64,000 nucleotides of DNA. Origin: Sphingobium sp. TCM1 (GTDB taxonomy: Bacteria > Pseudomonadota > Alphaproteobacteria > Sphingomonadales > Sphingomonadaceae). The DNA lies in assembly GCF_001650725.1 (NCBI RefSeq), contig NZ_LXVX01000034.1, forward strand, positions 62,001-126,000. The letters are read 5' to 3'. The notes under the pieces were generated by a model. It did not search any database. It was not told the DNA's origin and saw only the letters and a list, made by a program, of their open reading frames with translations. Of this stretch, positions 1 to 64,000 are shown piece after piece (position 1 is the stretch's first letter; the number at the start of each line of letters is the position of its first letter). A program made the translations under genes and the position numbers.

Positions 1-218
1 GCATCACCTTGCCTGTGGACCGCGATGCCCTATCTATGGCAATGGGGCGGGATAATGTCGTCCATATTGCGGTGACCGACTCGCGGGCTGCTTCGCGCCT
101 GCGCGCGGCCATAGGCCGCTTGGAAAGCTATCTGGGTTGCGCTAACGGGGCGCCTGTGCATGGGGAGCATGTCTCCGCTGATGCGCCGGCCGTCCCTGAC
201 GAGCATCGGCTCGAATGA
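1..218 (+). CDS. DUF448/YlxR-family RNA-binding protein, C-terminal part (5' end outside window)
   Basis: The open frame enters from the left edge (codon phase begins at base 3) and stops at TGA 216-218, so only about 71 C-terminal residues are seen. Position directly upstream of infB is where alphaproteobacteria carry the nusA-ylxR-infB cluster. The visible part, with Leu-Pro-Val-Asp-Arg followed by Arg-rich helices, fits the L7Ae-like C-terminal half of the long alphaproteobacterial YlxR (DUF448) protein, a nucleoid- or RNA-associated factor. The family call rests on context plus a short segment. The gap to infB is 84 bp. Confidence 0.6.
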   Translation, partial: ITLPVDRDALSMAMGRDNVVHIAVTDSRAASRLRAAIGRLESYLGCANGAPVHGEHVSADAPAVPDEHRLE

Positions 219-302
219 GCATTGGCCGGATCAGCATCGAGAAATAAGGGCGCCGGCGGGCCTTTCCGGCCGGAGCGGAAGTGAAGGGTTAAGTTCGATC
301 GT

Positions 303-2918
303 ATGAGTGACAGCAAGGAAGACAAGCCGGTTCTGGGTCGCAAGCCGCTGGGCATCAAGCGGACCGTGGAATCCGGCCAGGTGCAGCAGCAGTTCAGCCA
401 TGGCCGCAAGAATACGGTCGTGGTTGAGGTGAAGCGGCGCCGCATCCTGGGCAAGCCCGGTGAGACGACCGGTGCCGCGCCTGCGGCTGCGCCCCAGACG
501 GACCCGACCCCCGCGCCCGCCGCGCCGCGTCCCGCCGCACCCGCGCCGCAGGCCCGTGCGCCGCAGCCCGCTCCGGTGCGCCAGGCACCGCCGCAGAGCC
601 TGATGTCGCGTCAGGAATTGCAGGCCAAGCTGCTGCGCGAGGCTGAGGAAGCCCGCATGAACGCGCTTGAGGAAGCGCGTCGTCGCGAGGATGCCCAGCG
701 TCTGGCCGCAACCGAGGAAGAGAAGCGCCGCGCCGAGGAAAACCGCCTCGCTGCCGAAGCCGCCGAGGCCGAAGCCGCCCGTCAGGCGGAGGAAGCCACC
801 AGGGCCGCCGATACCGCCGCTAACCCGCCGGCCGCTCCGGTCGAGGAAGCCGCGCCGGCTCCGGCCGCCGCCGCTCCGGCGGAAGCCGCGCCTGCCGCTG
901 CCGAACAGAAGCCGGCGACCACCGGGTCGGCCGTGCCGCCGCCGCGCCGTTTCACGCCCGTCACCCCGATCAAGCGTCCCGAACCGGCCAAGCCCGATCG
1001 CGCCAAGAAGGGCGAGGACAATCGCCGTCAGGCCGGCAAGCTCACCGTCACCCGCGCGCTCGCGGACGACGACAGCGCCCGTGCCCGCTCGCTCGCCGCA
1101 TTGAAGCGCGCCCGCGAAAAGGAGCGTCGCGCTCATTATGCCGGCGGCGCCCAGCAGCGTGAGAAGCAGTCGCGCGACGTGATCGTGCCGGAAAGCATCA
1201 CGGTGCAGGAACTCGCCAACCGCATGGCCGAAAAGGGTGCGGACCTGGTGAAGGCCCTGTTCAAGATGGGGACCGCTGTCACGCTCAACCAGCCGATCGA
1301 TCAGGATACGGCGGAATTGCTGGTCGAGGAATTCGGCCACCGCATCCAGCGCGTGTCCGATGCCGACGTCGAAATCGGCATGGAAGGCGAAGTCGACGCT
1401 GTTGAAACGCTGAAGCCCCGTGCGCCGGTCGTGACCATCATGGGTCACGTCGACCATGGCAAGACCTCGCTGCTCGACGCGCTGCGCGGGACCGACGTGG
1501 TCGCGGGCGAAAGCGGCGGCATCACCCAGCATATCGGCGCCTATCAGGTGAAGACCAAGGGGGGTGATGTCATCACCTTCCTCGATACGCCGGGCCACGA
1601 GGCCTTCTCGGAAATGCGCGCCCGCGGCGCCAACGTCACCGACATCGTCATCCTGGTGGTGGCGGCCGATGACGGCCTGATGCCGCAGACGATCGAGGCC
1701 ATCAACCATACCAAGGCAGCTGGCGTCCCGATGATCGTCGCGATCAACAAGTGCGACAAGCCCGAAGCCAATCCGCAGAAGGTGCGCGAGCGCCTGCTGA
1801 GCGAGGAGATCGTGGTCGAGGACATGGGCGGCGACGTCCAGGACGTGGAGGTTTCGGCGCTCAAGAAGACCGGCCTCGACGAACTGATCGAAAAGATCCT
1901 GCTGCAGGCCGAGGTCATGGAACTGACCGCCAACCCCGATCGCGCCGCCGAAGGCAATGTGATCGAGGCGCAGCTCGACAAGGGTCGCGGCGCGGTCGCG
2001 ACCGTTCTGGTCCGCAAGGGCACGCTCAAGATCGGCGACACCTTCGTCATCGGGTCCGAAAGCGGCAAGGTCCGCGCGATGATCAACGACAAAGGACAGC
2101 AGGTGAAGACCGCCGGTCCCTCGACCCCGGTCGAGGTTCTGGGTCTCTCCGGCGTCCCGATGGCGGGCGACCAGCTCACCGTCGTGGAGAATGAAGCCCG
2201 CGCCCGCGAAGTTGCCGCCTATCGTCAGGAACAGGCGACCAAGAAGCGCACCACGGCTGCCCCGACCAGCTTCGAACATATGTTCTCGGCGCTGAACACG
2301 ACCGTCATCGAATATCCGGTGGTGGTGAAGGGCGACGTGCAGGGTTCGGTCGAAGCGATCGTGACGTCGCTCAACCGCATCTCGACCGACGAGATCAAGG
2401 TCCGCATCCTGCATTCGGGTGTCGGCGCGATCACCGAAAGCGACGTGACGCTGGCCGCCGCCAGCCGCGCGCCGCTGATCGGCTTCAACGTCCGTCCCAA
2501 CGCCAAGGCGCGTCAGCTGGCGGAGCGCGAGAAGATCTCGCTGCGCTATTATGACGTGATCTACGACCTGCTTGAGGAAGTCCGCGGCGAAATGGCCGGC
2601 CAGCTGGCGCCGGAACGCATCGAAACGATCGTGGGTCGTGCCGAGGTGCTCCAGGTGTTCCCGGCGGGCAAGAAGGACAAGGCGGCGGGTCTGCTCGTCA
2701 TGGACGGCATCATCCGCAAGGGTCTGTCGGCGCGCCTTACCCGCGACGATGTCATCGTGTCGCGCACCCACATCGCGTCGTTGCGCCGGTTCAAGGACGA
2801 TGTGTCCGAAGTCCGCGCCGGCATGGAGTGCGGTGCCGTGCTTCAGGACACGAACGACATCAAGGTCGGCGATACGCTCGAACTGTTCGAGGTCGAGGAA
2901 CGCCAGCGCACGCTGTAA
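303..2918 (+). CDS. infB: Translation initiation factor IF-2
   Basis: An 871-residue GTPase that places initiator tRNA on the 30S subunit and promotes subunit joining. The N-terminus carries the IF2-associated segment, followed by a long Ala/Pro/Glu-rich and Arg-rich linker (about residues 55-290). The G domain has G1 GHVDHGKT at 381-388, G3 DTPGH at 428-432 and G4 NKCD at 482-485, followed by the beta-barrel and C-terminal tRNA-binding domains. Length matches alphaproteobacterial IF-2. The ATG at 303 gives the expected N-terminus. It lies between ylxR and rbfA, the conserved order. A long reverse-strand open frame covers it but is a GC-bias shadow. Confidence 0.98.
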   Translation: MSDSKEDKPVLGRKPLGIKRTVESGQVQQQFSHGRKNTVVVEVKRRRILGKPGETTGAAPAAAPQTDPTPAPAAPRPAAPAPQARAPQPAPVRQAPPQSLMSRQELQAKLLREAEEARMNALEEARRREDAQRLAATEEEKRRAEENRLAAEAAEAEAARQAEEATRAADTAANPPAAPVEEAAPAPAAAAPAEAAPAAAEQKPATTGSAVPPPRRFTPVTPIKRPEPAKPDRAKKGEDNRRQAGKLTVTRALADDDSARARSLAALKRAREKERRAHYAGGAQQREKQSRDVIVPESITVQELANRMAEKGADLVKALFKMGTAVTLNQPIDQDTAELLVEEFGHRIQRVSDADVEIGMEGEVDAVETLKPRAPVVTIMGHVDHGKTSLLDALRGTDVVAGESGGITQHIGAYQVKTKGGDVITFLDTPGHEAFSEMRARGANVTDIVILVVAADDGLMPQTIEAINHTKAAGVPMIVAINKCDKPEANPQKVRERLLSEEIVVEDMGGDVQDVEVSALKKTGLDELIEKILLQAEVMELTANPDRAAEGNVIEAQLDKGRGAVATVLVRKGTLKIGDTFVIGSESGKVRAMINDKGQQVKTAGPSTPVEVLGLSGVPMAGDQLTVVENEARAREVAAYRQEQATKKRTTAAPTSFEHMFSALNTTVIEYPVVVKGDVQGSVEAIVTSLNRISTDEIKVRILHSGVGAITESDVTLAAASRAPLIGFNVRPNAKARQLAEREKISLRYYDVIYDLLEEVRGEMAGQLAPERIETIVGRAEVLQVFPAGKKDKAAGLLVMDGIIRKGLSARLTRDDVIVSRTHIASLRRFKDDVSEVRAGMECGAVLQDTNDIKVGDTLELFEVEERQRTL

Positions 2919-2924
2919 TCCATG

Positions 2925-3010
2925 GCCCCCTCCCGCGCGCGGGAGGGGGCAGGGGGTGGGCTCGCCCTCTCCTGAATTGCAGAGGCCGGTGGGAGGAGCC
3001 CATCCCCGGC
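2925..3010. repeat. GC-rich inverted intergenic repeat downstream of infB
   Basis: Directly after the infB stop is a perfect 26-bp palindrome (2925-2950) of C-run/TCCCGC and its complement. It runs into a GGGGGTGGGCTC arm that is answered by GAGCCCATCCCC near 2996-3007. The element at 11462-11585 has the same plan (GGGGTGGG arm, then CCCACCCCCGGCCCC arm), so both look like members of one dispersed intergenic family. It has no U-tract; it could attenuate transcription or act on the mRNA. Confidence 0.6.
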
Positions 3011-3012
3011 CC

Positions 3013-3039
3013 GGTCCGGGTCGGTCAGTATCCCGGACC
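3013..3039 (+). promoter_or_regulatory. Stable hairpin in the rbfA leader
   Basis: GGTCCGGG (3013-3020) and CCCGGACC (3032-3039) form an 8-bp perfect stem with an 11-nt loop, 56 nt before the rbfA start. There is no T-run after it, so it is more likely an mRNA structure (stability or processing in the infB-rbfA interval) than a terminator. Confidence 0.45.
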
Positions 3040-3094
3040 GACCTGACCATGCGGGCACGGTTCACCCGGAACTCGCAAGCGGGAGGGATGATTT

Positions 3095-3496
3095 ATGGCT
3101 CAACAACAACCCGAAGGCCCCTCCGTCCGCCTGCTGCGCGTGGGCGAGCAGGTGCGCCATGTCCTGTCCGACATTCTTCAGCGCGGCGACGTGCATGACG
3201 ATGTGCTGGCCCGGCATGTCGTCAGCGTCACCGAAGTCCGCATGTCGCCCGACCTGCGCCACGCCACCGTCTTCATAAAGTCGCTGCTGGGCCAGGATGA
3301 GGAGGCGGTGCTCAAGGCGCTGCGCACGAACACCGCCTATCTCCAGCGCGAAGTCGCGCACCGCATCCGCCTCAAATATGCGGCCAGGCTCAAATTCCTG
3401 GCGGACGAGAGTTTCGACGAGGGCAGCCATATCGACAAGCTGCTCCGCGACCCAAAGGTCGCCCGCGACCTGGCGCAGGACGAGGGCGAAGATTGA
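3095..3496 (+). CDS. rbfA: Ribosome-binding factor A
   Basis: A 133-residue KH-fold cold-shock protein that binds free 30S subunits and helps mature the 16S rRNA 5' end. The family core '[18 protein letters not shown]' lies around residues 45-62, followed by the amphipathic helix with Arg/Lys-rich surface. Length is standard. The start ATG at 3095 is preceded by a purine-rich GGGAGGG about 10 nt upstream. It follows infB as in most bacteria, but truB, usually next, is displaced here by four genes (3528-5674). Confidence 0.96.
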
Positions 3497-3504
3497 CTCG
3501 GGCA

Positions 3505-3526
3505 ACGGTAAGACGCATCTTACCGT
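3505..3526. promoter_or_regulatory. Palindrome abutting the antitoxin start, candidate operator
   Basis: A perfect inverted repeat with 9-bp arms ACGGTAAGA / TCTTACCGT around a CGCA centre ends 1 nt before the antitoxin ATG (3528) and begins 8 nt after the rbfA stop. AbrB-type antitoxins bind palindromes in their own leaders, so this is a plausible autoregulatory operator. It also occupies the place where a ribosome-binding site would be, so it could mask translation initiation as an RNA hairpin. Confidence 0.5.
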
Positions 3527-3527
3527 G

Positions 3528-3809
3528 ATGAGCGGCAAGACCACATTGTCGGCAAAGGGTCAGGTCGTCATCCCCAAGGATGTACGCGACCAGCTCGGGC
3601 TTGCGCCAGGGCAGGTGCTGGACGTCGTGCCCATGGGCGGCGGCGTATTCCTGAAGCCGCAGCACCGCAAATCCGGCCGCAGCTTTGAAGAGATCATGGC
3701 CGGCATCCGGGCGCGCATCCATTATGATGGCCCGACGGTGACGATCGAGGAAATGAACGAGACGATCGCGGAGTGCTGGCGCAAGGCGGCCGAGGATAGC
3801 GATCGTTGA
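3528..3809 (+). CDS. vapB: AbrB/MazE-fold antitoxin (VapB-type)
   Basis: This 93-residue protein has an N-terminal SpoVT/AbrB swapped-hairpin DNA-binding domain (about residues 3-45), with 'KGQVVIPKDVRDQLGLAPG' as the hallmark. A C-terminal tail with conserved helical segments (52-90) would neutralise the toxin. The ATG at 3528 is used because upstream in-frame sequence runs through rbfA. The stop overlaps the TTG start of the PIN toxin by 3 nt, so the pair is translationally coupled. No clear Shine-Dalgarno is visible because the palindrome fills that position. Confidence 0.85.
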   Translation: MSGKTTLSAKGQVVIPKDVRDQLGLAPGQVLDVVPMGGGVFLKPQHRKSGRSFEEIMAGIRARIHYDGPTVTIEEMNETIAECWRKAAEDSDR

Positions 3810-4192
3810 AGGCGGTGGACTCGAATATCCTGGCTCGGGCCTTGGTCCGGGATGATGTTCGGCAGGCCGAGATCGCGGACGCCCTGATCGCCGAAGGCAT
3901 CTTCATTCCCCTTACCGTCATGCTTGAAACGGCCTGGCTGCTGGGTGGCCGGTATAAGGTGGGGCGTCTGGCGTTGGCCGACATTTTGTCCGACATCATG
4001 GACCTGCCGAATGTCGAGGTGGAGCAGGGCAACGGAGTTCGATGGGCCGTGGCGCAGTTTCGCGCCGGCGCGGACATTGCCGATGCCATTCATGTTCTTG
4101 GCGCGAACGGTGCCGAAGCATTCGTGACGTTTGATGGAGAGGCTTTCCGCAAGCTGGCCGATCCGCCTGTAGCAATCGAGGTTCCGAAATGA
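3806..4192 (+). CDS. vapC: PIN-domain ribonuclease toxin (VapC-type)
   Basis: This 128-residue PIN domain is expected to be a Mg-dependent RNase of a type II toxin-antitoxin module. Acidic residues in PIN positions are visible: D5 (VDSNIL), E41 (LETAW), D93 (ADAIH) and D110 (TFDGEAF). The active site therefore looks intact. The start is a TTG inside the antitoxin stop (TTGA), and the stop overlaps the start of the next gene by 4 nt. That places the toxin-antitoxin pair in one transcript with rbfA and downstream genes. Confidence 0.85.
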   Translation: MKAVDSNILARALVRDDVRQAEIADALIAEGIFIPLTVMLETAWLLGGRYKVGRLALADILSDIMDLPNVEVEQGNGVRWAVAQFRAGADIADAIHVLGANGAEAFVTFDGEAFRKLADPPVAIEVPK

Positions 4193-5085
4193 TGCGTTTT
4201 CCCTCCGTCATGATCCTGGCCTGTGCGGTTGCCGCCCCCGCCCTTGCAAAAGACCCCGCCATCCATCCCGCCGTCGTCACCGATCCGCGGCCCGACGCCG
4301 CCTATCCCGCCGGCATGAGCGCCTTCGTCATCCCGGCGCAGGATGGCGCGATGAACGCCGTCCTCTATACCGCCGCCGGTGCGGGCATCCATCCTACCCT
4401 GCTGCTGCTTCACGGCTTTCCGGGCAATGAGCAGAATCTGGACCTTGCCCAGGCCGCGCGTCGCGCCGGGTGGAACGTCCTGACCCTCCATTATCGCGGC
4501 AGCTGGGGCAGCCCCGGCCGCTTCTCCTTCGGCAATGCCTCGGAAGATGCCTTCGCCGCGCTCCAGTTCCTGCAACAGCCCTCGACCGTGGCCCGCTATC
4601 GCATCGACACCAGCGCGATCGTGGTGGCGGGGCACAGTATGGGCGGCTTCATGGCCGCCGATGCCGCCGCAGCCGAACCGCGCGTCGCGGGACTGTTCCT
4701 GATCGATCCCTGGGATCCGGCGCAGACCGTCGCCGCGCTCGCCACGCCGGAAGGCGAGGCGGACTGGAAGGCGGAGGTGGCAGGCGACCTGCCGCCGCTG
4801 GCCGGCGCGACCTATGACAGCCTGACCGGCGAGATCAGGGCCGACGGCGCCAAGTTCGACCTCGGCCGTCGCCTCGCCGGCTATGGCCGCCGCCCGCTCT
4901 CCATCATCGGCGCGGAGCGGGGCATCGGCGCCATGGCGCGCAAGGTCGCCGCCGACGCGCAGGGCGCCAATCCCGACGCCCGGCTGATGGTCTGGCCGAC
5001 CGATCATGGCTTCTCCGACAAGCGGATCGCGCTCGCCGATGCGCTGGTTCGTTTCCTCGCTGGCGTCGCGCCCACAATCCGCTAA
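4189..5085 (+). CDS. Secreted alpha/beta hydrolase
   Basis: A 298-residue protein with a Sec signal peptide (about residues 1-20, ending ALA) and an alpha/beta-hydrolase fold. Features are the oxyanion segment '[10 protein letters not shown]' near residue 70, nucleophile elbow GHSMGG with Ser150, and a late His in 'WPTDHGFSD'. It resembles dienelactone-hydrolase/esterase-like periplasmic enzymes; the substrate cannot be read from sequence. It overlaps vapC by 4 nt (ATGA) and is followed by tdk 10 nt later, so it belongs to the same operon. Confidence 0.8.
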
Positions 5086-5095
5086 TCCAACGCCG

Positions 5096-5674
5096 ATGGC
5101 GAAGCTTTATTTCTACTACAGCTCGATGAATGCTGGCAAATCGACGACCCTGCTGCAATCGGACTTCAACTATCGCGAACGCGGCATGGACACGATGCTC
5201 TGGACCGCGGCGGTGGACGATCGCTATGGCCAGGGGCGGATCGTGTCGCGCATCGGGCTGGAGGCGCCGGCGCATCTGTTCGACAGCCAAACCGACATGC
5301 TCGCCGCCATCTCCGCGCAGCATGACGCGACGTCGCTGTCCTGCGTGCTGGTGGACGAGGCGCAGTTTTTGAGCGAGGCGCAGGTGTGGCAATTGGGCGG
5401 TGTCTGCGACCGGCTCAATATTCCGGTCCTCTGCTACGGCATCCGCACCGATTTCCAGGGCCAGCTCTTCCCCGGCAGCGCCGCGCTGCTGGGCCTCGCC
5501 GACACGCTGAGCGAGATCAAGACGATCTGCGAATGCGGGCGCAAGGCGATCATGAACCTGCGTGTCGATGGGCAGGGGAGGGCGATCCGGCAGGGCGACC
5601 AGACCGAAATTGGCGGCAATGACCGCTACGTCGCCTTGTGCCGCCGCCATTTCGTGGAGCAGATGCAGGGCTGA
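5096..5674 (+). CDS. tdk: Thymidine kinase (type II)
   Basis: This 192-residue enzyme phosphorylates thymidine with ATP for salvage of dTMP. The P-loop is at 9-17 (SSMNAGKST), DEAQF at 87-91 has the catalytic Glu88, and the zinc ribbon uses C145, C147, C182 and H185. The start ATG at 5096 was chosen because the family begins immediately before the P-loop strand ([10 protein letters not shown]). It sits 10 nt after the hydrolase stop and 31 nt before truB. Confidence 0.96.
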
Positions 5675-5705
5675 CAGCGGCGGCTCGCCGCTCTACAGGC
5701 GCGCC

Positions 5706-6620
5706 ATGCACGGCTGGATCATCCTCGACAAACCCCATGGCCTCGGTTCGACCCAGGCGGTCAGCGCGGTCAAGCGCGCGCTGCGCATCCAGCGGGAGAT
5801 TCTGGGCGGAGCGGGCAAGTGGAAGGTCGGCCATGGCGGCACGCTCGATCCGCTGGCGACCGGGGTGCTGCCGATCGCGATCGGGGAGGCGACGAAGCTG
5901 GCGGGCCGGATGCTCGACAGCGACAAGATCTATGATTTCACTGTCGCTTTCGGTGTCCAGACCGACACGCTCGATCTGGAGGGGAAGGTGATTGTGGAGA
6001 GCGATCACAGGCCCACGCTGGCGCAGGTGGAAGCGATCCTGCCGCGCTTCACCGGCCCCATCGAGCAGGCGCCGCCCGCCTATAGCGCCATCCTGATCGA
6101 CGGCCAGCGCGCCTACGACCTCGCCCGCAAGGGGGAGGCGGTCGAGATGAAGCTGCGATCGGTGACGATCCACGGTCTGCGGCTTTGCCATCCCCGCGAG
6201 GACGGAAACGACGAACGGCTGGGCCAGATCACCCTTACCGCCCATGTGTCCAAGGGCACCTATATCCGTTCGCTTGCCCGCGACATCGCTCTGGCGCTCG
6301 GCACGGTCGGCCATGTCACCATGTTGCGCCGGGTGAAGGCCGGGCCGTTCACCCTGGATTCCGCGATTTCGCTGGACAAATTGGACGAAGCTGCTAGGGG
6401 CGACGGCATCGGTGGGCTAATGCTGCCGTTGACGGCGGGGCTGGACGACATCCCGGCTCTCGCAGTCTCTCCCGATGACGCGCTGGCTCTCCGACAGGGG
6501 AAGGTGCTCGTGGGGAAACCGCATACCGGTTTGTTACTGGCGATGGAGGGCGAAACGCCCGTCGCGCTGGTGGAGGCCAGTGGCCCGGAAATCCGGGTGG
6601 TGCGCGGCTTTAATCTCTAA
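5706..6620 (+). CDS. truB: tRNA pseudouridine(55) synthase TruB
   Basis: This 304-residue enzyme makes pseudouridine 55 in the T-loop of nearly all tRNAs. The catalytic motif '[14 protein letters not shown]' places the nucleophile at Asp48. The PUA-like C-terminus (about 230-304) is present. ATG 5706 gives the canonical N-terminus starting just before '[13 protein letters not shown]'. It is followed 16 nt later by rpsO, the usual arrangement. Confidence 0.97.
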
Positions 6621-6636
6621 ATCAGAAAGGAAGCCG

Positions 6637-6906
6637 ATGTCGATTACTGCTGAGCGCAAGGAAGCGCTGATCAAGGAACATGCCCGCGTCGAAGGCGACA
6701 CCGGTTCGCCGGAAGTCCAGGTTGCGATCCTGTCGGAGCGCATCTCGAACCTGACCGAGCATTTCAAGGGTCATCACAAGGATAACCACAGCCGTCGCGG
6801 CCTGCTGATGCTGGTCAACAAGCGCCGTTCGCTGCTGGACTATCTCAAGAAGAAGGATGCGGGTCGCTATAACGACCTCATCGCCAAGCTGGGCCTGCGC
6901 AAGTAA
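6637..6906 (+). CDS. rpsO: 30S ribosomal protein S15
   Basis: This 89-residue four-helix protein is a primary binder of the 16S rRNA central domain. Its sequence matches the family over its whole length ('[16 protein letters not shown]', '[17 protein letters not shown]', '[12 protein letters not shown]'). An AGAAAGGAAG Shine-Dalgarno lies 5-14 nt before the ATG at 6637. Two hairpins follow before pnp, so part of the transcription probably ends here. Confidence 0.98.
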
Positions 6907-6921
6907 GCCTGCTACAAAGGG

Positions 6922-6945
6922 ACGGCCCCATTCGGGGCCGTTTCC
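6922..6945 (+). terminator. Hairpin after rpsO
   Basis: ACGGCCCC (6922-6929) pairs with GGGGCCGT (6934-6941) across an ATTC tetraloop, followed by TTCC. It is a stable stem with a short U-tract, a likely partial rho-independent terminator or processing site between rpsO and pnp. Confidence 0.65.
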
Positions 6946-6956
6946 GATTCTGGAAT

Positions 6957-6980
6957 AGGGCGCAATTCGGCGCCCTGTTT
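6957..6980 (+). terminator. Second hairpin in the rpsO-pnp interval
   Basis: AGGGCGC (6957-6963) pairs with GCGCCCT (6970-6976), followed by GTTTCATT. A hairpin between rpsO and pnp is where RNase III and PNPase autoregulation act in enterobacteria; that role is inference here. Confidence 0.5.
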
Positions 6981-7081
6981 CATTCAAGGGGCCAGACGAT
7001 GCCCCGACACCGCAGCGGGCCGGTTAGTCCGCAACACAGGCCCCGCCCGGCAATAGGGCCGCGCGGGCGAAGGAAAAATCT

Positions 7082-9424
7082 ATGTTCGATGTAAAGAAGG
7101 TATCAATCGAGCTGGCCGGCAAGACGCTGACCCTCGAAACCGGCCGTATCGCGCGTCAGGCCGACGCCGCCGTGCTGGCGACCTATGGCGAAACCGTGGT
7201 GCTGTGCGCCGTGACCGCCGCCAAGTCGGTGAAGGAAGGGCAGGACTTCTTCCCGCTGACCGTCCACTATCAGGAAAAATATTCGGCCGCCGGTCGCATT
7301 CCGGGCGGCTTCTTCAAGCGTGAGCGTGGCGCCACGGAAAAGGAAACGCTGGTTTCCCGTCTGATCGACCGTCCGGTCCGCCCGCTGTTCCCTGAAGGTT
7401 TCTATAACGAAATCAACGTCATCGCTCAGGTTCTGAGCTTCGACGGCGAAAGCGAGCCGGACATTGTGGCGATGATCGCCGCGTCGGCCGCGCTGACCCT
7501 GTCGGGCGTGCCCTTCCTGGGTCCGATCGGCGCCGCCCGCGTCGGTTACAAGGATGGCGAATATCAGCTGAACCCGTCGCTCGACGAAGTGAAGACCGGC
7601 GAACTCGACCTGGTCGTCGCTGCCACCCACAATGCCGTGATGATGGTCGAATCCGAAGCCAAGGAGCTGTCGGAAGACGTCATGCTCGGCGCCGTCCTCT
7701 TCGCGCACGAAGCGTCGAAGAAGATCGTCGAAGCCATCATCGAGCTGGCCGAGAAGGCAGCGAAGGATCCGTGGGCCGTCGCCAAGGGCGATGACCTGGA
7801 TGACCTGAAGAAGAAGCTGAAGAAGCTGATCGGCAAGGACATCACGGCCGCCTACAAGCTGACCGACAAGTCGGCCCGCTCCAACGCCCTGAACGAAGCC
7901 CGCGCCAAGGCGAAGGCCTGGTTCACCGAGGAAGGTCTCGACGCCCAGACCGTGATGGCCGGCATCAAGCTGACCAAGAAGCTGGAAGCGGAAATCGTGC
8001 GCGGCGCCATCCTCAAGGACGGCAAGCGCATCGACGGCCGCACCACCACCCAGATCCGCCCGATCGAGGCGATGGTCGGCTTCCTGCCGCGCACCCATGG
8101 TTCGGCGCTGTTCACCCGTGGTGAAACGCAGTCGATCTGCACCACCACGCTGGGCACCAAGGACGCCGAGCAGATGATCGACGGCCTGGTCGGCGTTCAT
8201 TATGAAAGCTTCATGCTGCACTATAACTTCCCGCCCTATTCGGTTGGTGAAGTCGGCCGCTTCGGCGCGCCGGGCCGTCGCGAAGTCGGTCATGGCAAGC
8301 TCGCATGGCGCGCCCTGCACCCGGTCCTGCCGACCAAGGACGAGTTCCCCTACACCATCCGTGTCCTCTCCGACATCACCGAGTCCAACGGCTCGTCGTC
8401 GATGGCGACGGTCTGCGGCGGTTCGCTGTCGATGATGGACGCGGGCGTTCCGCTGAAGCGTCCGGTGTCGGGCATCGCCATGGGCCTGATCCTGGAAGGC
8501 AAGAATTTCGCTGTCCTCAGCGACATTCTGGGCGACGAGGATCATCTGGGCGACATGGACTTCAAGGTGGCCGGTACCGAAGCGGGCATCACCACCATGC
8601 AGATGGACATCAAGGTTGCCGGCATCACGCAGGAAATCTTCGAAGTCGCGCTGCGCCAGGCCAAGGAAGGCCGCGCCCATATCCTGGGTGAGATGAGCAA
8701 GGCGCTGTCCTCGACCCGCACCGAGCTGTCGGCCCATGCCCCGCGCATCGAGACGATCCAGATCGACAAGTCGAAGATCCGTGACGTCATCGGCACCGGC
8801 GGCAAGGTCATCCGCGAGATCGTCGCGGAAACCGGCGCCAAGGTCGACATCGACGACGAGGGCATCATCAAGATCAGCTCGTCCGACATCGCCCAGATCG
8901 AAGCCGCCAAGAAGTGGATTCTCGGCATCGTCGAGGAAGCGGAAGTCGGCAAGGTCTACACCGGCAAGGTCGTCAACATCGTCGATTTCGGTGCGTTCGT
9001 GAACTTCATGGGCGGCAAGGACGGTCTCGTCCACGTCTCCGAAATGAAGAATGAGCGCGTCGAAAAGCCGACCGACGTCGTGTCGGAAGGCCAGGAAGTG
9101 AAGGTCAAGGTTCTCGAGATCGATCCGCGCGGCAAGGTTCGCCTGTCGATGCGCGTTGTCGATCAGGAAACCGGAGAGGAACTGGAAGACACCCGTCCGG
9201 CCCGCGAACCGCGCGAACCGCGCGGCGACCGTGGTGAAGGTCGTGGGGATCGGGGCGACCGTGGTCGCGGCCCGCGCCGTGACGGCGGCGACCGTGGTGG
9301 TCGCGGTGGTGACCGGGGCGGCGATCGCGGCCCGCGCCGTGACCGTGGCCCGCGCAACGAAGGCGGCAAGGGCGACGACGACGGCTCCAGCGCCGGTCTG
9401 CCCGACTTCCTGACCCAGGACTGA
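7082..9424 (+). CDS. pnp: Polyribonucleotide nucleotidyltransferase (PNPase)
   Basis: This 780-residue phosphorolytic 3'-5' exoribonuclease belongs to the RNA degradosome. It has two RNase PH core domains with an alpha-helical linker (about 1-550), a KH domain (about 561-620, with IGTGGKVI) and an S1 domain (about 623-695). It is longer than typical PNPases. From about residue 705 a tail of Arg/Gly/Asp repeats (RGD, GDRGG, GPRRD units) runs to about 765, ending in an acidic/hydrophobic tip (GLPDFLTQD). Such a tail may bind RNA or partner proteins. The ATG at 7082 is well placed, and a strong terminator follows. Confidence 0.97.
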
Positions 9425-9470
9425 TCCGCTGCCGTGGGCCGGCTGGCCCGCGACGAAGCGATAAAAATCA

Positions 9471-9502
9471 GGGCGTCCGGTTGATCCGGACGCCCTTTTT
9501 TT
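9471..9502 (+). terminator. Rho-independent terminator of pnp
   Basis: A 10-bp perfect stem, GGGCGTCCGG (9471-9480) with CCGGACGCCC (9486-9495) around a TTGAT loop, is followed directly by seven T residues. This is the clearest terminator in the window and closes the translation/RNA block. Confidence 0.95.
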
Positions 9503-9583
9503 GGGGTGGTGCGAGGATCGACTGATTTCGATCAATGCGCCCGCCTAAAGTTTTGATACTGTAACGACACTTGTCCGGGGATC

Positions 9584-10606
9584 ATGATGCAGCGGAGGAA
9601 TGAGCGCTTTGTCGAACGCCTGCCGCTCGTCCTCGATCGGCCGGTCTATGCCTATGGGCTGACGCTGATCTTCTGCGGCGCGGCGATGCTGCTGCGCATG
9701 GCTGCCGAACCGCTGCTGCCGCAGGGCTATCCCTTCGTCACCTTCTTTCCCGCGGTCATCCTCTCGTCCTTCCTGTTCGGCGTGCGACCCGGCATTTTCG
9801 CGGCTCTGCTGTGCGGCCTCCTATCCTGGTATTTCTTCATCCCGCCCTTCCACCGACTGGCGCTCGATCCGGCGGTGGCGGTGGCGTTGTTCTTCTACAC
9901 CACCGTGGTCGTGGTCGACATCATCCTCATCCACTTCATGCAGCGGGCCAATTATAATCTGGCGGTGGAGCGCGAACGCAGCCGGGCGCTGGCGGAGAAT
10001 CGCGAACTGCTGTTTCACGAGCTTCAGCATCGCGTGTCCAACAATCTTCAGGTCGTCGCTGCCATGCTCTCGCTCCAGCGGCGCCATGTCGATCATGATG
10101 TCGCCCGGCGCGCGCTCGACGATGCCTCCGCCCGGCTCGCGCTGGTCGGCCGGATCAGCCGCGCGCTCTACGATCCTGAGCGCAAGGGGCAGGACATGCG
10201 CGCCTTCCTCGCGACGCTGACCGCCGACCTGCTCGACGCCAGCGGCCGCGACGATATTCGCCTCCACCTCGACGCGCCCGCCGATCTCGCGCTCGACCCG
10301 GAGGTCTGCGTGCCGCTCGCGCTGATCGTCGCCGAAGGGGTCGCCAACGCGATCGAGCACGGCTTGCCCGACCGGCCGGGGCGCATAGAAGTGACGCTGA
10401 CGAGGCGGGAGGACGGACTCGCGCTGCGCATTGCCGACGATGGGCAGGGGATCGCATCCGGTTTCGAGCCGGGGCAGGGCGAATCCCTCGGCCTGCGCAT
10501 CGCCCATGCGCTCGCGGCGCAGCTGGGCGGGCGTTTCATGCTGGAACCGGGAAGCCCGAAGGGGGCTGTCGCGCGGCTCGACCTGCCGCTTCGCATGGCC
10601 GGTTGA
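9584..10606 (+). CDS. Membrane HWE/HisKA_2-type sensor histidine kinase with DUF4118 domain
   Basis: A 340-residue protein. Residues about 18-115 form a DUF4118-like four-helix membrane module (hydrophobic runs at 20-40, 48-65, 68-85 and 90-112, with FIPPF). A coiled linker follows, then the HisKA_2 phosphoacceptor segment 'ELQHRVSNNLQVV' with the probable phospho-His149. The ATPase domain has EGVANAIEHG (N-box) and DDGQG (G1). No PAS domain is present and no response regulator is adjacent, so it is an orphan kinase. In this group such kinases often feed the PhyR/EcfG general stress response, which is inference here. Confidence 0.85.
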   Translation: MMQRRNERFVERLPLVLDRPVYAYGLTLIFCGAAMLLRMAAEPLLPQGYPFVTFFPAVILSSFLFGVRPGIFAALLCGLLSWYFFIPPFHRLALDPAVAVALFFYTTVVVVDIILIHFMQRANYNLAVERERSRALAENRELLFHELQHRVSNNLQVVAAMLSLQRRHVDHDVARRALDDASARLALVGRISRALYDPERKGQDMRAFLATLTADLLDASGRDDIRLHLDAPADLALDPEVCVPLALIVAEGVANAIEHGLPDRPGRIEVTLTRREDGLALRIADDGQGIASGFEPGQGESLGLRIAHALAAQLGGRFMLEPGSPKGAVARLDLPLRMAG

Positions 10607-10662
10607 ACGCCCGGCCATTCTGCCGCTTGGCGACGGCGATCCGCTCGGCTATGACCCGGCCC

Positions 10663-11451
10663 ATGCTGACGAAAACCCTGACGCGCATAGGCGCGGCCAC
10701 CACCCTGGTCCTGATCGCCTCGCCCGTGCTGACCGGCTGCTCGACATCGAAGAACAAGGCCGACACCCTCTATGTCGCCCGTGACGTGTCGACCCTCTAC
10801 AACAGCGGCAAGGCGCGGCTCGATCGCGGCCAGTACAAGCTCGCCGCCGCCCTGTTCGACGAAGTGGAGCGCCAGCATCCCTATTCGCCCTGGGCGCGCC
10901 GGGCGCAGCTCATGTCGGCCTTCAGCTATTATATGAACCGCGACTATGCGGAATCGATCTCCGCCTCGCAGCGCTTCCTGTCGATCCACACCGGCAACAA
11001 GGACGCGCCCTACGCTTATTATCTGATCGCGCTCTGCTATTATGAGCAGATTGCCGACGTCACCCGCGACCAGAAGATCACGAGCCAGGCAATGGACGCG
11101 CTGGGCGAACTGATCCGCCGCTATCCCGACACACGCTATGCCGCCGACGCGCGGCTGAAGGTCGATCTGGTGAACGATCACCTCGCCGGCAAGGAGATGG
11201 AGGTCGGCCGCTTCTATCAGCGTCGCGGCCAGTGGCTCGCCGCCACGCTGCGCTTCCGCACCGTGATCGACAAATATCAGACCACCACCCACACGCCCGA
11301 AGCGCTGGAGCGACTGGTCGAATCCTATCTCTCGCTCGGCATCCCCGCCGAAGCGCAGAAGGCCGCCGCCGTGCTGGGCCGCAACTATCCCGGCACCAAA
11401 TGGTATGAACGCAGCTACAAGCTGATGCAGGAACATGGCGGCAAGGCTTGA
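10663..11451 (+). CDS. bamD: Outer membrane assembly lipoprotein BamD
   Basis: This 262-residue lipoprotein of the BAM complex has a signal peptide ending in lipobox LTGC (Cys26), followed by TPR repeats (about residues 45-240). It delivers outer-membrane proteins to BamA. ATG 10663 was chosen because it gives a normal lipoprotein signal; an alternative ATG lies at 10651. It precedes recN, a common alphaproteobacterial order. The family is essential. Confidence 0.93.
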   Translation: MLTKTLTRIGAATTLVLIASPVLTGCSTSKNKADTLYVARDVSTLYNSGKARLDRGQYKLAAALFDEVERQHPYSPWARRAQLMSAFSYYMNRDYAESISASQRFLSIHTGNKDAPYAYYLIALCYYEQIADVTRDQKITSQAMDALGELIRRYPDTRYAADARLKVDLVNDHLAGKEMEVGRFYQRRGQWLAATLRFRTVIDKYQTTTHTPEALERLVESYLSLGIPAEAQKAAAVLGRNYPGTKWYERSYKLMQEHGGKA

Positions 11452-11461
11452 ATCCAACATG

Positions 11462-11585
11462 GTCCCGTCCCTTCCAGGGAGGGGTTAGGGGTGGGTCGCG
11501 AGCGGAGCGCGCGTCCGGCCTTCATGTTATCGAGCGCCGCTGACGCGGCGCACCCACCCCCGGCCCCTCCTTGTCAAGGAGGGGG
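11462..11585. repeat. GC-rich inverted repeat between bamD and recN
   Basis: This interval has CCCTTCCAGGGAGGGG with GGGGTGGGT on the left, and ACCCACCCCCGGCCCC with CCTCCTTGTCAAGGAGG on the right, able to fold into a long imperfect hairpin. An inner stem GAGCGCC..GGCGC adds structure. It has the same layout as the element after infB. Its right end, AGGAGGGGGG, doubles as the recN Shine-Dalgarno. Confidence 0.55.
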
Positions 11586-11597
11586 GAGTCTGGTGTC

Positions 11598-13262
11598 TTG
11601 CTGACCGCGCTCGCCATCCGCAATGTCGTGTTGATCGAGGCGCTGGACCTGGAGTTCGGCGCGGGCCTTTCCGTGCTGACCGGAGAGACGGGGGCGGGCA
11701 AGTCGATCCTGCTCGATTCGCTGGGCCTGGCGCTGGGCGCGCGCGCCGACAGCGGCCTCGTCCGCAATGGCGAAGCGCAGGCCAGCGTCGTCGCCAGCTT
11801 CGAGCCGCCGGCCGCCGACCATCGCGCCACCGCGCTGCTGGCGGATAATGGCATCGACATAGAGCCAGGCGAGCCTTTGCTGATCCGCCGGCTGGTGAAG
11901 GCCGATGGCGGCAGCCGCGCCTTCGTCAATGACCAGCCCTGTTCGGCGGCGCTGCTGCGCGACCTTGGCAGCGCCCTGGTCGAAATCCATGGCCAGCATG
12001 ACGATCGCGGCCTCCTGAACCCGCGCGGCCACCGCGCGCTGCTGGACAGCTATGGCCGGTGCGAGGCCGAAGCGGTCGCGTCCGGCCATGCCGCCTGGCG
12101 CATGGCGGCGACCGCGCTCGCCGAAGCGCGCACGATCGTCGCCAACGCCGCGCGCGACCGCGACTATCTGACGCACGCGGTCGAGGAACTGCGCGCCTTC
12201 GCGCCCGAAGCCGGCGAGGAAGCGACGCTGGCCGAGGAGCGGGCCAATATGCAGAAGGGCGCGCGCCTCGCCGACGACCTCTCCGCCGTAGCCGATTGCC
12301 TGGCCGGCTCCGACGGTGGCCTGGCCCAGTTGCGCCAGGCCGCGCGCCGGCTCGACCGCATCGCCGGGGAAGAGCCGCTGTTGACCGCCGTGCTCGAAGC
12401 GCTCGACCGCGCCGTGGTGGAAGCGGGGGAGGCGGAGGATCGCCTGGCCGAGGCCGCCGAAGCGCTCAGCTTCGATCCCGCCCGCCTCGACGCGATCGAG
12501 ACGCGGCTGTTCGACTTGCGCGGCCTTGCACGCAAGCATCAGGTCGCGCCCGACGATCTTGCCGCCCTGCGCGACGAGATGGCCGCGAAACTCGCCGCCA
12601 TCGAGGGCGGGGAGGAGCATATCGCCACGCTGGAAAAGGATGTCGCGAAGAAGGCCGCCGCCTATCGCGCCGCCGCGCAGGCGCTGTCGGCCGAACGCCA
12701 ACTGGCCGCCGGCCGCCTCGACGCCGCCGTGGCGGGCGAACTGGCGCCGCTCAAACTGGACGCGGCCCGCTTCCGCACCGTCGTCGCGCAACTGGACGAG
12801 GGGCAGTGGAGCGCGCAGGGCATGGACCGGGTCGAGTTCGAAATCTCGACCAACCCCGGCGCGCCCTTCGCCCCGCTGGCGAAGATCGCGAGCGGCGGCG
12901 AATTGTCGCGCTTCATCCTCGCCTTGAAGGTCGCGCTGGCCGAACGGGGCGGGGCGGACACGCTGATCTTCGACGAGATCGACCGGGGCGTGGGCGGCGC
13001 AGTCGCCGACGCCATCGGGGAGCGGCTCGCGCGCCTCGCCCGCAGCAACCAGATCCTCGTCGTCACCCACAGTCCGCAGGTCGCCGCGCGCGGCGCGGGC
13101 CATATGCTGATCGCGAAGTCCAGCGACGGCACCGTCACCCGCACCGGCGTCCACGCGCTGGACGAAGCCGAACGGCGCGAGGAAATCGCCCGGATGCTCT
13201 CCGGCGCGGAGATCACGGCGGAAGCAAGGGCGCAGGCGGAACGCTTGCTGGAGCGGGTTTAG
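11598..13262 (+). CDS. recN: DNA repair protein RecN
   Basis: This 554-residue SMC-like ATPase acts in double-strand-break repair. Walker A GETGAGKS is at 29-36. A long Ala/Glu-rich coiled coil runs from about 150 to 360, the ABC signature is 'ASGGELSRF' near 433, and Walker B 'LIFDEID' carries D459/E460. The start is TTG 11598, chosen because AGGAGGGGGG ends about 11 nt upstream and the family begins directly with a short LTALAIRN strand. An in-frame TTG at 11571 lies upstream of that site. Confidence 0.95.
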   Translation: MLTALAIRNVVLIEALDLEFGAGLSVLTGETGAGKSILLDSLGLALGARADSGLVRNGEAQASVVASFEPPAADHRATALLADNGIDIEPGEPLLIRRLVKADGGSRAFVNDQPCSAALLRDLGSALVEIHGQHDDRGLLNPRGHRALLDSYGRCEAEAVASGHAAWRMAATALAEARTIVANAARDRDYLTHAVEELRAFAPEAGEEATLAEERANMQKGARLADDLSAVADCLAGSDGGLAQLRQAARRLDRIAGEEPLLTAVLEALDRAVVEAGEAEDRLAEAAEALSFDPARLDAIETRLFDLRGLARKHQVAPDDLAALRDEMAAKLAAIEGGEEHIATLEKDVAKKAAAYRAAAQALSAERQLAAGRLDAAVAGELAPLKLDAARFRTVVAQLDEGQWSAQGMDRVEFEISTNPGAPFAPLAKIASGGELSRFILALKVALAERGGADTLIFDEIDRGVGGAVADAIGERLARLARSNQILVVTHSPQVAARGAGHMLIAKSSDGTVTRTGVHALDEAERREEIARMLSGAEITAEARAQAERLLERV

Positions 13263-13272
13263 AGAGACGGCC

Positions 13273-13306
13273 GTCCGTTTCGAGCGAAGTCGAGAAACGA
13301 ACGGAC
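13273..13306. repeat. Palindromic intergenic element after recN
   Basis: GTCCGTTTCGAG and its near-complement GAGAAACGAACGGAC surround a CGAAGT core, giving an imperfect hairpin just after the recN stop. There is no T-run. It is a short mobile-type palindrome or a weak terminator between recN and the next gene. Confidence 0.5.
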
Positions 13307-13327
13307 CATGAGGAAAAGGGAAGGCGC

Positions 13328-15842
<2,515 letters not shown>

Positions 15843-15882
15843 GCCGGACTGCCGGGGCTTTGGGGCATGTGAAGCAGGTAAG

Positions 15883-15904
15883 GGCGGCCAGGAAAAAGGC
15901 CGCC
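15883..15904. terminator. Hairpin between convergent ligA and cysH
   Basis: GGCGGCC (15883-15889) pairs with GGCCGCC (15898-15904) around an AGGAAAAA loop, in the 106-bp gap between two convergent genes. It lacks a long T-run on either side, so it may act as a weak bidirectional terminator. Confidence 0.45.
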
Positions 15905-15948
15905 AAAGGCGACCTTTCCCCAAGCCGGGTAGCGTAAATCCCGTCCCC

Positions 15949-16740
15949 TCAGAAGACCGGCATGTTCGCCGGATCGTCCGGGTCGGCGACGGGCACCGGG
16001 ATCGGCGAAACCGGCGAGTGGATGCCGCATTCCACCTTGTCCCAGCCGCGCCAGCGGCCCGCGCGCGGGTCTTCGCCCGGCAGCACCTTGGACGTGCAGG
16101 GTTCGCAGCCGATCGACAGATAGCCCTGGCTTTCCAGCGGGTGACGCGGCAGGTCATGCTCGGCGAAATAGGCTTCCAGGTCGGTCTTGGTCCAGTCGCC
16201 CAGCGGGTTGAGCTTCAGCAGGCCATCCTCCACCTCGAACCGGGGCAGGTTCTGGCGCGTCACCGACTGGAACGCCTTGCGGCCCGAAATCCAGGCGTCG
16301 AGGCCATCCTTGGCGCGCTTCATCGGCTCGACCTTGCGGATTTCGCAGCACCCGTCCGGATCGTAGGACCAGCGCAGCCCGGTCTCGTCCTTCTTCGCGA
16401 TCACGTCCGCCAGCGGCGTCACCGTGCGACTGTCGGTGAAGCCCATCCGCGCGATCAGCGTATCGCGATAGTTCAGCGTCTCGGCGAACATCTTGAGCGT
16501 GTCGACGAAGATCACCGGCACGGTCGGGTCCGCCTTCGCCACCAGATCGAGCAGCACCGCGCTCTCCGTGCCGAAGGAGGAGACGACGGCGACATTGCCG
16601 GCGAGGCCTTCTGCGAACACGGTCTTGAGCATGGTCAGCGTATCGACGCCCTCGAACCGCGCGTTCAGCGCGTCGGCTTGCCCCTGGGTAAAGGCGGGGC
16701 GCGCATCGATCACATCAATCTGGCGGGCAGGTTCAGCCAT
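15949..16740 (-). CDS. cysH: Phosphoadenylyl/adenylyl-sulfate reductase (Fe-S type)
   Basis: This 263-residue enzyme reduces APS (or PAPS) to sulfite in assimilatory sulfate reduction. The PP-loop-like 'VVSSFGTESAVLL' is near 52-64. The cysteine set is C131-C132 ... C212-x2-C215, the CC-X80-CxxC signature that binds a [4Fe-4S] cluster and marks APS-type assimilatory reductases. The catalytic ECGIH has Cys238. It overlaps the upstream DUF934 gene by 8 nt and is the last gene of the minus-strand sulfur operon. Confidence 0.95.
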   Translation of the reverse strand: MAEPARQIDVIDARPAFTQGQADALNARFEGVDTLTMLKTVFAEGLAGNVAVVSSFGTESAVLLDLVAKADPTVPVIFVDTLKMFAETLNYRDTLIARMGFTDSRTVTPLADVIAKKDETGLRWSYDPDGCCEIRKVEPMKRAKDGLDAWISGRKAFQSVTRQNLPRFEVEDGLLKLNPLGDWTKTDLEAYFAEHDLPRHPLESQGYLSIGCEPCTSKVLPGEDPRAGRWRGWDKVECGIHSPVSPIPVPVADPDDPANMPVF

Positions 16741-17173
16741 CTATTTTCTCCGGGTGCCGCTTCGCCCACACCGGGCTGCGGCCGTCGATCGCCTTCTGGT
16801 AGACGTCGGCATAGCGGTTGAGCGCGCGCTCCACGGCGGCGTCATCCAGCGCCTTGACGGGGTGGAAACTGTCGAAGCCGCAGCGGCGCATCGCGTTGAT
16901 CTGGTCCACCAACACGTCGCCCACGGCGCGCAATTCGCCCTGATAGCCCGCTTCCCGCAGGATGCGCGCGGCCGAATAGCCGCGCCCGTCGCCATAGGCC
17001 GGGAAGTTCACCTCGACCAGCGACAGCCGGTCGAGATAGGGCAGCAGTTCGCGGGCATCCTCGCCCGGTTCGATGCGGACGGCGGTGGCGTTGGACTGGC
17101 CGGTGAAGGATTCGACCGTGACCGCCGGTTCCTGGCCCGCTTCGCCCTCGCGGAACGACAGAAATTCAACCAT
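16733..17173 (-). CDS. DUF934 protein of the sulfite reductase operon
   Basis: This 146-residue protein belongs to DUF934, a family almost always beside sulfite reductase and CysH but without a settled function; a role as redox or assembly helper is inferred from context. Typical segments are 'LSLVEVNFPAYGDGRGYSAARILRE' (about 68-92) and 'GELRAVGDVLVDQI'. The start is ATG 17173; the frame stays open upstream through a repeat element, which is not coding. It overlaps cysH by 8 nt. Confidence 0.88.
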   Translation of the reverse strand: MVEFLSFREGEAGQEPAVTVESFTGQSNATAVRIEPGEDARELLPYLDRLSLVEVNFPAYGDGRGYSAARILREAGYQGELRAVGDVLVDQINAMRRCGFDSFHPVKALDDAAVERALNRYADVYQKAIDGRSPVWAKRHPEKIDG

Positions 17174-17204
17174 CCTAAAAGCCTCCGTCCATTTGACCCA
17201 TCCC

Positions 17205-17291
17205 GTCATCCCCGCGGCGGCGGGAAACCACCTCCTCACCTTGCGGCTGGGGATCGCTCAGGAGATGGGTTTCCGCCTTCGCGGAAACGAC
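17205..17291. repeat. REP/BIME-like inverted pair inside the cys operon
   Basis: Two inverted copies of one REP-like unit occur here. The left arm starts GTCATCCCCGCG and ends GGAAACCACCTCCT; the right arm, read on the other strand, starts GTCGTTTCCGCG and ends AACCCATCTCCT. The arms match at most positions. The pair sits in the 143-bp gap between cysI and the DUF934 gene, where it would form a large mRNA hairpin and could stabilise or differentially process the two halves of the operon. Confidence 0.7.
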
Positions 17292-17316
17292 AAAGATTTT
17301 TTTTCGAGACGACAAC

Positions 17317-18948
17317 TCAACCATAGATCGCCTCCTTGAACGGCTTCATGCCGATGCGGCGATAGGTGTCGAGGAAGCGTTCGCCGCTTTCGCGCTGGGC
17401 CAGGTAGATGTCCGTGACTTTCTCGATCGCGTCGACCACGCCGTCCTCGGAGAAGCCGGGGCCGGTGATCTGGCCGAGCGAAGCATCCTCCGCGCCCGAC
17501 CCGCCGAGCAGCAGCTGGAAATTCTCTACGCCCTTCCGGTCGACGCCCAATATGCCGATATGGCCGGCATGATGGTGGCCGCAGGCGTTGATGCAGCCTG
17601 AAATCTTGAGCTTCAACTCGCCCAGTTCCGCCTGACGCTCGGCATCGGCGAAGCGCTGCGCGATCTTCTGTGCCAGCGGGATCGAGCGGGCGTTGGCGAG
17701 CGCGCAATAATCGAGGCCGGGGCAGGCGATGATGTCGGTGATGAGGTCCAGGTTCGCCTCGGCCAGCCCCGCTTCGTCCAGCTTCTGCCAGATGGCGTGG
17801 AGGTCTGCCTTCCGAACATGCGGCAGGACGAGATTCTGCGCATGAGTCACACGCAGTTCGTCGAAACTATAGCGTTCTGCCAGGTCCGCCACGAGCGCGA
17901 TCTGCTCGGCCGACGCATCGCCGGGGATTCCGGTCAGCGGCTTCAGGCTGATATTGACGATCGCATAGCCGGGCGCCTTGTGCGCCGCGACCTGCCGGTC
18001 GACCCACAAGGCGAAGGCCGGATCGCTGCGGTCGATCTCTCCGCTCAGGCCCGTTTCATAGGCGGGTGCGGCGAAGAAGGCGCGGATGCGGTCCAGTTCC
18101 TCGCTCGGCGGGTTGAGGCCCAGCGTCCGCATATGGGCGAACTCTTCCTCGACCTGCCGCTTATATTCCTCGACGCCGATCTCATGGACCAGGATCTTGA
18201 TCCGCGCCTTATACTTGTTGTCGCGGCGGCCATAGCGGTTGTAGACGCGCAGGCAGGCTTCCAGATAGGAGATGATCTCCTCTTCCGGCACGAAGTCGCG
18301 GATCAGCGGGGCGACCATCGGGGTGCGGCCCATGCCGCCGCCGGCATAGACTTCGGCACCGATGACGCCGTCACGCTCGACCAGCTTCAGGCCGATATCG
18401 TGCAGCCGCATCGCCGCGCGGTCCTCGTCGCTGGCGACCACCGCGATCTTGAACTTGCGCGGCAGATAGGTGAATTCAGGGTGGAAGCTCGACCATTGGC
18501 GCAGCAGTTCGGCCCAGGGGCGGGGGTCCGCCACCTCGTCGGCGCTCACGCCCGCATATTGGTCGGAACTGATGTTGCGGATGCAATTGCCGCTGGTCTG
18601 GATGGCGTGCATCTCCACCGTCGCCAGCTCGGCGAGGATGTCGGGCGCGTCGGCCAGCTTGATCCAGTTATATTGCAGGTTCTGGCGCGTGGTGAAGTGG
18701 CCATAGCCCCGGTCATATTTCGCCGCGATCTCGCCCAGCTTGCGCATCTGCTTGCCGCTCAGCGTGCCATAGGGGATGGCGACGCGCAGCATATAGGCGT
18801 GGAGTTGCAGATAGAGGCCGTTCATCAGCCGCAGCGGCTTGAACTGGTCCTCGGTCAGCGCGCCGGTCAGGCGGCGCTGCACCTGGTCGCGAAACTCCTC
18901 GACGCGGGCGTCGACGATGGACTGGTCGTAGCTGTCGTAGCGATACAT
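17317..18948 (-). CDS. cysI: Assimilatory sulfite (or nitrite) reductase hemoprotein
   Basis: A 543-residue siroheme/[4Fe-4S] reductase. The duplicated ferredoxin-like half domains are visible, with 'GHFTTRQNLQYNWI' near 83-96 and TSGNCIRN near 119. The cluster-binding cysteines lie in 'ACPGLDYC' and 'SGCINACGHHHAGHIG'. The gene lies between DUF2849 (2 bp upstream) and DUF934/cysH, which points to sulfite rather than nitrite as substrate. No separate flavoprotein cysJ is nearby, so electrons may come from ferredoxin. Confidence 0.93.
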   Translation of the reverse strand: MYRYDSYDQSIVDARVEEFRDQVQRRLTGALTEDQFKPLRLMNGLYLQLHAYMLRVAIPYGTLSGKQMRKLGEIAAKYDRGYGHFTTRQNLQYNWIKLADAPDILAELATVEMHAIQTSGNCIRNISSDQYAGVSADEVADPRPWAELLRQWSSFHPEFTYLPRKFKIAVVASDEDRAAMRLHDIGLKLVERDGVIGAEVYAGGGMGRTPMVAPLIRDFVPEEEIISYLEACLRVYNRYGRRDNKYKARIKILVHEIGVEEYKRQVEEEFAHMRTLGLNPPSEELDRIRAFFAAPAYETGLSGEIDRSDPAFALWVDRQVAAHKAPGYAIVNISLKPLTGIPGDASAEQIALVADLAERYSFDELRVTHAQNLVLPHVRKADLHAIWQKLDEAGLAEANLDLITDIIACPGLDYCALANARSIPLAQKIAQRFADAERQAELGELKLKISGCINACGHHHAGHIGILGVDRKGVENFQLLLGGSGAEDASLGQITGPGFSEDGVVDAIEKVTDIYLAQRESGERFLDTYRRIGMKPFKEAIYG

Positions 18949-18950
18949 GG

Positions 18951-19247
18951 TCAGATCACCCAGTTGCCGGCATCGGCGTCATTCGGTTTCAGGGTCAGGT
19001 CGGGACGCACGGTCGGCCCCAGCGCGCGGATGCGATCCTTGATATGGGCCGGGCGCACGCCGTCCTGCGTGACGGTCGCGTCGATCACATAGGCGCCCAC
19101 CACGCGCAGCGCGGCTTCCTCGGTGCGGGCCAGGTCGTCGCCATGTTCGCCCACATCGACGCTGTCGCCCACCTGGCGCGACCAGCCGTCGCCCGCCCAC
19201 CAGATGACGTCGCCGCTCACCAGGTCATTGCCCGTCAATATCTTCAT
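18951..19247 (-). CDS. DUF2849 protein
   Basis: A 98-residue protein of the alphaproteobacterial DUF2849 family, found between siroheme synthase and sulfite reductase. The sequence 'MKILTGNDLVSGDVIWW' and the C-terminal 'HIKDRIRALGPTVRPDL' are family-like. Function unknown; the conserved position suggests a role in sulfite reductase function or assembly. The start overlaps the cysG/cobA stop (ATGA), and the stop is 2 bp before cysI, so it is tightly coupled. Confidence 0.88.
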   Translation of the reverse strand: MKILTGNDLVSGDVIWWAGDGWSRQVGDSVDVGEHGDDLARTEEAALRVVGAYVIDATVTQDGVRPAHIKDRIRALGPTVRPDLTLKPNDADAGNWVI

Positions 19248-20059
19248 TCTACCCTTTTCCCATCCGGCGCGGTCGTTGCCGCGCCTTCCATAGTCCCGGC
19301 TGCATCGCGACACGCGACCAGCACGTCGCGCGCCAGCGCATGGGCCGCCACGTCGCCGACCACGATCAGCGCCGGGCTGACGACCTTTTCCCGCGCCACC
19401 ATGTCGCCCAGGTCGGCGAGCAGGGTGCGCAAGCTGCGCATGTCGGCGCGCGTGCCATTTTCCAGCACCGCCACCGGGATCGCCGGTGACACGCCGTCTG
19501 CGATCAGCTTGTCGGCAATGTCGGCCGCCGTCGCGACGCCCATATAGATGACGAGCGTGCGGCCCTTCCCCGCCAGTCCCGACCAGTCCTGGTCGGACAA
19601 TCCCTTGCACTGGCCCGCGACGAAAGTGACCGCGCTCGACGCCTCGCGATGGGTGAGGGGGAGCTGCGCGGCCGCCGCGCTGCCGATCGCCGCGCTGATG
19701 CCCGGCACCACCTCCACCGGCACGCCCGCCGCGCGGCAGGCGTCCACTTCCTCGCCGCCGCGGCCGAAGATGAAGGGATCGCCGCCCTTCAGCCGCACCA
19801 CCGGCTCGCCCGCCAGCGCGCAGCGGACCAGCAGCGCGTTGATCGCGTCCTGCGGCATCGAATGGCGGCTGCGCTGCTTGGCGACGGAAATCAGTTCCGC
19901 CTGCGGCCCGGCCAGCGCCAATATCTCGTCGGAAACCAGCCCGTCATGCACGATGACCCGCGCGTCGCGGATCAGGCGCACGGCCTTGATGGTCAGCAGT
20001 TCCGGATCGCCCGGTCCCGCGCCCACCAGGTGAACGGTAGCAGGTGCATTGTCAGCCAT
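19244..20059 (-). CDS. cobA: Uroporphyrinogen-III C-methyltransferase (SUMT)
   Basis: This 271-residue SAM-dependent enzyme methylates uroporphyrinogen III to precorrin-2, the first step to siroheme for the downstream reductase. Landmarks are 'VHLVGAGPGDPELLTIKA' at the N-terminus, 'VVRLKGGDPFIFGRGGEE' near residues 87-104, and 'VVPGISAAIGSAA'. It contains only the methyltransferase domain, not the dehydrogenase/ferrochelatase part of full CysG. ATG 20059 is preferred over a GTG three codons earlier. It is the first gene of the cys operon. Confidence 0.93.
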   Translation of the reverse strand: MADNAPATVHLVGAGPGDPELLTIKAVRLIRDARVIVHDGLVSDEILALAGPQAELISVAKQRSRHSMPQDAINALLVRCALAGEPVVRLKGGDPFIFGRGGEEVDACRAAGVPVEVVPGISAAIGSAAAAQLPLTHREASSAVTFVAGQCKGLSDQDWSGLAGKGRTLVIYMGVATAADIADKLIADGVSPAIPVAVLENGTRADMRSLRTLLADLGDMVAREKVVSPALIVVGDVAAHALARDVLVACRDAAGTMEGAATTAPDGKRVE

Positions 20060-20144
20060 GGTCGCCACATGGCGAAAGCGCCGCGCGAGTTCAATTCAGA
20101 ATGGGTATGGCGGGGATTAGGAAAAGTTTTTGCGGGCCGGGCGG

Positions 20145-21587
20145 TCAGTCGCCCATGGCGCTGACATCGATGTCCTTCAGCCCCACGCCGATGGAAGCGC
20201 GCGGCGTCTCGATCTCGGCCGACACCACCGGATAGGCGCAATAATCGGCGGCATAATAGGCGCTTGGCCGGTGATTGCCCGACACGCCGACCCCGCCGAA
20301 CGGCGCGTTGGACGCAGCGCCGTTGGTCGGCCGGTTCCAGTTGACCACGCCCGCGCGGATGTTCGACCAGAACTGGCTATATTGTTCGGGCGACCCGCCG
20401 ATCAGCGACGCGGCCAGGCCATAGCGGCTGTTGTTCGCCTCCGCGATCGCATCGCCGAACTCGGCCACGCGGATCACCTGCAACAAGGGTCCGAACAGTT
20501 CGACGTCGGGCCGCTCCTTCATGCCGGTCACGTCGATGATCGCCGGCGTCAGGAAGGGCAGGCCCTTTTGCGGCCGGACCATATGCTTGATCGGGCGGCC
20601 GCCGTTGCTCATCAGCCAGAGGAAGCTTTCGGTCAGCCCGTCGGCGGCCTGATTGTCGATCACCGGACCCATATAGGGCGTGGGGTCGGCATGGGGATGG
20701 TCGACGATCAGCCGGTCCGCCAGCTTCTTGACCTCCGCGATCAGCGCGTCGGCCAGGCTGTCCCGGACGATCAGCCGGCTGGCGGCGGTGCAGCGCTGGC
20801 CGCTGCTCAGGAAGGCGGACTGGATGACGATGGTCGCGGCGGCATGGATTTCCGGCGTGTCCCACACGACAATCGGATTGTTGCCGCCCATCTCCAGCGC
20901 CAGGATCTTGGACGGTTGCGCCGCGAACTGCCGGTTGATCGCGATGCCCGTCTGGGCCGATCCGGTGAACAATATCCCGCCGACATCGGCATGGGCGGCC
21001 AACGCCTTGCCCGCGTCCGACCCGCCGACCAGCAGCCGCACCGCATCGATCGGCACCCCCGCCTCATGATAGAGCTTCACCAGCATCTCGCCCACGGCCG
21101 GCGTCTTTTCCGACGGCTTGAAAACCACCGCATTGCCCGCCAGCAGCGCTGGGATGATATGGCCGTTGGGCAGGTGCGCCGGGAAATTATAGGGGCCAAG
21201 CACCGCCATCACGCCATGGGGCTTGTGCCGCACGGACTGGCGCGCGCCCAGCGCCGCCTCCAGCCGCCTTTGCCCGGTGCGTTCCGAATAGGCGGCGACG
21301 CTGATGTCCACCTTGCCCATGACGGCGGCGACCTCGGAGCGCGCGTCCCACAGCGGCTTGCCCGTCTCGCGCGCGATCAGGTCGGCCAGCGCCTCCTCGT
21401 TGCGGCGAACGACATTGACGAAGCGTCGCAGCGTCTCGATCCGATAGGCGATGGGCTGCGCCGCCCAGCGCGGCCAGGCGGCGCGGGCGCGCGCCACCTC
21501 GGCATCGACATCGCCTGGCTCGCCCTGCCACAGCAGGGCGCCGGTTGCGGGTTCATGGGATGTAAGCGACGCGGACATTTGCGCCAT
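20145..21587 (-). CDS. astD: Succinylglutamate-semialdehyde dehydrogenase-like aldehyde dehydrogenase
   Basis: A 480-residue NAD(P)-dependent aldehyde dehydrogenase. Catalytic Asn134 (GPYNFP), Glu232 (LEMGGNN) and Cys266 (SGQRC) are all present. The C-terminal 'GVSGNHRPSAYYAADYCAYP' is characteristic of AstD, the fourth enzyme of the arginine succinyltransferase route. No other ast genes are adjacent, so an in vivo role in arginine breakdown is likely but not proven by context. A second AstD-like paralogue is at 28927-30345. Confidence 0.85.
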   Translation of the reverse strand: MAQMSASLTSHEPATGALLWQGEPGDVDAEVARARAAWPRWAAQPIAYRIETLRRFVNVVRRNEEALADLIARETGKPLWDARSEVAAVMGKVDISVAAYSERTGQRRLEAALGARQSVRHKPHGVMAVLGPYNFPAHLPNGHIIPALLAGNAVVFKPSEKTPAVGEMLVKLYHEAGVPIDAVRLLVGGSDAGKALAAHADVGGILFTGSAQTGIAINRQFAAQPSKILALEMGGNNPIVVWDTPEIHAAATIVIQSAFLSSGQRCTAASRLIVRDSLADALIAEVKKLADRLIVDHPHADPTPYMGPVIDNQAADGLTESFLWLMSNGGRPIKHMVRPQKGLPFLTPAIIDVTGMKERPDVELFGPLLQVIRVAEFGDAIAEANNSRYGLAASLIGGSPEQYSQFWSNIRAGVVNWNRPTNGAASNAPFGGVGVSGNHRPSAYYAADYCAYPVVSAEIETPRASIGVGLKDIDVSAMGD

Positions 21588-21720
21588 GATATGCCGGAAA
21601 TTGGTTAACGAAAGAAGAGGGGGATGATGGGCGCGTCCTGGAGGCCGATGGCTCTATCCTGATACGCCGCTGCGCTGGCTATGACGGACTATCTTCAACG
21701 GGGTGAAGCCTGCGCCCGCG

Positions 21721-23118
21721 TCACACCACCGCCGGCGCATCCCCATGCGCTTCGCCCATGCGCCGGATCGCGGCGACCTTGGCGTGCAGCGGACCCCAGT
21801 CGTCCTCCTTGTCGATCGCGCTCCAGATCGCCTCGACCTCGTCGATATGCATGGAGCAGGGAACCTCGTCGGCCCAATAGTCATGGTCCTTCGCTCCGGG
21901 CAACGCGCTGAAATCCGCGATCGCCACGCGGAAGGGTGCCCATGCCGCGTCGCCATAGGACGCGCCGTCGCGCGCCGTGCCGCCGCGCCAGTCATGGAAG
22001 AAAACGTCGATCCCGGTGCCGGTCGTCACCATGCCGCGCACCGCCGCCTCGATCATCGGACCCGGCTCGGCCCCCGGCTCGACGCCCAGCCGCCAGCAGA
22101 AACGGCGTTGCATCGCCTCCCCATAGAGCGTCGGGAAACGCTCCAGTTGCGCGATCAGCGGCTCCGCGTCCACCAGCGGGCGCAGCGACACCGCCAGTTG
22201 CGCGACGTCCCAATGGATCGCCTCGGCCTGCCGCCCGAAGGCATAAAGCCCTTGATGGTCGAAATAGGCGGCGGTGAAGCCAGCGTCCCACAGCGGCGTG
22301 AAGCGCCAAGGCCCATAGTCGAAACTCTCGCCCGTCACATTGATATTGTCGCTGTTCAGCACGCCATGCACGAAGCCCGCGATCATGTAGCTCGCCGCCA
22401 GGTCGGCGGTCCGCTCGACCACCCGGCCCAGCAGTTGCGCGGCCGGATTGTTCCCCGGCGTCTCGCCATAGAGCCGCGTCAGCGCATAGTCGGTCAGCTT
22501 CTCCAACAGCGCCTTGTCTTCGTGGAAAGCTGCCCGCTGGAAGCTGCCGATGCGGATATGCGAATGGGACAGGCGCACCATCGCGGCGCCGCGCGTCGGC
22601 GAAGGCTCGTCATTGCGCTCCAGCGCCTCGCCCGTCTCGATGATCGAAAAGGTCTTGGACGTGTGGACGCCCAGCGCCTCCAGCATTTCTGTCGCCAATA
22701 TCTCGCGCACGCCGCCTTTCAGCGTCAGCCGTCCGTCGCCGAAGCGGCTATAGGGCGTCTGGCCCGATCCCTTGGTGCCCAGGTCCAGCAGCCGGTCCCT
22801 GTCGTCCCGCACTTGCGCGAACAGAAATCCGCGCCCGTCGCCGATGTCGGGATTATAATGGCGGAACTGGTGGCCATGGTATCGCAACGCCAGCGGCCGG
22901 GGCAGGCTGCCCTCCAGCGGCGCGAAGCGCCCGAAATGCGAGATCCATTGCGCGTCGCTCAGCCCGTCCAGCCCCACCGCCGCCGCCGCCCGGTCGTTGC
23001 GGTAGCGCAGGATCGTCTGCGGGAAGTCCGCCGCGGCGACCGGATCGGCAATGTCCGGCATCAGCGCGTCGATTTCGGTGGCGGGACGATATTTGGCGGC
23101 TTGCGGCGTCTGGTTCAT
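21721..23118 (-). CDS. selO: Protein adenylyltransferase SelO (YdiU/UPF0061)
   Basis: This 465-residue pseudokinase-fold enzyme transfers AMP from ATP to proteins (AMPylation) in redox stress. The nucleotide-binding 'LGTKGSGQTPYSRFGDGR' lies near 111-128, followed by 'VREILATEMLEALGV'. The metal-binding region 'HGVLNSDNINVTGESFDYGP' is intact, so it should be active. Its ATG at 23118 is only about 37 bp from the start of the divergent hydrolase at 23156, so the two share a very short promoter region. The C-terminus ends without the selenocysteine of mammalian homologues. Confidence 0.92.
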   Translation of the reverse strand: MNQTPQAAKYRPATEIDALMPDIADPVAAADFPQTILRYRNDRAAAAVGLDGLSDAQWISHFGRFAPLEGSLPRPLALRYHGHQFRHYNPDIGDGRGFLFAQVRDDRDRLLDLGTKGSGQTPYSRFGDGRLTLKGGVREILATEMLEALGVHTSKTFSIIETGEALERNDEPSPTRGAAMVRLSHSHIRIGSFQRAAFHEDKALLEKLTDYALTRLYGETPGNNPAAQLLGRVVERTADLAASYMIAGFVHGVLNSDNINVTGESFDYGPWRFTPLWDAGFTAAYFDHQGLYAFGRQAEAIHWDVAQLAVSLRPLVDAEPLIAQLERFPTLYGEAMQRRFCWRLGVEPGAEPGPMIEAAVRGMVTTGTGIDVFFHDWRGGTARDGASYGDAAWAPFRVAIADFSALPGAKDHDYWADEVPCSMHIDEVEAIWSAIDKEDDWGPLHAKVAAIRRMGEAHGDAPAVV

Positions 23119-23155
23119 ATGGCGATATGGGGGAGTGAGGGCGGAAGGATCAAGC

Positions 23156-24034
23156 TTGACCGGCTACAAGGACGGATATTGGTGGTCACCCGACGGGCTG
23201 CGGCTTCATTATCGGGACTATCCAGCCGAGGGGGGCGGCGATGACGGGCGCCCGCCCTTGCTCTGCCTGCCCGGCCTGACCCGCAACGCCCGCGATTTCG
23301 AGCCGCTGGCCGGCCGGCTGGCGGGCGAATGGCGCCTGATCTGCCCGGACATGCGCGGTCGCGCCGAAAGCGCCTATGCCAAGGACGCGATGACCTATGT
23401 CCCGCTCACCTATTTGCAGGACATCAGCCGTCTGCTCGCCGACCTTGCCATCACCCGTTTCGTTGCGATCGGCACCTCGCTGGGCGGCATCATCACCATG
23501 CTGATCGCCGCTACCCAGCGCGAATGGCTGGCGGGCGCGCTGCTCAACGATGTCGGCCCGACGCTGGACGATGCGGGGCTGGCGCGCATCCGCTCCTATG
23601 TCGGCGTCGGCCAATCGCACCCGACCTGGGTCCATGCCGCCCGCGCGCTGGCGGAGGCCAATGCGGATGTCTATCCCGGCTATGATCTGGAACAATGGAT
23701 CGCCATGGCCAAGCGCCTCTATCGCCTCAACAGCGGCGGCCGCGTGGTGCTCGATTATGACATGAAGATCGCCGAACCCATCCGCGCCATGGGCAGCGAG
23801 GCGGGCGTCGACATGTGGCCGGTGATGCAGGCCTTCGCCGGCATCCCGACGCTGCTGCTGCGCGGCGAACGGTCCGACCTGCTCGGCGCCGCCACCGCGG
23901 AACGCATGGTGCGGGACATGGGCGACAGCGCCGAACTGGCGACCATCCCCCATGTCGGCCACGCCCCCGCGCTCGACGAGCCGGAAAGCGTCGCCGCCAT
24001 CGACCGGCTGCTGAGCCGCGTCCTCCATGGCTGA
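23156..24034 (+). CDS. Alpha/beta hydrolase
   Basis: This 292-residue hydrolase has a GTSLGG elbow (nucleophile Ser108), 'LLCLPGLTRNARDFEPLA' as oxyanion strand, and a C-terminal 'HVGHAPALDEPE' carrying the catalytic His. It resembles small lipolytic or meta-cleavage-type esterases. The start is TTG 23156 with GAAGGA 6 nt upstream; an in-frame GTG at 23135 is the alternative. Its stop overlaps the glycosyltransferase start by 8 nt, so the two are coupled. Confidence 0.82.
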   Translation: MTGYKDGYWWSPDGLRLHYRDYPAEGGGDDGRPPLLCLPGLTRNARDFEPLAGRLAGEWRLICPDMRGRAESAYAKDAMTYVPLTYLQDISRLLADLAITRFVAIGTSLGGIITMLIAATQREWLAGALLNDVGPTLDDAGLARIRSYVGVGQSHPTWVHAARALAEANADVYPGYDLEQWIAMAKRLYRLNSGGRVVLDYDMKIAEPIRAMGSEAGVDMWPVMQAFAGIPTLLLRGERSDLLGAATAERMVRDMGDSAELATIPHVGHAPALDEPESVAAIDRLLSRVLHG

Positions 24035-25172
24035 TGGTTCCGGCCAGCCCCGGCCCCATATCCTCCACGTCCATGGCAGCTTCACCCTGGGGGGGAAGGA
24101 AGCCCGCGCCATCCGGCTGATGAACATCTGGGGCGATCGGGCGCGGCACAGCATCGTCAGCGCCGCGCCGGATGCGATGGGCGCGCGCGCGGCGATCGGC
24201 GCGCATGTTCCGGTCGACTTTCCCGATGCGCCGGCCATGGCCGGCCGTCCCGGCTATGTGCGCTTCCGGAATATAGCTAAATATCTGAAAAGATTTGATT
24301 TAATACTGACTTACAATTGGGGTGCGATGGATGCGGTCATGGCCCATCAATTGTCCAGTTCGCTGTCCATGATGCCGCCGCTGGTCCATCATGAAGATGG
24401 CTTCAACGCCGACGAGGCGGCGGGCCTCAACCCCCGGCGCAATCTCTATCGCCGTCTGGCGCTGCGCCACGCCCATGCGCTGGTCGTGCCCTCGGCCCGG
24501 CTGGAGGGGATCGCCCGGCAGGTGTGGAAGCAACCGGAGGGCAGGGTCCATCTGATCCGCAACGGCATCGACGTCGCCCGCTACGCCGCGCCGCCCGCGC
24601 CGGACGCCATTCCCGGCCTTGTCCGCTCCCCCGGCAAGCTGCTGGTCGGGACGCTTGCCGGACTGCGCCCGGTCAAGAATATCCCGCGCCTCGTCCGCGC
24701 GGTCGCCGCGCATCGGGACCGGCTGCAACTTGTGGTGGTGGGCGAGGGGCCGGAGCGCGACGCCATCCTGGCCGAAGCCGCCGCCCATGGTCTGGACGAC
24801 CTCCACCTCGCCGGCTTCATGGACCGCCCCTGGCGCTTCGTCGGCCTGTTCGACATCTTCGCCCTGTCCTCCGACAGCGAGCAGTTTCCGATCTCTCTGG
24901 TGGAAGCGATGGCGGCCGGCGTGCCGGTCGCGTCCATGGATGTGGGCGACGTCGCCAATATGGTCGCGCCCGAAAACCGCCCCCTGGTCGTGCCGGACGA
25001 GGCGGGGCTGGCCGATGCGCTGGGCGCGCTGGCGGCCGACCCGGACCTGCGCGCGCGCCTGGGCGCCGCCAACCGGCAGCGCGCGGAGCGCGACTATGTC
25101 GAGGAGCAGATGGTAAACGCCTATGCACGCCTGTACGGGGAGGCACTGGCCAGCCCCATGATTTTGCGCTAG
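24027..25172 (+). CDS. Glycosyltransferase family 4
   Basis: A 381-residue GT-B fold enzyme. The N-terminal half starts 'HILHVHGSFTLGGKEARAI' (acceptor side). The C-terminal half has 'LLVGTLAGLRPVKNIPRLV' and the nucleotide-sugar motif E-x7-E within 'SEQFPISLVEAMAAG'. It is a likely retaining transferase for a surface glycan; donor and acceptor cannot be told. A short AT-richer patch near 24268-24310 stands out inside the GC-rich gene. No other glycan genes are nearby. Confidence 0.85.
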   Translation: MADGSGQPRPHILHVHGSFTLGGKEARAIRLMNIWGDRARHSIVSAAPDAMGARAAIGAHVPVDFPDAPAMAGRPGYVRFRNIAKYLKRFDLILTYNWGAMDAVMAHQLSSSLSMMPPLVHHEDGFNADEAAGLNPRRNLYRRLALRHAHALVVPSARLEGIARQVWKQPEGRVHLIRNGIDVARYAAPPAPDAIPGLVRSPGKLLVGTLAGLRPVKNIPRLVRAVAAHRDRLQLVVVGEGPERDAILAEAAAHGLDDLHLAGFMDRPWRFVGLFDIFALSSDSEQFPISLVEAMAAGVPVASMDVGDVANMVAPENRPLVVPDEAGLADALGALAADPDLRARLGAANRQRAERDYVEEQMVNAYARLYGEALASPMILR

Positions 25173-25257
25173 GGCGCGCGAAATTCGTCATAGACAGCCA
25201 AAGCTGCTATAGGGTCGCTTTTTACCCGGTCGAGGGGGCCGGGCCGTTGCGCAGGAG

Positions 25258-26667
25258 ATGTCGTTGTTCAAGGGGTTGAAGCCCATCGTCTATGGTGGCC
25301 GCGAAGTCTGGCCGCTGGTCGAAGGCGGCAAGGGCGTTGCCGTGTCCAACCATGCCAGTTCGGGCGCCTGGGCGGCTGCCGGCGGCATCGGCACGGTGTC
25401 TGCGGTCAACGCCGACAGCTATGACAGCTTCGGCAACGTCATCCCCCAGATCTATCATGGTCGCACCCGTCGTGACCGGCATGAGGAACTGATCGCCTAT
25501 GCCATCGACGGTGCCGTCGAGCAGGTGAAGCGCGCCTTCGAGATCGCCGGCGGCAAGGGCGCGATCAACATCAACGTGCTGTGGGAAATGGGCGGCGCCC
25601 AGCGCGTGCTGCACGGCGTGCTCGAAAAGACGAAGGGCATGGTCGCGGGCGTCACCTGCGGCGCGGGTATGCCCTACAAGCTCAGCGAGATCGCCGCCTC
25701 CTACAATGTCAGCTATCTCCCCATCGTCTCCTCCGGCCGCGCCTTCCGCGCGCTGTGGAAACGCGCCTATTCCAAGGCATCGGAATGGCTGGCGGCGGTC
25801 GTCTATGAAGACCCCTGGCTCGCGGGCGGCCATAACGGCCTCTCCAACGCGGAAGACCCGCGCGCGCCGCAGGACCCCTATCCCCGCGTCCGTGACCTGC
25901 GCGCAACCATGCGCGAAGGCGGCATTTCGGACGATGTGCCGATCGTGATGGCCGGTGGCGTCTGGGCGCTCAAGGACTGGAACGACTGGATCGACAATCC
26001 CGAACTGGGCGCGATCATGTTCCAGTTCGGTACCCGCCCGCTGCTGACGCAGGAAAGCCCGATCCCGCAGCTCTGGAAAGACCGGCTGATGCAGCTGGAA
26101 CCGGGCGACGTGCTGCTGCACCGTTTCTCGCCGACCGGCTTCTACAGCTCGGCGATCCGCAATCCTTTCCTGCGCTCGCTCGAAGCGCGTTCGGACCGGC
26201 AGATTCCCTTCAGCACCGAACAGGCGGGCGATCATACCCACCAGCTCGACGTCGGCGTGAAGGGCAAGAATTTCTGGGTGACGCTCGGTGACCTTCAGCG
26301 TGCCCGCGAATGGTTCGGCGCGGGCTTCACCTCCGCGCTCAAGACGCCGGACAATACGCTCGTCTTCGTCACAGAGGAAGAGAAGGCGGAAATCCGCAAG
26401 GACCAGACCGACTGCATGGGCTGCCTCAGCCAATGCGCCTTCTCCAGCTGGATGGACAGTGAGACCAACTCGACCGGCCGCCTCGCCGATCCGCGCAGCT
26501 TCTGCATCCAGAAGTCGCTCCAGGAATCGGTCCATGGCGGCGACCTCGACAAGAATCTGTTGTTCGCCGGCCATGCCGCCTATCGCTTCAAGCAGGACCC
26601 CTTCTACTCGAACGGGTTTGTGCCGACCGTGAAGCAGCTGGTCGACCGCATCCTGACCGGCGACTGA
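25258..26667 (+). CDS. Nitronate-monooxygenase-family flavin oxidoreductase with C-terminal four-Cys motif
   Basis: A 469-residue protein. The first about 340 residues look like an FMN-binding TIM barrel of the NMO/FabK group ('ASSGAWAAAGGIGTVSAVN', 'CGAGMP', 'VMAGGVWALKDW', 'FGTRPLLTQE'). Beyond this is a tail with C386-x2-C389-x3-C393-x22-C416, a spacing suited to a [4Fe-4S] cluster or zinc. Classical NMO (about 320-380 residues) lacks it. An AGGAG box precedes ATG 25258. The stop overlaps the DUF2093 start by 1 nt. Confidence 0.8.
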   Translation: MSLFKGLKPIVYGGREVWPLVEGGKGVAVSNHASSGAWAAAGGIGTVSAVNADSYDSFGNVIPQIYHGRTRRDRHEELIAYAIDGAVEQVKRAFEIAGGKGAININVLWEMGGAQRVLHGVLEKTKGMVAGVTCGAGMPYKLSEIAASYNVSYLPIVSSGRAFRALWKRAYSKASEWLAAVVYEDPWLAGGHNGLSNAEDPRAPQDPYPRVRDLRATMREGGISDDVPIVMAGGVWALKDWNDWIDNPELGAIMFQFGTRPLLTQESPIPQLWKDRLMQLEPGDVLLHRFSPTGFYSSAIRNPFLRSLEARSDRQIPFSTEQAGDHTHQLDVGVKGKNFWVTLGDLQRAREWFGAGFTSALKTPDNTLVFVTEEEKAEIRKDQTDCMGCLSQCAFSSWMDSETNSTGRLADPRSFCIQKSLQESVHGGDLDKNLLFAGHAAYRFKQDPFYSNGFVPTVKQLVDRILTGD

Positions 26668-26894
26668 TGGCGTCCGGGATGAATGCGGATATTCAGGGGC
26701 TGGCGGTGCTTCATTATGAGACACCGCATTTCGATATCGTGCGGCCGGGGCAGTTCGTGGTCTGCGCCGTCTCGGGCGCGCGAATCGACCTCGACGACCT
26801 CAAATATTGGAGCGCCGAGTTCCAGGAAGCCTATGTCGGCGCGCAGGAGGCGACTCGCGCCTTTCTGCGCCATCGCGGGGCGGCCTGGGGCTGA
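26667..26894 (+). CDS. DUF2093 family small protein
   Basis: This 75-residue protein matches DUF2093 in its core 'VLHYETPHFDIVRPGQFVVC' and 'SGARIDLDDLKYWSAEFQEAY', a family of short alphaproteobacterial proteins of unknown function. Start ATG overlaps the TGA of the flavin oxidoreductase (TGATG), indicating coupling. An alternative in-frame ATG is at 26679. The conserved partnership suggests it may assist that oxidoreductase, which is inference. Confidence 0.8.
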   Translation: MASGMNADIQGLAVLHYETPHFDIVRPGQFVVCAVSGARIDLDDLKYWSAEFQEAYVGAQEATRAFLRHRGAAWG

Positions 26895-27072
26895 AAGGGC
26901 GAGCGTTGGGGCGGTGCGTTAGGCCCTGACCATTTCAAGAGGCACGGATGAGCGGTTCGCCGTCCCAACGGGGCGATCCGCCGCAATTTTGCTGTTCCGC
27001 TTGCCGTAAAACTGATGTAGTCTTTCCACAGAGGCGACGAAAGATCGCCCAAGGGTGGAAGGATGTTTACTA

Positions 27073-27162
27073 ATGTCTCGTATCGACATTTTTGGTGATC
27101 GTATCTGCATCGTGTCGAGCCTGCTGATCGTCGGCTGGTTCCTCTATAGCGTCATATCCTGA
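27073..27162 (+). CDS. 29-residue single-span membrane protein
   Basis: An ATG at 27073, preceded by GAAGGATG about 9 nt upstream, opens a 29-codon frame. It encodes a short charged N-terminus (MSRIDIFGDR) followed by one hydrophobic helix (ICIVSSLLIVGWFLYSVIS) and TGA 27160-27162. The composition and ribosome-binding site suggest a real small membrane protein. It stands alone between the DUF2093 and VOC genes. Confidence 0.5.
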   Translation: MSRIDIFGDRICIVSSLLIVGWFLYSVIS

Positions 27163-27276
27163 TCCTTCTCCTGACGGTTCATGATGAACCGTCGATCGTC
27201 TCCTGCCTTCAGCGTCGCGCCTCGCTGCCGCCTGTCCTGCGGCCGCGCTTACTTTGAGAAACTTGGGGAGAGAGGC

Positions 27277-27657
27277 ATGTTCAGCCATGTCATGGTCGGG
27301 ACCGATGACATCGACGCGTCGCGGGCCTTCTACGATTCGCTGTTTGCGACGCTGGGCGGCAAAGCCGCTATGGTCGATGACAAGGGGCGCCTGATCTACT
27401 TGCACAAGGGCGCGCTGTTCATGGTCAGCAGGCCGATCGACGGCCAGCCGGCCTGCCATGCCAATGGCGGGACGATCGGCTTTGCCATGGACTCGCCCGC
27501 ACAGGCCGATGCCTGGCACGCCGCGGGCCTTGCCGCCGGTGGAACCGCCTGCGAAGATCCGCCCGGCGTGCGGGAAGGCGGCTTCGGCAAGCTCTACCTT
27601 GCCTATCTGCGCGATCCGGCAGGCAACAAGCTGTGCGCGCTGCACCGGCTGTCCTGA
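27277..27657 (+). CDS. VOC (glyoxalase/bleomycin-resistance) superfamily protein
   Basis: This 126-residue protein has one complete pair of beta-alpha-beta-beta-beta units. 'FSHVMVGTDDIDASRAFYDSLF' opens it and 'LYLAYLRDPAGNKLCALHR' closes it with the usual metal/substrate strand. Dimeric VOC proteins include glyoxalases, dioxygenases and resistance proteins; the substrate is unknown. ATG 27277 follows GGGGAGAGAGG. A GCCAGG/CCTGGC hairpin (27663-27680) just after the stop may be a weak terminator. Confidence 0.85.
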   Translation: MFSHVMVGTDDIDASRAFYDSLFATLGGKAAMVDDKGRLIYLHKGALFMVSRPIDGQPACHANGGTIGFAMDSPAQADAWHAAGLAAGGTACEDPPGVREGGFGKLYLAYLRDPAGNKLCALHRLS

Positions 27658-27850
27658 CCCAAGCCAGGCTGGCACCTGGCCAAGCAAAGCTATTTGGACT
27701 TTCTCTACCGAACTACTAGATAGAGCGGTGAGCGCCCGGCGCTTCGCGGCTTTTGAAGGATGTCAGCTTGCTCCGCGTCACCAACGGCTAAAGCGCACGG
27801 TCCCCAGGCGACTTCGCCAGGTGTCGTGTTCCCTTGATCAGGAGAAGACG

Positions 27851-28015
27851 ATGACACGCAAGACCATAAGTTCGCGCCGGCAACAGCGCAGCCCCGCCCG
27901 CTCGGCGGCCGCCCATGTCTTTCTGCCCCATTCGTCCTGGGCGAGCGCCGAGCGCAAGCCGGTGCCCAGCGCTACGATCAAGGCGGACGATTTCTGGGAG
28001 CGGCTGGGGCTTTAA
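27851..28015 (+). CDS. Small basic protein, function unknown
   Basis: A 54-residue Arg/Ser-rich protein (N-terminal MTRKTISSRRQQRSPARSAA), with an aromatic/acidic C-terminus (KADDFWERLGL). ATG 27851 has AGGAGAAG 3-10 nt upstream, a strong ribosome-binding site. The sequence is not recognised. It is convergent with purU (11-bp gap). The 193-bp stretch before it holds short hairpins, for example AGGCGACTTCGCC near 27806, but no recognised RNA. Confidence 0.55.
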   Translation: MTRKTISSRRQQRSPARSAAAHVFLPHSSWASAERKPVPSATIKADDFWERLGL

Positions 28016-28026
28016 CGGACGGGAAC

Positions 28027-28893
28027 CTACCGGAACACCACCGTCTTGCCGCCGTTCAGCAGCACGCGCCGGTCGGCGATCCAGCCGACGGCGCGCGCCA
28101 GCACCTGCGCCTCGATGTCGCGGCCGATGCGGACCATGTCGTCGGCGGTGGCGCGATGGTCGATCCGCTCGACCGCCTGCTCGATGATCGGCCCCTCGTC
28201 CAGGTCGGCGGTGACGAAATGCGCGGTCGCGCCGATCAGCTTGACCCCGCGCTCATGCGCGCGGTGATAGGGACGGGCGCCCTTGAAGCCGGGCAGGAAG
28301 CTGTGGTGGATATTGACGCAGCGTCCCGCCAGTCGCTCGACCAGTTCCTCCGACAGCACTTGCATGTAGCGCGCGAGGATCAGATAGTCGGACCGGCTGC
28401 GGTCGAAAATGTCGAGCAGCGCGGCCTCCTGTGCCGCCTTGTCGCCATTGGCGGGCAGCTCATGATAGGGGATGCCATGCCATTCGGTGATGCGGCGCAT
28501 GTCGGCATGGTTCGACACCACCCCCATGATGTCGACCGCCAGCATTCCCGTCTGCCAGCGATGCAGCAGGTCGGCCAGGCAATGCGATCCCTTCGATACG
28601 GCGATCAGCATCCGGGGCCGGTGGCTGGCGGCGGTCAGCACCCAGTCCATCGCGAATTGTTCGCCGATCCCGGCAAAGTCCGCGCGCAGCCCGTCGGTAT
28701 CGCGCATCCGCTCGTCGGTCGCCTCGAACGCGACGCGCATGAAGAAGAGGTCGGCCTCCCGGTCGGCATATTGCTGGCTGTCGGTGATGAACCCGCCGCT
28801 CTCCGCCAGGAAGCGGCTGACGGCGGCGACGATGCCGACGCGATCGGCGCAGACCAGGGTCAGAACCCAGGATGGAACGACAGGATTTGGCAA
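28027..28893 (-). CDS. purU: Formyltetrahydrofolate deformylase
   Basis: This 288-residue hydrolase converts 10-formyl-THF to formate and THF, balancing one-carbon units. An N-terminal ACT domain (about 8-88, beginning 'WVLTLVCADRVGIVAAVSRF') precedes the formyltransferase-fold domain. The motif 'VNIHHSFLPGFKGA' and the late 'HFVTADLDEGPII' carry the active-site His and Asp. The start is TTG 28893, supported by GGAGGGG about 6 nt upstream; no ATG lies near in frame. Confidence 0.94.
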   Translation of the reverse strand: MPNPVVPSWVLTLVCADRVGIVAAVSRFLAESGGFITDSQQYADREADLFFMRVAFEATDERMRDTDGLRADFAGIGEQFAMDWVLTAASHRPRMLIAVSKGSHCLADLLHRWQTGMLAVDIMGVVSNHADMRRITEWHGIPYHELPANGDKAAQEAALLDIFDRSRSDYLILARYMQVLSEELVERLAGRCVNIHHSFLPGFKGARPYHRAHERGVKLIGATAHFVTADLDEGPIIEQAVERIDHRATADDMVRIGRDIEAQVLARAVGWIADRRVLLNGGKTVVFR

Positions 28894-28926
28894 CGGCCCC
28901 TCCGCGGATGATGCGCTGCCGTTGCC

Positions 28927-30345
28927 CTAAGCCTGTGTGATGTTCAAGCCGTTAACCGGCACGGCTGCGACTTCGTCCGCCTCGAAGCTGGCGATCGGAT
29001 AGGCGCAATAGTCGGCGGCATAATAGGCGCTGGGGCGGTGATTGCCCGATGCGCCGAGGCCGCCGAAGGGCATGTTGCCCGCCGCCCCGGTCGTCGGCCG
29101 GTTGCGATTGACCACGCCCGCGCGGCTTTCCTCGACCACCCGCCGCCAGAGTGCCTCATCCTGCGAGATCAGGCCGGCGGACAGGCCGAAGCTGGTCGCA
29201 TTGGCGGTGGCGATCGCGGCGTCGAAATCGGGCACCCGGATGACCGACAGGACCGGGGCGAAAATCTCCGCGTCCGGCGCCTCGATGCCGGTCATGTCGA
29301 GCAGGGCGGGAGTGACGAAGGCGGCGCTATGGCCCTTGATCCCGTCGAACGGGCGGATCACCCGCGCGCCGCGCGCGATCAGGTCGCTGACCGCCCGATG
29401 CGCCGCTGCGGCGGCCTGGTCGGACACGAGCGGCCCCATGAAGGCCTCGCCCGGCTCGTTCCAGGCGGTGATCGGCAGTTGCGCCGCGAGCGCGGCGGTC
29501 GCCTCGACGATCGCGTCGCCGACCGATCCTTCGGGCACGATCAGGCGGCGGGCGCAGGAACAGCGCTGGCCGGTGGTGACGAAGGCGGAGTTGACGATGA
29601 TCGACGCGGCGGCTTCGGGTGAGTCCCAGGCGATCAGCGGATTATTGCCGCCCAGTTCCAGCGCCATGATGACGTGCGGCCGGTCCACCAGCGCCCGGCG
29701 CAGCGCCGCCCCGGCGCCCGCCGATCCGGTGAAGAGCAGCCCGTCTATGTCGCCCGCGACCAGCGCTTCTCCCGTCGCCCGGCCGCCCTGCAAGACGGTC
29801 AGCAGACCGTCGGGCAGGCCCGCCGCCGCCCAGGCGTCGGCCATCGCCGCGCCGGTGGCGGGGGTGATCTCCGATGGCTTGAACACCACCGCATTGCCCG
29901 CGATCAGGGCGGGGACGATATGGCCATTGGGCAGGTGGCCGGGAAAATTATAGGGACCGAGCACCGCCATCACGCCATGGCCGCGATGGCGCAGAACCGC
30001 GCGGCCGAACGGCATGTCGGCGCTCCGCTCGCCGGTGCGTTCGGCATGGGCCTTGGTCGACACGTCGACCTTGGCGATCATCGACCCGACTTCGGCGTCG
30101 CTTTCCCAGAGCAGCTTGCCCGTCTCGCGGGAAATGAGTTCGGACAGCGCCGCGCGCCGCTCGCCCAGGATCGCGGCATAGCGCCGGGCGACGGTGATGC
30201 GGTCGTCCACGGGCAGCGCGCGCCAGCCGGGCAGGGCGGCGCGGGCGGCGGCGATGGCGCGGCGGCAATCCTCCGCGTTCGCGACCGGCCCTTCCCAGAC
30301 CAGTTCGCGTGACGCCGGATCGAAGGACTGGAGCATCATCGTCAC
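28927..30345 (-). CDS. AstD-like aldehyde dehydrogenase
   Basis: A 472-residue aldehyde dehydrogenase paralogous to the one at 20145, with Asn133, Glu230 (ALELGGNN) and Cys262 (TTGQRC), and the AstD-like 'GASGNHRPSAYYAADYCAYP'. It starts at GTG 30345 overlapping the DUF1338 stop (GTGA); ATGs at 30339 and 30336 are alternatives. Coupling to the DUF1338 enzyme suggests it acts on a semialdehyde of the same pathway, perhaps aminoadipate or glutarate semialdehyde in lysine breakdown rather than succinylglutamate semialdehyde. The substrate assignment is inference. Confidence 0.82.
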   Translation of the reverse strand: MTMMLQSFDPASRELVWEGPVANAEDCRRAIAAARAALPGWRALPVDDRITVARRYAAILGERRAALSELISRETGKLLWESDAEVGSMIAKVDVSTKAHAERTGERSADMPFGRAVLRHRGHGVMAVLGPYNFPGHLPNGHIVPALIAGNAVVFKPSEITPATGAAMADAWAAAGLPDGLLTVLQGGRATGEALVAGDIDGLLFTGSAGAGAALRRALVDRPHVIMALELGGNNPLIAWDSPEAAASIIVNSAFVTTGQRCSCARRLIVPEGSVGDAIVEATAALAAQLPITAWNEPGEAFMGPLVSDQAAAAAHRAVSDLIARGARVIRPFDGIKGHSAAFVTPALLDMTGIEAPDAEIFAPVLSVIRVPDFDAAIATANATSFGLSAGLISQDEALWRRVVEESRAGVVNRNRPTTGAAGNMPFGGLGASGNHRPSAYYAADYCAYPIASFEADEVAAVPVNGLNITQA

Positions 30346-31370
30346 CGTGAAGCGCCCGCCAGCGCACTGGTCATGGCGAAGATGCCGGTTGCGTTGCCGG
30401 TGTCGAAGGCGAGGTCGAGCCGGCCCGTTTCGGGATCGACGTCGCGGCTGATGAATTCGTAGAAGGAGCCTGGCACCCGGCGCAGTTCGCCATCGGCGAA
30501 GAGGCGTTCGACGCTGTCGGCGCGGAAGGCGGTCTGGCGCACCCGGCCGCTGGCGGAAATTTCCAGCCGCTCCTTCATCGGCCGGTCTTCGGCCTTCAAC
30601 CGGTCGGCAAGGGTGGCGACGTCCGGCACCCGGTCGGTCGCATGGTTGAAGCCATTGCCTTCGGTCGCGATCCAGGCCGCTTCGTTGGATCGGGAGAGGA
30701 GTAGCTGGTAATCGTCGAAGGCGGGCGGCTTATGCTGCCGGTCGAAGGCGGACAGGATCACCGGCAGGGCGGCGATCGCTTCACCGATCTGGACAGCTTC
30801 GCGGGCGGCATAGCGGGCGAGGACGGCCCTGGCGCAATCGTCCAGCGGGTCGCGGCTGCTGTCGAATATGCGATGGGCCGCTGCGCCGAACTCCGCGTCG
30901 AAGCGGTCGACATGCAGTTCGGACAGGAAGAATTGGGGGATCGCCTCGGGCAAGTCGATATGGCGATAGGCCCGGCCGGTCATCTTCAGCCGGTCGAGCG
31001 GATAGATGGCCGCCATCTCATAACCCAGCGGCAGGAAGATGCGGGTGAAGGCGTCCTCGCCGCCGGGCAATGCGCCGGTCGCGCCTTCGGCAAAGCGGAT
31101 AGAGCGCAGCGCACCATGGTCGAACAGGATCGTGCCGCCGCGTGCCACCGTGTCGGCGACATAGGCCGCGCCGCTCGGCACCCGGCCCAGCAGGTCGTGG
31201 AACAGCGCGACGTTCAGGGCCATGGCGAAGGCGGCGCGGGATACCGTCTCACCGCGCTCGGCCAGCAGCAGGGGGTCGATCGCCAGCATGGCCATGGTCC
31301 GCCGGCCCGCGGTGGCGCCCAGCGTCGCGACGACCAGTGTCTCCATGCTGCCCATATTCTCATTCGACAT
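30342..31370 (-). CDS. DUF1338 protein, probable 2-oxoadipate dioxygenase/decarboxylase
   Basis: This 342-residue protein belongs to DUF1338, whose characterised member HglS is an Fe(II) enzyme converting 2-oxoadipate to D-2-hydroxyglutarate in lysine catabolism. Family landmarks are 'LFDHGALRSI' with His85, 'HIDLPEAIPQFFLSELHVDRF', 'GNGFNHATDRVPDV' with His243, and 'GSFYEFISR' with Glu305. His85, His243 and Glu305 are the likely metal ligands. It is divergent from a LysR regulator and coupled to an aldehyde dehydrogenase. Confidence 0.8.
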   Translation of the reverse strand: MSNENMGSMETLVVATLGATAGRRTMAMLAIDPLLLAERGETVSRAAFAMALNVALFHDLLGRVPSGAAYVADTVARGGTILFDHGALRSIRFAEGATGALPGGEDAFTRIFLPLGYEMAAIYPLDRLKMTGRAYRHIDLPEAIPQFFLSELHVDRFDAEFGAAAHRIFDSSRDPLDDCARAVLARYAAREAVQIGEAIAALPVILSAFDRQHKPPAFDDYQLLLSRSNEAAWIATEGNGFNHATDRVPDVATLADRLKAEDRPMKERLEISASGRVRQTAFRADSVERLFADGELRRVPGSFYEFISRDVDPETGRLDLAFDTGNATGIFAMTSALAGASR

Positions 31371-31458
31371 TTACATGCTCCGGGATGACACCGCTCTTAT
31401 CGCAGGATAGTCAGCATATTCAAAATGGCGACCTGTCATCTATTGATGCGAGATTGGA

Positions 31459-32361
31459 ATGAGCGTTTCCCGCAAATGGCTGCCGCCGATGAACACGCTG
31501 ACCGCTTTCGAGGCGGCGGTGCGCCATGGCGGCTTTTCCCGCGCAGGCGAGGAGATCGGCCTGACCCAGAGCGCAGTCAGCCGCCAGATCGCGCAGCTGG
31601 AGGACATGCTCCAGACACCCCTGTTCGACCGGATCGGGCGGCGGGTGCGCCTGAACGAGGCAGGGCGGACCTATGCGGACGAATTGCTGCCCGCGCTCGA
31701 CAGCATCCGCCGCGCCACGGCCAGGGCGTCGGCCAGGCCGTCGCAGACCGCGCTCCGGGTCGCGACATTGCCCAGTTTCGGGATGCGCTGGCTCGCGCCG
31801 CGCCTGCCTCTGCTGACCGCGCGCCATCCCGACCTGGTGATCGACTTCGCCGCCCGCTCGCAACCCTTCGACTTTGGCCATGAAGAATTTGATGCGGCTG
31901 TCCATTTCGGTGTCGCCGCGGACTGGCCGGGTGTCTCGATGGACTTCCTGTTTCGTGAGGAAGCGGTGCCGGTCTGCGCGCCTGATTGGCTGGCGGCCCA
32001 TCCGCTGCGCACGCCGGCCGACCTGTTGCATGTGCCCTTGCTTAGCCAGACATCGCGACGCGACGCCTGGGCGCGCTGGCTGGCGGCGGCGGGCGTCGAC
32101 ACGTCGGGGCTGGCGCCGGGGCCGGCCTTCGAACATTTCCTGATGCTGGCGCAGGCGTCGGCGGCGGGCGCGGGGGTGGCGCTGATCCCCAGCTTCCTCA
32201 TTCGGCCGGAGCTGGACGCCGGGACATTGGTCATCCCCTTCGCCCGTCCCATGTCGACCGAGCAGGCCTATTATCTCGTCTATCCGCCCGATGCGCTGAC
32301 CAGTCCGGCAGTGGCGCAGTTTCGCGACTGGATGGTGGAGCAGGCGGGCGTGGTCAGGTGA
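31459..32361 (+). CDS. LysR-family transcriptional regulator (GcvA-like)
   Basis: A 300-residue regulator with an N-terminal winged helix (about 9-68; 'AAVRHGGFSRAGEEIGLTQSAVSRQIAQLE') and a periplasmic-binding-like effector domain (about 95-295). It is divergent from the DUF1338/aldehyde dehydrogenase pair across an 88-bp gap, the classic layout in which a LysR protein controls the neighbouring catabolic operon and itself. The effector is unknown; lysine-derived acids are a guess from context. Confidence 0.88.
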   Translation: MSVSRKWLPPMNTLTAFEAAVRHGGFSRAGEEIGLTQSAVSRQIAQLEDMLQTPLFDRIGRRVRLNEAGRTYADELLPALDSIRRATARASARPSQTALRVATLPSFGMRWLAPRLPLLTARHPDLVIDFAARSQPFDFGHEEFDAAVHFGVAADWPGVSMDFLFREEAVPVCAPDWLAAHPLRTPADLLHVPLLSQTSRRDAWARWLAAAGVDTSGLAPGPAFEHFLMLAQASAAGAGVALIPSFLIRPELDAGTLVIPFARPMSTEQAYYLVYPPDALTSPAVAQFRDWMVEQAGVVR

Positions 32362-32378
32362 CCACGACCGTTCGACCT

Positions 32379-33365
32379 TCAGCTCTTCTTGGGCATACAG
32401 TCTGCGCCGGCGGCCTTGATGCGGATGCAGAGGCGGCTGGCGTCGGCACTGCTGGCGATCGGCCCGGCCTGGAGGCGGGTGACGGCGCCGGCCTTCACCA
32501 GGAAGGGCTGATAGGCGGACAGGCCGCTCACCTTGCCGGTCAGGCGGCTCCACAGGGCGCGGGCATTGGCTTCCGCGCCGAACGCGCCGAGCTGGACCCG
32601 CCAGCCGCCCGATGCGGACGGCCGGGGCAGGGCGGGCCTGGGCGGGGTCGCGGCGGCGACCTGCGGCCTGGGGGTGGCGGGCTTCGGCGCTGGTGCTGCG
32701 GTCCTGGCCGCCGGCGGCGTGGAGGCCGGCAGCTGCGCCGTCGGCACCGATGCGGGGGCGGCGCGAACAGGCGCCTGGTCGGCCGCGGCAAAGGTCGCGC
32801 CCTTGCCCTGGTCCATATTGGCCGCCATGGCCAGGCCCTGCCGGCGCTGATCCTCGGGAATATATTTGTCCATCTGGGTGAGGCTGGTCGACGCCTGGGC
32901 AAGGCCCGAAGCGGCCGCCCGGCTCATCAGCGCATAGGCGCGCACCCAGTCCTTGCCGACCAGGTCGCCGTTGAACAGGGCGGTCCCGACGATATATTGG
33001 GCGCGCGGCTCGCCCCGCATCGACGCGCGCTGAAGGTAGGACATGGCGCCGGCGCGATCGCCTTGCTGGAACATCAGCAGGCCCAGATTATCCTCGGCCC
33101 GCAAATGGCCCTGAGCGGTCGCCTTTCGGTACCAGTCGATTGCGGTAGAAAGATCGGCCTGGACGCCCCGGCCCAGCTTGTAGGCCTGGCCCATGTTGAA
33201 TTGCGCATCGGGGTCGCCGGCTTGTGCCAGCGGCCGCCATTCGCGGATCGCCTTGGCATAGTCGCCCTGCTGCCAGGCATCGACGCCCGTCTTCACATCG
33301 GCCAGCACCGGTGCGGACAGGGCCAGCCATGCGCCGGCGGCCATCATCCCCCAGATATGCTTCAT
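32379..33365 (-). CDS. SEL1-repeat and SPOR-domain periplasmic protein
   Basis: A 328-residue protein. A signal peptide (about 1-22, ALA) precedes SEL1/TPR-like repeats (about 25-190; 'PDAQFNMGQAYKLGRGV'-type units) and an Ala/Pro-rich linker (about 195-245). A C-terminal SPOR domain (about 250-325; 'GWRVQLGAFGAEANARALW') binds denuded peptidoglycan at division sites. A second SPOR protein of different architecture lies at 34838, on the other side of a ParA gene. Confidence 0.85.
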   Translation of the reverse strand: MKHIWGMMAAGAWLALSAPVLADVKTGVDAWQQGDYAKAIREWRPLAQAGDPDAQFNMGQAYKLGRGVQADLSTAIDWYRKATAQGHLRAEDNLGLLMFQQGDRAGAMSYLQRASMRGEPRAQYIVGTALFNGDLVGKDWVRAYALMSRAAASGLAQASTSLTQMDKYIPEDQRRQGLAMAANMDQGKGATFAAADQAPVRAAPASVPTAQLPASTPPAARTAAPAPKPATPRPQVAAATPPRPALPRPSASGGWRVQLGAFGAEANARALWSRLTGKVSGLSAYQPFLVKAGAVTRLQAGPIASSADASRLCIRIKAAGADCMPKKS

Positions 33366-33557
33366 CTTCCACGCTCCTGCGGCAATCCGTTGCGGTCGTC
33401 ATGACGGAACAAGGTTAAGGTCCGATTAGCACAAGCGCGGGCCGGTGGCAGTCCTTTCCCGGTCCCTGCGATGCGATGGCATGCAGGCCGGTTAACCGAA
33501 TTTTAGGCGCAGCCATGGCAATCCCCGGCGGAACTGGATTTTCCACGGGGGTTGAGC

Positions 33558-34277
33558 GTGCGGATATTGGCATTGGCATCGCAGAAGGGCGGGTCGGGCA
33601 AGACCACCCTGTCGGGGCATCTGGCCGTGCAGGCGCAGCGCGCCGGCGCCGGTCCGGTGGTGCTGATCGACATCGATCCGCAGGGATCGCTGGCCGACTG
33701 GTGGAACGAGCGCGAGGCGGAATATCCCGCCTTCGCCCAGACCACCGTCGCGCGGCTGGCCGCCGACCTGGAGATATTGCGCCAGCAAGGCTTCAAGCTG
33801 GCGGTTATCGATACGCCGCCCGCCATCACCATGGCGATCCAGAGCGTCATTTCGGTCGCCGAACTGATCGTCGTGCCGACCAGGCCCAGCCCGCATGACC
33901 TGCGCGCCGTCGGCGCCACGGTCGACCTGTGCGAACGTGCCGGCAAGCCGCTGATCTTCGTCGTCAACGCCGCCACGCCCAAGGCGCGCATCACTTCCGA
34001 GGCCGCCGTCGCCCTGTCGCAGCATGGCACGGTCGCGCCGGTGACGCTGCACCATCGCACCGATTTCGCCGCGTCGATGATCGACGGCCGCACCGTGATG
34101 GAGGTCGATCCCAAGGGCCGCTCCGCCGCCGAGGTGGAGGCGCTGTGGACCTATGTGTCCGACCGGCTGGAAAAGAATTTCCGTCGCACGGTCTTTTCCG
34201 TGCCGCATGGCAGCGTCGGCACCGTCGCCGCCCGTCCCGCCGGTGGTGGCTTCGGCCGCCGCGTGATCGGCCAGTAA
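33558..34277 (+). CDS. ParA/MinD-family ATPase
   Basis: A 239-residue deviant Walker ATPase. The P-loop 'KGGSGKTT' is at 10-17 with the signature Lys10. 'VLIDIDPQGSLADWW' is the A' region and 'LAVIDTPPA' Walker B. Such proteins position DNA, chemoreceptors or envelope machinery. The GTG at 33558 (GGGGG about 6 nt upstream) is preferred over TTG 33552. It is followed by an RHH-like protein and a SPOR lipoprotein on the same strand, with no parS-like repeat evident nearby. Confidence 0.85.
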   Translation: MRILALASQKGGSGKTTLSGHLAVQAQRAGAGPVVLIDIDPQGSLADWWNEREAEYPAFAQTTVARLAADLEILRQQGFKLAVIDTPPAITMAIQSVISVAELIVVPTRPSPHDLRAVGATVDLCERAGKPLIFVVNAATPKARITSEAAVALSQHGTVAPVTLHHRTDFAASMIDGRTVMEVDPKGRSAAEVEALWTYVSDRLEKNFRRTVFSVPHGSVGTVAARPAGGGFGRRVIGQ

Positions 34278-34290
34278 GGAGAGCATCGTC

Positions 34291-34818
34291 ATGGCCGAAC
34301 CCAAGCCGCTCGCATCGCTCACCTCCGGCCTGCTCGCCCGCAAGGGCGCGGCCCAGCCGGCCATGCGCCGCCCCATGCTCGGCTTCGGCCGGGGCGCGGC
34401 GGTCGCGATTCAACAGGATGATCTGGGCTGGAACGACATGGGCTTCGACGTCGAGCCGACGCCGGAGCCGGTCGAACAGCCGCCCGTGGCGATCGGCTTG
34501 ACGCCGATGGGCAACAGCGTAGCCGTCAGTGCGCCCGTCCCCGCCGTGGTGGCGGCGCGCGAGGAACTGGCCGAACGGATCGGTGCGACGCAGGAGCGGG
34601 CGCAGCCCGTCACAACCGCCGCGCCGGCACGCAGCCGCAAGGCCGCCTTCACGCTGCGGCTGGACGCGGATCGCCATCTCCGGCTGCGGCTGGCGAGCGC
34701 GGTCACGGGCCGGTCGGCGCAGCAGATGGTGACCGAAGCGCTCGACAATTTTCTCAGCAACCTGCCGGACGTCGACCGGCTGACCCAGCAGCTGCCGCAT
34801 ATGCGCGGCGGCGCGTGA
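34291..34818 (+). CDS. Ribbon-helix-helix-like partner of the ParA ATPase
   Basis: A 175-residue protein. Residues about 1-110 are low-complexity and Pro/Ala-rich. The C-terminal segment (about 115-160; 'KAAFTLRLDADRHLRLRLASAV' then 'SAQQMVTEALDNFL') fits a ribbon-helix-helix or CopG/ParG-like fold: one strand followed by two helices. It begins 13 nt after the ParA stop. A centromere-binding or regulatory partner is inferred from adjacency; no experimentally described homologue is recognised. Confidence 0.6.
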   Translation: MAEPKPLASLTSGLLARKGAAQPAMRRPMLGFGRGAAVAIQQDDLGWNDMGFDVEPTPEPVEQPPVAIGLTPMGNSVAVSAPVPAVVAAREELAERIGATQERAQPVTTAAPARSRKAAFTLRLDADRHLRLRLASAVTGRSAQQMVTEALDNFLSNLPDVDRLTQQLPHMRGGA

Positions 34819-34837
34819 AGAAAGGGTGGACAGGCAT

Positions 34838-36151
34838 ATGAACCGCAAGGCTTTCGGAAAGGCGGCGCTGGCTTCGCTGATGGTCGCCACGACGATGGTG
34901 GGATGCACCGGGGCGGCGTTCCGTCCCTCGACCTCCATCGCGCCTGCCAAGGGCGATCCGGCCAGGCTGGCCGCGACCGCCGGCAAGGCGCTGGCCGACC
35001 GCGATGCGCGCAGGGCGGTGGAGGCGGCAGAGGCCGCGGTCCGGATCGCCCCGCAAAATGCCGAATATCGGCAGCTGCTCGGCCGCGCCTATGTGCTGGC
35101 CGGTCGGTTCGGATCGGCCGAGACGGCGCTGTCCGACGCGCTGGCGCTGGGTAGCACAGACGCGCGCACCATCGTCAGCCTGGCGCTGGTGCAGGTGGCG
35201 CAGGGCCGGCCCGACGCCGCGCGCAGCCTGCTGGCCGCCAATGCGGACACGGTGCCCGCGTCCGATTATGGCCTGGCGATGGCGATGGCGGGTGACGCGC
35301 CGCTGGGCGTCCGCATCCTGTCCGAAGCGATTCATGATCCGTCGGCGAGCGCCCGGACCCGACAGAATCTGGCCTATGCCTATGCGCTGGCCGGGCGGTG
35401 GAAGGATGCGCGACTGCTGGTCGGCATGGACCTCGACCCGCTGGATGCCAACAAGCGGATTTCGGACTGGGCGCAGATTGCCGAGCCGTCACTGGCGCCG
35501 CAGCGCGTCGCCGCGCTGATGGGCGTGACGATCGACGGCGCCGACCAGGGGCAGCCGGCCATGCTGGCGCTTGCCGCGCCCGCAGCCGCGCCGATCGAGA
35601 CGGCGGCGGCGCCGGTCGCAGAGGTCGCGGCGGAGCCGGTTGCCATGGTCGAAGCCGCGCCGGTCCAGGATGCGCCGGTGCAGGTCGCGGACGCTGCGTC
35701 CGTCGCGCCGCCGGTCCAGCTCGCCCGTCGCGCCTTCATCGTCGAGGAGCATGGCCGCAAGCCGCGCCTGGCCCAGCGCGCGGTCGCGTCGGCGCCGGTG
35801 GCGCGGATGCAGAAGGCAGCCTTCCTCAAGCCCGCGGGCCATGCCAGCAACTGGGTCGTCCAGCTGGGCGCCTATGACAGCGCGGCCATCGCCAAGGAAA
35901 AATGGATGGGGATGGCGGGGCGCAGCGCGTCGCTCGCCGCCTTCCCGGTCCTGACCAGCCAGGCGACGGTCAACGGCAAGCTCTATCACCGGCTGGCGGT
36001 CAGCGGCTTTGCCAGCCGCACCGACGCGATGACGGCGTGCCGCATGATCCGGTCGCAGCGGGGCCAGTGCTTCGTGCGTGAAACGGCGCCGGGCGCGACG
36101 CCGCAGCGCTGGGCCGTCGCGGCGCGCGGGCGGCAATACGCGTCGCGCTGA
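34838..36151 (+). CDS. TPR and SPOR-domain lipoprotein
   Basis: A 437-residue protein with a lipoprotein signal (lipobox MVGC, Cys23). TPR-like helical repeats (about 40-215, starting 'KALADRDARRAVEAAEAAVR') are followed by a Val/Ala/Pro-rich linker (about 230-320). A C-terminal SPOR domain occupies about 337-415 ('NWVVQLGAYDSAAIAKEKW'). It begins 19 nt after the RHH gene, in one operon with ParA. The ATG at 34838 is chosen over a GTG at 34826. Confidence 0.82.
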   Translation: MNRKAFGKAALASLMVATTMVGCTGAAFRPSTSIAPAKGDPARLAATAGKALADRDARRAVEAAEAAVRIAPQNAEYRQLLGRAYVLAGRFGSAETALSDALALGSTDARTIVSLALVQVAQGRPDAARSLLAANADTVPASDYGLAMAMAGDAPLGVRILSEAIHDPSASARTRQNLAYAYALAGRWKDARLLVGMDLDPLDANKRISDWAQIAEPSLAPQRVAALMGVTIDGADQGQPAMLALAAPAAAPIETAAAPVAEVAAEPVAMVEAAPVQDAPVQVADAASVAPPVQLARRAFIVEEHGRKPRLAQRAVASAPVARMQKAAFLKPAGHASNWVVQLGAYDSAAIAKEKWMGMAGRSASLAAFPVLTSQATVNGKLYHRLAVSGFASRTDAMTACRMIRSQRGQCFVRETAPGATPQRWAVAARGRQYASR

Positions 36152-36284
36152 CTTTACCTCCCCCTCCCAAGCAGACTTGATGCGCGCGGGGCCGAAGGGC
36201 TTCGCGCGCTTTTTCTTGTCCATGCACGGGAGTGGGCGCACGCGACGGCGCGCGATCAAATGGCTGTTACGATGGTGGAAAAAC

Positions 36285-36359
36285 TGGCTCCCCGAGTAGG
36301 ATTCGAACCTACGGCCATTCGATTAACAGTCGAATGCTCTACCGCTGAGCTATCGGGGA
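36285..36359 (-). tRNA. tRNA-Asn (anticodon GTT)
   Basis: Read on the minus strand from 36359, the sequence begins TCCCCGATAGCTCAG with a 7-bp acceptor stem closing with TCGGGGA. The D arm, the anticodon loop CTGTTAA (anticodon GTT) and the T loop GGTTCGAATCC are all present. The G discriminator and genomically encoded CCA (36285-36287) complete the 75-nt gene. It is the last clearly core feature before the accessory block, and tRNA genes are frequent integration sites. Confidence 0.96.
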
Positions 36360-36535
36360 GCGGCCCGGCTCGCGCCGGGCAGGCCGCGCCTATGCATCGG
36401 CCCGGGCAAAATGGCAAGGGCCTGGAATGCGCGGGGGCGCAAAAAATCGAACCGGGGAATCGCGGTGGATTCGCGGCCTGGGATGCGAAGGGTCGATGCT
36501 GTGGGGGAAGGGCGTCAGCGCCGGGGCTGAGGCAA

Positions 36536-36958
36536 ATGTGGCTCCCATTTCAGGATACGTCTAAAACAATTTTGCTATTCGTATCGGATGAAGCAAGAAA
36601 AACCATATCACGGTATCGCGCTTCGGCAAGAACCTCTTCGATCTGGCAACCGGTTAAATCTGACGCATTTGCTTCCGATGCGCCTCTCTCGTCTCCACGG
36701 GAGCCGACACATGGAATCCGAAAGAGAGAGCGTGACCGTGCGGAGCGCATTAGACTTGCTGGCGGTCCGAAGCCTTCTTTGAGAGAGCGGGCTGTCGCTC
36801 TCGCTCGAGAAAAGGGTGAGGTTCGTACAAAGGACCTCACCGATATCGGCGTTCACCGCTGCTATCTTTCCCGTATGTGTGTCGAGGGATTGCTGGTGAA
36901 GGTCGGCTTCGGCCGATACCGGGCTGCGCGATCTAGGAAGAAGGTTGTGAAAGACTGA
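36536..36958 (+). CDS. AbiEi-type winged-helix antitoxin-like protein, possibly a remnant
   Basis: The last about 65 residues ('LRERAVALAREKGEVRTKDLTDIG', then 'HRCYLSRMCVEGLLVKVGFGRYR', split here for length) look like the N-terminal winged helix of AbiEi-type antitoxins and related regulators. The in-frame ATG at 36536 gives 140 residues, but the first about 70 are not recognisable. The true start may be later, for example TTG 36779, or the gene may be a fragment. No toxin gene follows. Base composition is more AT-rich than the core genome. Confidence 0.35.
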   Translation: MWLPFQDTSKTILLFVSDEARKTISRYRASARTSSIWQPVKSDAFASDAPLSSPREPTHGIRKRERDRAERIRLAGGPKPSLRERAVALAREKGEVRTKDLTDIGVHRCYLSRMCVEGLLVKVGFGRYRAARSRKKVVKD

Positions 36959-37750
36959 CTTTTCTGCGTGAGCGGATGATCGGTCACGCATTTTTGCATA
37001 CAATGCCACTGCTGAAGGGGGAATGTGATCATTCAATCAGCGTGATTGCTGTCACCTGAAACTCTGCCAGGCGGAGCAATTCCCTCTAACAATCTGATAG
37101 AGATACGAGGCGTGGCAGTTCAGCACTCCGAAGAGCGTGTGGCACATCCAGCCGCCGATTGATCCGATACCTGAATGCCCGATCGCGATTCAGCCCGCAA
37201 CAGGGAGGGCACTGAAGTGCCGTTTCGGCAGAAGTTGGCGTAGGGAAGCAGAATCCGGACGTTAGGCGCACAGTCAGAGCCTGCTTTTCTCACTCTCCCG
37301 AAAGAATGGTCGCGTTCTGAGGCACCGACTCGGCCCGAATCGCCAGGTTGCCACGCGACGGATTGAGATTGCGGGCAGTGGGTCAGTTTGAATTCCGCCT
37401 GAGGCGGACCATCACGGTCGATCTGATGTGGAACGGCTAGGATCGGGTGGTTAGTTCTCGGTCGGCTTTCGTGTCGAGCGATGCCGAAAGCCGTCACTCA
37501 CGCTGTGTAAAAACCGTTCCGGTTTCGACACCCGCAGCAACATGGCAGTTCACGCTCAATCATGAACATTCTATGCCGGATGCGTGAAGGCGGCGTTTCG
37601 AATCACTGCACCGACAAGCCGCCAAGCTGATGGCAACAGGCAGTCCTGATCGATCAGAAGACAAAAACGGCTCGTAAGCCGCTTGCGGGCAAATGGCCGG
37701 TACGTGATCAACCGTGTTGCGAATCCGACCATCTTCCATAAGCTTGCCGC
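36959..37750. other. Gene-poor stretch downstream of tRNA-Asn
   Basis: About 790 bp without a convincing gene on either strand. Open frames are short, lack ribosome-binding sites and do not resemble known families. Base composition is visibly lower in G+C than the preceding core genes. It looks like decayed or scrambled sequence next to the tRNA, as expected at an island edge. I saw no integrase and no repeat of the tRNA 3' end in it. Confidence 0.5.
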
Positions 37751-38190
37751 ATGAAATCCGCACTGCTGCTTCTGGCTGTCGCTTCGGCGGTCGCAATCGC
37801 CCAAGCGCCGGTTCATCAGGATGACGCCGCGCTCTACGAAAAGCACGACTGGTTCACCCTGCGGGACCGCATCACCGCTGGAACCGCAAAGGATTCGCTC
37901 GCGATTGGCGCCACCGCTGTGGCGTTCGGCGATGAGGCGAAGGCGCGGGCGCATCTGCAACCGCTGCTGGCGGGCAAACAGGCAGCTGAAGCGCATGGTT
38001 GGCTCAGCTATATGGACCTGCGCAAGGGGCATTACCGAGCGGCGGCGGCGCACATCGCGGCGACCGATCCGAGCAACCCCAATCCGCTCGCCGAGACGTT
38101 CCGCACGCTTACCGATCAGATCACTGCCGCCATGGCGCCCGCGACGATCCGATATCGCATTTTCCAGCATAAGCTGTTCGTCCCCGATCG
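37751..38190 (+). pseudogene. Truncated secreted protein, probably a retropepsin-like aspartic protease N-terminus
   Basis: ATG 37751 starts a signal peptide (residues 1-18) and a TPR-like helical region ('AFGDEAKARAHLQPLLAG', 'AHGWLSYMDLRKGHYRAAAAHI'). It then reaches 'IRYRIFQHKLFVP', the strand that in retropepsin-like proteins precedes the DTG active site. Homology ends at about 38190: the stop of the reverse-strand DUF4010 gene is at 38192-38194 and the frame continues only through its antisense. The protease domain is therefore missing. The family call is inference; the abrupt junction is directly visible. Confidence 0.5.
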
Positions 38191-38191
38191 A

Positions 38192-39484
38192 TCAGTGCAA
38201 GATGATGGGCAGCATCAGCAAGCTGGCTGCGACGCTCGCAATCAGGGCCATGGCGGCGGACCAGCCCCGATGTTTTCCGGCCAGGCTGACCGTGGCTCCG
38301 GCCTTGACGAGGGTGTTGAGAATGACCGGGGCGGCCAGAATGAGGCCCGCCGTTCGTCCGTCGAGCACGCCCTTTGGCAACCCACCCATCGTGATGATGG
38401 CGGAATCGACATCCACCATCCCCGACAAGGCGAGAACCGTGGCCAAGCCGGCGTCGCCAAACCGATCGAGTACCCAGCGCGACGCCAACGACAGAACCAT
38501 CACCAGCGCCATGAGGCTGAGCGCCGGCGCAAGGTTGAACGGGTTGCGAACCGGAACTTCCTGGCTGGACGATGAGGGCAGTTGCGCCGCCGCCCGGAGA
38601 TGCCAGCCCGTGGCGAGGGCGCTGATCAGCGCCGCGGGCGCGACCAGCAGCGCAAGCGCCGGTAGCGCGTAAGGCGCCAGCACGCCCACCAGCACCAGCA
38701 CGCGGACCAGCATGACGACGGAGGCGGTGGTGATTCCCGCGATGAGAATAGGACCATTTTCCGCACCGTCGCGCAGGCGCGTCGCCAAGGCGGCGGTAAC
38801 CGCCGTGGACGAGACCATGGCGCCGGCAGCTGCCGTCGCAAGTGTCCCGCGCGAGGCGCCGAGGCGCTTGCTGGCCACATAGCCGGCGAAGGAAAATCCC
38901 GACACGAGGACGACCACCATCCACAATTGCCGCGGATTCCAGGCATCGTAGGGACCATAAGCGCGGTCAGGCAGGAGTGGCAGGATGGCGAGCGAGATCA
39001 GTGCGAAACGGGCGATCGCGCTTACCTCGACCTCGCTTAGCCGCCCGATCCAACCGTGAAGCTGCGAACGGAGCGCAAGCACCAGCGTCATCACGACAGC
39101 GACGATCGTGGCGAGGCGTTCCTGCGGGGCGGTCGCGAGGAACCCGCAGCCGAGCGTCAGCAGCCCGGCAAGGCTCGCTGTTCCGCTGACCGGTCCGCCA
39201 CGCCATGCCGCCTGCGCATATCCCATCAGGACCAGCATGGCCGCCGACGCGATCAGGATGATCGCCACGCCGGGCTCGATCGACCGAAGGGCGCCCGCGA
39301 CGCCGCCGGCCAGCCCCAGCAGCCCGAAGGTCCGGATGCCCGCGAAGCGGGAGCCGGCCGGTTCATGGCGCAAGGTCCAGCCACGCTGGACGCCGATGAG
39401 CAGGCCAAGGGCCAGCGCCAGCGCGATGCCGGCTATGGTAGTAACACCCCCGGCCGCCGCAAAATCCATCTCAAACGCCGTCAC
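38192..39484 (-). CDS. MgtC/SapB plus DUF4010 membrane protein
   Basis: A 430-residue polytopic membrane protein. The N-terminal MgtC-like region (GLLIGVQRGW, then RTFGLLGLAGG) has about four helices. The DUF4010 region adds about eight more, with 'GAMVSSTAVTAALATR' and 'LALSGMVDVDSAIITMGG' as landmarks. Transport or stress function is unknown. Its start is GTG 39484 with GAGGA about 7 nt upstream; ATG 39469 is an alternative. It is divergent from the P-type ATPase, and its 3' end abuts the truncated gene at 37751. Confidence 0.85.
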   Translation of the reverse strand: MTAFEMDFAAAGGVTTIAGIALALALGLLIGVQRGWTLRHEPAGSRFAGIRTFGLLGLAGGVAGALRSIEPGVAIILIASAAMLVLMGYAQAAWRGGPVSGTASLAGLLTLGCGFLATAPQERLATIVAVVMTLVLALRSQLHGWIGRLSEVEVSAIARFALISLAILPLLPDRAYGPYDAWNPRQLWMVVVLVSGFSFAGYVASKRLGASRGTLATAAAGAMVSSTAVTAALATRLRDGAENGPILIAGITTASVVMLVRVLVLVGVLAPYALPALALLVAPAALISALATGWHLRAAAQLPSSSSQEVPVRNPFNLAPALSLMALVMVLSLASRWVLDRFGDAGLATVLALSGMVDVDSAIITMGGLPKGVLDGRTAGLILAAPVILNTLVKAGATVSLAGKHRGWSAAMALIASVAASLLMLPIILH

Positions 39485-39647
39485 TTATATCCTCGGTTCT
39501 GAATGCAACGTCGTCCAAGGGCAACTCGATGCCACCGTATGACCCGACGAAAATGCAAATATCCATTGGCTGCGGGTAGCACCAAGGCCACGGTGCCAAT
39601 CTTGGCTGGCACAATAGGACAACAGGAATGACGATCACCGAAATCCG

Positions 39648-39662
39648 TAAGTACCCGTAATG
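39648..39662 (+). promoter_or_regulatory. TAAGTACCCGTAATG motif upstream of the P-type ATPase
   Basis: It contains two CCGTAA hexamers in direct repeat (CCGTAA-GTAC-CCGTAA) and starts with TAAGTA, as do motifs at 48997 and 52230. It lies 84 nt before the ATPase start and between divergent island genes. It could be a response-regulator binding site. The call rests on resemblance only. Confidence 0.25.
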
Positions 39663-39745
39663 TGTCGGTAGTCGGCCTACGCCAGAATGGCCCGGAACAG
39701 GGAGGCGACGCAGGACGTCGCGCACTTCGAACAGGAAGACGATGG

Positions 39746-42334
39746 ATGCCGACGGCCACCGACCAGCGACCTACCGCGCCATCCCGGTCCGGGCTGACCG
39801 CGACGGAGGCCCGGCGACGCTTTGATGCCCAGGGACCGAACGAACTGCCAAGAACAGGGCGACGCACGGTGCCGCATATTCTCGCTGAAGTTGTCCGGGA
39901 GCCGATGCTGGCGCTGCTGCTCGCCGGCGGCGTCGCCTATATGCTGCTGGGCGACCTCGGCGAAGCGCTCATCCTCCTCGGCTTCGCGACCTTTTCGATC
40001 GGCATCACGGTGATCCAGGAAAGCCGCACCGAGCATGTTCTCGAAGCGTTGCGCGACCTGTCGGCGCCGCGTGCCCTGGTAATACGCGACGGAACCCGCA
40101 TCCGCATTGCCGGGCGCGAGGTAGTCGAAGGCGATCTGCTCGTCCTTGAGCAGGGCGACAGGGTCGCCGCCGACGCGATGCTGGTCTCGGCGGACGATCT
40201 TCAGGCCGACGAATCGCTGCTTACCGGCGAGTCTGTACCGGTCCGCAAGCAGCCGGCGCTTCAGGGCGAGGAGTTGCTGCAGCGACGGCCGGGCGGGGAG
40301 GATCAGCCGCTCGTCTATTCGGGCTCGCTCATCACCCGCGGCTCGGGGCTGGCGCTGGCGATCGCGACCGGTCCGCGCAGCGAGATCGGCAAGATCGGCC
40401 AGTCGCTCTCGACGCTCGATGCCGAGCCGCCGCGCCTACGCCGGGAAACCGCCCGGATCGTCCGGCTCTGCGCGATCGGCGGCGGCTTCGTCGCCCTCCT
40501 TGTCGTCCTGCTCTTCGGGCTCCTGCGCGGAGGATGGATCGACGCTCTGCTCGCGGGAATCGCGATCGGCATGTCCATGCTGCCGGAGGAGTTCCCGGTG
40601 GTCCTCACGATCTTCCTCGCGATGGGGGCATGGCGCATCGCCCAAGCCGGGGTTCTCACGCGCCGGGCGGCCGCCATCGAAACGTTGGGTTCCGCGACCA
40701 TATTGTGCACCGACAAGACGGGGACCTTGACCGAGAACCGGATGGCGGTGACGGAGCTGTGGCTCGCGTCGGGCGAGATCGGCGCCGTCGATGGCATGAC
40801 CGTGCTGTCACCTCGCTTTCACGAGTTGCTGGATGCAAGCATCCTCGCAAGCGCGCCGGTGCCGGTCGATCCGATGGAGGTCGCCTTTCACCAGACGGGC
40901 GCGGCCATTCCCGAACTGGCCAAGCGCCGTGCCGGGTTAAGTCTGGCCCATAGCTACGGGCTGCGTCCCGAACTGCTGGCGATGACGAATGTCTGGGAAA
41001 CCTCCGACCCCGAGGCAGCCTGCACGGTGGCGGCCAAGGGCGCGCCGGAGGCGATCGCTGCGCTCTGTCATCTGTCGTCGGCCGAGCGATCTCGTCTGGA
41101 GACCGCGGTCGACACCATGGCGCAGCGGGGCATGCGGGTGCTCGGTGTCGCAACGGCATCGACCAGCCCTGGGAGCGCCTTGCCGGAGTCTCAGCAGAAC
41201 TATGATTTTGCCCTGATCGGTCTGATCGGCCTCGCCGATCCCTTGCGCGCCAGCGTGCCGGCCGCCGTCGCCGAATGCCGCAGCGCCGGGATCAAGGTCG
41301 TGATGATCACCGGCGATTATGCGGCGACCGCGCGGACTATCGCGACGCAGGCCGGAATCATGGACGGCGACGTGCTGACCGGGACCGACCTCGCTGCCCT
41401 GGACGACGCGGCCCTTGCCGAACGGCTGAAGACGGTGACCGTTTTCGCGCGGATCATGCCCGAACAGAAACTGCGGATCGTGACGGCGTATAAGGCGGAG
41501 GGCGAAATCGTCGCGATGACAGGCGACGGGGTCAATGACGCCCCGTCGCTCAAGGCCGCGCATATCGGCATCGCGATGGGCAAGCGCGGCACCGATGTTG
41601 CACGGGAAGCCTCGGCGATCGTCCTGCTCGACGATGATTTCGGGTCGATCGTCAAGGCGGTGCGGCTCGGGCGGCGCATCTACGACAATATCCGCAAGGC
41701 GATGGCGTTCATCTTCGCCGTCCATGTGCCAATCGCAGGCCTGGCGCTGCTGCCGCTCGCCTCAGGCCTACCCATCCTGTTCGGCCCAATCCATATCGCA
41801 TTGCTCGAGATGATCATCGATCCTGTCTGCGCGCTCGTCTTCGAGGCCGAGCGCGAGGAGCAGGATCTGATGAACCGTAAGCCGCGTCACCCCGAGGAAC
41901 GGCTCTTCTCGCTGCGCATGATCGGCTGGAGCGTGTTCCAGGGTGGGTTGGGCTTTGCGCTGCTCGCCACAATATTTCTGGCGTCGAGCTACGCCGGTAT
42001 GGCGGAAGCTGATGCGCGCGCGCTGACCTTCTTCTCGCTGATCGGCGTGATCCTCGTGCTGATCCTGGTCAATCGATCGTTCGACACATCGCTCCTTCAC
42101 GCGCTGGTCCGGGGCAATGCGGCCCTGCGCTACGTCCTGGGCGCGGTGGTTGCCGTCGCGGCCGTCGTCATGACTGTTCCCGCGCTGCGGAGCCTGCTCA
42201 AATTCGGTCCGCTCCACGGCCCCGACGTCGCGATCACCATGGGGTCAGCAGCGCTGCTCCTGATTCTGCTCGAGGCGAGCAAGATGGTCCAGTTGCGGCG
42301 GGCCTCACGCTTTGCACGGCAGGCGCGGACGTGA
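39746..42334 (+). CDS. P-type cation-translocating ATPase (P2/Ca-type-like)
   Basis: An 862-residue pump. It has TGES in the actuator domain (near 155), phosphorylation motif DKTGTLTE with Asp323, 'MITGDYAATAR' and TGDGVNDAP in the P domain, and C-terminal transmembrane helices. Membrane motifs are PEEFP in M4 and 'MIIDPVCALVFEAE' in M6, which resemble Ca2+/Mn2+ or mixed-cation P2 pumps rather than CPx metal pumps. ATG 39746 follows AGGAAG. Its stop is 7 nt from the stop of the convergent AI-2E gene. Confidence 0.88.
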   Translation: MPTATDQRPTAPSRSGLTATEARRRFDAQGPNELPRTGRRTVPHILAEVVREPMLALLLAGGVAYMLLGDLGEALILLGFATFSIGITVIQESRTEHVLEALRDLSAPRALVIRDGTRIRIAGREVVEGDLLVLEQGDRVAADAMLVSADDLQADESLLTGESVPVRKQPALQGEELLQRRPGGEDQPLVYSGSLITRGSGLALAIATGPRSEIGKIGQSLSTLDAEPPRLRRETARIVRLCAIGGGFVALLVVLLFGLLRGGWIDALLAGIAIGMSMLPEEFPVVLTIFLAMGAWRIAQAGVLTRRAAAIETLGSATILCTDKTGTLTENRMAVTELWLASGEIGAVDGMTVLSPRFHELLDASILASAPVPVDPMEVAFHQTGAAIPELAKRRAGLSLAHSYGLRPELLAMTNVWETSDPEAACTVAAKGAPEAIAALCHLSSAERSRLETAVDTMAQRGMRVLGVATASTSPGSALPESQQNYDFALIGLIGLADPLRASVPAAVAECRSAGIKVVMITGDYAATARTIATQAGIMDGDVLTGTDLAALDDAALAERLKTVTVFARIMPEQKLRIVTAYKAEGEIVAMTGDGVNDAPSLKAAHIGIAMGKRGTDVAREASAIVLLDDDFGSIVKAVRLGRRIYDNIRKAMAFIFAVHVPIAGLALLPLASGLPILFGPIHIALLEMIIDPVCALVFEAEREEQDLMNRKPRHPEERLFSLRMIGWSVFQGGLGFALLATIFLASSYAGMAEADARALTFFSLIGVILVLILVNRSFDTSLLHALVRGNAALRYVLGAVVAVAAVVMTVPALRSLLKFGPLHGPDVAITMGSAALLLILLEASKMVQLRRASRFARQART

Positions 42335-42341
42335 CACGTGT

Positions 42342-43403
42342 CTATGATGCACCCGGTTCAGGCTGGAGCCGCGAATGTGCGAAGATATCCCATGCAGCGA
42401 TGAACAAGGCCGCCGCCACCGGACCGATCACGAGCCCGTTGAAGCCGAGTACTTGCAGACCGCCGAGGGTGGAGATCAGCACGACATAATCGGGCATGCG
42501 CGCGTCCCGTCCCACCAGGATCGGACGCAGGAGATTGTCCACGAGGCCGATCACGAACAGGCCGCACAGGATCAGAATGACGCCTTCCCAGACCGCGCCG
42601 GTCACGAGCAGATAGACGGCGACCGGCGCCCAGACGATGCCTGTCCCGATCGCCGGCAGCAGCGACAGAAACGCCATCAGTACGCCCCAAAGCAAGGCGC
42701 TATGGATGCCCAGCGCCCAGAAGACGATCCCGCCGATGGCACCCTGGATGACCGCAACCACGAGGCTGCCCCTGATCGTCGCCCGAATGACGGCGGCGAA
42801 TTTCGCGAGCAGTGCGGCGCGTTGGTCCGGATCGAGCGGAATGGCCGTTTCAACCCGGGCAGCTACCTGCTTGCCGTCGCGCAACAGAAAGAAAGTCAGG
42901 TAGAGCATGACGCCCAGGGCGACGACGAAGCCGAAGGCGCTCTGGCCGATGCTGAATGCTCGCGCCGTCAGGGTCTGGAAGCTGGCGGCGATCCCGGCGG
43001 TCAATTTGGTCCGGACGGTCTCGAAATCGCTCAGGCCCAACCCTGACAACAGCGACTTCAGCCATTGCGGCAGATGTGCCTGGAACCGGAGGAAGTAGGC
43101 GCCGGGATCAGCCTCGCCGCTTTGCATTCGCGCGTAGACGCCCGCCACCTCCTGAAGCAGGAACGCAGAAAGCAGGATGGCGGGGAGGATCACCATCGCC
43201 ATGATCACGAGCAGCGTCAGCAGAGCGGCAAGGTTGTTCCGCGTCGGCATCGCACGCAGCAGGCGATCGTTGAGAGGCGCGAAGAGGATCGACGCGATGA
43301 CGCCCCAGAGAATGGCGCCGAACAGCGGCTGCACGATCCACGCAAAGGCCAGCGACACGGCCAGGATGAGCACAGCAAAGCTCGTGTCCTCGAGGCGGCG
43401 CAT
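42342..43403 (-). CDS. AI-2E/YdiK-family transporter
   Basis: A 353-residue membrane protein with about eight helices. Family features are N-terminal 'FAVLILAVSLAFAWIVQPLF', the amphipathic periplasmic segment around 90-170, and 'VIGLVDNLLRPILVGRDARMPDYVVLIS' near the end (28 residues, shown as landmarks VIGLVDNLLRP and GRDARMPDY). The family exports or permeates small molecules such as AI-2 or ions. ATG 43403 lies just after the upstream gene's stop; a GTG at 43445 would overlap it. It is the last gene of the minus-strand operon from 44267. Confidence 0.85.
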   Translation of the reverse strand: MRRLEDTSFAVLILAVSLAFAWIVQPLFGAILWGVIASILFAPLNDRLLRAMPTRNNLAALLTLLVIMAMVILPAILLSAFLLQEVAGVYARMQSGEADPGAYFLRFQAHLPQWLKSLLSGLGLSDFETVRTKLTAGIAASFQTLTARAFSIGQSAFGFVVALGVMLYLTFFLLRDGKQVAARVETAIPLDPDQRAALLAKFAAVIRATIRGSLVVAVIQGAIGGIVFWALGIHSALLWGVLMAFLSLLPAIGTGIVWAPVAVYLLVTGAVWEGVILILCGLFVIGLVDNLLRPILVGRDARMPDYVVLISTLGGLQVLGFNGLVIGPVAAALFIAAWDIFAHSRLQPEPGAS

Positions 43404-43413
43404 ACGCGGTCCG

Positions 43414-43752
43414 TCAGGCCCTGTCGTGCGCCGCCGCGCTTGCACATCGGATGCACTGTGCGGCGGCGGGCAGCGCCTCGAGCCGTGTCGGCGCGATCAG
43501 CTCCCCGCACATGGTGCACAGGCCATAGGCGCCCGAGTCCAGCCTTGCGAGCGCCCGTCGCGTCAGGGCTATTTCCGTCAGCGCCGACCGCTCGACGGCA
43601 TCAAGTGCTTCATCGTCTTCGCGGGCGATCGCCTGCTCTTCGAAATCATCATCGAGAGGCTGGCCCTGCTCATCCTCGATGCGGCCGACCTGGGCGCTCA
43701 GCTCGGAGAGCTGATCGGTGAGACGCCGGCGTATGAGATCGACATCCGGCAT
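43414..43752 (-). CDS. DksA/TraR-family C4 zinc-finger protein
   Basis: This 112-residue protein has a coiled-coil N-terminal half ('LIRRRLTDQLSELSAQVGRI') and a C-terminal Cys4 zinc finger (CTMCGELI ... CIRC). DksA/TraR proteins bind the RNA polymerase secondary channel and tune promoters during stress. It is shorter than housekeeping DksA and sits in a stress-type operon, so a specialised paralogue is likely. Its ATG overlaps the DUF465 stop. Confidence 0.85.
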   Translation of the reverse strand: MPDVDLIRRRLTDQLSELSAQVGRIEDEQGQPLDDDFEEQAIAREDDEALDAVERSALTEIALTRRALARLDSGAYGLCTMCGELIAPTRLEALPAAAQCIRCASAAAHDRA

Positions 43753-44000
43753 CACACGTCCTGTCTGTCCGCGATCATCTCCGCGACCTCATCGAGCAGG
43801 GTCAGGCGCTGCTTTTTCAGGTCTTCGAGCCGATCATCGGAAGCGGCGTCCAGTCCGCCTTCGATCCGAGAGATCTGCTGGGCCAACTCATGGTGGCGAT
43901 CGGCCAGGAAGCGGTAATGTGCGCTCTCCAGTTTCAGGGCGTGAAGGATTTCCCGCTGCGCGGGAAACAGGGCATGTAGGTCGTGGCCAAGTTCACTCAT
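43752..44000 (-). CDS. DUF465 (YdcH-like) small helical protein
   Basis: This 82-residue, highly helical protein matches the YdcH/DUF465 family ('FLADRHHELAQQISRIEGGL', 'LKKQRLTLLDEVAEMI'). Such proteins form antiparallel coiled coils; their function is unknown. The stop overlaps the next gene's start, and the upstream gene ends 15 nt before its ATG at 44000, showing operon organisation. Confidence 0.85.
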   Translation of the reverse strand: MSELGHDLHALFPAQREILHALKLESAHYRFLADRHHELAQQISRIEGGLDAASDDRLEDLKKQRLTLLDEVAEMIADRQDV

Positions 44001-44015
44001 CTTCTCTCCGATCGA

Positions 44016-44267
44016 TCATTGGACGTGCATAAAGTTGCCGCTCGGGGGCTGCTGCGCCAACGCGTCGAGCGGCGACATCATGCCGCCAGCCGCTCCTGAC
44101 ATGCCGGCGGTGTCATCGCGCGCGCGCCGCACGGCCAGCAACCGATGTTGGTAGCGCCTGACGAAGTCCTGATGAACGTAATGGGCTTCGGGACAGGCCG
44201 TGACGCGGGCCAGTGCCCGATGTGAGCAGCAGCGACGCAGCAGGTAGGAAATCTCGGGATCATCCAT
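44016..44267 (-). CDS. Small hypothetical protein leading the DUF465/DksA/AI-2E operon
   Basis: An 83-residue protein not recognised. The N-terminal half has Cys/His/Arg residues ('SYLLRRCCSHRALARVTAC'), and the C-terminal half is Gly/Ala/Met-rich. ATG 44267 has AAGGAGG 5 nt upstream, a very good ribosome-binding site, so translation is likely. It is the first gene of a four-gene minus-strand operon. Confidence 0.65.
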   Translation of the reverse strand: MDDPEISYLLRRCCSHRALARVTACPEAHYVHQDFVRRYQHRLLAVRRARDDTAGMSGAAGGMMSPLDALAQQPPSGNFMHVQ

Positions 44268-44316
44268 GACGGGCCTCCTTCGACCAGAGGATGGCGTCAC
44301 GCGAGGGGGGTGTCGC

Positions 44317-44330
44317 TACGTGAATTCCCG
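44317..44330. promoter_or_regulatory. TACGTGAATTCCCG motif upstream of the DUF465/DksA/AI-2E operon
   Basis: It lies 50-63 nt before the first gene of the operon (start 44267, minus strand). It resembles the TAAGTATAGTTCCCG motif at 48997 (shared TA-x-GT-x-A-x-TTCCCG pattern). A FixJ/LuxR-type regulator is encoded, now interrupted, right beside it. Resemblance only. Confidence 0.25.
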
Positions 44331-45037
44331 CAGGAGCTGATCGAAGGTCGCATTTGTAGAGAGAGGCTTCCATGCCGAGCCAGCATCCTGCCGTGGCCCG
44401 GTAGGGCTATGCCCCTGGCGCGTGCGAGGGTCGTGCGATCCCGACATCGGGCAGCTTGTCGCGCTGTGCGAGGACGACGTCGATCAATGCGGGAAGGCTC
44501 GGCACCGCAAGCTTCCGCATCAGCCGCGCGCGATGGATTTCGACCGTTCTGTGGCTGATTTCCAGCTCTCGCCCGATTTCCTTGTTGGTAAGCCCGTACA
44601 GCAGCCAGGCCACAACTTCACGTTCCCGGGCGGTCAGCCGATCGATGTTTCTGGCAATGGTTGTCGGCGTGCGCGGTCTGGGCCTGCTCGTCGCCAATCG
44701 GATTGCCGCCAGAAGGCGCTGTTCGGACAGCGGCTTTTCAAGAATATCGACCGCGCCGGCCCGAATGGCGGCGACACCAAACGCGAAGTCGGGCGCCGCT
44801 TTCGAGAGCAGAACAGCTTGCACCGACCCGCGCGTGCGAAGGGCAGCGATGGCACCGGGTACATCATCCTGAAGGTTGTCGGCGTCGAGTAGGACGATAC
44901 CCGGTGCCAACCGCGCCGAAGCCAAAAGAAAGGCGTCAAGGGTGGCAAAGCAACGAGAGGCACCATCGTTCAGCGCCGACTTCACTTTGAACCGTCCCGG
45001 CTTTTCCGGAGGCTCCTATCTGTGAGAAGGAGCCACG

Positions 45038-45364
45038 ATGAGCGCTACAAGGAACAAGTTTTCGCCTGAGTTTCGTGACCGTGCGGTGCGGATGGTCGAG
45101 GAGCATCGAGGGGACTACCCATCGGAGTGGGCGGCGATGACCTCGATAGCCGGGAAGGTCGGCTGCACGACCGAGACGCTGCGCCGCTGGTGCCGTGAGG
45201 AGGCGAGCCGACGAGCGGGGCCAGCGGCGCAGGCTGTCAGTGAACGTGATCGGGTCAAGGCACTGGAGCGCGAGGTCAAGGAACTGCGCCGGGCGAACGA
45301 GATCCTGCGAAAAGCCTCGGCATATTTTGCGCAGGCGGAGCTCGACCGCCACGGCAAATGGTGA
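45038..45364 (+). CDS. IS3-family transposase OrfA
   Basis: This 108-residue protein has an N-terminal helix-turn-helix ('[19 protein letters not shown]', '[17 protein letters not shown]') and a leucine-zipper-like C-terminus ('[20 protein letters not shown]'). It binds the element ends. It overlaps orfB by 7 nt; the overlap AAATGGTGA allows coupled reinitiation, and no classical A6G slippery site is seen. Confidence 0.95.
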
Positions 45365-46266
45365 TGTCGTTCATCGACGCTCACCGGGAAGAACTGGGTA
45401 TCGAGCCGATCTGCCGGGAACTGGCGATCGCCCCGTCTTCCTACCACGAGCATGTTGCCCGCCTTGCCGATCCCGGCAGGCGCCCCGCCCGTGCCCGGCG
45501 CGACGACGAGATGCGCGCGGCGATCAAGCGCGTCCACGAGAGCAGCTTCGGTCTCTATGGTGCCCGCAAGGTCTGGCACCAGATGCGCCGTGAAGGGATC
45601 AAGGTGGCCAAGTGCACCGTGGAGCGGCTGATGCGCGCCATGGGCCTAGCAGGCGTGCGCAGAGGCAAGACGACGGTGACGACCATCAGCAACCCGAAGG
45701 CCCCGTGTCCGCTGGACAAGGTCAACCGCGAGTTCAAGGTCAGCCGGCCCAATGCCCTGTGGGTGGTCGACTTCACTTACGTCCATACCTGGGCCGGGTT
45801 CGTCTACGTCGCCTTCGTGATCGATGCCTTCGCACGCCGGATCGTGGGCTGGAAGGTCAGCACCAGCGCCACGGCGAGCTTCGTGCTGGATGCCCTGGAG
45901 CAGGCGATCCATGCCCGCAGGCCAAGTGCTGACGATGGCCTGATCCACCATAGCGACAGGGGCACCCAATACCTTGCCATGAACTACACCCAACGCCTGG
46001 CAGAGGCCAATCTGGTGCCCTCGGTCGGCAGCGTCGGCGACAGCTATGACAACGCCTTGGCCGAGACCATCAACGGCCTCTACAAGGCCGAAGTCATCTG
46101 GCGACAGCGCTCATGGGCGGGCGTATCGGCTGTGGAAATGGCAACGCTGCACTGGGTGGACTGGTTCAACAATCATCGTCTGTTCGGCCCCATCGGACAC
46201 ATCCCGCCAGCCGAAGCCGAAGCCAACTACTATGCAGCCAACAAGACCCTCGATATGGTTGCATGA
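45358..46266 (+). CDS. IS3-family transposase OrfB (DDE integrase)
   Basis: This 302-residue catalytic subunit has an HTH_21 region ('[20 protein letters not shown]') and an rve integrase core. The catalytic triad is D138 (VVDFTY), D200 (HHSDRGTQY) and E236 (LAETING) with D-35-E spacing, so the enzyme looks functional. The start ATG overlaps the orfA stop. Confidence 0.95.
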
Positions 46267-46535
46267 CTCAAATGAAAATGCCTCCGGGAAAGCCGGGGCG
46301 GTTCACTTCAGGGTACGGGTCGCTGCCAATACAGTAGATTGTGGGAGTTCCCACAGGCGCCGATAGTTTGTTCACCGTCCCGCCTTTCCACTCCAACCCT
46401 ACGAAAAGGACTGTGGGCATGTCATACGCAATGCTACGGACACTCGCCGGGAAAATACGCATGAGTTCGAGTGAGCAAGGCCCGCTCCTTGCCGCCGATG
46501 CATCCGCCGTTGGCGAGAAACGGCGGCTTGTCGGA

Positions 46536-46813
46536 TCATCCGACGATGTCGATCGAGCAGTGCATCGCCTCGCCGCAGAGGGCGATCAGCACCTGATAAG
46601 TGGAACTTTCGTACCAACCGGTCGCGGCCGCATGGTCGGCAAAGAGAAAATGGCGCCATGCGTGTACGCGGCACCGTTGCTGAGCCCGAAAAGCGGACCG
46701 AGCCCAGGCGCCGCACCACCGTGCGTGGCCACCGTCGCGAGGGCCTTCTGGCCATATTCGGCAAGCTTGTCAGCGTCGATCGGCGTAGAGAGGAAGACGA
46801 CGATGGCGGTCAT
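46536..46813 (-). pseudogene. DUF1330 family gene with a frameshift
   Basis: From ATG 46813 (AAGGATG upstream) the frame reads 'MTAIVVFLSTPIDADKLAEY' and continues in a DUF1330-like way to about residue 40. The family's C-terminal part ('FADHAAATGWYESSTYQ', then VLIALCGEAMHC) is found in another frame and stops at TGA 46536-46538. The 278-nt span is not a multiple of three. A single indel around 46640-46690 explains this, and a full protein would have about 92 residues. DUF1330 proteins are small ferredoxin-fold proteins of unknown role. Confidence 0.6.
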
Positions 46814-47153
46814 GAGAAAACATCCTTGTAAAAGAATAAGCGGTCGATCGGGACTGGAAAAGGCGACGCAGCCGTCATGTGCTCTCCTCATCACGGGAGG
46901 TCGGCGCTAGGTGCTGCGGTGCATAATCTCCCACGATGCCCATCCAGGTGTTGGAGATGAAGGCCGGATTGCGCTGATGGAGCGCATGATCGGCAGCGCC
47001 GCCAGACTCAGGCTTCAGCACCTGCACGTCATTATAATCGCCACCATTCTGCGCTTGGAGCGGGCTCGGCCCGGCGTTCTGCTCATCGAGGATCCGATGG
47101 ATGAAATCCCCAGCGGCCTCGAACCGCTATCTCGGTTCCGGCATCGATCACCG
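46814..47153. other. Interval without a confident gene
   Basis: About 340 bp between the DUF1330 remnant and pldA. On the minus strand about 80 codons are open from 47121 down to TGA 46875-46877, with sensible composition ('GFHP'-free, containing NPAFISNTWMGIVGDYA), but no start codon, no ribosome-binding site and no recognised family. It could be the 3' end of a decayed gene. Confidence 0.35.
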
Positions 47154-48368
47154 TTAACGTACGAGCGCTACACCTATTCTGAACCGGGTCATCCGCCGAT
47201 CATAATCGAGCAGGTTCTCGCCATAGCCCGTGAAACTCTGCCCGAAGAGATATAAATCCGGGCCGCCCCCCAGCAGGCGCGGCAGTGGATAGGAGAGATC
47301 GGCGCTAAGCGCACCCTTGCCGCTCGAAAAGTTGAACCGGGTGGAGGTCGAGAGGCGCAGTCCTTCATCCTTGCCGATCTCGACGAAAAGCCCTGTGATG
47401 CCGCGATAGCGGCGGATATCTGGATTGTCTGACTTGTCGCCGACGAAAAGGGACAGGCGCGGCGCAATGGAGAGGCGATAGTCTCCGCCGAGCGGGATCG
47501 CGGCCGTCGGCGCGACATAGATGCTGTTGATGCTGCGCGACGCCGAGCCGTCGCGCCCATTCGATTCATGCCGGATACCGCCCTGCGCGCTCAAAGAGAT
47601 GCCGTTCGACAAAGTGGCGGAAGGGGTAAGATAGAAGAGTTCGGGCTGATAATCGACATTGCGGAACGGCGAAGAGTTGCCGCCCAGATCCCAGAACATC
47701 CGCTGGCTATAGGCGAAGTGCAACCCATCGCGCCAGGACCGCGGCAGCCCGTCGACCCGTCTCGATCCGAACAGCTGGTATTTGAAGCTGATCTGGATTC
47801 TTGCCTCGCTGTCGGTGCCGGGCCCGTAGACGGCGTAGATCGGCTCATAGGCCGAAAGATTGACGAGAAAGGCATTGCCAGCCGAACGGTCGGCCGGCGG
47901 AGGCGCGGCTTTTCGCTCTGGAATGAACGGTGCCTGTGGAGCGGGCACCGCCTGCGCCACTTGCGTCGCGTTCCGCAATGCAACGGTGATCTGCTGCGAA
48001 CTCCATGCCGGAATGGAAAGCACCGCGCCGTCCGGTACCAGGTCGGCAGGGGCGCGAAAACGATAGCGCGCCCGCATAAATCCGCCAGGCGGCACGGTCA
48101 GGCTGGCCGGGATGTTCGCGGCGCGTTCGATCCAGACGGTCCTGACAGACGCTGACGTTCCGATCCGTGCTTCGATGCGGTCGGGCAAGGATAGCGTTTG
48201 CGGAACGTTGCCCCCATTGAGCAATCGCAGATCGACCAGAATGGCGCCGTCCGGGTCGCGTTGGCCGGCATCGCCGATCAGGATTTCGATCGGGGAGGCA
48301 GCATGGGCAGTCGAGGCGACGAGGATCGATATGCCCGCCATGAGCCAGGAGAGCGGTCGAACTGTCAT
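47154..48368 (-). CDS. pldA: Outer membrane phospholipase A
   Basis: This 404-residue protein has a signal peptide (1-23, AHA). An N-terminal soluble region (about 24-160) precedes a PldA-type beta-barrel. The active-site motif is HESNG with His267 and Ser269, followed by SRSINSIYV as in family members. PldA hydrolyses phospholipids that reach the outer leaflet, restoring outer-membrane asymmetry. E. coli PldA is about 290 residues, so the N-terminal about 135-residue module is extra. ATG 48368 gives a proper signal peptide. Confidence 0.85.
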   Translation of the reverse strand: MTVRPLSWLMAGISILVASTAHAASPIEILIGDAGQRDPDGAILVDLRLLNGGNVPQTLSLPDRIEARIGTSASVRTVWIERAANIPASLTVPPGGFMRARYRFRAPADLVPDGAVLSIPAWSSQQITVALRNATQVAQAVPAPQAPFIPERKAAPPPADRSAGNAFLVNLSAYEPIYAVYGPGTDSEARIQISFKYQLFGSRRVDGLPRSWRDGLHFAYSQRMFWDLGGNSSPFRNVDYQPELFYLTPSATLSNGISLSAQGGIRHESNGRDGSASRSINSIYVAPTAAIPLGGDYRLSIAPRLSLFVGDKSDNPDIRRYRGITGLFVEIGKDEGLRLSTSTRFNFSSGKGALSADLSYPLPRLLGGGPDLYLFGQSFTGYGENLLDYDRRMTRFRIGVALVR

Positions 48369-49302
48369 GCGTGCAGGTACCGACCGCTGCCGCCAGCATT
48401 GCGGACCGGATAAAAGAACGACGGTGTATATTCGCACGCGATCCCGGCCTCTAGCCGCGGTTGCCTGCCCGGTGGGAGGGCGAGGTGAAGTGCCCGGTCG
48501 GAGAAGATCTGGAAGTGTGCCGCGCATGAAGGCGCCGAAACGAACGGGGCGGCCACCAGGGCTGCGGGATAATCGAATGTCTTTGCAACGCTGGCCGGCG
48601 AGCCTGAAGGCGAGATGGCGGTGGATGGGTTCATGTTTTTCATCTCCAATCGGACATGCCCTTCCATGGCTTCGCAACGAGAAATGCGCACTACGCAATC
48701 ACACGGTCTGGCCCAACATCCTCCTCCCAAACTACCGCCATTATACCATAGAATATCAAGCTATTACTTTGTTCTTATACTACGCATGTCATTTCCGCAG
48801 AGTCGTTAACCACATAGAAGCGTAACGCAGGGGAGAGATAAGGCGCAACCCCCGCCATCAGCGGATCTTTGCCTGCCGGACAAAGGATCTGTGCTCCGTC
48901 ACCCGATTTGTGAGCGATCCTGCCGCTCCAGTCGGGCCCCATTCTCACGCTTTCCAGTAAGGGAGAAGGATCGGCTCGCGCGCCGATCCATATGCATAAG
49001 TATAGTTCCCGATGGCGGCGTGGTGCTCCGGCGATGCACACGATCTGCATATCCCGTCGTGATCGGGAATCCAAAACACCGGGGAGAGGCGCCGGATGGG
49101 CTTGGCGATGCCCGTTTGGGCGGTGGCTTTCATGTGCTCTGGAGATACCGGATGTTCGACTTCAAAGGCGAGATCGCGATCGGAGCCCCGGATTCCGTCT
49201 CCTTCATGGCGGTCGCCTACTATCCCGTCGATGGCGGCTATCTCGCGTAGCGACCACCTCTCCCGCCCACTTTCAACCAGCACCAGCAGCAAGGAAATTT
49301 CT
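48369..49302. other. Long interval upstream of pldA and phaB without a confident gene
   Basis: About 930 bp. It contains an AT-rich patch (about 48727-48800) that may hold the pldA promoter, and a TATACTACGCATGTC sequence at 48776-48790. A minus-strand open frame (about 48640-48365) ends by overlapping the pldA start (ATGA), but its protein is not recognised. A 32-codon plus frame at 49152-49250 (MFDFKGEIAIGAPDSVSF...) is also unrecognised. Either could be a relic of a larger gene. Confidence 0.35.
48997..49011 (+). promoter_or_regulatory. TAAGTATAGTTCCCG motif upstream of the PHB genes
   Basis: It shares the 9-mer TAAGTATAG with the site at 52230-52238, which precedes the second acetoacetyl-CoA reductase, and TTCCCG with the site at 44317. 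It lies about 290 nt before the first reductase gene. Candidate binding site for a FixJ-like regulator; inference only. Confidence 0.25.
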
Positions 49303-50025
49303 ATGTCCCGTATAGCGCTCATCACCGGCGGCGTAAGCGGCATCGGCGCCGCGACCGCACGTCTCCTCAAGGCGCACGGCTATACCGTCGTCGCCAATTA
49401 TTTCGGCAATGAGGCCGAAGCCCAGGCCTTTCATGACGATACGGGCATTCCCGTCTATGATTGGAACGTCGGCGATTTCGCCGCGAGCCAGGCCGGTGTA
49501 GCCAAGGTCGTCGCGGAAGTCGGCCCGGTCGATATCCTCGTCAACAACGCCGGCATCACGCGCGACGGCACGCTCCACAAGATGAGCGAGGAGCAGTGGC
49601 GCAGCGTGATCGACATCGATCTGGGCGGCTGCTTCAACATGTGCCGCGCAGTGATCGAGGGCATGCGCGAGCGGCGCTTCGGTCGGATCGTCAATGTGAG
49701 TTCAGTCAACGCGCTGTCGGGGCAGTTCGGCCAGACCAATTATGCCGCCGCCAAGGCCGGGGTGATCGGCTTCACCAAGGCGCTCGCGCTCGAGAGCGCG
49801 GCGCGCAACGTCACCGTCAATGTGATTGCGCCGGGCTATACCGACACGGCGATGGTCGCCGCGGTATCGGCGGAGGCGATGAAAGGCGTTCTGGCCGCTG
49901 TTCCCGTCGGGCGCCTCGGCACGCCCGACGAGATCGCGCGCGGCGTCCTGTTCCTGGTCGAGGACGAGGCCGGCTTCGTCTCCGGCGCTACGCTGTCGAT
50001 CAACGGCGGCAAATACATGGCCTGA
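49303..50025 (+). CDS. phaB: Acetoacetyl-CoA reductase (first copy)
   Basis: A 240-residue SDR that reduces acetoacetyl-CoA to (R)-3-hydroxybutyryl-CoA with NADPH for polyhydroxybutyrate. It shows TGGVSGIG near 8-15, NNAG at 81-84, and the YxxxK pair Tyr147/Lys151. 'ITRDGTLHKM' is typical of PhaB rather than FabG. An AAGGAA box precedes ATG 49303. It is followed 24 nt later by the thiolase. Confidence 0.88.
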   Translation: MSRIALITGGVSGIGAATARLLKAHGYTVVANYFGNEAEAQAFHDDTGIPVYDWNVGDFAASQAGVAKVVAEVGPVDILVNNAGITRDGTLHKMSEEQWRSVIDIDLGGCFNMCRAVIEGMRERRFGRIVNVSSVNALSGQFGQTNYAAAKAGVIGFTKALALESAARNVTVNVIAPGYTDTAMVAAVSAEAMKGVLAAVPVGRLGTPDEIARGVLFLVEDEAGFVSGATLSINGGKYMA

Positions 50026-50049
50026 AGAGGCTGACGGAAGGAAAAGATC

Positions 50050-51234
50050 ATGACTACGAATGTTGTTCTTTGCGCACCCGTGCGCACCGCCATCGGCAGC
50101 TATGGCGGAACCCTCAAGGACATGGCCGCGCCGAAACTCGGGAGTATCGCCATCGCGGAGACATTGAAGCGCGCCGGCGTAACCGGCGATGCGATCGATA
50201 CCGTCGTTATGGGCCAGGTGGTGCAGGCCGGGGCGAAGATGAACCCGGCGCGGCAGGCGGCGATCGGTGGCGGCATTCCCGAGGCCGTGCCGGCGATGAC
50301 GGTCAACCGGGTCTGCGGCTCCGGAGCCCAGGCGATCGCCACCGCCGCGCAGGAGATCATGCTGGGCCTGACGAATGCCGCCGTCGCGGGCGGGATGGAG
50401 AATATGGACCAGGCGCCCTACCTCATCGAGAAGGGCCGCTGGGGCTACCGGATGGGAGACGGCAAGCTGTTCGACAGCATGCTCCATGACGGTCTCAACG
50501 ATGCGTTCGTCGACCAGCATTCGGGCTGGGTGACCGAGGACCTCGTCACGAAATTCCAGATCTCGCGCGAGGCCCAGGACGCTTGGGCAGTGCGCTCGCA
50601 GCAACGGTTCAGTACGGCACAGGCGGCCGGCAAGTTCGACAGCGAGATCGTGGCGGTCGAAATTCCAGGACGAAAGGGGCCGACCATCTTTTCCCGGGAC
50701 GAGCAGAACCGGCCGGATGCCACGCTCGAAAGCCTCGCCTACCTCAAACCGGCCTTCCGTCCGGAAGGCACCATCACGGCGGGCAACGCCCCCGGCCTCA
50801 ATACGGGCGCTGCGGCGATGATCGTCGCGAGCGAGGGCTGGGCGCACCAGCATGGTGTCCCTCCCCTGGGGCGTCTGGTCGCGTTCGGCGTGGGCGCAGT
50901 GGAGCCAGGCCTGTTCGGGCTGGGTCCGGTGCCGGCCGTGCGCCAGGCGCTCACCCGCGCGGGTTGGTCGGTATCGGACCTCGAACGGGTCGAAATCAAC
51001 GAGGCGTTCGCCGCGATCGCCATCGCCGTCATCCGCGAACTCGGGTTGCCGGAGGACATCGTCAATGTCGAAGGCGGGGCGATCGCCCATGGCCATCCGA
51101 TCGGCGCGACCGGCGCGGCGCTGACCACGCGGCTGCTTCATTCGATGCGGCGGGATGGGCTCAGGCGAGGGCTCGTCACGCTTTGCATCGGTGGCGGACA
51201 GGGCGTGGCCCTTGCCCTTGAGGCCGTCTCCTGA
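50050..51234 (+). CDS. phaA: Acetyl-CoA C-acetyltransferase (thiolase)
   Basis: This 394-residue thiolase condenses two acetyl-CoA to acetoacetyl-CoA. Nucleophile Cys89 is in 'NRVCGSGAQAIATAA', the HGHPIGATGAA motif gives the catalytic His, and the second Cys is in 'LCIGGGQGVAL'. Adjacent to phaB on the same strand, it supplies the PHB precursor pathway. Confidence 0.93.
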   Translation: MTTNVVLCAPVRTAIGSYGGTLKDMAAPKLGSIAIAETLKRAGVTGDAIDTVVMGQVVQAGAKMNPARQAAIGGGIPEAVPAMTVNRVCGSGAQAIATAAQEIMLGLTNAAVAGGMENMDQAPYLIEKGRWGYRMGDGKLFDSMLHDGLNDAFVDQHSGWVTEDLVTKFQISREAQDAWAVRSQQRFSTAQAAGKFDSEIVAVEIPGRKGPTIFSRDEQNRPDATLESLAYLKPAFRPEGTITAGNAPGLNTGAAAMIVASEGWAHQHGVPPLGRLVAFGVGAVEPGLFGLGPVPAVRQALTRAGWSVSDLERVEINEAFAAIAIAVIRELGLPEDIVNVEGGAIAHGHPIGATGAALTTRLLHSMRRDGLRRGLVTLCIGGGQGVALALEAVS

Positions 51235-51314
51235 GCGAAGAGACCTGGGGCGGCGATCGATCTTGGATCGACGCCGCTCTGGCCCGATTGCGACCGACAA
51301 GGGGCCGCGCGCTC

Positions 51315-52172
51315 ATGCTCAACGAGAATTTTTCGAAAGACCCATTCTCACAAGGGAACCGGGAAGCCGCCGACGGCGGCACGTCTGTTCACAAGGATGG
51401 CGATCAGGTGCCCGGTCGACCGGGCCAATTGCCGAGTTCCGCCCTTGTGACCGAAGGACTCTCGGTTCTCGGGATCGAAAAATCGTTCGGCGCCCGAAAG
51501 GTTCTCCACGGCGTCTCGCTCAACGTTAAACCGGGGGAGATCGTGGGGCTGCTTGGTCCCAACGGCGCCGGAAAGACCATCTGCTTCTATGCGATCATGG
51601 GTCTGACGAGCGTCGATGCCGGCATGATCCTGCTTGGCGGAGCGGATGTGACGGCGCTGCCGATGGACAGGCGCGCGGCACAAGGCCTGGGCTATCTTCC
51701 GCAGGAGCCGTCGATCTTTCGGGGAATGACGGTGGCGGAGAATATCACCGCGGTGCTCGAGTGCCGCGCGCACGATCCCGTGGTGATCGCCGCGCGCCTC
51801 GATGAACTGCTCGCCGAGTTCGGTATTGCCCATGTCCGCGATACGCCGGCTCCGGCTTTGTCAGGCGGGGAACGCCGCCGCACCGAGATTGCTCGGGCGA
51901 TGGCCGCAAAGCCGGCCGTCATGTTGCTGGACGAGCCCTTTACCGGCATCGACCCCTTGTCGATCATCGATATCAAGCTGATGGTGCGCGACCTCAAGGA
52001 GCATGGCGTCGGCATCCTTATAACCGACCATAATGTCCACGAAATGCTCGAACTGATTGATCGGGCCTATGTCATCCATGAGGGGAGGGTGCTGTTCGAG
52101 GGTGCGCCCGACTCCATGCTCCACAATCCCGCCGTGCGCAGACTTTACCTTGGCGAGGCCTATGAACAGTGA
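51315..52172 (+). CDS. LptB-like ABC transporter ATP-binding protein (orphan paralogue)
   Basis: A 285-residue ATPase with Walker A 'GPNGAGKT', signature LSGGERRR and Walker B 'AVMLLDEPFTGID'. The sequence is LptB-like ('GYLPQEPSIFRGMTVAENI'), normally the motor of lipopolysaccharide export. It has an extra about 50-residue N-terminal extension and no lptC/lptA/lptFG nearby. It lies between phaA and phaB2. The ATG at 51315 is one of two possible starts (51288 is the other). Confidence 0.8.
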   Translation: MLNENFSKDPFSQGNREAADGGTSVHKDGDQVPGRPGQLPSSALVTEGLSVLGIEKSFGARKVLHGVSLNVKPGEIVGLLGPNGAGKTICFYAIMGLTSVDAGMILLGGADVTALPMDRRAAQGLGYLPQEPSIFRGMTVAENITAVLECRAHDPVVIAARLDELLAEFGIAHVRDTPAPALSGGERRRTEIARAMAAKPAVMLLDEPFTGIDPLSIIDIKLMVRDLKEHGVGILITDHNVHEMLELIDRAYVIHEGRVLFEGAPDSMLHNPAVRRLYLGEAYEQ

Positions 52173-52229
52173 TCCTTCATGGGTCTTGACTTGATCCAGG
52201 GATCGCCCGGGGGGCGGCAATAGTACTGC

Positions 52230-52244
52230 TAAGTATAGCTACGC
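52230..52244 (+). promoter_or_regulatory. TAAGTATAGCTACGC motif upstream of phaB2
   Basis: It shares TAAGTATAG with 48997-49005, and CTACGCAT with the sequence near 48779 in the pldA upstream region. It lies 70-84 nt before the second reductase. Candidate regulatory site, resemblance only. Confidence 0.25.
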
Positions 52245-52313
52245 ATTGTCCGGGGGAGGAGCTTTGAAGGAAACGGCGCGGCGTACCTTCAGCCGAAACG
52301 GAACCTAACGATC

Positions 52314-53042
52314 ATGACGCATATCGCACTCGTAACCGGTGGCACGCGCGGGATCGGCGCGGCCATTGCCAGATCCCTGAAATCGGAAGGCTATGAGGTA
52401 GCGGCCGTCTACTATGGAGACGATGCTGCGGCTGCCCGGTTCGGGCAGGACACTGGCATAGCGGTGTTCAAGTGGGACGTTGCGGACGAGGATGCCTGCC
52501 GGAACGGCGTGGCCCAGGTCGAGGAGCGGCTTGGGCCGGTGTCCATCCTCGTCAACAATGCGGGCATCACCCGCGACGGGGTCTTCCACAAGATGAACTG
52601 GGACAGTTGGCGCGCCGTGCTGGCGACCAATCTCGATTCGATGTTCACCATGACCCGCGCGATCATCGAGGGGATGCGCGAGCGCCGTTTCGGCCGGATC
52701 ATCAACATCTCGTCGATCAACGGCCAGAAGGGCCAGGTGGGGCAGGTCAATTATTCCGCGGCGAAAGCGGGCGTGATCGGCTTCACCAAGGCTCTGGCCC
52801 AGGAAAATGCCGCCCGCGGCATCACCGTCAACGCCGTCTGTCCCGGCTATGTCGACACGGACATGGTTGCGGCGGTTCGGGAGGAGGTGCGCGCCGGGAT
52901 CATCGCCGGCATTCCGGTCGGCCGTCTCGGCGATCCCGACGAGATCGCGCAAGCGGTCTCCTATCTCGCCTCGCCAAAGGCGGCCTTCTGCACGGGCTCG
53001 GTGCTCACCATCAACGGCGGGCAATATATCGCCAACGGCTGA
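52314..53042 (+). CDS. phaB: Acetoacetyl-CoA reductase (second copy)
   Basis: This 242-residue SDR is closely similar to the copy at 49303 and shares 'VNNAGITRDG', 'IIEGMRERRFGRI' and 'KAGVIGFTKALA'. It has TGGTRGIG at the N-terminus and Tyr147/Lys151. It also retains PhaB-like substrate features (VFHKM). It is followed by a phasin gene. Two copies in 4 kb imply duplication or functional split. Confidence 0.9.
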   Translation: MTHIALVTGGTRGIGAAIARSLKSEGYEVAAVYYGDDAAAARFGQDTGIAVFKWDVADEDACRNGVAQVEERLGPVSILVNNAGITRDGVFHKMNWDSWRAVLATNLDSMFTMTRAIIEGMRERRFGRIINISSINGQKGQVGQVNYSAAKAGVIGFTKALAQENAARGITVNAVCPGYVDTDMVAAVREEVRAGIIAGIPVGRLGDPDEIAQAVSYLASPKAAFCTGSVLTINGGQYIANG

Positions 53043-53144
53043 GCCGCATCTGCCGTCACGCATACGGATAATCCCTCATATCGCAGCGCAGCATCGCGAC
53101 CGAAACTGCTTTTGCCCCACCTGGATTTTAAAAGGACCTGACCC

Positions 53145-53573
53145 ATGACCTATCCCCTCGATCAGATCACCGCGCTTGCCAGGGCCAATGGCGAGCTCGT
53201 CCTCAAATTCGCCGAGATCGCCCGGACCGGGGGCGAGGACTATGCGCAGATCGGCAGCAAGGCGACGACACTGTTCGTCGATCAGTTGAAAGAGTTGAAG
53301 CCAGGAACCGTTCCTGCCTTCCGGAGCGACGGCTTCACGAGCCTGCTTGGCGAGATGGAAAAGAGCCGGGAGGCCTCGATGAGCAAGATCAAGGCGGCCG
53401 TCGAGGCATGGCAGGGGAGCTGGAAAGACCTGCTCTCGCAGGCGACCGGTCCGCAGGAACTGACCGATAGCTTCCGGACGTGGTTCCAGCCTTCGGCACC
53501 GGTGGCCAAGCCCGAGAAAGCAAACGTGCCGCCGCCGGCGCCCGCGCCTGCAAAAGCGTCCGCGACAGCCTGA
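53145..53573 (+). CDS. Phasin-family protein
   Basis: This 142-residue amphipathic helical protein has an Ala/Lys/Pro-rich tail ('PPPAPAPAKASATA'). The helix 'EMEKSREASMSKIKAAVEAW' and position next to phaB fit a phasin that coats PHB granules. Similarity is by type rather than by strict motifs. A strong hairpin follows. Confidence 0.75.
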   Translation: MTYPLDQITALARANGELVLKFAEIARTGGEDYAQIGSKATTLFVDQLKELKPGTVPAFRSDGFTSLLGEMEKSREASMSKIKAAVEAWQGSWKDLLSQATGPQELTDSFRTWFQPSAPVAKPEKANVPPPAPAPAKASATA

Positions 53574-53594
53574 GGGCCGCAACTCACGGCGAAC

Positions 53595-53628
53595 ACGGCT
53601 CCCGCCCGGCCTTCTGGGCGGGAGCCGT
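53595..53628 (+). terminator. Strong hairpin after the phasin gene
   Basis: A 13-bp perfect stem, ACGGCTCCCGCCC (53595-53607) and GGGCGGGAGCCGT (53616-53628), surrounds an 8-nt loop 22 nt after the phasin stop. It has few T residues after it, but stability suggests a terminator closing the PHB operon. Confidence 0.75.
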
Positions 53629-53663
53629 CTATCTGAACTCCACCAGGAACATTGCGCGGCGAT

Positions 53664-55133
53664 ATGGCCATTCCAGAGATCACAAGGACCCGATACCGGT
53701 CGCCAGCCATAAGCGCGGCCTGTCTCACTGCGTCTATGCTACTGGCCGGCTGCTCGTTCGCGCCGGCGCATGTCCGCCCTCCGCAGCCGGTTCCACAAAC
53801 CTATGCGGCATCGGCACCCGGGTCGCCGTCCATCGCCCGCATCGGCTGGCATGATTTCTTCCGCGAGGAGCAGCTTCGCGCGCTGATCGCCGCAGCGCTC
53901 GAGAACAACCGCGATATCCGGATTGCCTCGGGGCGCATCGCGGAAGCGCGGGCGGCGTGGCGGATCCAGGGATCGGCGCTCTACCCCCAGCTCGACGCCG
54001 TTGCCACTGGAACCCGGGCACGCACCCCCGCGGATCTGTCGATGACGGGCCAGGCAGTTACAGGCAACCAGATCTACGGCCAACTCAGCGCCGGTTGGGA
54101 GATCGACTTCTGGGGCCGGCTGCGCAATCTCAACGAGGCGGCGCGGGCGCAATATCTGGCGACGGAGGAAGCGCGGCGCGCGATCGCGACCGATCTCATC
54201 GCCCAGATCGCCAACGGTTATCTGCTCGAGCGCGAATATGAGGAGCGCGCCGTATTGGCGGTCCGCACGATCGCCACGCGCGAGGAATCGCTGCGGATCA
54301 TGCGGCGGCGCTACGAAGTGGGCTCGGGCTCGAAACTGGAGATGACCCAGGCGCAAACCCTGCTGGCACAAGCGCAGACGGCGCTGCAGGCGCTCGATCA
54401 GGACCGTGACGTCAATCGCAATGCCCTCGCACTGCTGGTCGGGCGTCCGGTCGATATGCGGCCGGGGCCGCTCGGCCTCGCCGAAGTTGCGCCGGAGGTT
54501 GTACTTCCTCCGGGCTTGCCGTCGGAGCTTCTCGCCAACCGGCCCGATATCGTGGCGGCGGAATATTCGCTGCGCGCCGCCAATGCGAATATCGGCGCCG
54601 CCCGCGCCGCCTTCTTTCCGAACATCAATCTGACCGGGACCTTCGGGACCGCAAGCAGCGAACTGGACGGCCTGTTCAAGAATGGCAGCCTTTCCTGGAA
54701 CTTCTCTCCGACGATCAGCCTGCCGTTGTTCAACGCAGGCCGGCTGGCGGCCAACCTCGATGTGACGAAGGCCCGGCAGGTGATCGCCGTTGCCGACTAC
54801 GAAAAGACGGTGCAGGCGGCGTTTCGCGATGTCTCGGACGCGCTGGTCCGGCGCCGGCAACTCGGCCTCCAGATCGAAACGACGCGCGTCATGCTCGCTG
54901 CGCTTCAGGAACGCGCGCGGCTCGCCCAATTGCGCTTCGATAACGGGCGCTCGGCCTATCTTGAAGTCCTCGACGCGCAGCGGGACCTGTTCGACACCGA
55001 GCAGACGCTCGTCCAGCTCCGGCGCGCCGAGCTTGCGAGCGCCGTTGCACTCTATGCGGCGCTGGGTGGGGGCTTCCTGCAAAATCCAGCCTTCGACATC
55101 AACGCAGCCGAAACCGGGAATCCAGCACAATGA
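53664..55133 (+). CDS. NodT-family outer membrane efflux lipoprotein (TolC-like)
   Basis: A 489-residue outer-membrane channel. A signal peptide with lipobox LLAGC precedes two OEP repeats ('AWRIQGSALYPQLDAVATG', 'GWEIDFWGRLRNLNEAARAQ' and the second half 'RPDIVAAEYSLRAANANIGA', 'LFNAGRLAANLDV'). The NodT-type 'VGRPVDMRPGPLGLA' is present. It heads a four-gene export operon; its stop overlaps the HlyD start. The ATG at 53664 is preferred over TTG 53652. Confidence 0.9.
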   Translation: MAIPEITRTRYRSPAISAACLTASMLLAGCSFAPAHVRPPQPVPQTYAASAPGSPSIARIGWHDFFREEQLRALIAAALENNRDIRIASGRIAEARAAWRIQGSALYPQLDAVATGTRARTPADLSMTGQAVTGNQIYGQLSAGWEIDFWGRLRNLNEAARAQYLATEEARRAIATDLIAQIANGYLLEREYEERAVLAVRTIATREESLRIMRRRYEVGSGSKLEMTQAQTLLAQAQTALQALDQDRDVNRNALALLVGRPVDMRPGPLGLAEVAPEVVLPPGLPSELLANRPDIVAAEYSLRAANANIGAARAAFFPNINLTGTFGTASSELDGLFKNGSLSWNFSPTISLPLFNAGRLAANLDVTKARQVIAVADYEKTVQAAFRDVSDALVRRRQLGLQIETTRVMLAALQERARLAQLRFDNGRSAYLEVLDAQRDLFDTEQTLVQLRRAELASAVALYAALGGGFLQNPAFDINAAETGNPAQ

Positions 55134-56203
55134 CGACGCCTTGGAAGACGTGGATTATCAGGGGCGCCATCGCCGCGGCGGTTGGCGTGGCGGCCTTCAT
55201 CCTGTGGCTGGCGCTCAAGCCGAGCGACCTGCCCGACGGTATCGTCGGCGGCAACGGCCGGATCGAGGCGATCGAGATCGATGTCTCGGCCAAGACTCCC
55301 GGGCGCATCCGCGACATCGTCGCCGACGAGGGCGACTTCGTGAAGGCGGGACAGATCGTCGCCCACATGGACACCGATGTCCTCAACGCCCAGCGCTCGG
55401 AGGCGCAGGCCCAGCTTGCCCAGGCCATCAACGCGATTCTGGTCGCCCAAAGCCAGGTGTCGCAGCGCCAGAGCGAGCGCGCCGCCGCGCTCGCCGCCGT
55501 GCGGCAGCGCGAGGCCGAACTCAATGCCGCGCGCAAGCGGTTCGCTCGCTCGGAGACGCTGGCGCGCGAGGGCGCGACCGCCGCGCAGGAGCGCGACGAC
55601 GATCAGGCGCAAGTCGAAGGAGCGACCGCGGCGGTCGAGGCGGCGCGCGCGCAAATGGCGTCGGTCGATGCGGCCATCGGCACCGCGCGCAGCCAGGTGA
55701 TCGGCGCGCGCTCGAACGTCGACGCGGCGCGCGCGACGATCGAGCGGATCGAGGCCGATATTCGCGACAGCGCCCTGCGCGCGCCGGCTGGGGGAAGGGT
55801 CCAGTATCGCGTGGCCCAGCCGGGCGAGGTCGTCGCCGGCGGCGGGAGGGTGCTCAACCTCGTCAATCTCGGCGACGTCTACATGACCTTCTTCCTGCCT
55901 GAGACGGTAGCGGGACGCGTGGCGCTGGGGAGCGACGTGCGGATCGTGCTGGATGCCGCGCCCGACTTCGTGATCCCCGCCAAAGTCTCGTTCGTCGCCG
56001 ATGTCGCCCAGTTCACGCCCAAGACGGTGGAGACGACAAGCGAGCGGCAGAAGCTGATGTTTCGGGTGAAGGCGCGGATCGATCCCGCCTTGCTCGATCG
56101 CCACATCACCCAGGTCAAGACCGGGCTTCCCGGCATGGCCTATGTCCGCATCGACCGCAGCACCCAGTGGCCGGCGAAGCTGACCGTAAACGTGCCGCGA
56201 TGA
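55130..56203 (+). CDS. HlyD-family membrane fusion protein (YhiI-like)
   Basis: This 357-residue periplasmic adaptor has one N-terminal membrane anchor (about 10-28). The lipoyl half motif '[20 protein letters not shown]' is followed by a long Ala/Arg/Gln coiled-coil hairpin (about 85-215) and a beta-barrel domain. It links the inner-membrane ABC transporter to the NodT channel. It overlaps both neighbours by 4 nt. Confidence 0.9.
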
Positions 56204-58971
56204 TCACGCCCGGCATGCCGGAAAGCGCCGTGCCGGCGATGGCAGCCCGTCTTTCGGGCGTAAGCCTGGATTATGGCAAGACGCGGGCGCTCGATGGCAT
56301 CGAGCTCGAGATTCCCGCCGGCAGGATGGTGGCGCTGATCGGCCCCGATGGGGTGGGCAAGTCCACCCTGTTCTCGCTGATCGCCGGCGCGCGCGCGATC
56401 CAGCAGGGCAACATCGAGGTGCTCGGCGGCGACATGGCGGATAGGACGCATCGCGAAGCGGTTTGCCCTCGCATCGCCTATATGCCGCAGGGTCTGGGCA
56501 AGAACCTCTATCCGACTTTGTCCGTTGACGAGAATCTGGAATTTTTCGCGCGCCTGTTCGGGCAGGATGCACAGGAACGCGAGCGGCGGATCACAGAGCT
56601 TACGGAGAGCACCGGCCTTGCGCCGTTTCGCAAACGTCCTGCCGGCAAGCTTTCGGGCGGAATGAAACAAAAGCTGGGGCTATGCTGTGCCCTCATCCAC
56701 GACCCCGATTTCCTGCTGCTCGATGAGCCGACCACGGGCGTCGATCCGCTGTCACGCGCGCAGTTCTGGGACCTGATCGACCGCATCCGGGGCGACCGGC
56801 CGCATATGAGCGTGCTGGTCGCCACCGCCTATATGGAGGAGGCCGCGCGGTTCGACTGGCTGGTGGCGATGGATGCCGGGCAAATCCTCGCCATCGGCAC
56901 GCCCACGGACTTCTATCGACGCACCGGCACGGACCAGCTGGAACAGGCGTTCATCGCTCTGCTGCCCGAGGAACGGCGGCGCGGTCACAAGCCGGTGACG
57001 ATCCCGCCGCGCAGCGACGGGGGCGAGGCCGAGATCGCCATCGAGGCCAGTGGACTCACCATGCGCTTTGGCGATTTTACCGCTGTCGATCATGTCGATT
57101 TCCGGATCGAACGCGGCGAGATCTTCGGTTTCCTGGGGTCGAACGGCTGCGGCAAGTCGACGACGATGAAGATGCTGACCGGCCTGCTCAAGGCGAGCGA
57201 GGGCGAGGCCTGGCTGTTCGGGAGCAAGGTCGAGAATGACGACATGGCGACGCGCCAGCGGGTCGGTTACATGTCGCAGGCCTTCTCGCTCTATTCCGAA
57301 CTCACCGTCAGGCAGAATCTCGAGCTGCATGCGCAGCTCTTCCACGTGCCCACCGCCCAGATCCCCGCGCGGATCGAAGAGATGGCCGAGCGGTTCGGCC
57401 TGGCCGATATCATGAACGCGCTGCCCGACGCCCTCCCGCTCGGACAGCGGCAGCGCCTCAGTCTGGCGGTGGCGATGATCCATAAGCCCGAGATGTTGAT
57501 CCTCGACGAACCGACCTCAGGCGTGGATCCGATCGCGCGCGACCAGTTCTGGCAGATGATGATCGACCTGTCGCGGGGCGACAAGGTGACGATCTTCATA
57601 TCCACGCATTTCATGAACGAGGCCGAGCGTTGCGACCGGATTTCGCTGATGCACGCCGGCAAGGTGCTCGTCAGCGACACGCCGGCGGCGATCGTCGCAA
57701 AGCGCGGCAGCAAGAATCTCGAGGACGCGTTCATCAGCCATCTCGAAGACGCGGCCGGCAGGGACGAAAGGGTAGGGACGCGAACGGCGGCGCCAGTGCC
57801 GGCCGCCGGGAGCATGGCTCAGTCCGGTTCGTCCTTTACCCGCACCTTCAGCCGCCGGCGCATGATGAGCTATTCCCGGCGCGAGGCGCTGGAGTTGCGC
57901 CGCGATCCGATCCGCGCCACGCTCGCCCTGTTGGGAAGCGTATTGCTCATGTTCATCATGGGCTATGGGATCAGCATGGACGTGGAGGATCTGCCCTTTG
58001 CGGTCCTCGACCGCGACGGCACGACCACCAGCCAGAACTATGCGCTCAACCTCGCCGGGTCGCGCTATTTCGTCGAACGTCCGCCGATCACCGACTATGC
58101 GCAGCTCGACCGGCGCATGCGCGACGGGGAGCTCAGCGTCGCGATCGAGCTCCCACCCAACTTCGCGCGCGATCTGAGACGCGGCACGCCGGTGCAGATC
58201 GGCGTGTGGATCGACGGCGCCATGCCGCAGCGTGCCGAGACCGTGCAGGGCTATATCCAGGCGATGCACGCCCAATGGCTGGGAGAAATGGCGACGCAGG
58301 AATTGGGGGCGAAGCCCTCGGGCGGTCTCATCAACATCGAGATGCGCTATCGCTACAATCCCGACGTCAAGAGCCTGGTCGCGATCGCTCCGGCGGTCAT
58401 CCCGATCCTGCTGCTGCTGTTTCCGGCGATGCTGACGGCACTCAGCGTCGTGCGCGAGAAGGAGCTCGGCTCGATCATCAACTTCTATGTCACGCCGATC
58501 ACGCGGATCGAGTTCCTGCTGGGCAAGCAGTTGCCCTATGTCGCGCTTGCCATGCTCAACTATGTCCTGCTGGTGCTCCTGGCGTTGCTCGTCTTTCGCG
58601 TGCCGATCACCGGCAACCTGCTGGCGATGACGGTGGCGGCCTTGTTCTACACTATGTCCGCGACCGCGATCGGGCTGCTCTTCTCGATCTTCATGCGCAG
58701 CCAGATCGCCGCGTTGTTCGCGACCGCGATCGGCACCATCCTCCCGGCGGTTCAATTTTCCGGGTTGATCAACCCGGTATCCTCGCTTGAGGGCGTCGGT
58801 GCATTTGTCGGCACGATCTTTCCGACCACCTATTTCGTCACCATCTGCCGGGGCGTCTTCTCGAAGGGGCTGGGCTTTGGCGATCTCGGCCAGCCGCTGC
58901 TGGCATTGGCCGTAGCTGTGCCGGTGCTGCTCGCGCTGTCCGTCGCGCTCCTCAAGAAGCAGGAGGCCTAG
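56200..58971 (+). CDS. RbbA-like fused ABC transporter (two ATPase domains plus ABC-2 permease)
   Basis: A 923-residue protein. NBD1 (about 15-240) has GPDGVGKST and signature [11 protein letters not shown]2 (about 290-510) has GSNGCGKST and a variant signature [10 protein letters not shown]-terminal ABC-2 permease with about six helices (about 560-920) completes it. This matches the RbbA/YhiH layout found with YhhJ and YhiI. E. coli RbbA is reported as ribosome-associated, but genetic context here is an export system. ATG 56200 overlaps the HlyD stop. Confidence 0.88.
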
Positions 58972-58972
58972 A

Positions 58973-60097
58973 ATGCGGCACACGGCCAATATCCTCCGCC
59001 TCGGGATCAAGGAACTGCGCAGCCTGTGGCGCGATCCGATGATGCTGGTGCTGATCGCCTATGCCTTTTCGCTCGGCATCTACGTGGCGGCTTCCGCCAT
59101 GCCAGAGACCTTGCACAAGGCGCCGATCGCGATCGTCGACGAGGACCAGTCGCCGCTGTCGAACCGGATCACCGGGGCCTTTTATCCCCCGCACTTCACC
59201 AAGCCTGCATTGATTCCTCTGGGCGAGGTCGATCCGGCCATGGATGCCGGACGCTACACCTTCGCGCTCGACCTGCCGCCCGATTTCCAGCGCGACGTGC
59301 TCGCCGGCCGCCAGCCGACCGTTCAGCTCAACATCGATGCCACGCGGATGAGCCAGGCCTTCACCGGCGGCGGCTACATCCAGCAGATCGTCCAGGGCGA
59401 GGTCTCGGAGTTCATGCGGGGTACGCGGGCGACAGCACCACCGCCCGTCGACCTGGCCCTGCGCGCCCGTTTCAACCCGACGCTGGCGCAGAGTTGGTTC
59501 GGGTCGGTAATGGAGATCATCAACAACGTCACCATGCTCTCGATCGTACTGACCGGCGCCGCGCTGATCCGGGAGCGCGAGCATGGCACGATCGAGCATC
59601 TGCTGGTGATGCCGGTCACGCCGTTCGAAATCATGGCGAGCAAGGTCTGGGCGATGGGGCTCGTCGTGCTTGTCGCCTGCGCCTTCGCGCTTCTTTTCGT
59701 GATCGAAGGGATATTGAAGGTTCCCATCGAGGGATCGATCCCGCTCTTTCTCCTCGGGGCTGGGCTTCACCTGTTCGCGACCACGTCGATGGGCATCTTC
59801 ATGGGTACGATCGCGCGGTCCATGCCGCAGTTCGGGCTGCTGCTGATGCTCGTGCTACTGCCGCTCCAGATGCTCTCGGGCGGCACGACACCTCGCGAGA
59901 GCATGCCCGAGATCGTGCAGACCGTGATGCTCGCCGCGCCCACCACCCACTTCGTCAAGATGGCGCAATCGATCCTCTATCGCGGCGCCGGGCTCGACGT
60001 GGTCTGGCCGCAATTCCTGGCGATCATTGCGATCGGCGCGGTGTTCTTCCTGATCGCGCTTTCGCGGTTCCGCAAGACGATCGGAACGATGGCATAA
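58973..60097 (+). CDS. ABC-2 type permease (YhhJ-like)
   Basis: A 374-residue permease with one N-terminal helix, a large extracytoplasmic domain (about 50-180) and five C-terminal helices. 'REREHGTIEHLLVMPVTPFEIM' is the family's coupling motif (given in part as EHGTIEHLLVMP). It begins 1 nt after the RbbA-like stop and completes the exporter as the second permease. Confidence 0.9.
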   Translation: MRHTANILRLGIKELRSLWRDPMMLVLIAYAFSLGIYVAASAMPETLHKAPIAIVDEDQSPLSNRITGAFYPPHFTKPALIPLGEVDPAMDAGRYTFALDLPPDFQRDVLAGRQPTVQLNIDATRMSQAFTGGGYIQQIVQGEVSEFMRGTRATAPPPVDLALRARFNPTLAQSWFGSVMEIINNVTMLSIVLTGAALIREREHGTIEHLLVMPVTPFEIMASKVWAMGLVVLVACAFALLFVIEGILKVPIEGSIPLFLLGAGLHLFATTSMGIFMGTIARSMPQFGLLLMLVLLPLQMLSGGTTPRESMPEIVQTVMLAAPTTHFVKMAQSILYRGAGLDVVWPQFLAIIAIGAVFFLIALSRFRKTIGTMA

Positions 60098-60188
60098 GCG
60101 GGCATAGGATGGCCGGCTCAGTAACACTACCAATATGCCCGTCGACGCGGCTGCGCGAAACATTTCTCATCACATAGGAGGAATTGCC

Positions 60189-60302
60189 ATGCACGCCCTG
60201 GACAGAATTCGTCAGTCGATCGATGTCATTTTCCTGTATGGATTGACGGCAGGTCTGATGATGGCGATCGCCGCCATCATCATGGCGAAGCTTCCTGAAT
60301 GA
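60189..60302 (+). CDS. 37-residue single-span membrane protein
   Basis: ATG 60189 has GGAGGAATTGCC directly upstream, an excellent ribosome-binding site. The frame encodes a short amphipathic N-terminus (MHALDRIRQSIDV) and one hydrophobic helix with a MMAIAAIIMA core, ending KLPE. Its stop overlaps the lipoprotein start (ATGA), which shows real translational coupling. It lies 91 nt after the exporter and may belong with it. Confidence 0.7.
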   Translation: MHALDRIRQSIDVIFLYGLTAGLMMAIAAIIMAKLPE

Positions 60303-60922
60303 AAAGGAAGCCGCGTCTTCAATGTATCGCACCGCTTGTCCTGAGTGCCTTGCTTGGGCTTTCGGCGTGCACCGCCGCCCAGGCGGCACCCGCCGCCGCC
60401 AGAGCGACCGTCCCGGCGGGCTTCCGCCTCGATCCCGACGGAACGCTGGTGCATGAGGGAAGCGGTACACGCTTTCCACATATACTCGCCGGATTCACGC
60501 GCGTGGCGGAGCAAGGATATGATCCCAGCGGCCAGTATGTTTCCGTCGAATATCACTCGCCAGTGCATGGCGCGGCGATCGTCGCGCGCATCTCGCTTGT
60601 TCACATCGAGCAAATGTCGGCGAAGGAGCATTATACGATCATGAAAGGGCAAGTGCGCGGCTATTTCGATGAAAGTACGCCGCTGACCGAGGGGCAGGTC
60701 GTTCTTCCAGACGTACCAGAGGATTCCGTGTGGCGCGGGCGCTTCCGTGGCGTCCGCGAAGGCGTCCGCTTTGAATTCAGCCTCACGACGGTCGATCTCG
60801 GCTATTGGGGCGCCCGTGTCGCGACAGCCTATCCCGAGGCCGATCATGTAGAAGCCGAACAGCGGCTGGACGCATTGATCGGTCGATTGCGGGCGTTGGC
60901 GCCGTCTGTGAAGCCGGAATAG
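60299..60922 (+). CDS. Lipoprotein of unknown function
   Basis: This 207-residue protein has a lipoprotein signal (lipobox LSAC, near Cys24) and a folded domain of about 165 residues rich in beta-type segments ('GTLVHEGSGTRFPHILAGF', 'SVEYHSPVHGAAIVARISL', 'VRFEFSLTTVDLGYWGARV'). No family is recognised. Coupled to the 37-residue membrane protein. After its stop the same reading frame stays open into the IS66-interrupted sequence. Confidence 0.7.
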   Translation: MKRKPRLQCIAPLVLSALLGLSACTAAQAAPAAARATVPAGFRLDPDGTLVHEGSGTRFPHILAGFTRVAEQGYDPSGQYVSVEYHSPVHGAAIVARISLVHIEQMSAKEHYTIMKGQVRGYFDESTPLTEGQVVLPDVPEDSVWRGRFRGVREGVRFEFSLTTVDLGYWGARVATAYPEADHVEAEQRLDALIGRLRALAPSVKPE

Positions 60923-61091
60923 GGACGGTCTCATCCAAGGCCGTTGCCGCTCGTCACCTGGCTCCTCGGGGCCGCCGAATTCGCGGACGAACTCTCCCGC
61001 CAGGCGGGTAAGACGTAAGCGCAAAAACCTCCCCACATTTTCGTAAGCGCTGATCTGGCTATGTTTCGCCCCTCGTCTGAGGGGTATCGTA

Positions 61092-61514
61092 GTGGCCGAT
61101 GATATAAGTACATTCGAAACAGGTTTCGAAAGGCAGGAGGGCCATCGGCCCTCGCGTATGGACGTCATTCCAGCAGGGCCGATGCGGCGTCGCTGGTCGG
61201 CCGAGGCCAAGGCCCGGATCATCGCGTCGAGTTTTGAGCCCGGCGCCAACATCGCAGAAATTGCGCGAACGCATGGACTGCTGCCACAGCAGCTTTATGC
61301 GTGGCGGCATGACAGTATTCCGGGCAAACGCCTGGCCAGCAAGAAGCTGGGCTTTGTCCCGGCGGTGATCGAAGATGCTGGCGGCACCGGCTCGGCTGAT
61401 GGTGGAGGCGATGAGATCGTGATCCGCACGGCCGCCCTCGCGATCCATGTGCCGCCGGGCGCGAGCGAGGATCATATCGCTCGGGTGCTCGCCGCTGTGA
61501 GCCGGTCGGGATGA
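61092..61514 (+). CDS. tnpA: IS66 accessory protein TnpA
   Basis: This 140-residue protein has a helix-turn-helix ('RRRWSAEAKARIIASSFEPG', 'IAEIARTHGLLPQQLYAWR') of the IS66 OrfA type. The start is GTG 61092. The stop overlaps tnpB by 4 nt. Confidence 0.93.
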   Translation: MADDISTFETGFERQEGHRPSRMDVIPAGPMRRRWSAEAKARIIASSFEPGANIAEIARTHGLLPQQLYAWRHDSIPGKRLASKKLGFVPAVIEDAGGTGSADGGGDEIVIRTAALAIHVPPGASEDHIARVLAAVSRSG

Positions 61515-61864
61515 TTATCCCGCCAGGGCCGCTCAAGGTGATGGTGGCGACAAAGCCGGTCGACTTCAGGAAAGGCGCCGTCAGCCTGGCGGCGCTGGTC
61601 GAGCATGAACTCGGGCTCAAACCCTTCTCGGGGGTGGTCTTCATCTTCCGCTCGAAGCGGGCGAACAGGATCAAGCTGCTGGTCTGGGACGGCACTGGCC
61701 TGGTACTTGTGAGCAAGGTCTTGCAGATCGGAGGCTTTCATTGGCCCCGGGCGCACGATGGCGTGATGCGGCTGTCGGCATCGCAAGCGTCAGCCTTGTT
61801 CGAAGGGCTGCAATGGTCGAAAATGCACACGCCGCGCACTCAGGCTCCGGTGACGACGCGATAG
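61511..61864 (+). CDS. tnpB: IS66 accessory protein TnpB
   Basis: This 117-residue protein has the IS66 OrfB pattern 'KPVDFRKGAVSLAALVEHEL' and 'FSGVVFIFRSKRANRIKLLVWDGTG' (in part). It is required for IS66 transposition; its biochemical role is not well defined. Overlaps tnpA (ATGA). Confidence 0.95.
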   Translation: MIIPPGPLKVMVATKPVDFRKGAVSLAALVEHELGLKPFSGVVFIFRSKRANRIKLLVWDGTGLVLVSKVLQIGGFHWPRAHDGVMRLSASQASALFEGLQWSKMHTPRTQAPVTTR

Positions 61865-61931
61865 GTCGCACGCCTGATTCCCCTGATCGAAATGCCATTG
61901 CGGATCGCTCCCAAACTGCCAGAAATGGGGC

Positions 61932-63491
61932 ATGTCCGCCACGGCAACCGACCTTCCTGACGATGTCGCCACCCTCAAGGCGATGGTCCTGGCCGGCCTC
62001 GAGCGTGAAGCTCGGATGCAGCACATCATCGACCAGATCACCCGCACGACATTCGGGAAACGGTCGGAAAAGCTGAGCGAAGATCAGTTGGCGCTTGCCT
62101 TCGATGATCTCGACGTCGCCCGTGCTGAACTGGAGGCGCTTGGCGAGCAGGCGGCAGGTCAGAAGAAGGAACGGGCGCGGAGGGAAAGCGGGACTGCGCG
62201 GGCGTCGCTGCCGGCGCACCTGACCTGCGTTGAGGAAGTGATCCTTCCAGGCGAAACGGAATGTCCGTGCTGCGGAGGCGCGCTGCACTGCATAGACAGC
62301 GACATATCGAGCCGGCTCGATGTCATCCCGGTCCAGTATCGCGTGATCGTGACGTTCCGCCCGAAAATGGCGTGCCGGGCGTGCAGCGATGGCGTGTTCC
62401 AGGCGCCCGCGGCCAAGCATGTGGTGCCAGGCGGCCTGCCCACCGAGGCGCTGGTCGCCGATGTGCTGGTCAAGAAATATGCCGATCACATGCCCTTCTA
62501 TCGGCAGGCCCAGGCATTGCGGCGTCAGGGTATCGAGATCGACCGGGGAACCATGTGCAACTGGGCGGGTCGAGCCGCCGCCTGGCTCGGCCGCCTGACC
62601 AACAGGATGAAAGCCGACCTCCTAACGAGCGCAAGGCTGTTCGTTGATGAGACCACCGCCAAGGTCCTGGCACCCGGCACCGGCAAGGTGAAGACGGGCT
62701 ATCTCTGGGCGATCGCGCGTGATGATGGGGCGCATGGCGGCACCGATCCACCGGCGGTCGTCTACACCTACATGCCGGGTCGCGGGAAAGTCTGGGCGGA
62801 AAAGCTGCTCGGGGATTTTACCGGCATCGTTCAGTGCGACGGCTATGGCGCCTACAAGCATATCGAGGTGCCGGACCGGAAGGGTGGTCCTGGAACGCTC
62901 GCCTTCTGCTGGGCGCATGTCAGGCGTGGCTTCTTCGACGATGCCAAGGGTGGCAACGCTCCGGTCGCCGATGAGGCGCTGCGGCGGATCGCCAGCCTCT
63001 ACAAAATCGAGGCGCGTATCCGAGGTTCCAGCCCCGAACACAGGTTGGCGGTCCGCCAAGCTGAATCCGCTTCGATCATCGCGGACATGCTGCCTTGGCT
63101 TGAGGAAATGCTGCCCAAGCTGCCCCGAGGATCCAACACGGCCGAAGCCATCCGCTACACCCTCAACCACTGGAAAGGCCTCGTCCGCTTCCTTGAGGAT
63201 GGGCGGATCGAGCTGGACAACAACACCGTCGAGCGATCAATCAGGCCGCTTACGCTCCAGCGTAAAAATGCCCTGTTCACAGGTCATGACCTGGGGGCCG
63301 AAAACTGGGCGACCTTCGCCAGCCTCATCGAAACTTGTAAGCTGGGCGGCATTAACCCCCAGGCTTACCTCACCGATGTCCTCGCCCGCATCATCCTGCG
63401 CGGCGATACAGATCCGATCAATGATCTACTCCCCTACAACTGGGTAGATAGTCGCTCCGTCGCTAGCGCCATTATCGATCAGGCCGCCTGA
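61932..63491 (+). CDS. tnpC: IS66 transposase TnpC
   Basis: This 519-residue DDE transposase has an N-terminal coiled region, a zinc-finger-like CPCCGG ... CRAC segment, and the catalytic core: Asp in LFVDETT, Asp in IVQCDGYGAY, and Glu in 'LDNNTVERSIRPLTL'. The frame is complete. The 67-bp gap to tnpB holds no other feature. Confidence 0.96.
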   Translation: MSATATDLPDDVATLKAMVLAGLEREARMQHIIDQITRTTFGKRSEKLSEDQLALAFDDLDVARAELEALGEQAAGQKKERARRESGTARASLPAHLTCVEEVILPGETECPCCGGALHCIDSDISSRLDVIPVQYRVIVTFRPKMACRACSDGVFQAPAAKHVVPGGLPTEALVADVLVKKYADHMPFYRQAQALRRQGIEIDRGTMCNWAGRAAAWLGRLTNRMKADLLTSARLFVDETTAKVLAPGTGKVKTGYLWAIARDDGAHGGTDPPAVVYTYMPGRGKVWAEKLLGDFTGIVQCDGYGAYKHIEVPDRKGGPGTLAFCWAHVRRGFFDDAKGGNAPVADEALRRIASLYKIEARIRGSSPEHRLAVRQAESASIIADMLPWLEEMLPKLPRGSNTAEAIRYTLNHWKGLVRFLEDGRIELDNNTVERSIRPLTLQRKNALFTGHDLGAENWATFASLIETCKLGGINPQAYLTDVLARIILRGDTDPINDLLPYNWVDSRSVASAIIDQAA

Positions 63492-63711
63492 ATGCCGCCG
63501 AGTGGGGGTGTTTTAGCGCTTACGGTAAGACGGTCATATTTCGCAACCTGAGCGAGGCCGACGACAAAGCGGCGCTGGTTGGCACGGGCCTGTCCGAGGC
63601 GGTGGCGGCAATGCTTGCCCAGTCGGATGCCGCGGCCGGACAGGGCGCAACGACGCCATTGAAGGATGCGATTGCCGCGGCACTGGCTTGTTGAACGCCG
63701 CGCGCCGGCGG

Positions 63712-64000
63712 TCAAACGGGGCGCAGCTTCTTCCTGACCAGGACCAGGGTCGAGTCCCCGGGATATTCTTCCACCGAGAATCCCATGTCGCGCTCGAGTC
63801 CGATTGCAGCGGTATTGGCGCGGCTCTCGATTGACTCGATTGTCGATAGCCCTCGCGCTTCGGCCTCATCGGCCATGAAAGAGAGCAGTGTCCATCCGAC
63901 GCCTCTGTGCCGATAGTCCGCGTCAACCGAGATTGCTATCTCGCCCCGCTCGCCCGCTGCATCGGATACGAGCATCGCGCTTGCAATTGCGGCGCTGCTC
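63712..64000 (-). CDS. GNAT-family N-acetyltransferase, C-terminal part (5' end outside window)
   Basis: About 96 residues of a minus-strand frame that continues past the right edge. Motif A is clear: 'DYRHRGVGWTLLSFMADEAEARG' (core RHRGVG binds acetyl-CoA), followed by 'NTAAIGLERDMGF' and a C-terminal strand. It looks like the acetyltransferase end of a Pat-like or stand-alone GNAT protein; substrate unknown. It is convergent with the IS66-interrupted frame (17-bp gap). Confidence 0.85.
   Translation of the reverse strand, partial: SSAAIASAMLVSDAAGERGEIAISVDADYRHRGVGWTLLSFMADEAEARGLSTIESIESRANTAAIGLERDMGFSVEEYPGDSTLVLVRKKLRPV

Follow-up and report, generated by a model that had tools for sequence, protein, structure and literature searches.

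An IS3-family element interrupts an orphan, atypical FixJ/LuxR-type regulator gene in an island that Sphingobium sp. TCM1 shares with another sphingomonad genus

Insertion sequences that break regulator genes are commonplace, and a locus of Sphingobium sp. TCM1 raises the question of what such an insertion does to the regulator and to the genes around it. An earlier note on this DNA had proposed that a recent IS3 insertion inactivates a FixJ-type regulator inside its own gene neighbourhood and thereby freezes the expression of neighbouring stress and storage genes. The locus was analysed in a stretch of 64,000 nucleotides (hereafter the window, C34:62001-126000), which lies on a 452,606-base contig of the 5.15-Mb genome (41 contigs). 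The features of the locus are collected in Table 1.

Table 1. Coordinates of the interrupted gene, the inserted element and the genes downstream, in window positions
Feature	Position	Strand	Remarks
Interrupted FixJ/LuxR-type regulator gene	44407..46375	-	GTG start 46375, stop at 44407; intact G150 allele has 215 codons
5′ fragment of the regulator gene	46306..46375	-	70 bases, 23 codons and one base; frame enters the element, giving a 35-aa peptide
3′ fragment of the regulator gene	44407..44987	-	192-aa open frame from the native in-frame GTG at 44985
IS3-family element, 1318 bp	44988..46305	+	terminal repeats, target-site duplication, transposase domains
Left terminal inverted repeat, 26 nt	44988..45013	+	24 positions matching
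Right terminal inverted repeat	46280..46305	-	
Target-site duplication CTT, left copy	44985..44987	.	single CTT at the G150 empty site
Target-site duplication CTT, right copy	46306..46308	.	single CTT at the G150 empty site
OrfA (HTH_Tnp_1, PF01527)	45038..45364	+	open frame, domain match
OrfB transposase (HTH_21, rve; D138, D200, E236)	45358..46266	+	open frame, domain match
Small downstream gene without a Pfam hit	44016..44267	-	ATG 139 bp past the regulator stop, AAGGAGG before the ATG
Tightly packed DUF465, DksA/TraR-like and AI-2E-transporter-like genes	42342..44000	-	order kept in G005, G034, G040 and G150

The element is bounded exactly by inverted repeats (TGAACCG.../...CGGTTCA, matching at 24/26 positions) and by CTT duplications at both sides, as had been claimed. 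The two open frames overlap by 7 bases, with OrfB in the -1 frame. OrfB scored 295.9 bits against the NCBIfam IS3 transposase model (cut-off 160), with catalytic residues in D-61-D-35-E spacing, and OrfA alone scored 40.9 bits against the IS3 model, whose cut-off of 160 is set for the fused protein. The TGA...TCA ends, the 3-bp duplication, the two overlapping frames and the DD(35)E integrase core are those of the IS3 family, and nothing in the element is notable against that family.

A single full-identity copy of the element was found in the TCM1 genome, the next full-length copies being at 82% and 68%. Because no other full-identity copy was found, misassembly at a repeat is unlikely, and no recent burst of the element was seen in this genome. 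In the family sample, for which two candidates were scored per genome and closer copies may have been missed, 31 of 397 genomes matched the element (E <= 1e-100, TCM1 included), with the best outside copy at 87%. The element alone matched 66 plasmid records, the best full-length copies being at ~82%. A search with the region of the element gave two plasmid records matching at 90-99% identity; none of the best 60 of the 66 records (coverage x identity) in the element-only search lay in that range, and these matches therefore cover a small part of the element. The genome, genus, family (two candidates per genome) and plasmid searches gave no other full-length copy above 87% identity, and since no closer copy was found, the element probably came from outside the present genome. 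It would at most be a new IS3-family element, with its nearest full-length copies at 87% in the family sample and 82% in the plasmid records.

When the flanks were bridged in silico, one long minus-strand frame ran over the junction (285 codons stop to stop), the single other frame listed there having 22 codons. Removal of the element and one CTT copy restores the 215-codon gene that the earlier note had described (PYPEV joined to KSALNDG), with the limits given there (46375 and 44407) and interrupted at codons 23/24. The intact allele was also read directly: in G150, a genome of another genus of the same family, the unmodified sequence holds an intact 215-codon gene with a single CTT at the site, i.e., the empty site. 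The G150 gene differs from the two fragments in the window by one base. Because the Sphingobium orthologs encode the residue of the window at this position, the single change lies on the side of G150, and no decay is visible in the window fragments.

The surrounding island is nearly identical in the two genomes. The blocks aligned between the window and G150 (1,648, 6,810, 14,714, and 25,694 bp) contain 35 mismatches in 48,866 aligned bases (0.07%). G150 retains the empty site in this near-identical island, so that the insertion postdates the spread, or the very recent common origin, of this version of the island. The intact copy in another genus thus dates the IS3 insertion and confirms, at the level of sequence, the recency that had been proposed.

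Further blocks common to the TCM1 genome and G150 measure 23,196 bp (98.5% identity) and 7,977 bp (99.8%). Altogether, ~84 kb of C34, from window position 36539 to C34:182377, past the right end of the window, is common to G150, mostly at 99.8-99.9% nucleotide identity, with one 23-kb block at 98.5% and with separate insertions in each copy. To judge by these identities, this ~84-kb stretch is a recently transferred island. An IS66-type element (window 61015-63523; DDE_Tnp_IS66, 519-aa frame; 8-bp duplication GGTAAGAC) is missing from G150, whose island is otherwise 99.9% identical and has insertions of its own of ~5.5 kb (G150:C1:1878965-1884481) and ~2.5 kb (1931682-1934194) that are not in the island of the window. 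A tRNA-Asn (36285-36359) lies close to position 36539, where the shared block starts on the left; as to tRNA-linked integration, three pieces of G150 and one of TCM1 were scanned besides the window, and none of them showed a tRNA. Plasmid records gave no island-wide match to window positions 38000-44900 (best, 9% of the query at 76%), and none was found in a protein search of these records for the regulator ortholog (E <= 1e-20).

The regulator gene is rare in relatives. With the 192-aa fragment as the query, 4 of 94 genomes of the genus matched (E <= 1e-30), namely TCM1 and, at 81%, G005, G034, and G040; the matches were 2 of 397 in the family sample (TCM1 and G150; E <= 1e-30) and 1 of 396 in the order sample (TCM1; E <= 1e-40), with seven candidates scored per genome in both samples. 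The three Sphingobium relatives carry an intact 81% ortholog. Since their loci are ~99% alike or more over 3.5 kb, they amount to about one independent witness. A TAA inside these three orthologs was considered as a lesion and rejected, being the stop codon of the gene itself at the match end. The relatives might have carried the same insertion, or the genome a functional second copy of the regulator. The insertion is present in none of the four other genomes with an ortholog (G005, G034, G040, and G150), all of which have the intact allele, and no match to the fragment in the TCM1 genome, apart from itself, exceeds 43% identity; six of these matches span both domains, at 35-42%, the canonical FixJ of the island among them. 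The genome G044, labelled as the same species, matched neither the fragment nor, at E <= 1e-50, the right flank, and has an AI-2E homolog at 61% only; the island appears to be absent from it. A related IS lies in G044 at C2:514298-515618, coordinates that recur in record NZ_CP081002.1, and G044 is therefore very probably Sphingobium sp. V4.

What kind of regulator was interrupted? Its HTH matched PF00196 at 70.6 bits (cut-off 23.5), and the receiver of the intact ortholog reached 22.2 bits, below the Pfam cut-off of 30.2, with residual homology at E 1.6e-4. The best PDB sequence match was FixJ (5xso/5xt2), over the full length (E 6.4e-17). Against the FixJ equivalog NCBIfam NF006900 (cut-off 255), the regulator scored 109.4 bits, well below the model's threshold, and the canonical FixJ of the same island 240.6 bits, slightly under it. 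Like FixJ, the regulator has a receiver and a LuxR-type HTH and keeps the positions of the phospho-acceptor aspartate and the conserved lysine. Unlike FixJ, it lacks the acidic pair at the end of beta-1 (IGSD/IGNE in the orthologs vs IVDDE in the island FixJ) and four residues after it, and has Ser/Ala where the canonical paralogs have Thr. The acidic pair is present in the island FixJ and in four paralogs aligned with it; these are four others of the six FixJ-like matches, L007 being left out. In addition, no kinase domain was found beside the regulator among the window genes scanned on both sides, a subset of the open frames. Structure prediction of the intact ortholog (mean pLDDT 52.7, >70 in parts of the HTH region only) was too poor to use. 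For the intact gene, dN/dS between G150 and G034 was 0.21 (receiver part 0.24; HTH part 0.14), which indicates that the regulator was functioning and under purifying selection.

From these features, we class it as an orphan FixJ-like regulator of an atypical kind. WhiI of Streptomyces, an atypical NarL/FixJ-type regulator, has a degenerate phosphorylation pocket according to passages of PMC4125116, and the present regulator resembles WhiI and BldM, as these passages portray them, in being orphan and atypical. It is probably not controlled by ordinary phosphorylation (compare WhiI). Unlike WhiI and BldM, the present regulator is not a conserved developmental regulator but a rare accessory-island gene in sphingomonads.

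The neighbourhood is of the storage and stress type, as the earlier note had it, with a thiolase, SDRs, a cation ATPase, and DksA-like and AI-2E-like genes. A PHA synthase-like protein lies past the right end of the window (540 bits, under the class I model cut-off of 622.65), together with frames that we take, by eye, to be AckA-, Pta-, and Hsp20-like. About 27 kb from the regulator, the stretch common to TCM1 and G150 also encodes the canonical FixJ, an intact FixL (two PAS, HisKA, HATPase), and a single receiver. This set, at C34:134582-137575 (L053:8582-11575), adjoins the PHA synthase-like gene and the Pta-/AckA-like frames. FixL-FixJ pairs are also described on plasmids of Sphingobium hydrophobicum C1, where passages of PMC6783567 propose horizontal acquisition in Sphingobium, as for the pair here; those passages concern FixL-FixJ pairs, whereas the interrupted regulator is an orphan.

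We consider it likely, with good confidence, that the IS3 element inserted into an orphan, atypical FixJ/LuxR-type regulator gene of a transferred island after the split from the G150 copy, very probably abolishing the full-length protein. An IS3-family element, probably from outside, would have inserted at codons 23/24 with a 3-bp duplication, once this version of the island had separated from the near-identical copy in the other genus. Loss of the full-length protein follows from the interrupted frame: translation from the native start would end after 35 residues. The remaining 192-aa frame starts without the initial 23 residues of the protein, which correspond to the beta-1 strand in the alignment to FixJ, and is separated from the native start region. 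The first effects would be expected on the regulator's own targets, and oxygen-type control of the island, if any, would more likely rest on the intact FixL-FixJ pair, which may suffice for it. As to the proposed inactivation, or "knockout," the broken full-length frame bears it out and functional loss of the regulator is likely, but the 192-aa frame left over still encodes the complete DNA-binding domain, so that the term goes further than the sequence does.

The main effect could instead be polar, the element separating the native promoter from the small gene, DUF465, DksA-like, and AI-2E run downstream. This run is on the same strand, its order is conserved, and its last three genes overlap one another. 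However, a gap of 139 bp with its own AAGGAGG stands between the regulator and the run, for which a promoter of its own is plausible, and a 14-base block in this gap is identical in TCM1, G005, G034, G040, and G150. A mainly polar effect is possible, although we think it unlikely; it is at least as open a possibility as that of the regulator governing its neighbours. Separately, the AI-2E gene (42342-43445) has a dS of 0.11 against G034, much lower than the 0.29-0.57 of the other compared genes, which suggests local recombination at this gene.

It is doubtful that the stress and storage genes nearby are under the control of this regulator and that its loss would freeze their expression. The regulator does sit among such genes, and the four other genomes keep its nearest neighbours in the same order. 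A block of 29 bases upstream of the regulator is unchanged in G150 and in two of the three Sphingobium relatives, and the third relative differs at one of 21 bases tested. However, when the window and a further 16 kb (80 kb in all) were scanned, the two conserved blocks adjoining the gene gave weak matches elsewhere but no good second copy. Of two candidate binding-site motifs, CTACGTRAA matches the window once, at the site next to the regulator gene, and TACGTA nowhere. The degenerate receiver, the lack of a kinase among the neighbouring genes scanned, and the canonical FixL-FixJ intact in the same island also speak against such control, and this part of the earlier proposal is not upheld.

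A third reading would have the gene freed rather than nulled, the 192-aa product from GTG 44985 binding DNA constitutively without the N-terminal part of the receiver. In this frame the GerE/LuxR HTH is complete and the receiver largely so, and the end of the element places GGGACGG six bases upstream of this GTG, in a context that resembles the native leader at 13/14 bases; an in-frame stop lies 11 codons upstream, inside the element. According to passages of PMC4549865, the freed output domain of NarL and, by citation, that of FixJ are constitutive at some promoters, yet narG could not be activated by the output domain of NarL on its own. A match of two copies of a leader over 14 bases can also be chance, and the partial receiver may misfold (structure prediction of the fragment, with a mean pLDDT of 41.5, was too poor to judge folding). 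In addition, a scan of positions 43900-46900 on both strands for the sigma-70 consensus only gave no promoter-like site, against 0.7 expected by chance; the two terminator-like sites in the same scan were not above chance. We regard a constitutive product as quite improbable, and still more so a true switch, in which the leader given by the element end would yield a receiver-damaged, constitutive DNA-binding form with targets altered rather than lost.

It is likewise very unlikely that the insertion is neutral debris in a gene that had already begun to decay into a pseudogene, since, although the protein changes faster than AI-2E (81% vs 96%) and the receiver is degenerate, the frame is open in 4/4 relatives and dN/dS is 0.21. 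Because dS is also high (0.52 for the regulator vs 0.11 for AI-2E), much of the faster protein change is not relaxed selection.

Within the terms searched, no title or abstract opening in the open-access literature described such a case. In sum, loss of the full-length regulator through the IS3 insertion would be an IS disruption of an ordinary kind for which an exceptionally good natural control exists. The case documents ~49 kb common to two sphingomonad genera at 99.9% identity, and the near-identical islands with and without the element in these genera would offer a good natural comparison for testing what a FixJ-like regulator of this rare, atypical kind does.
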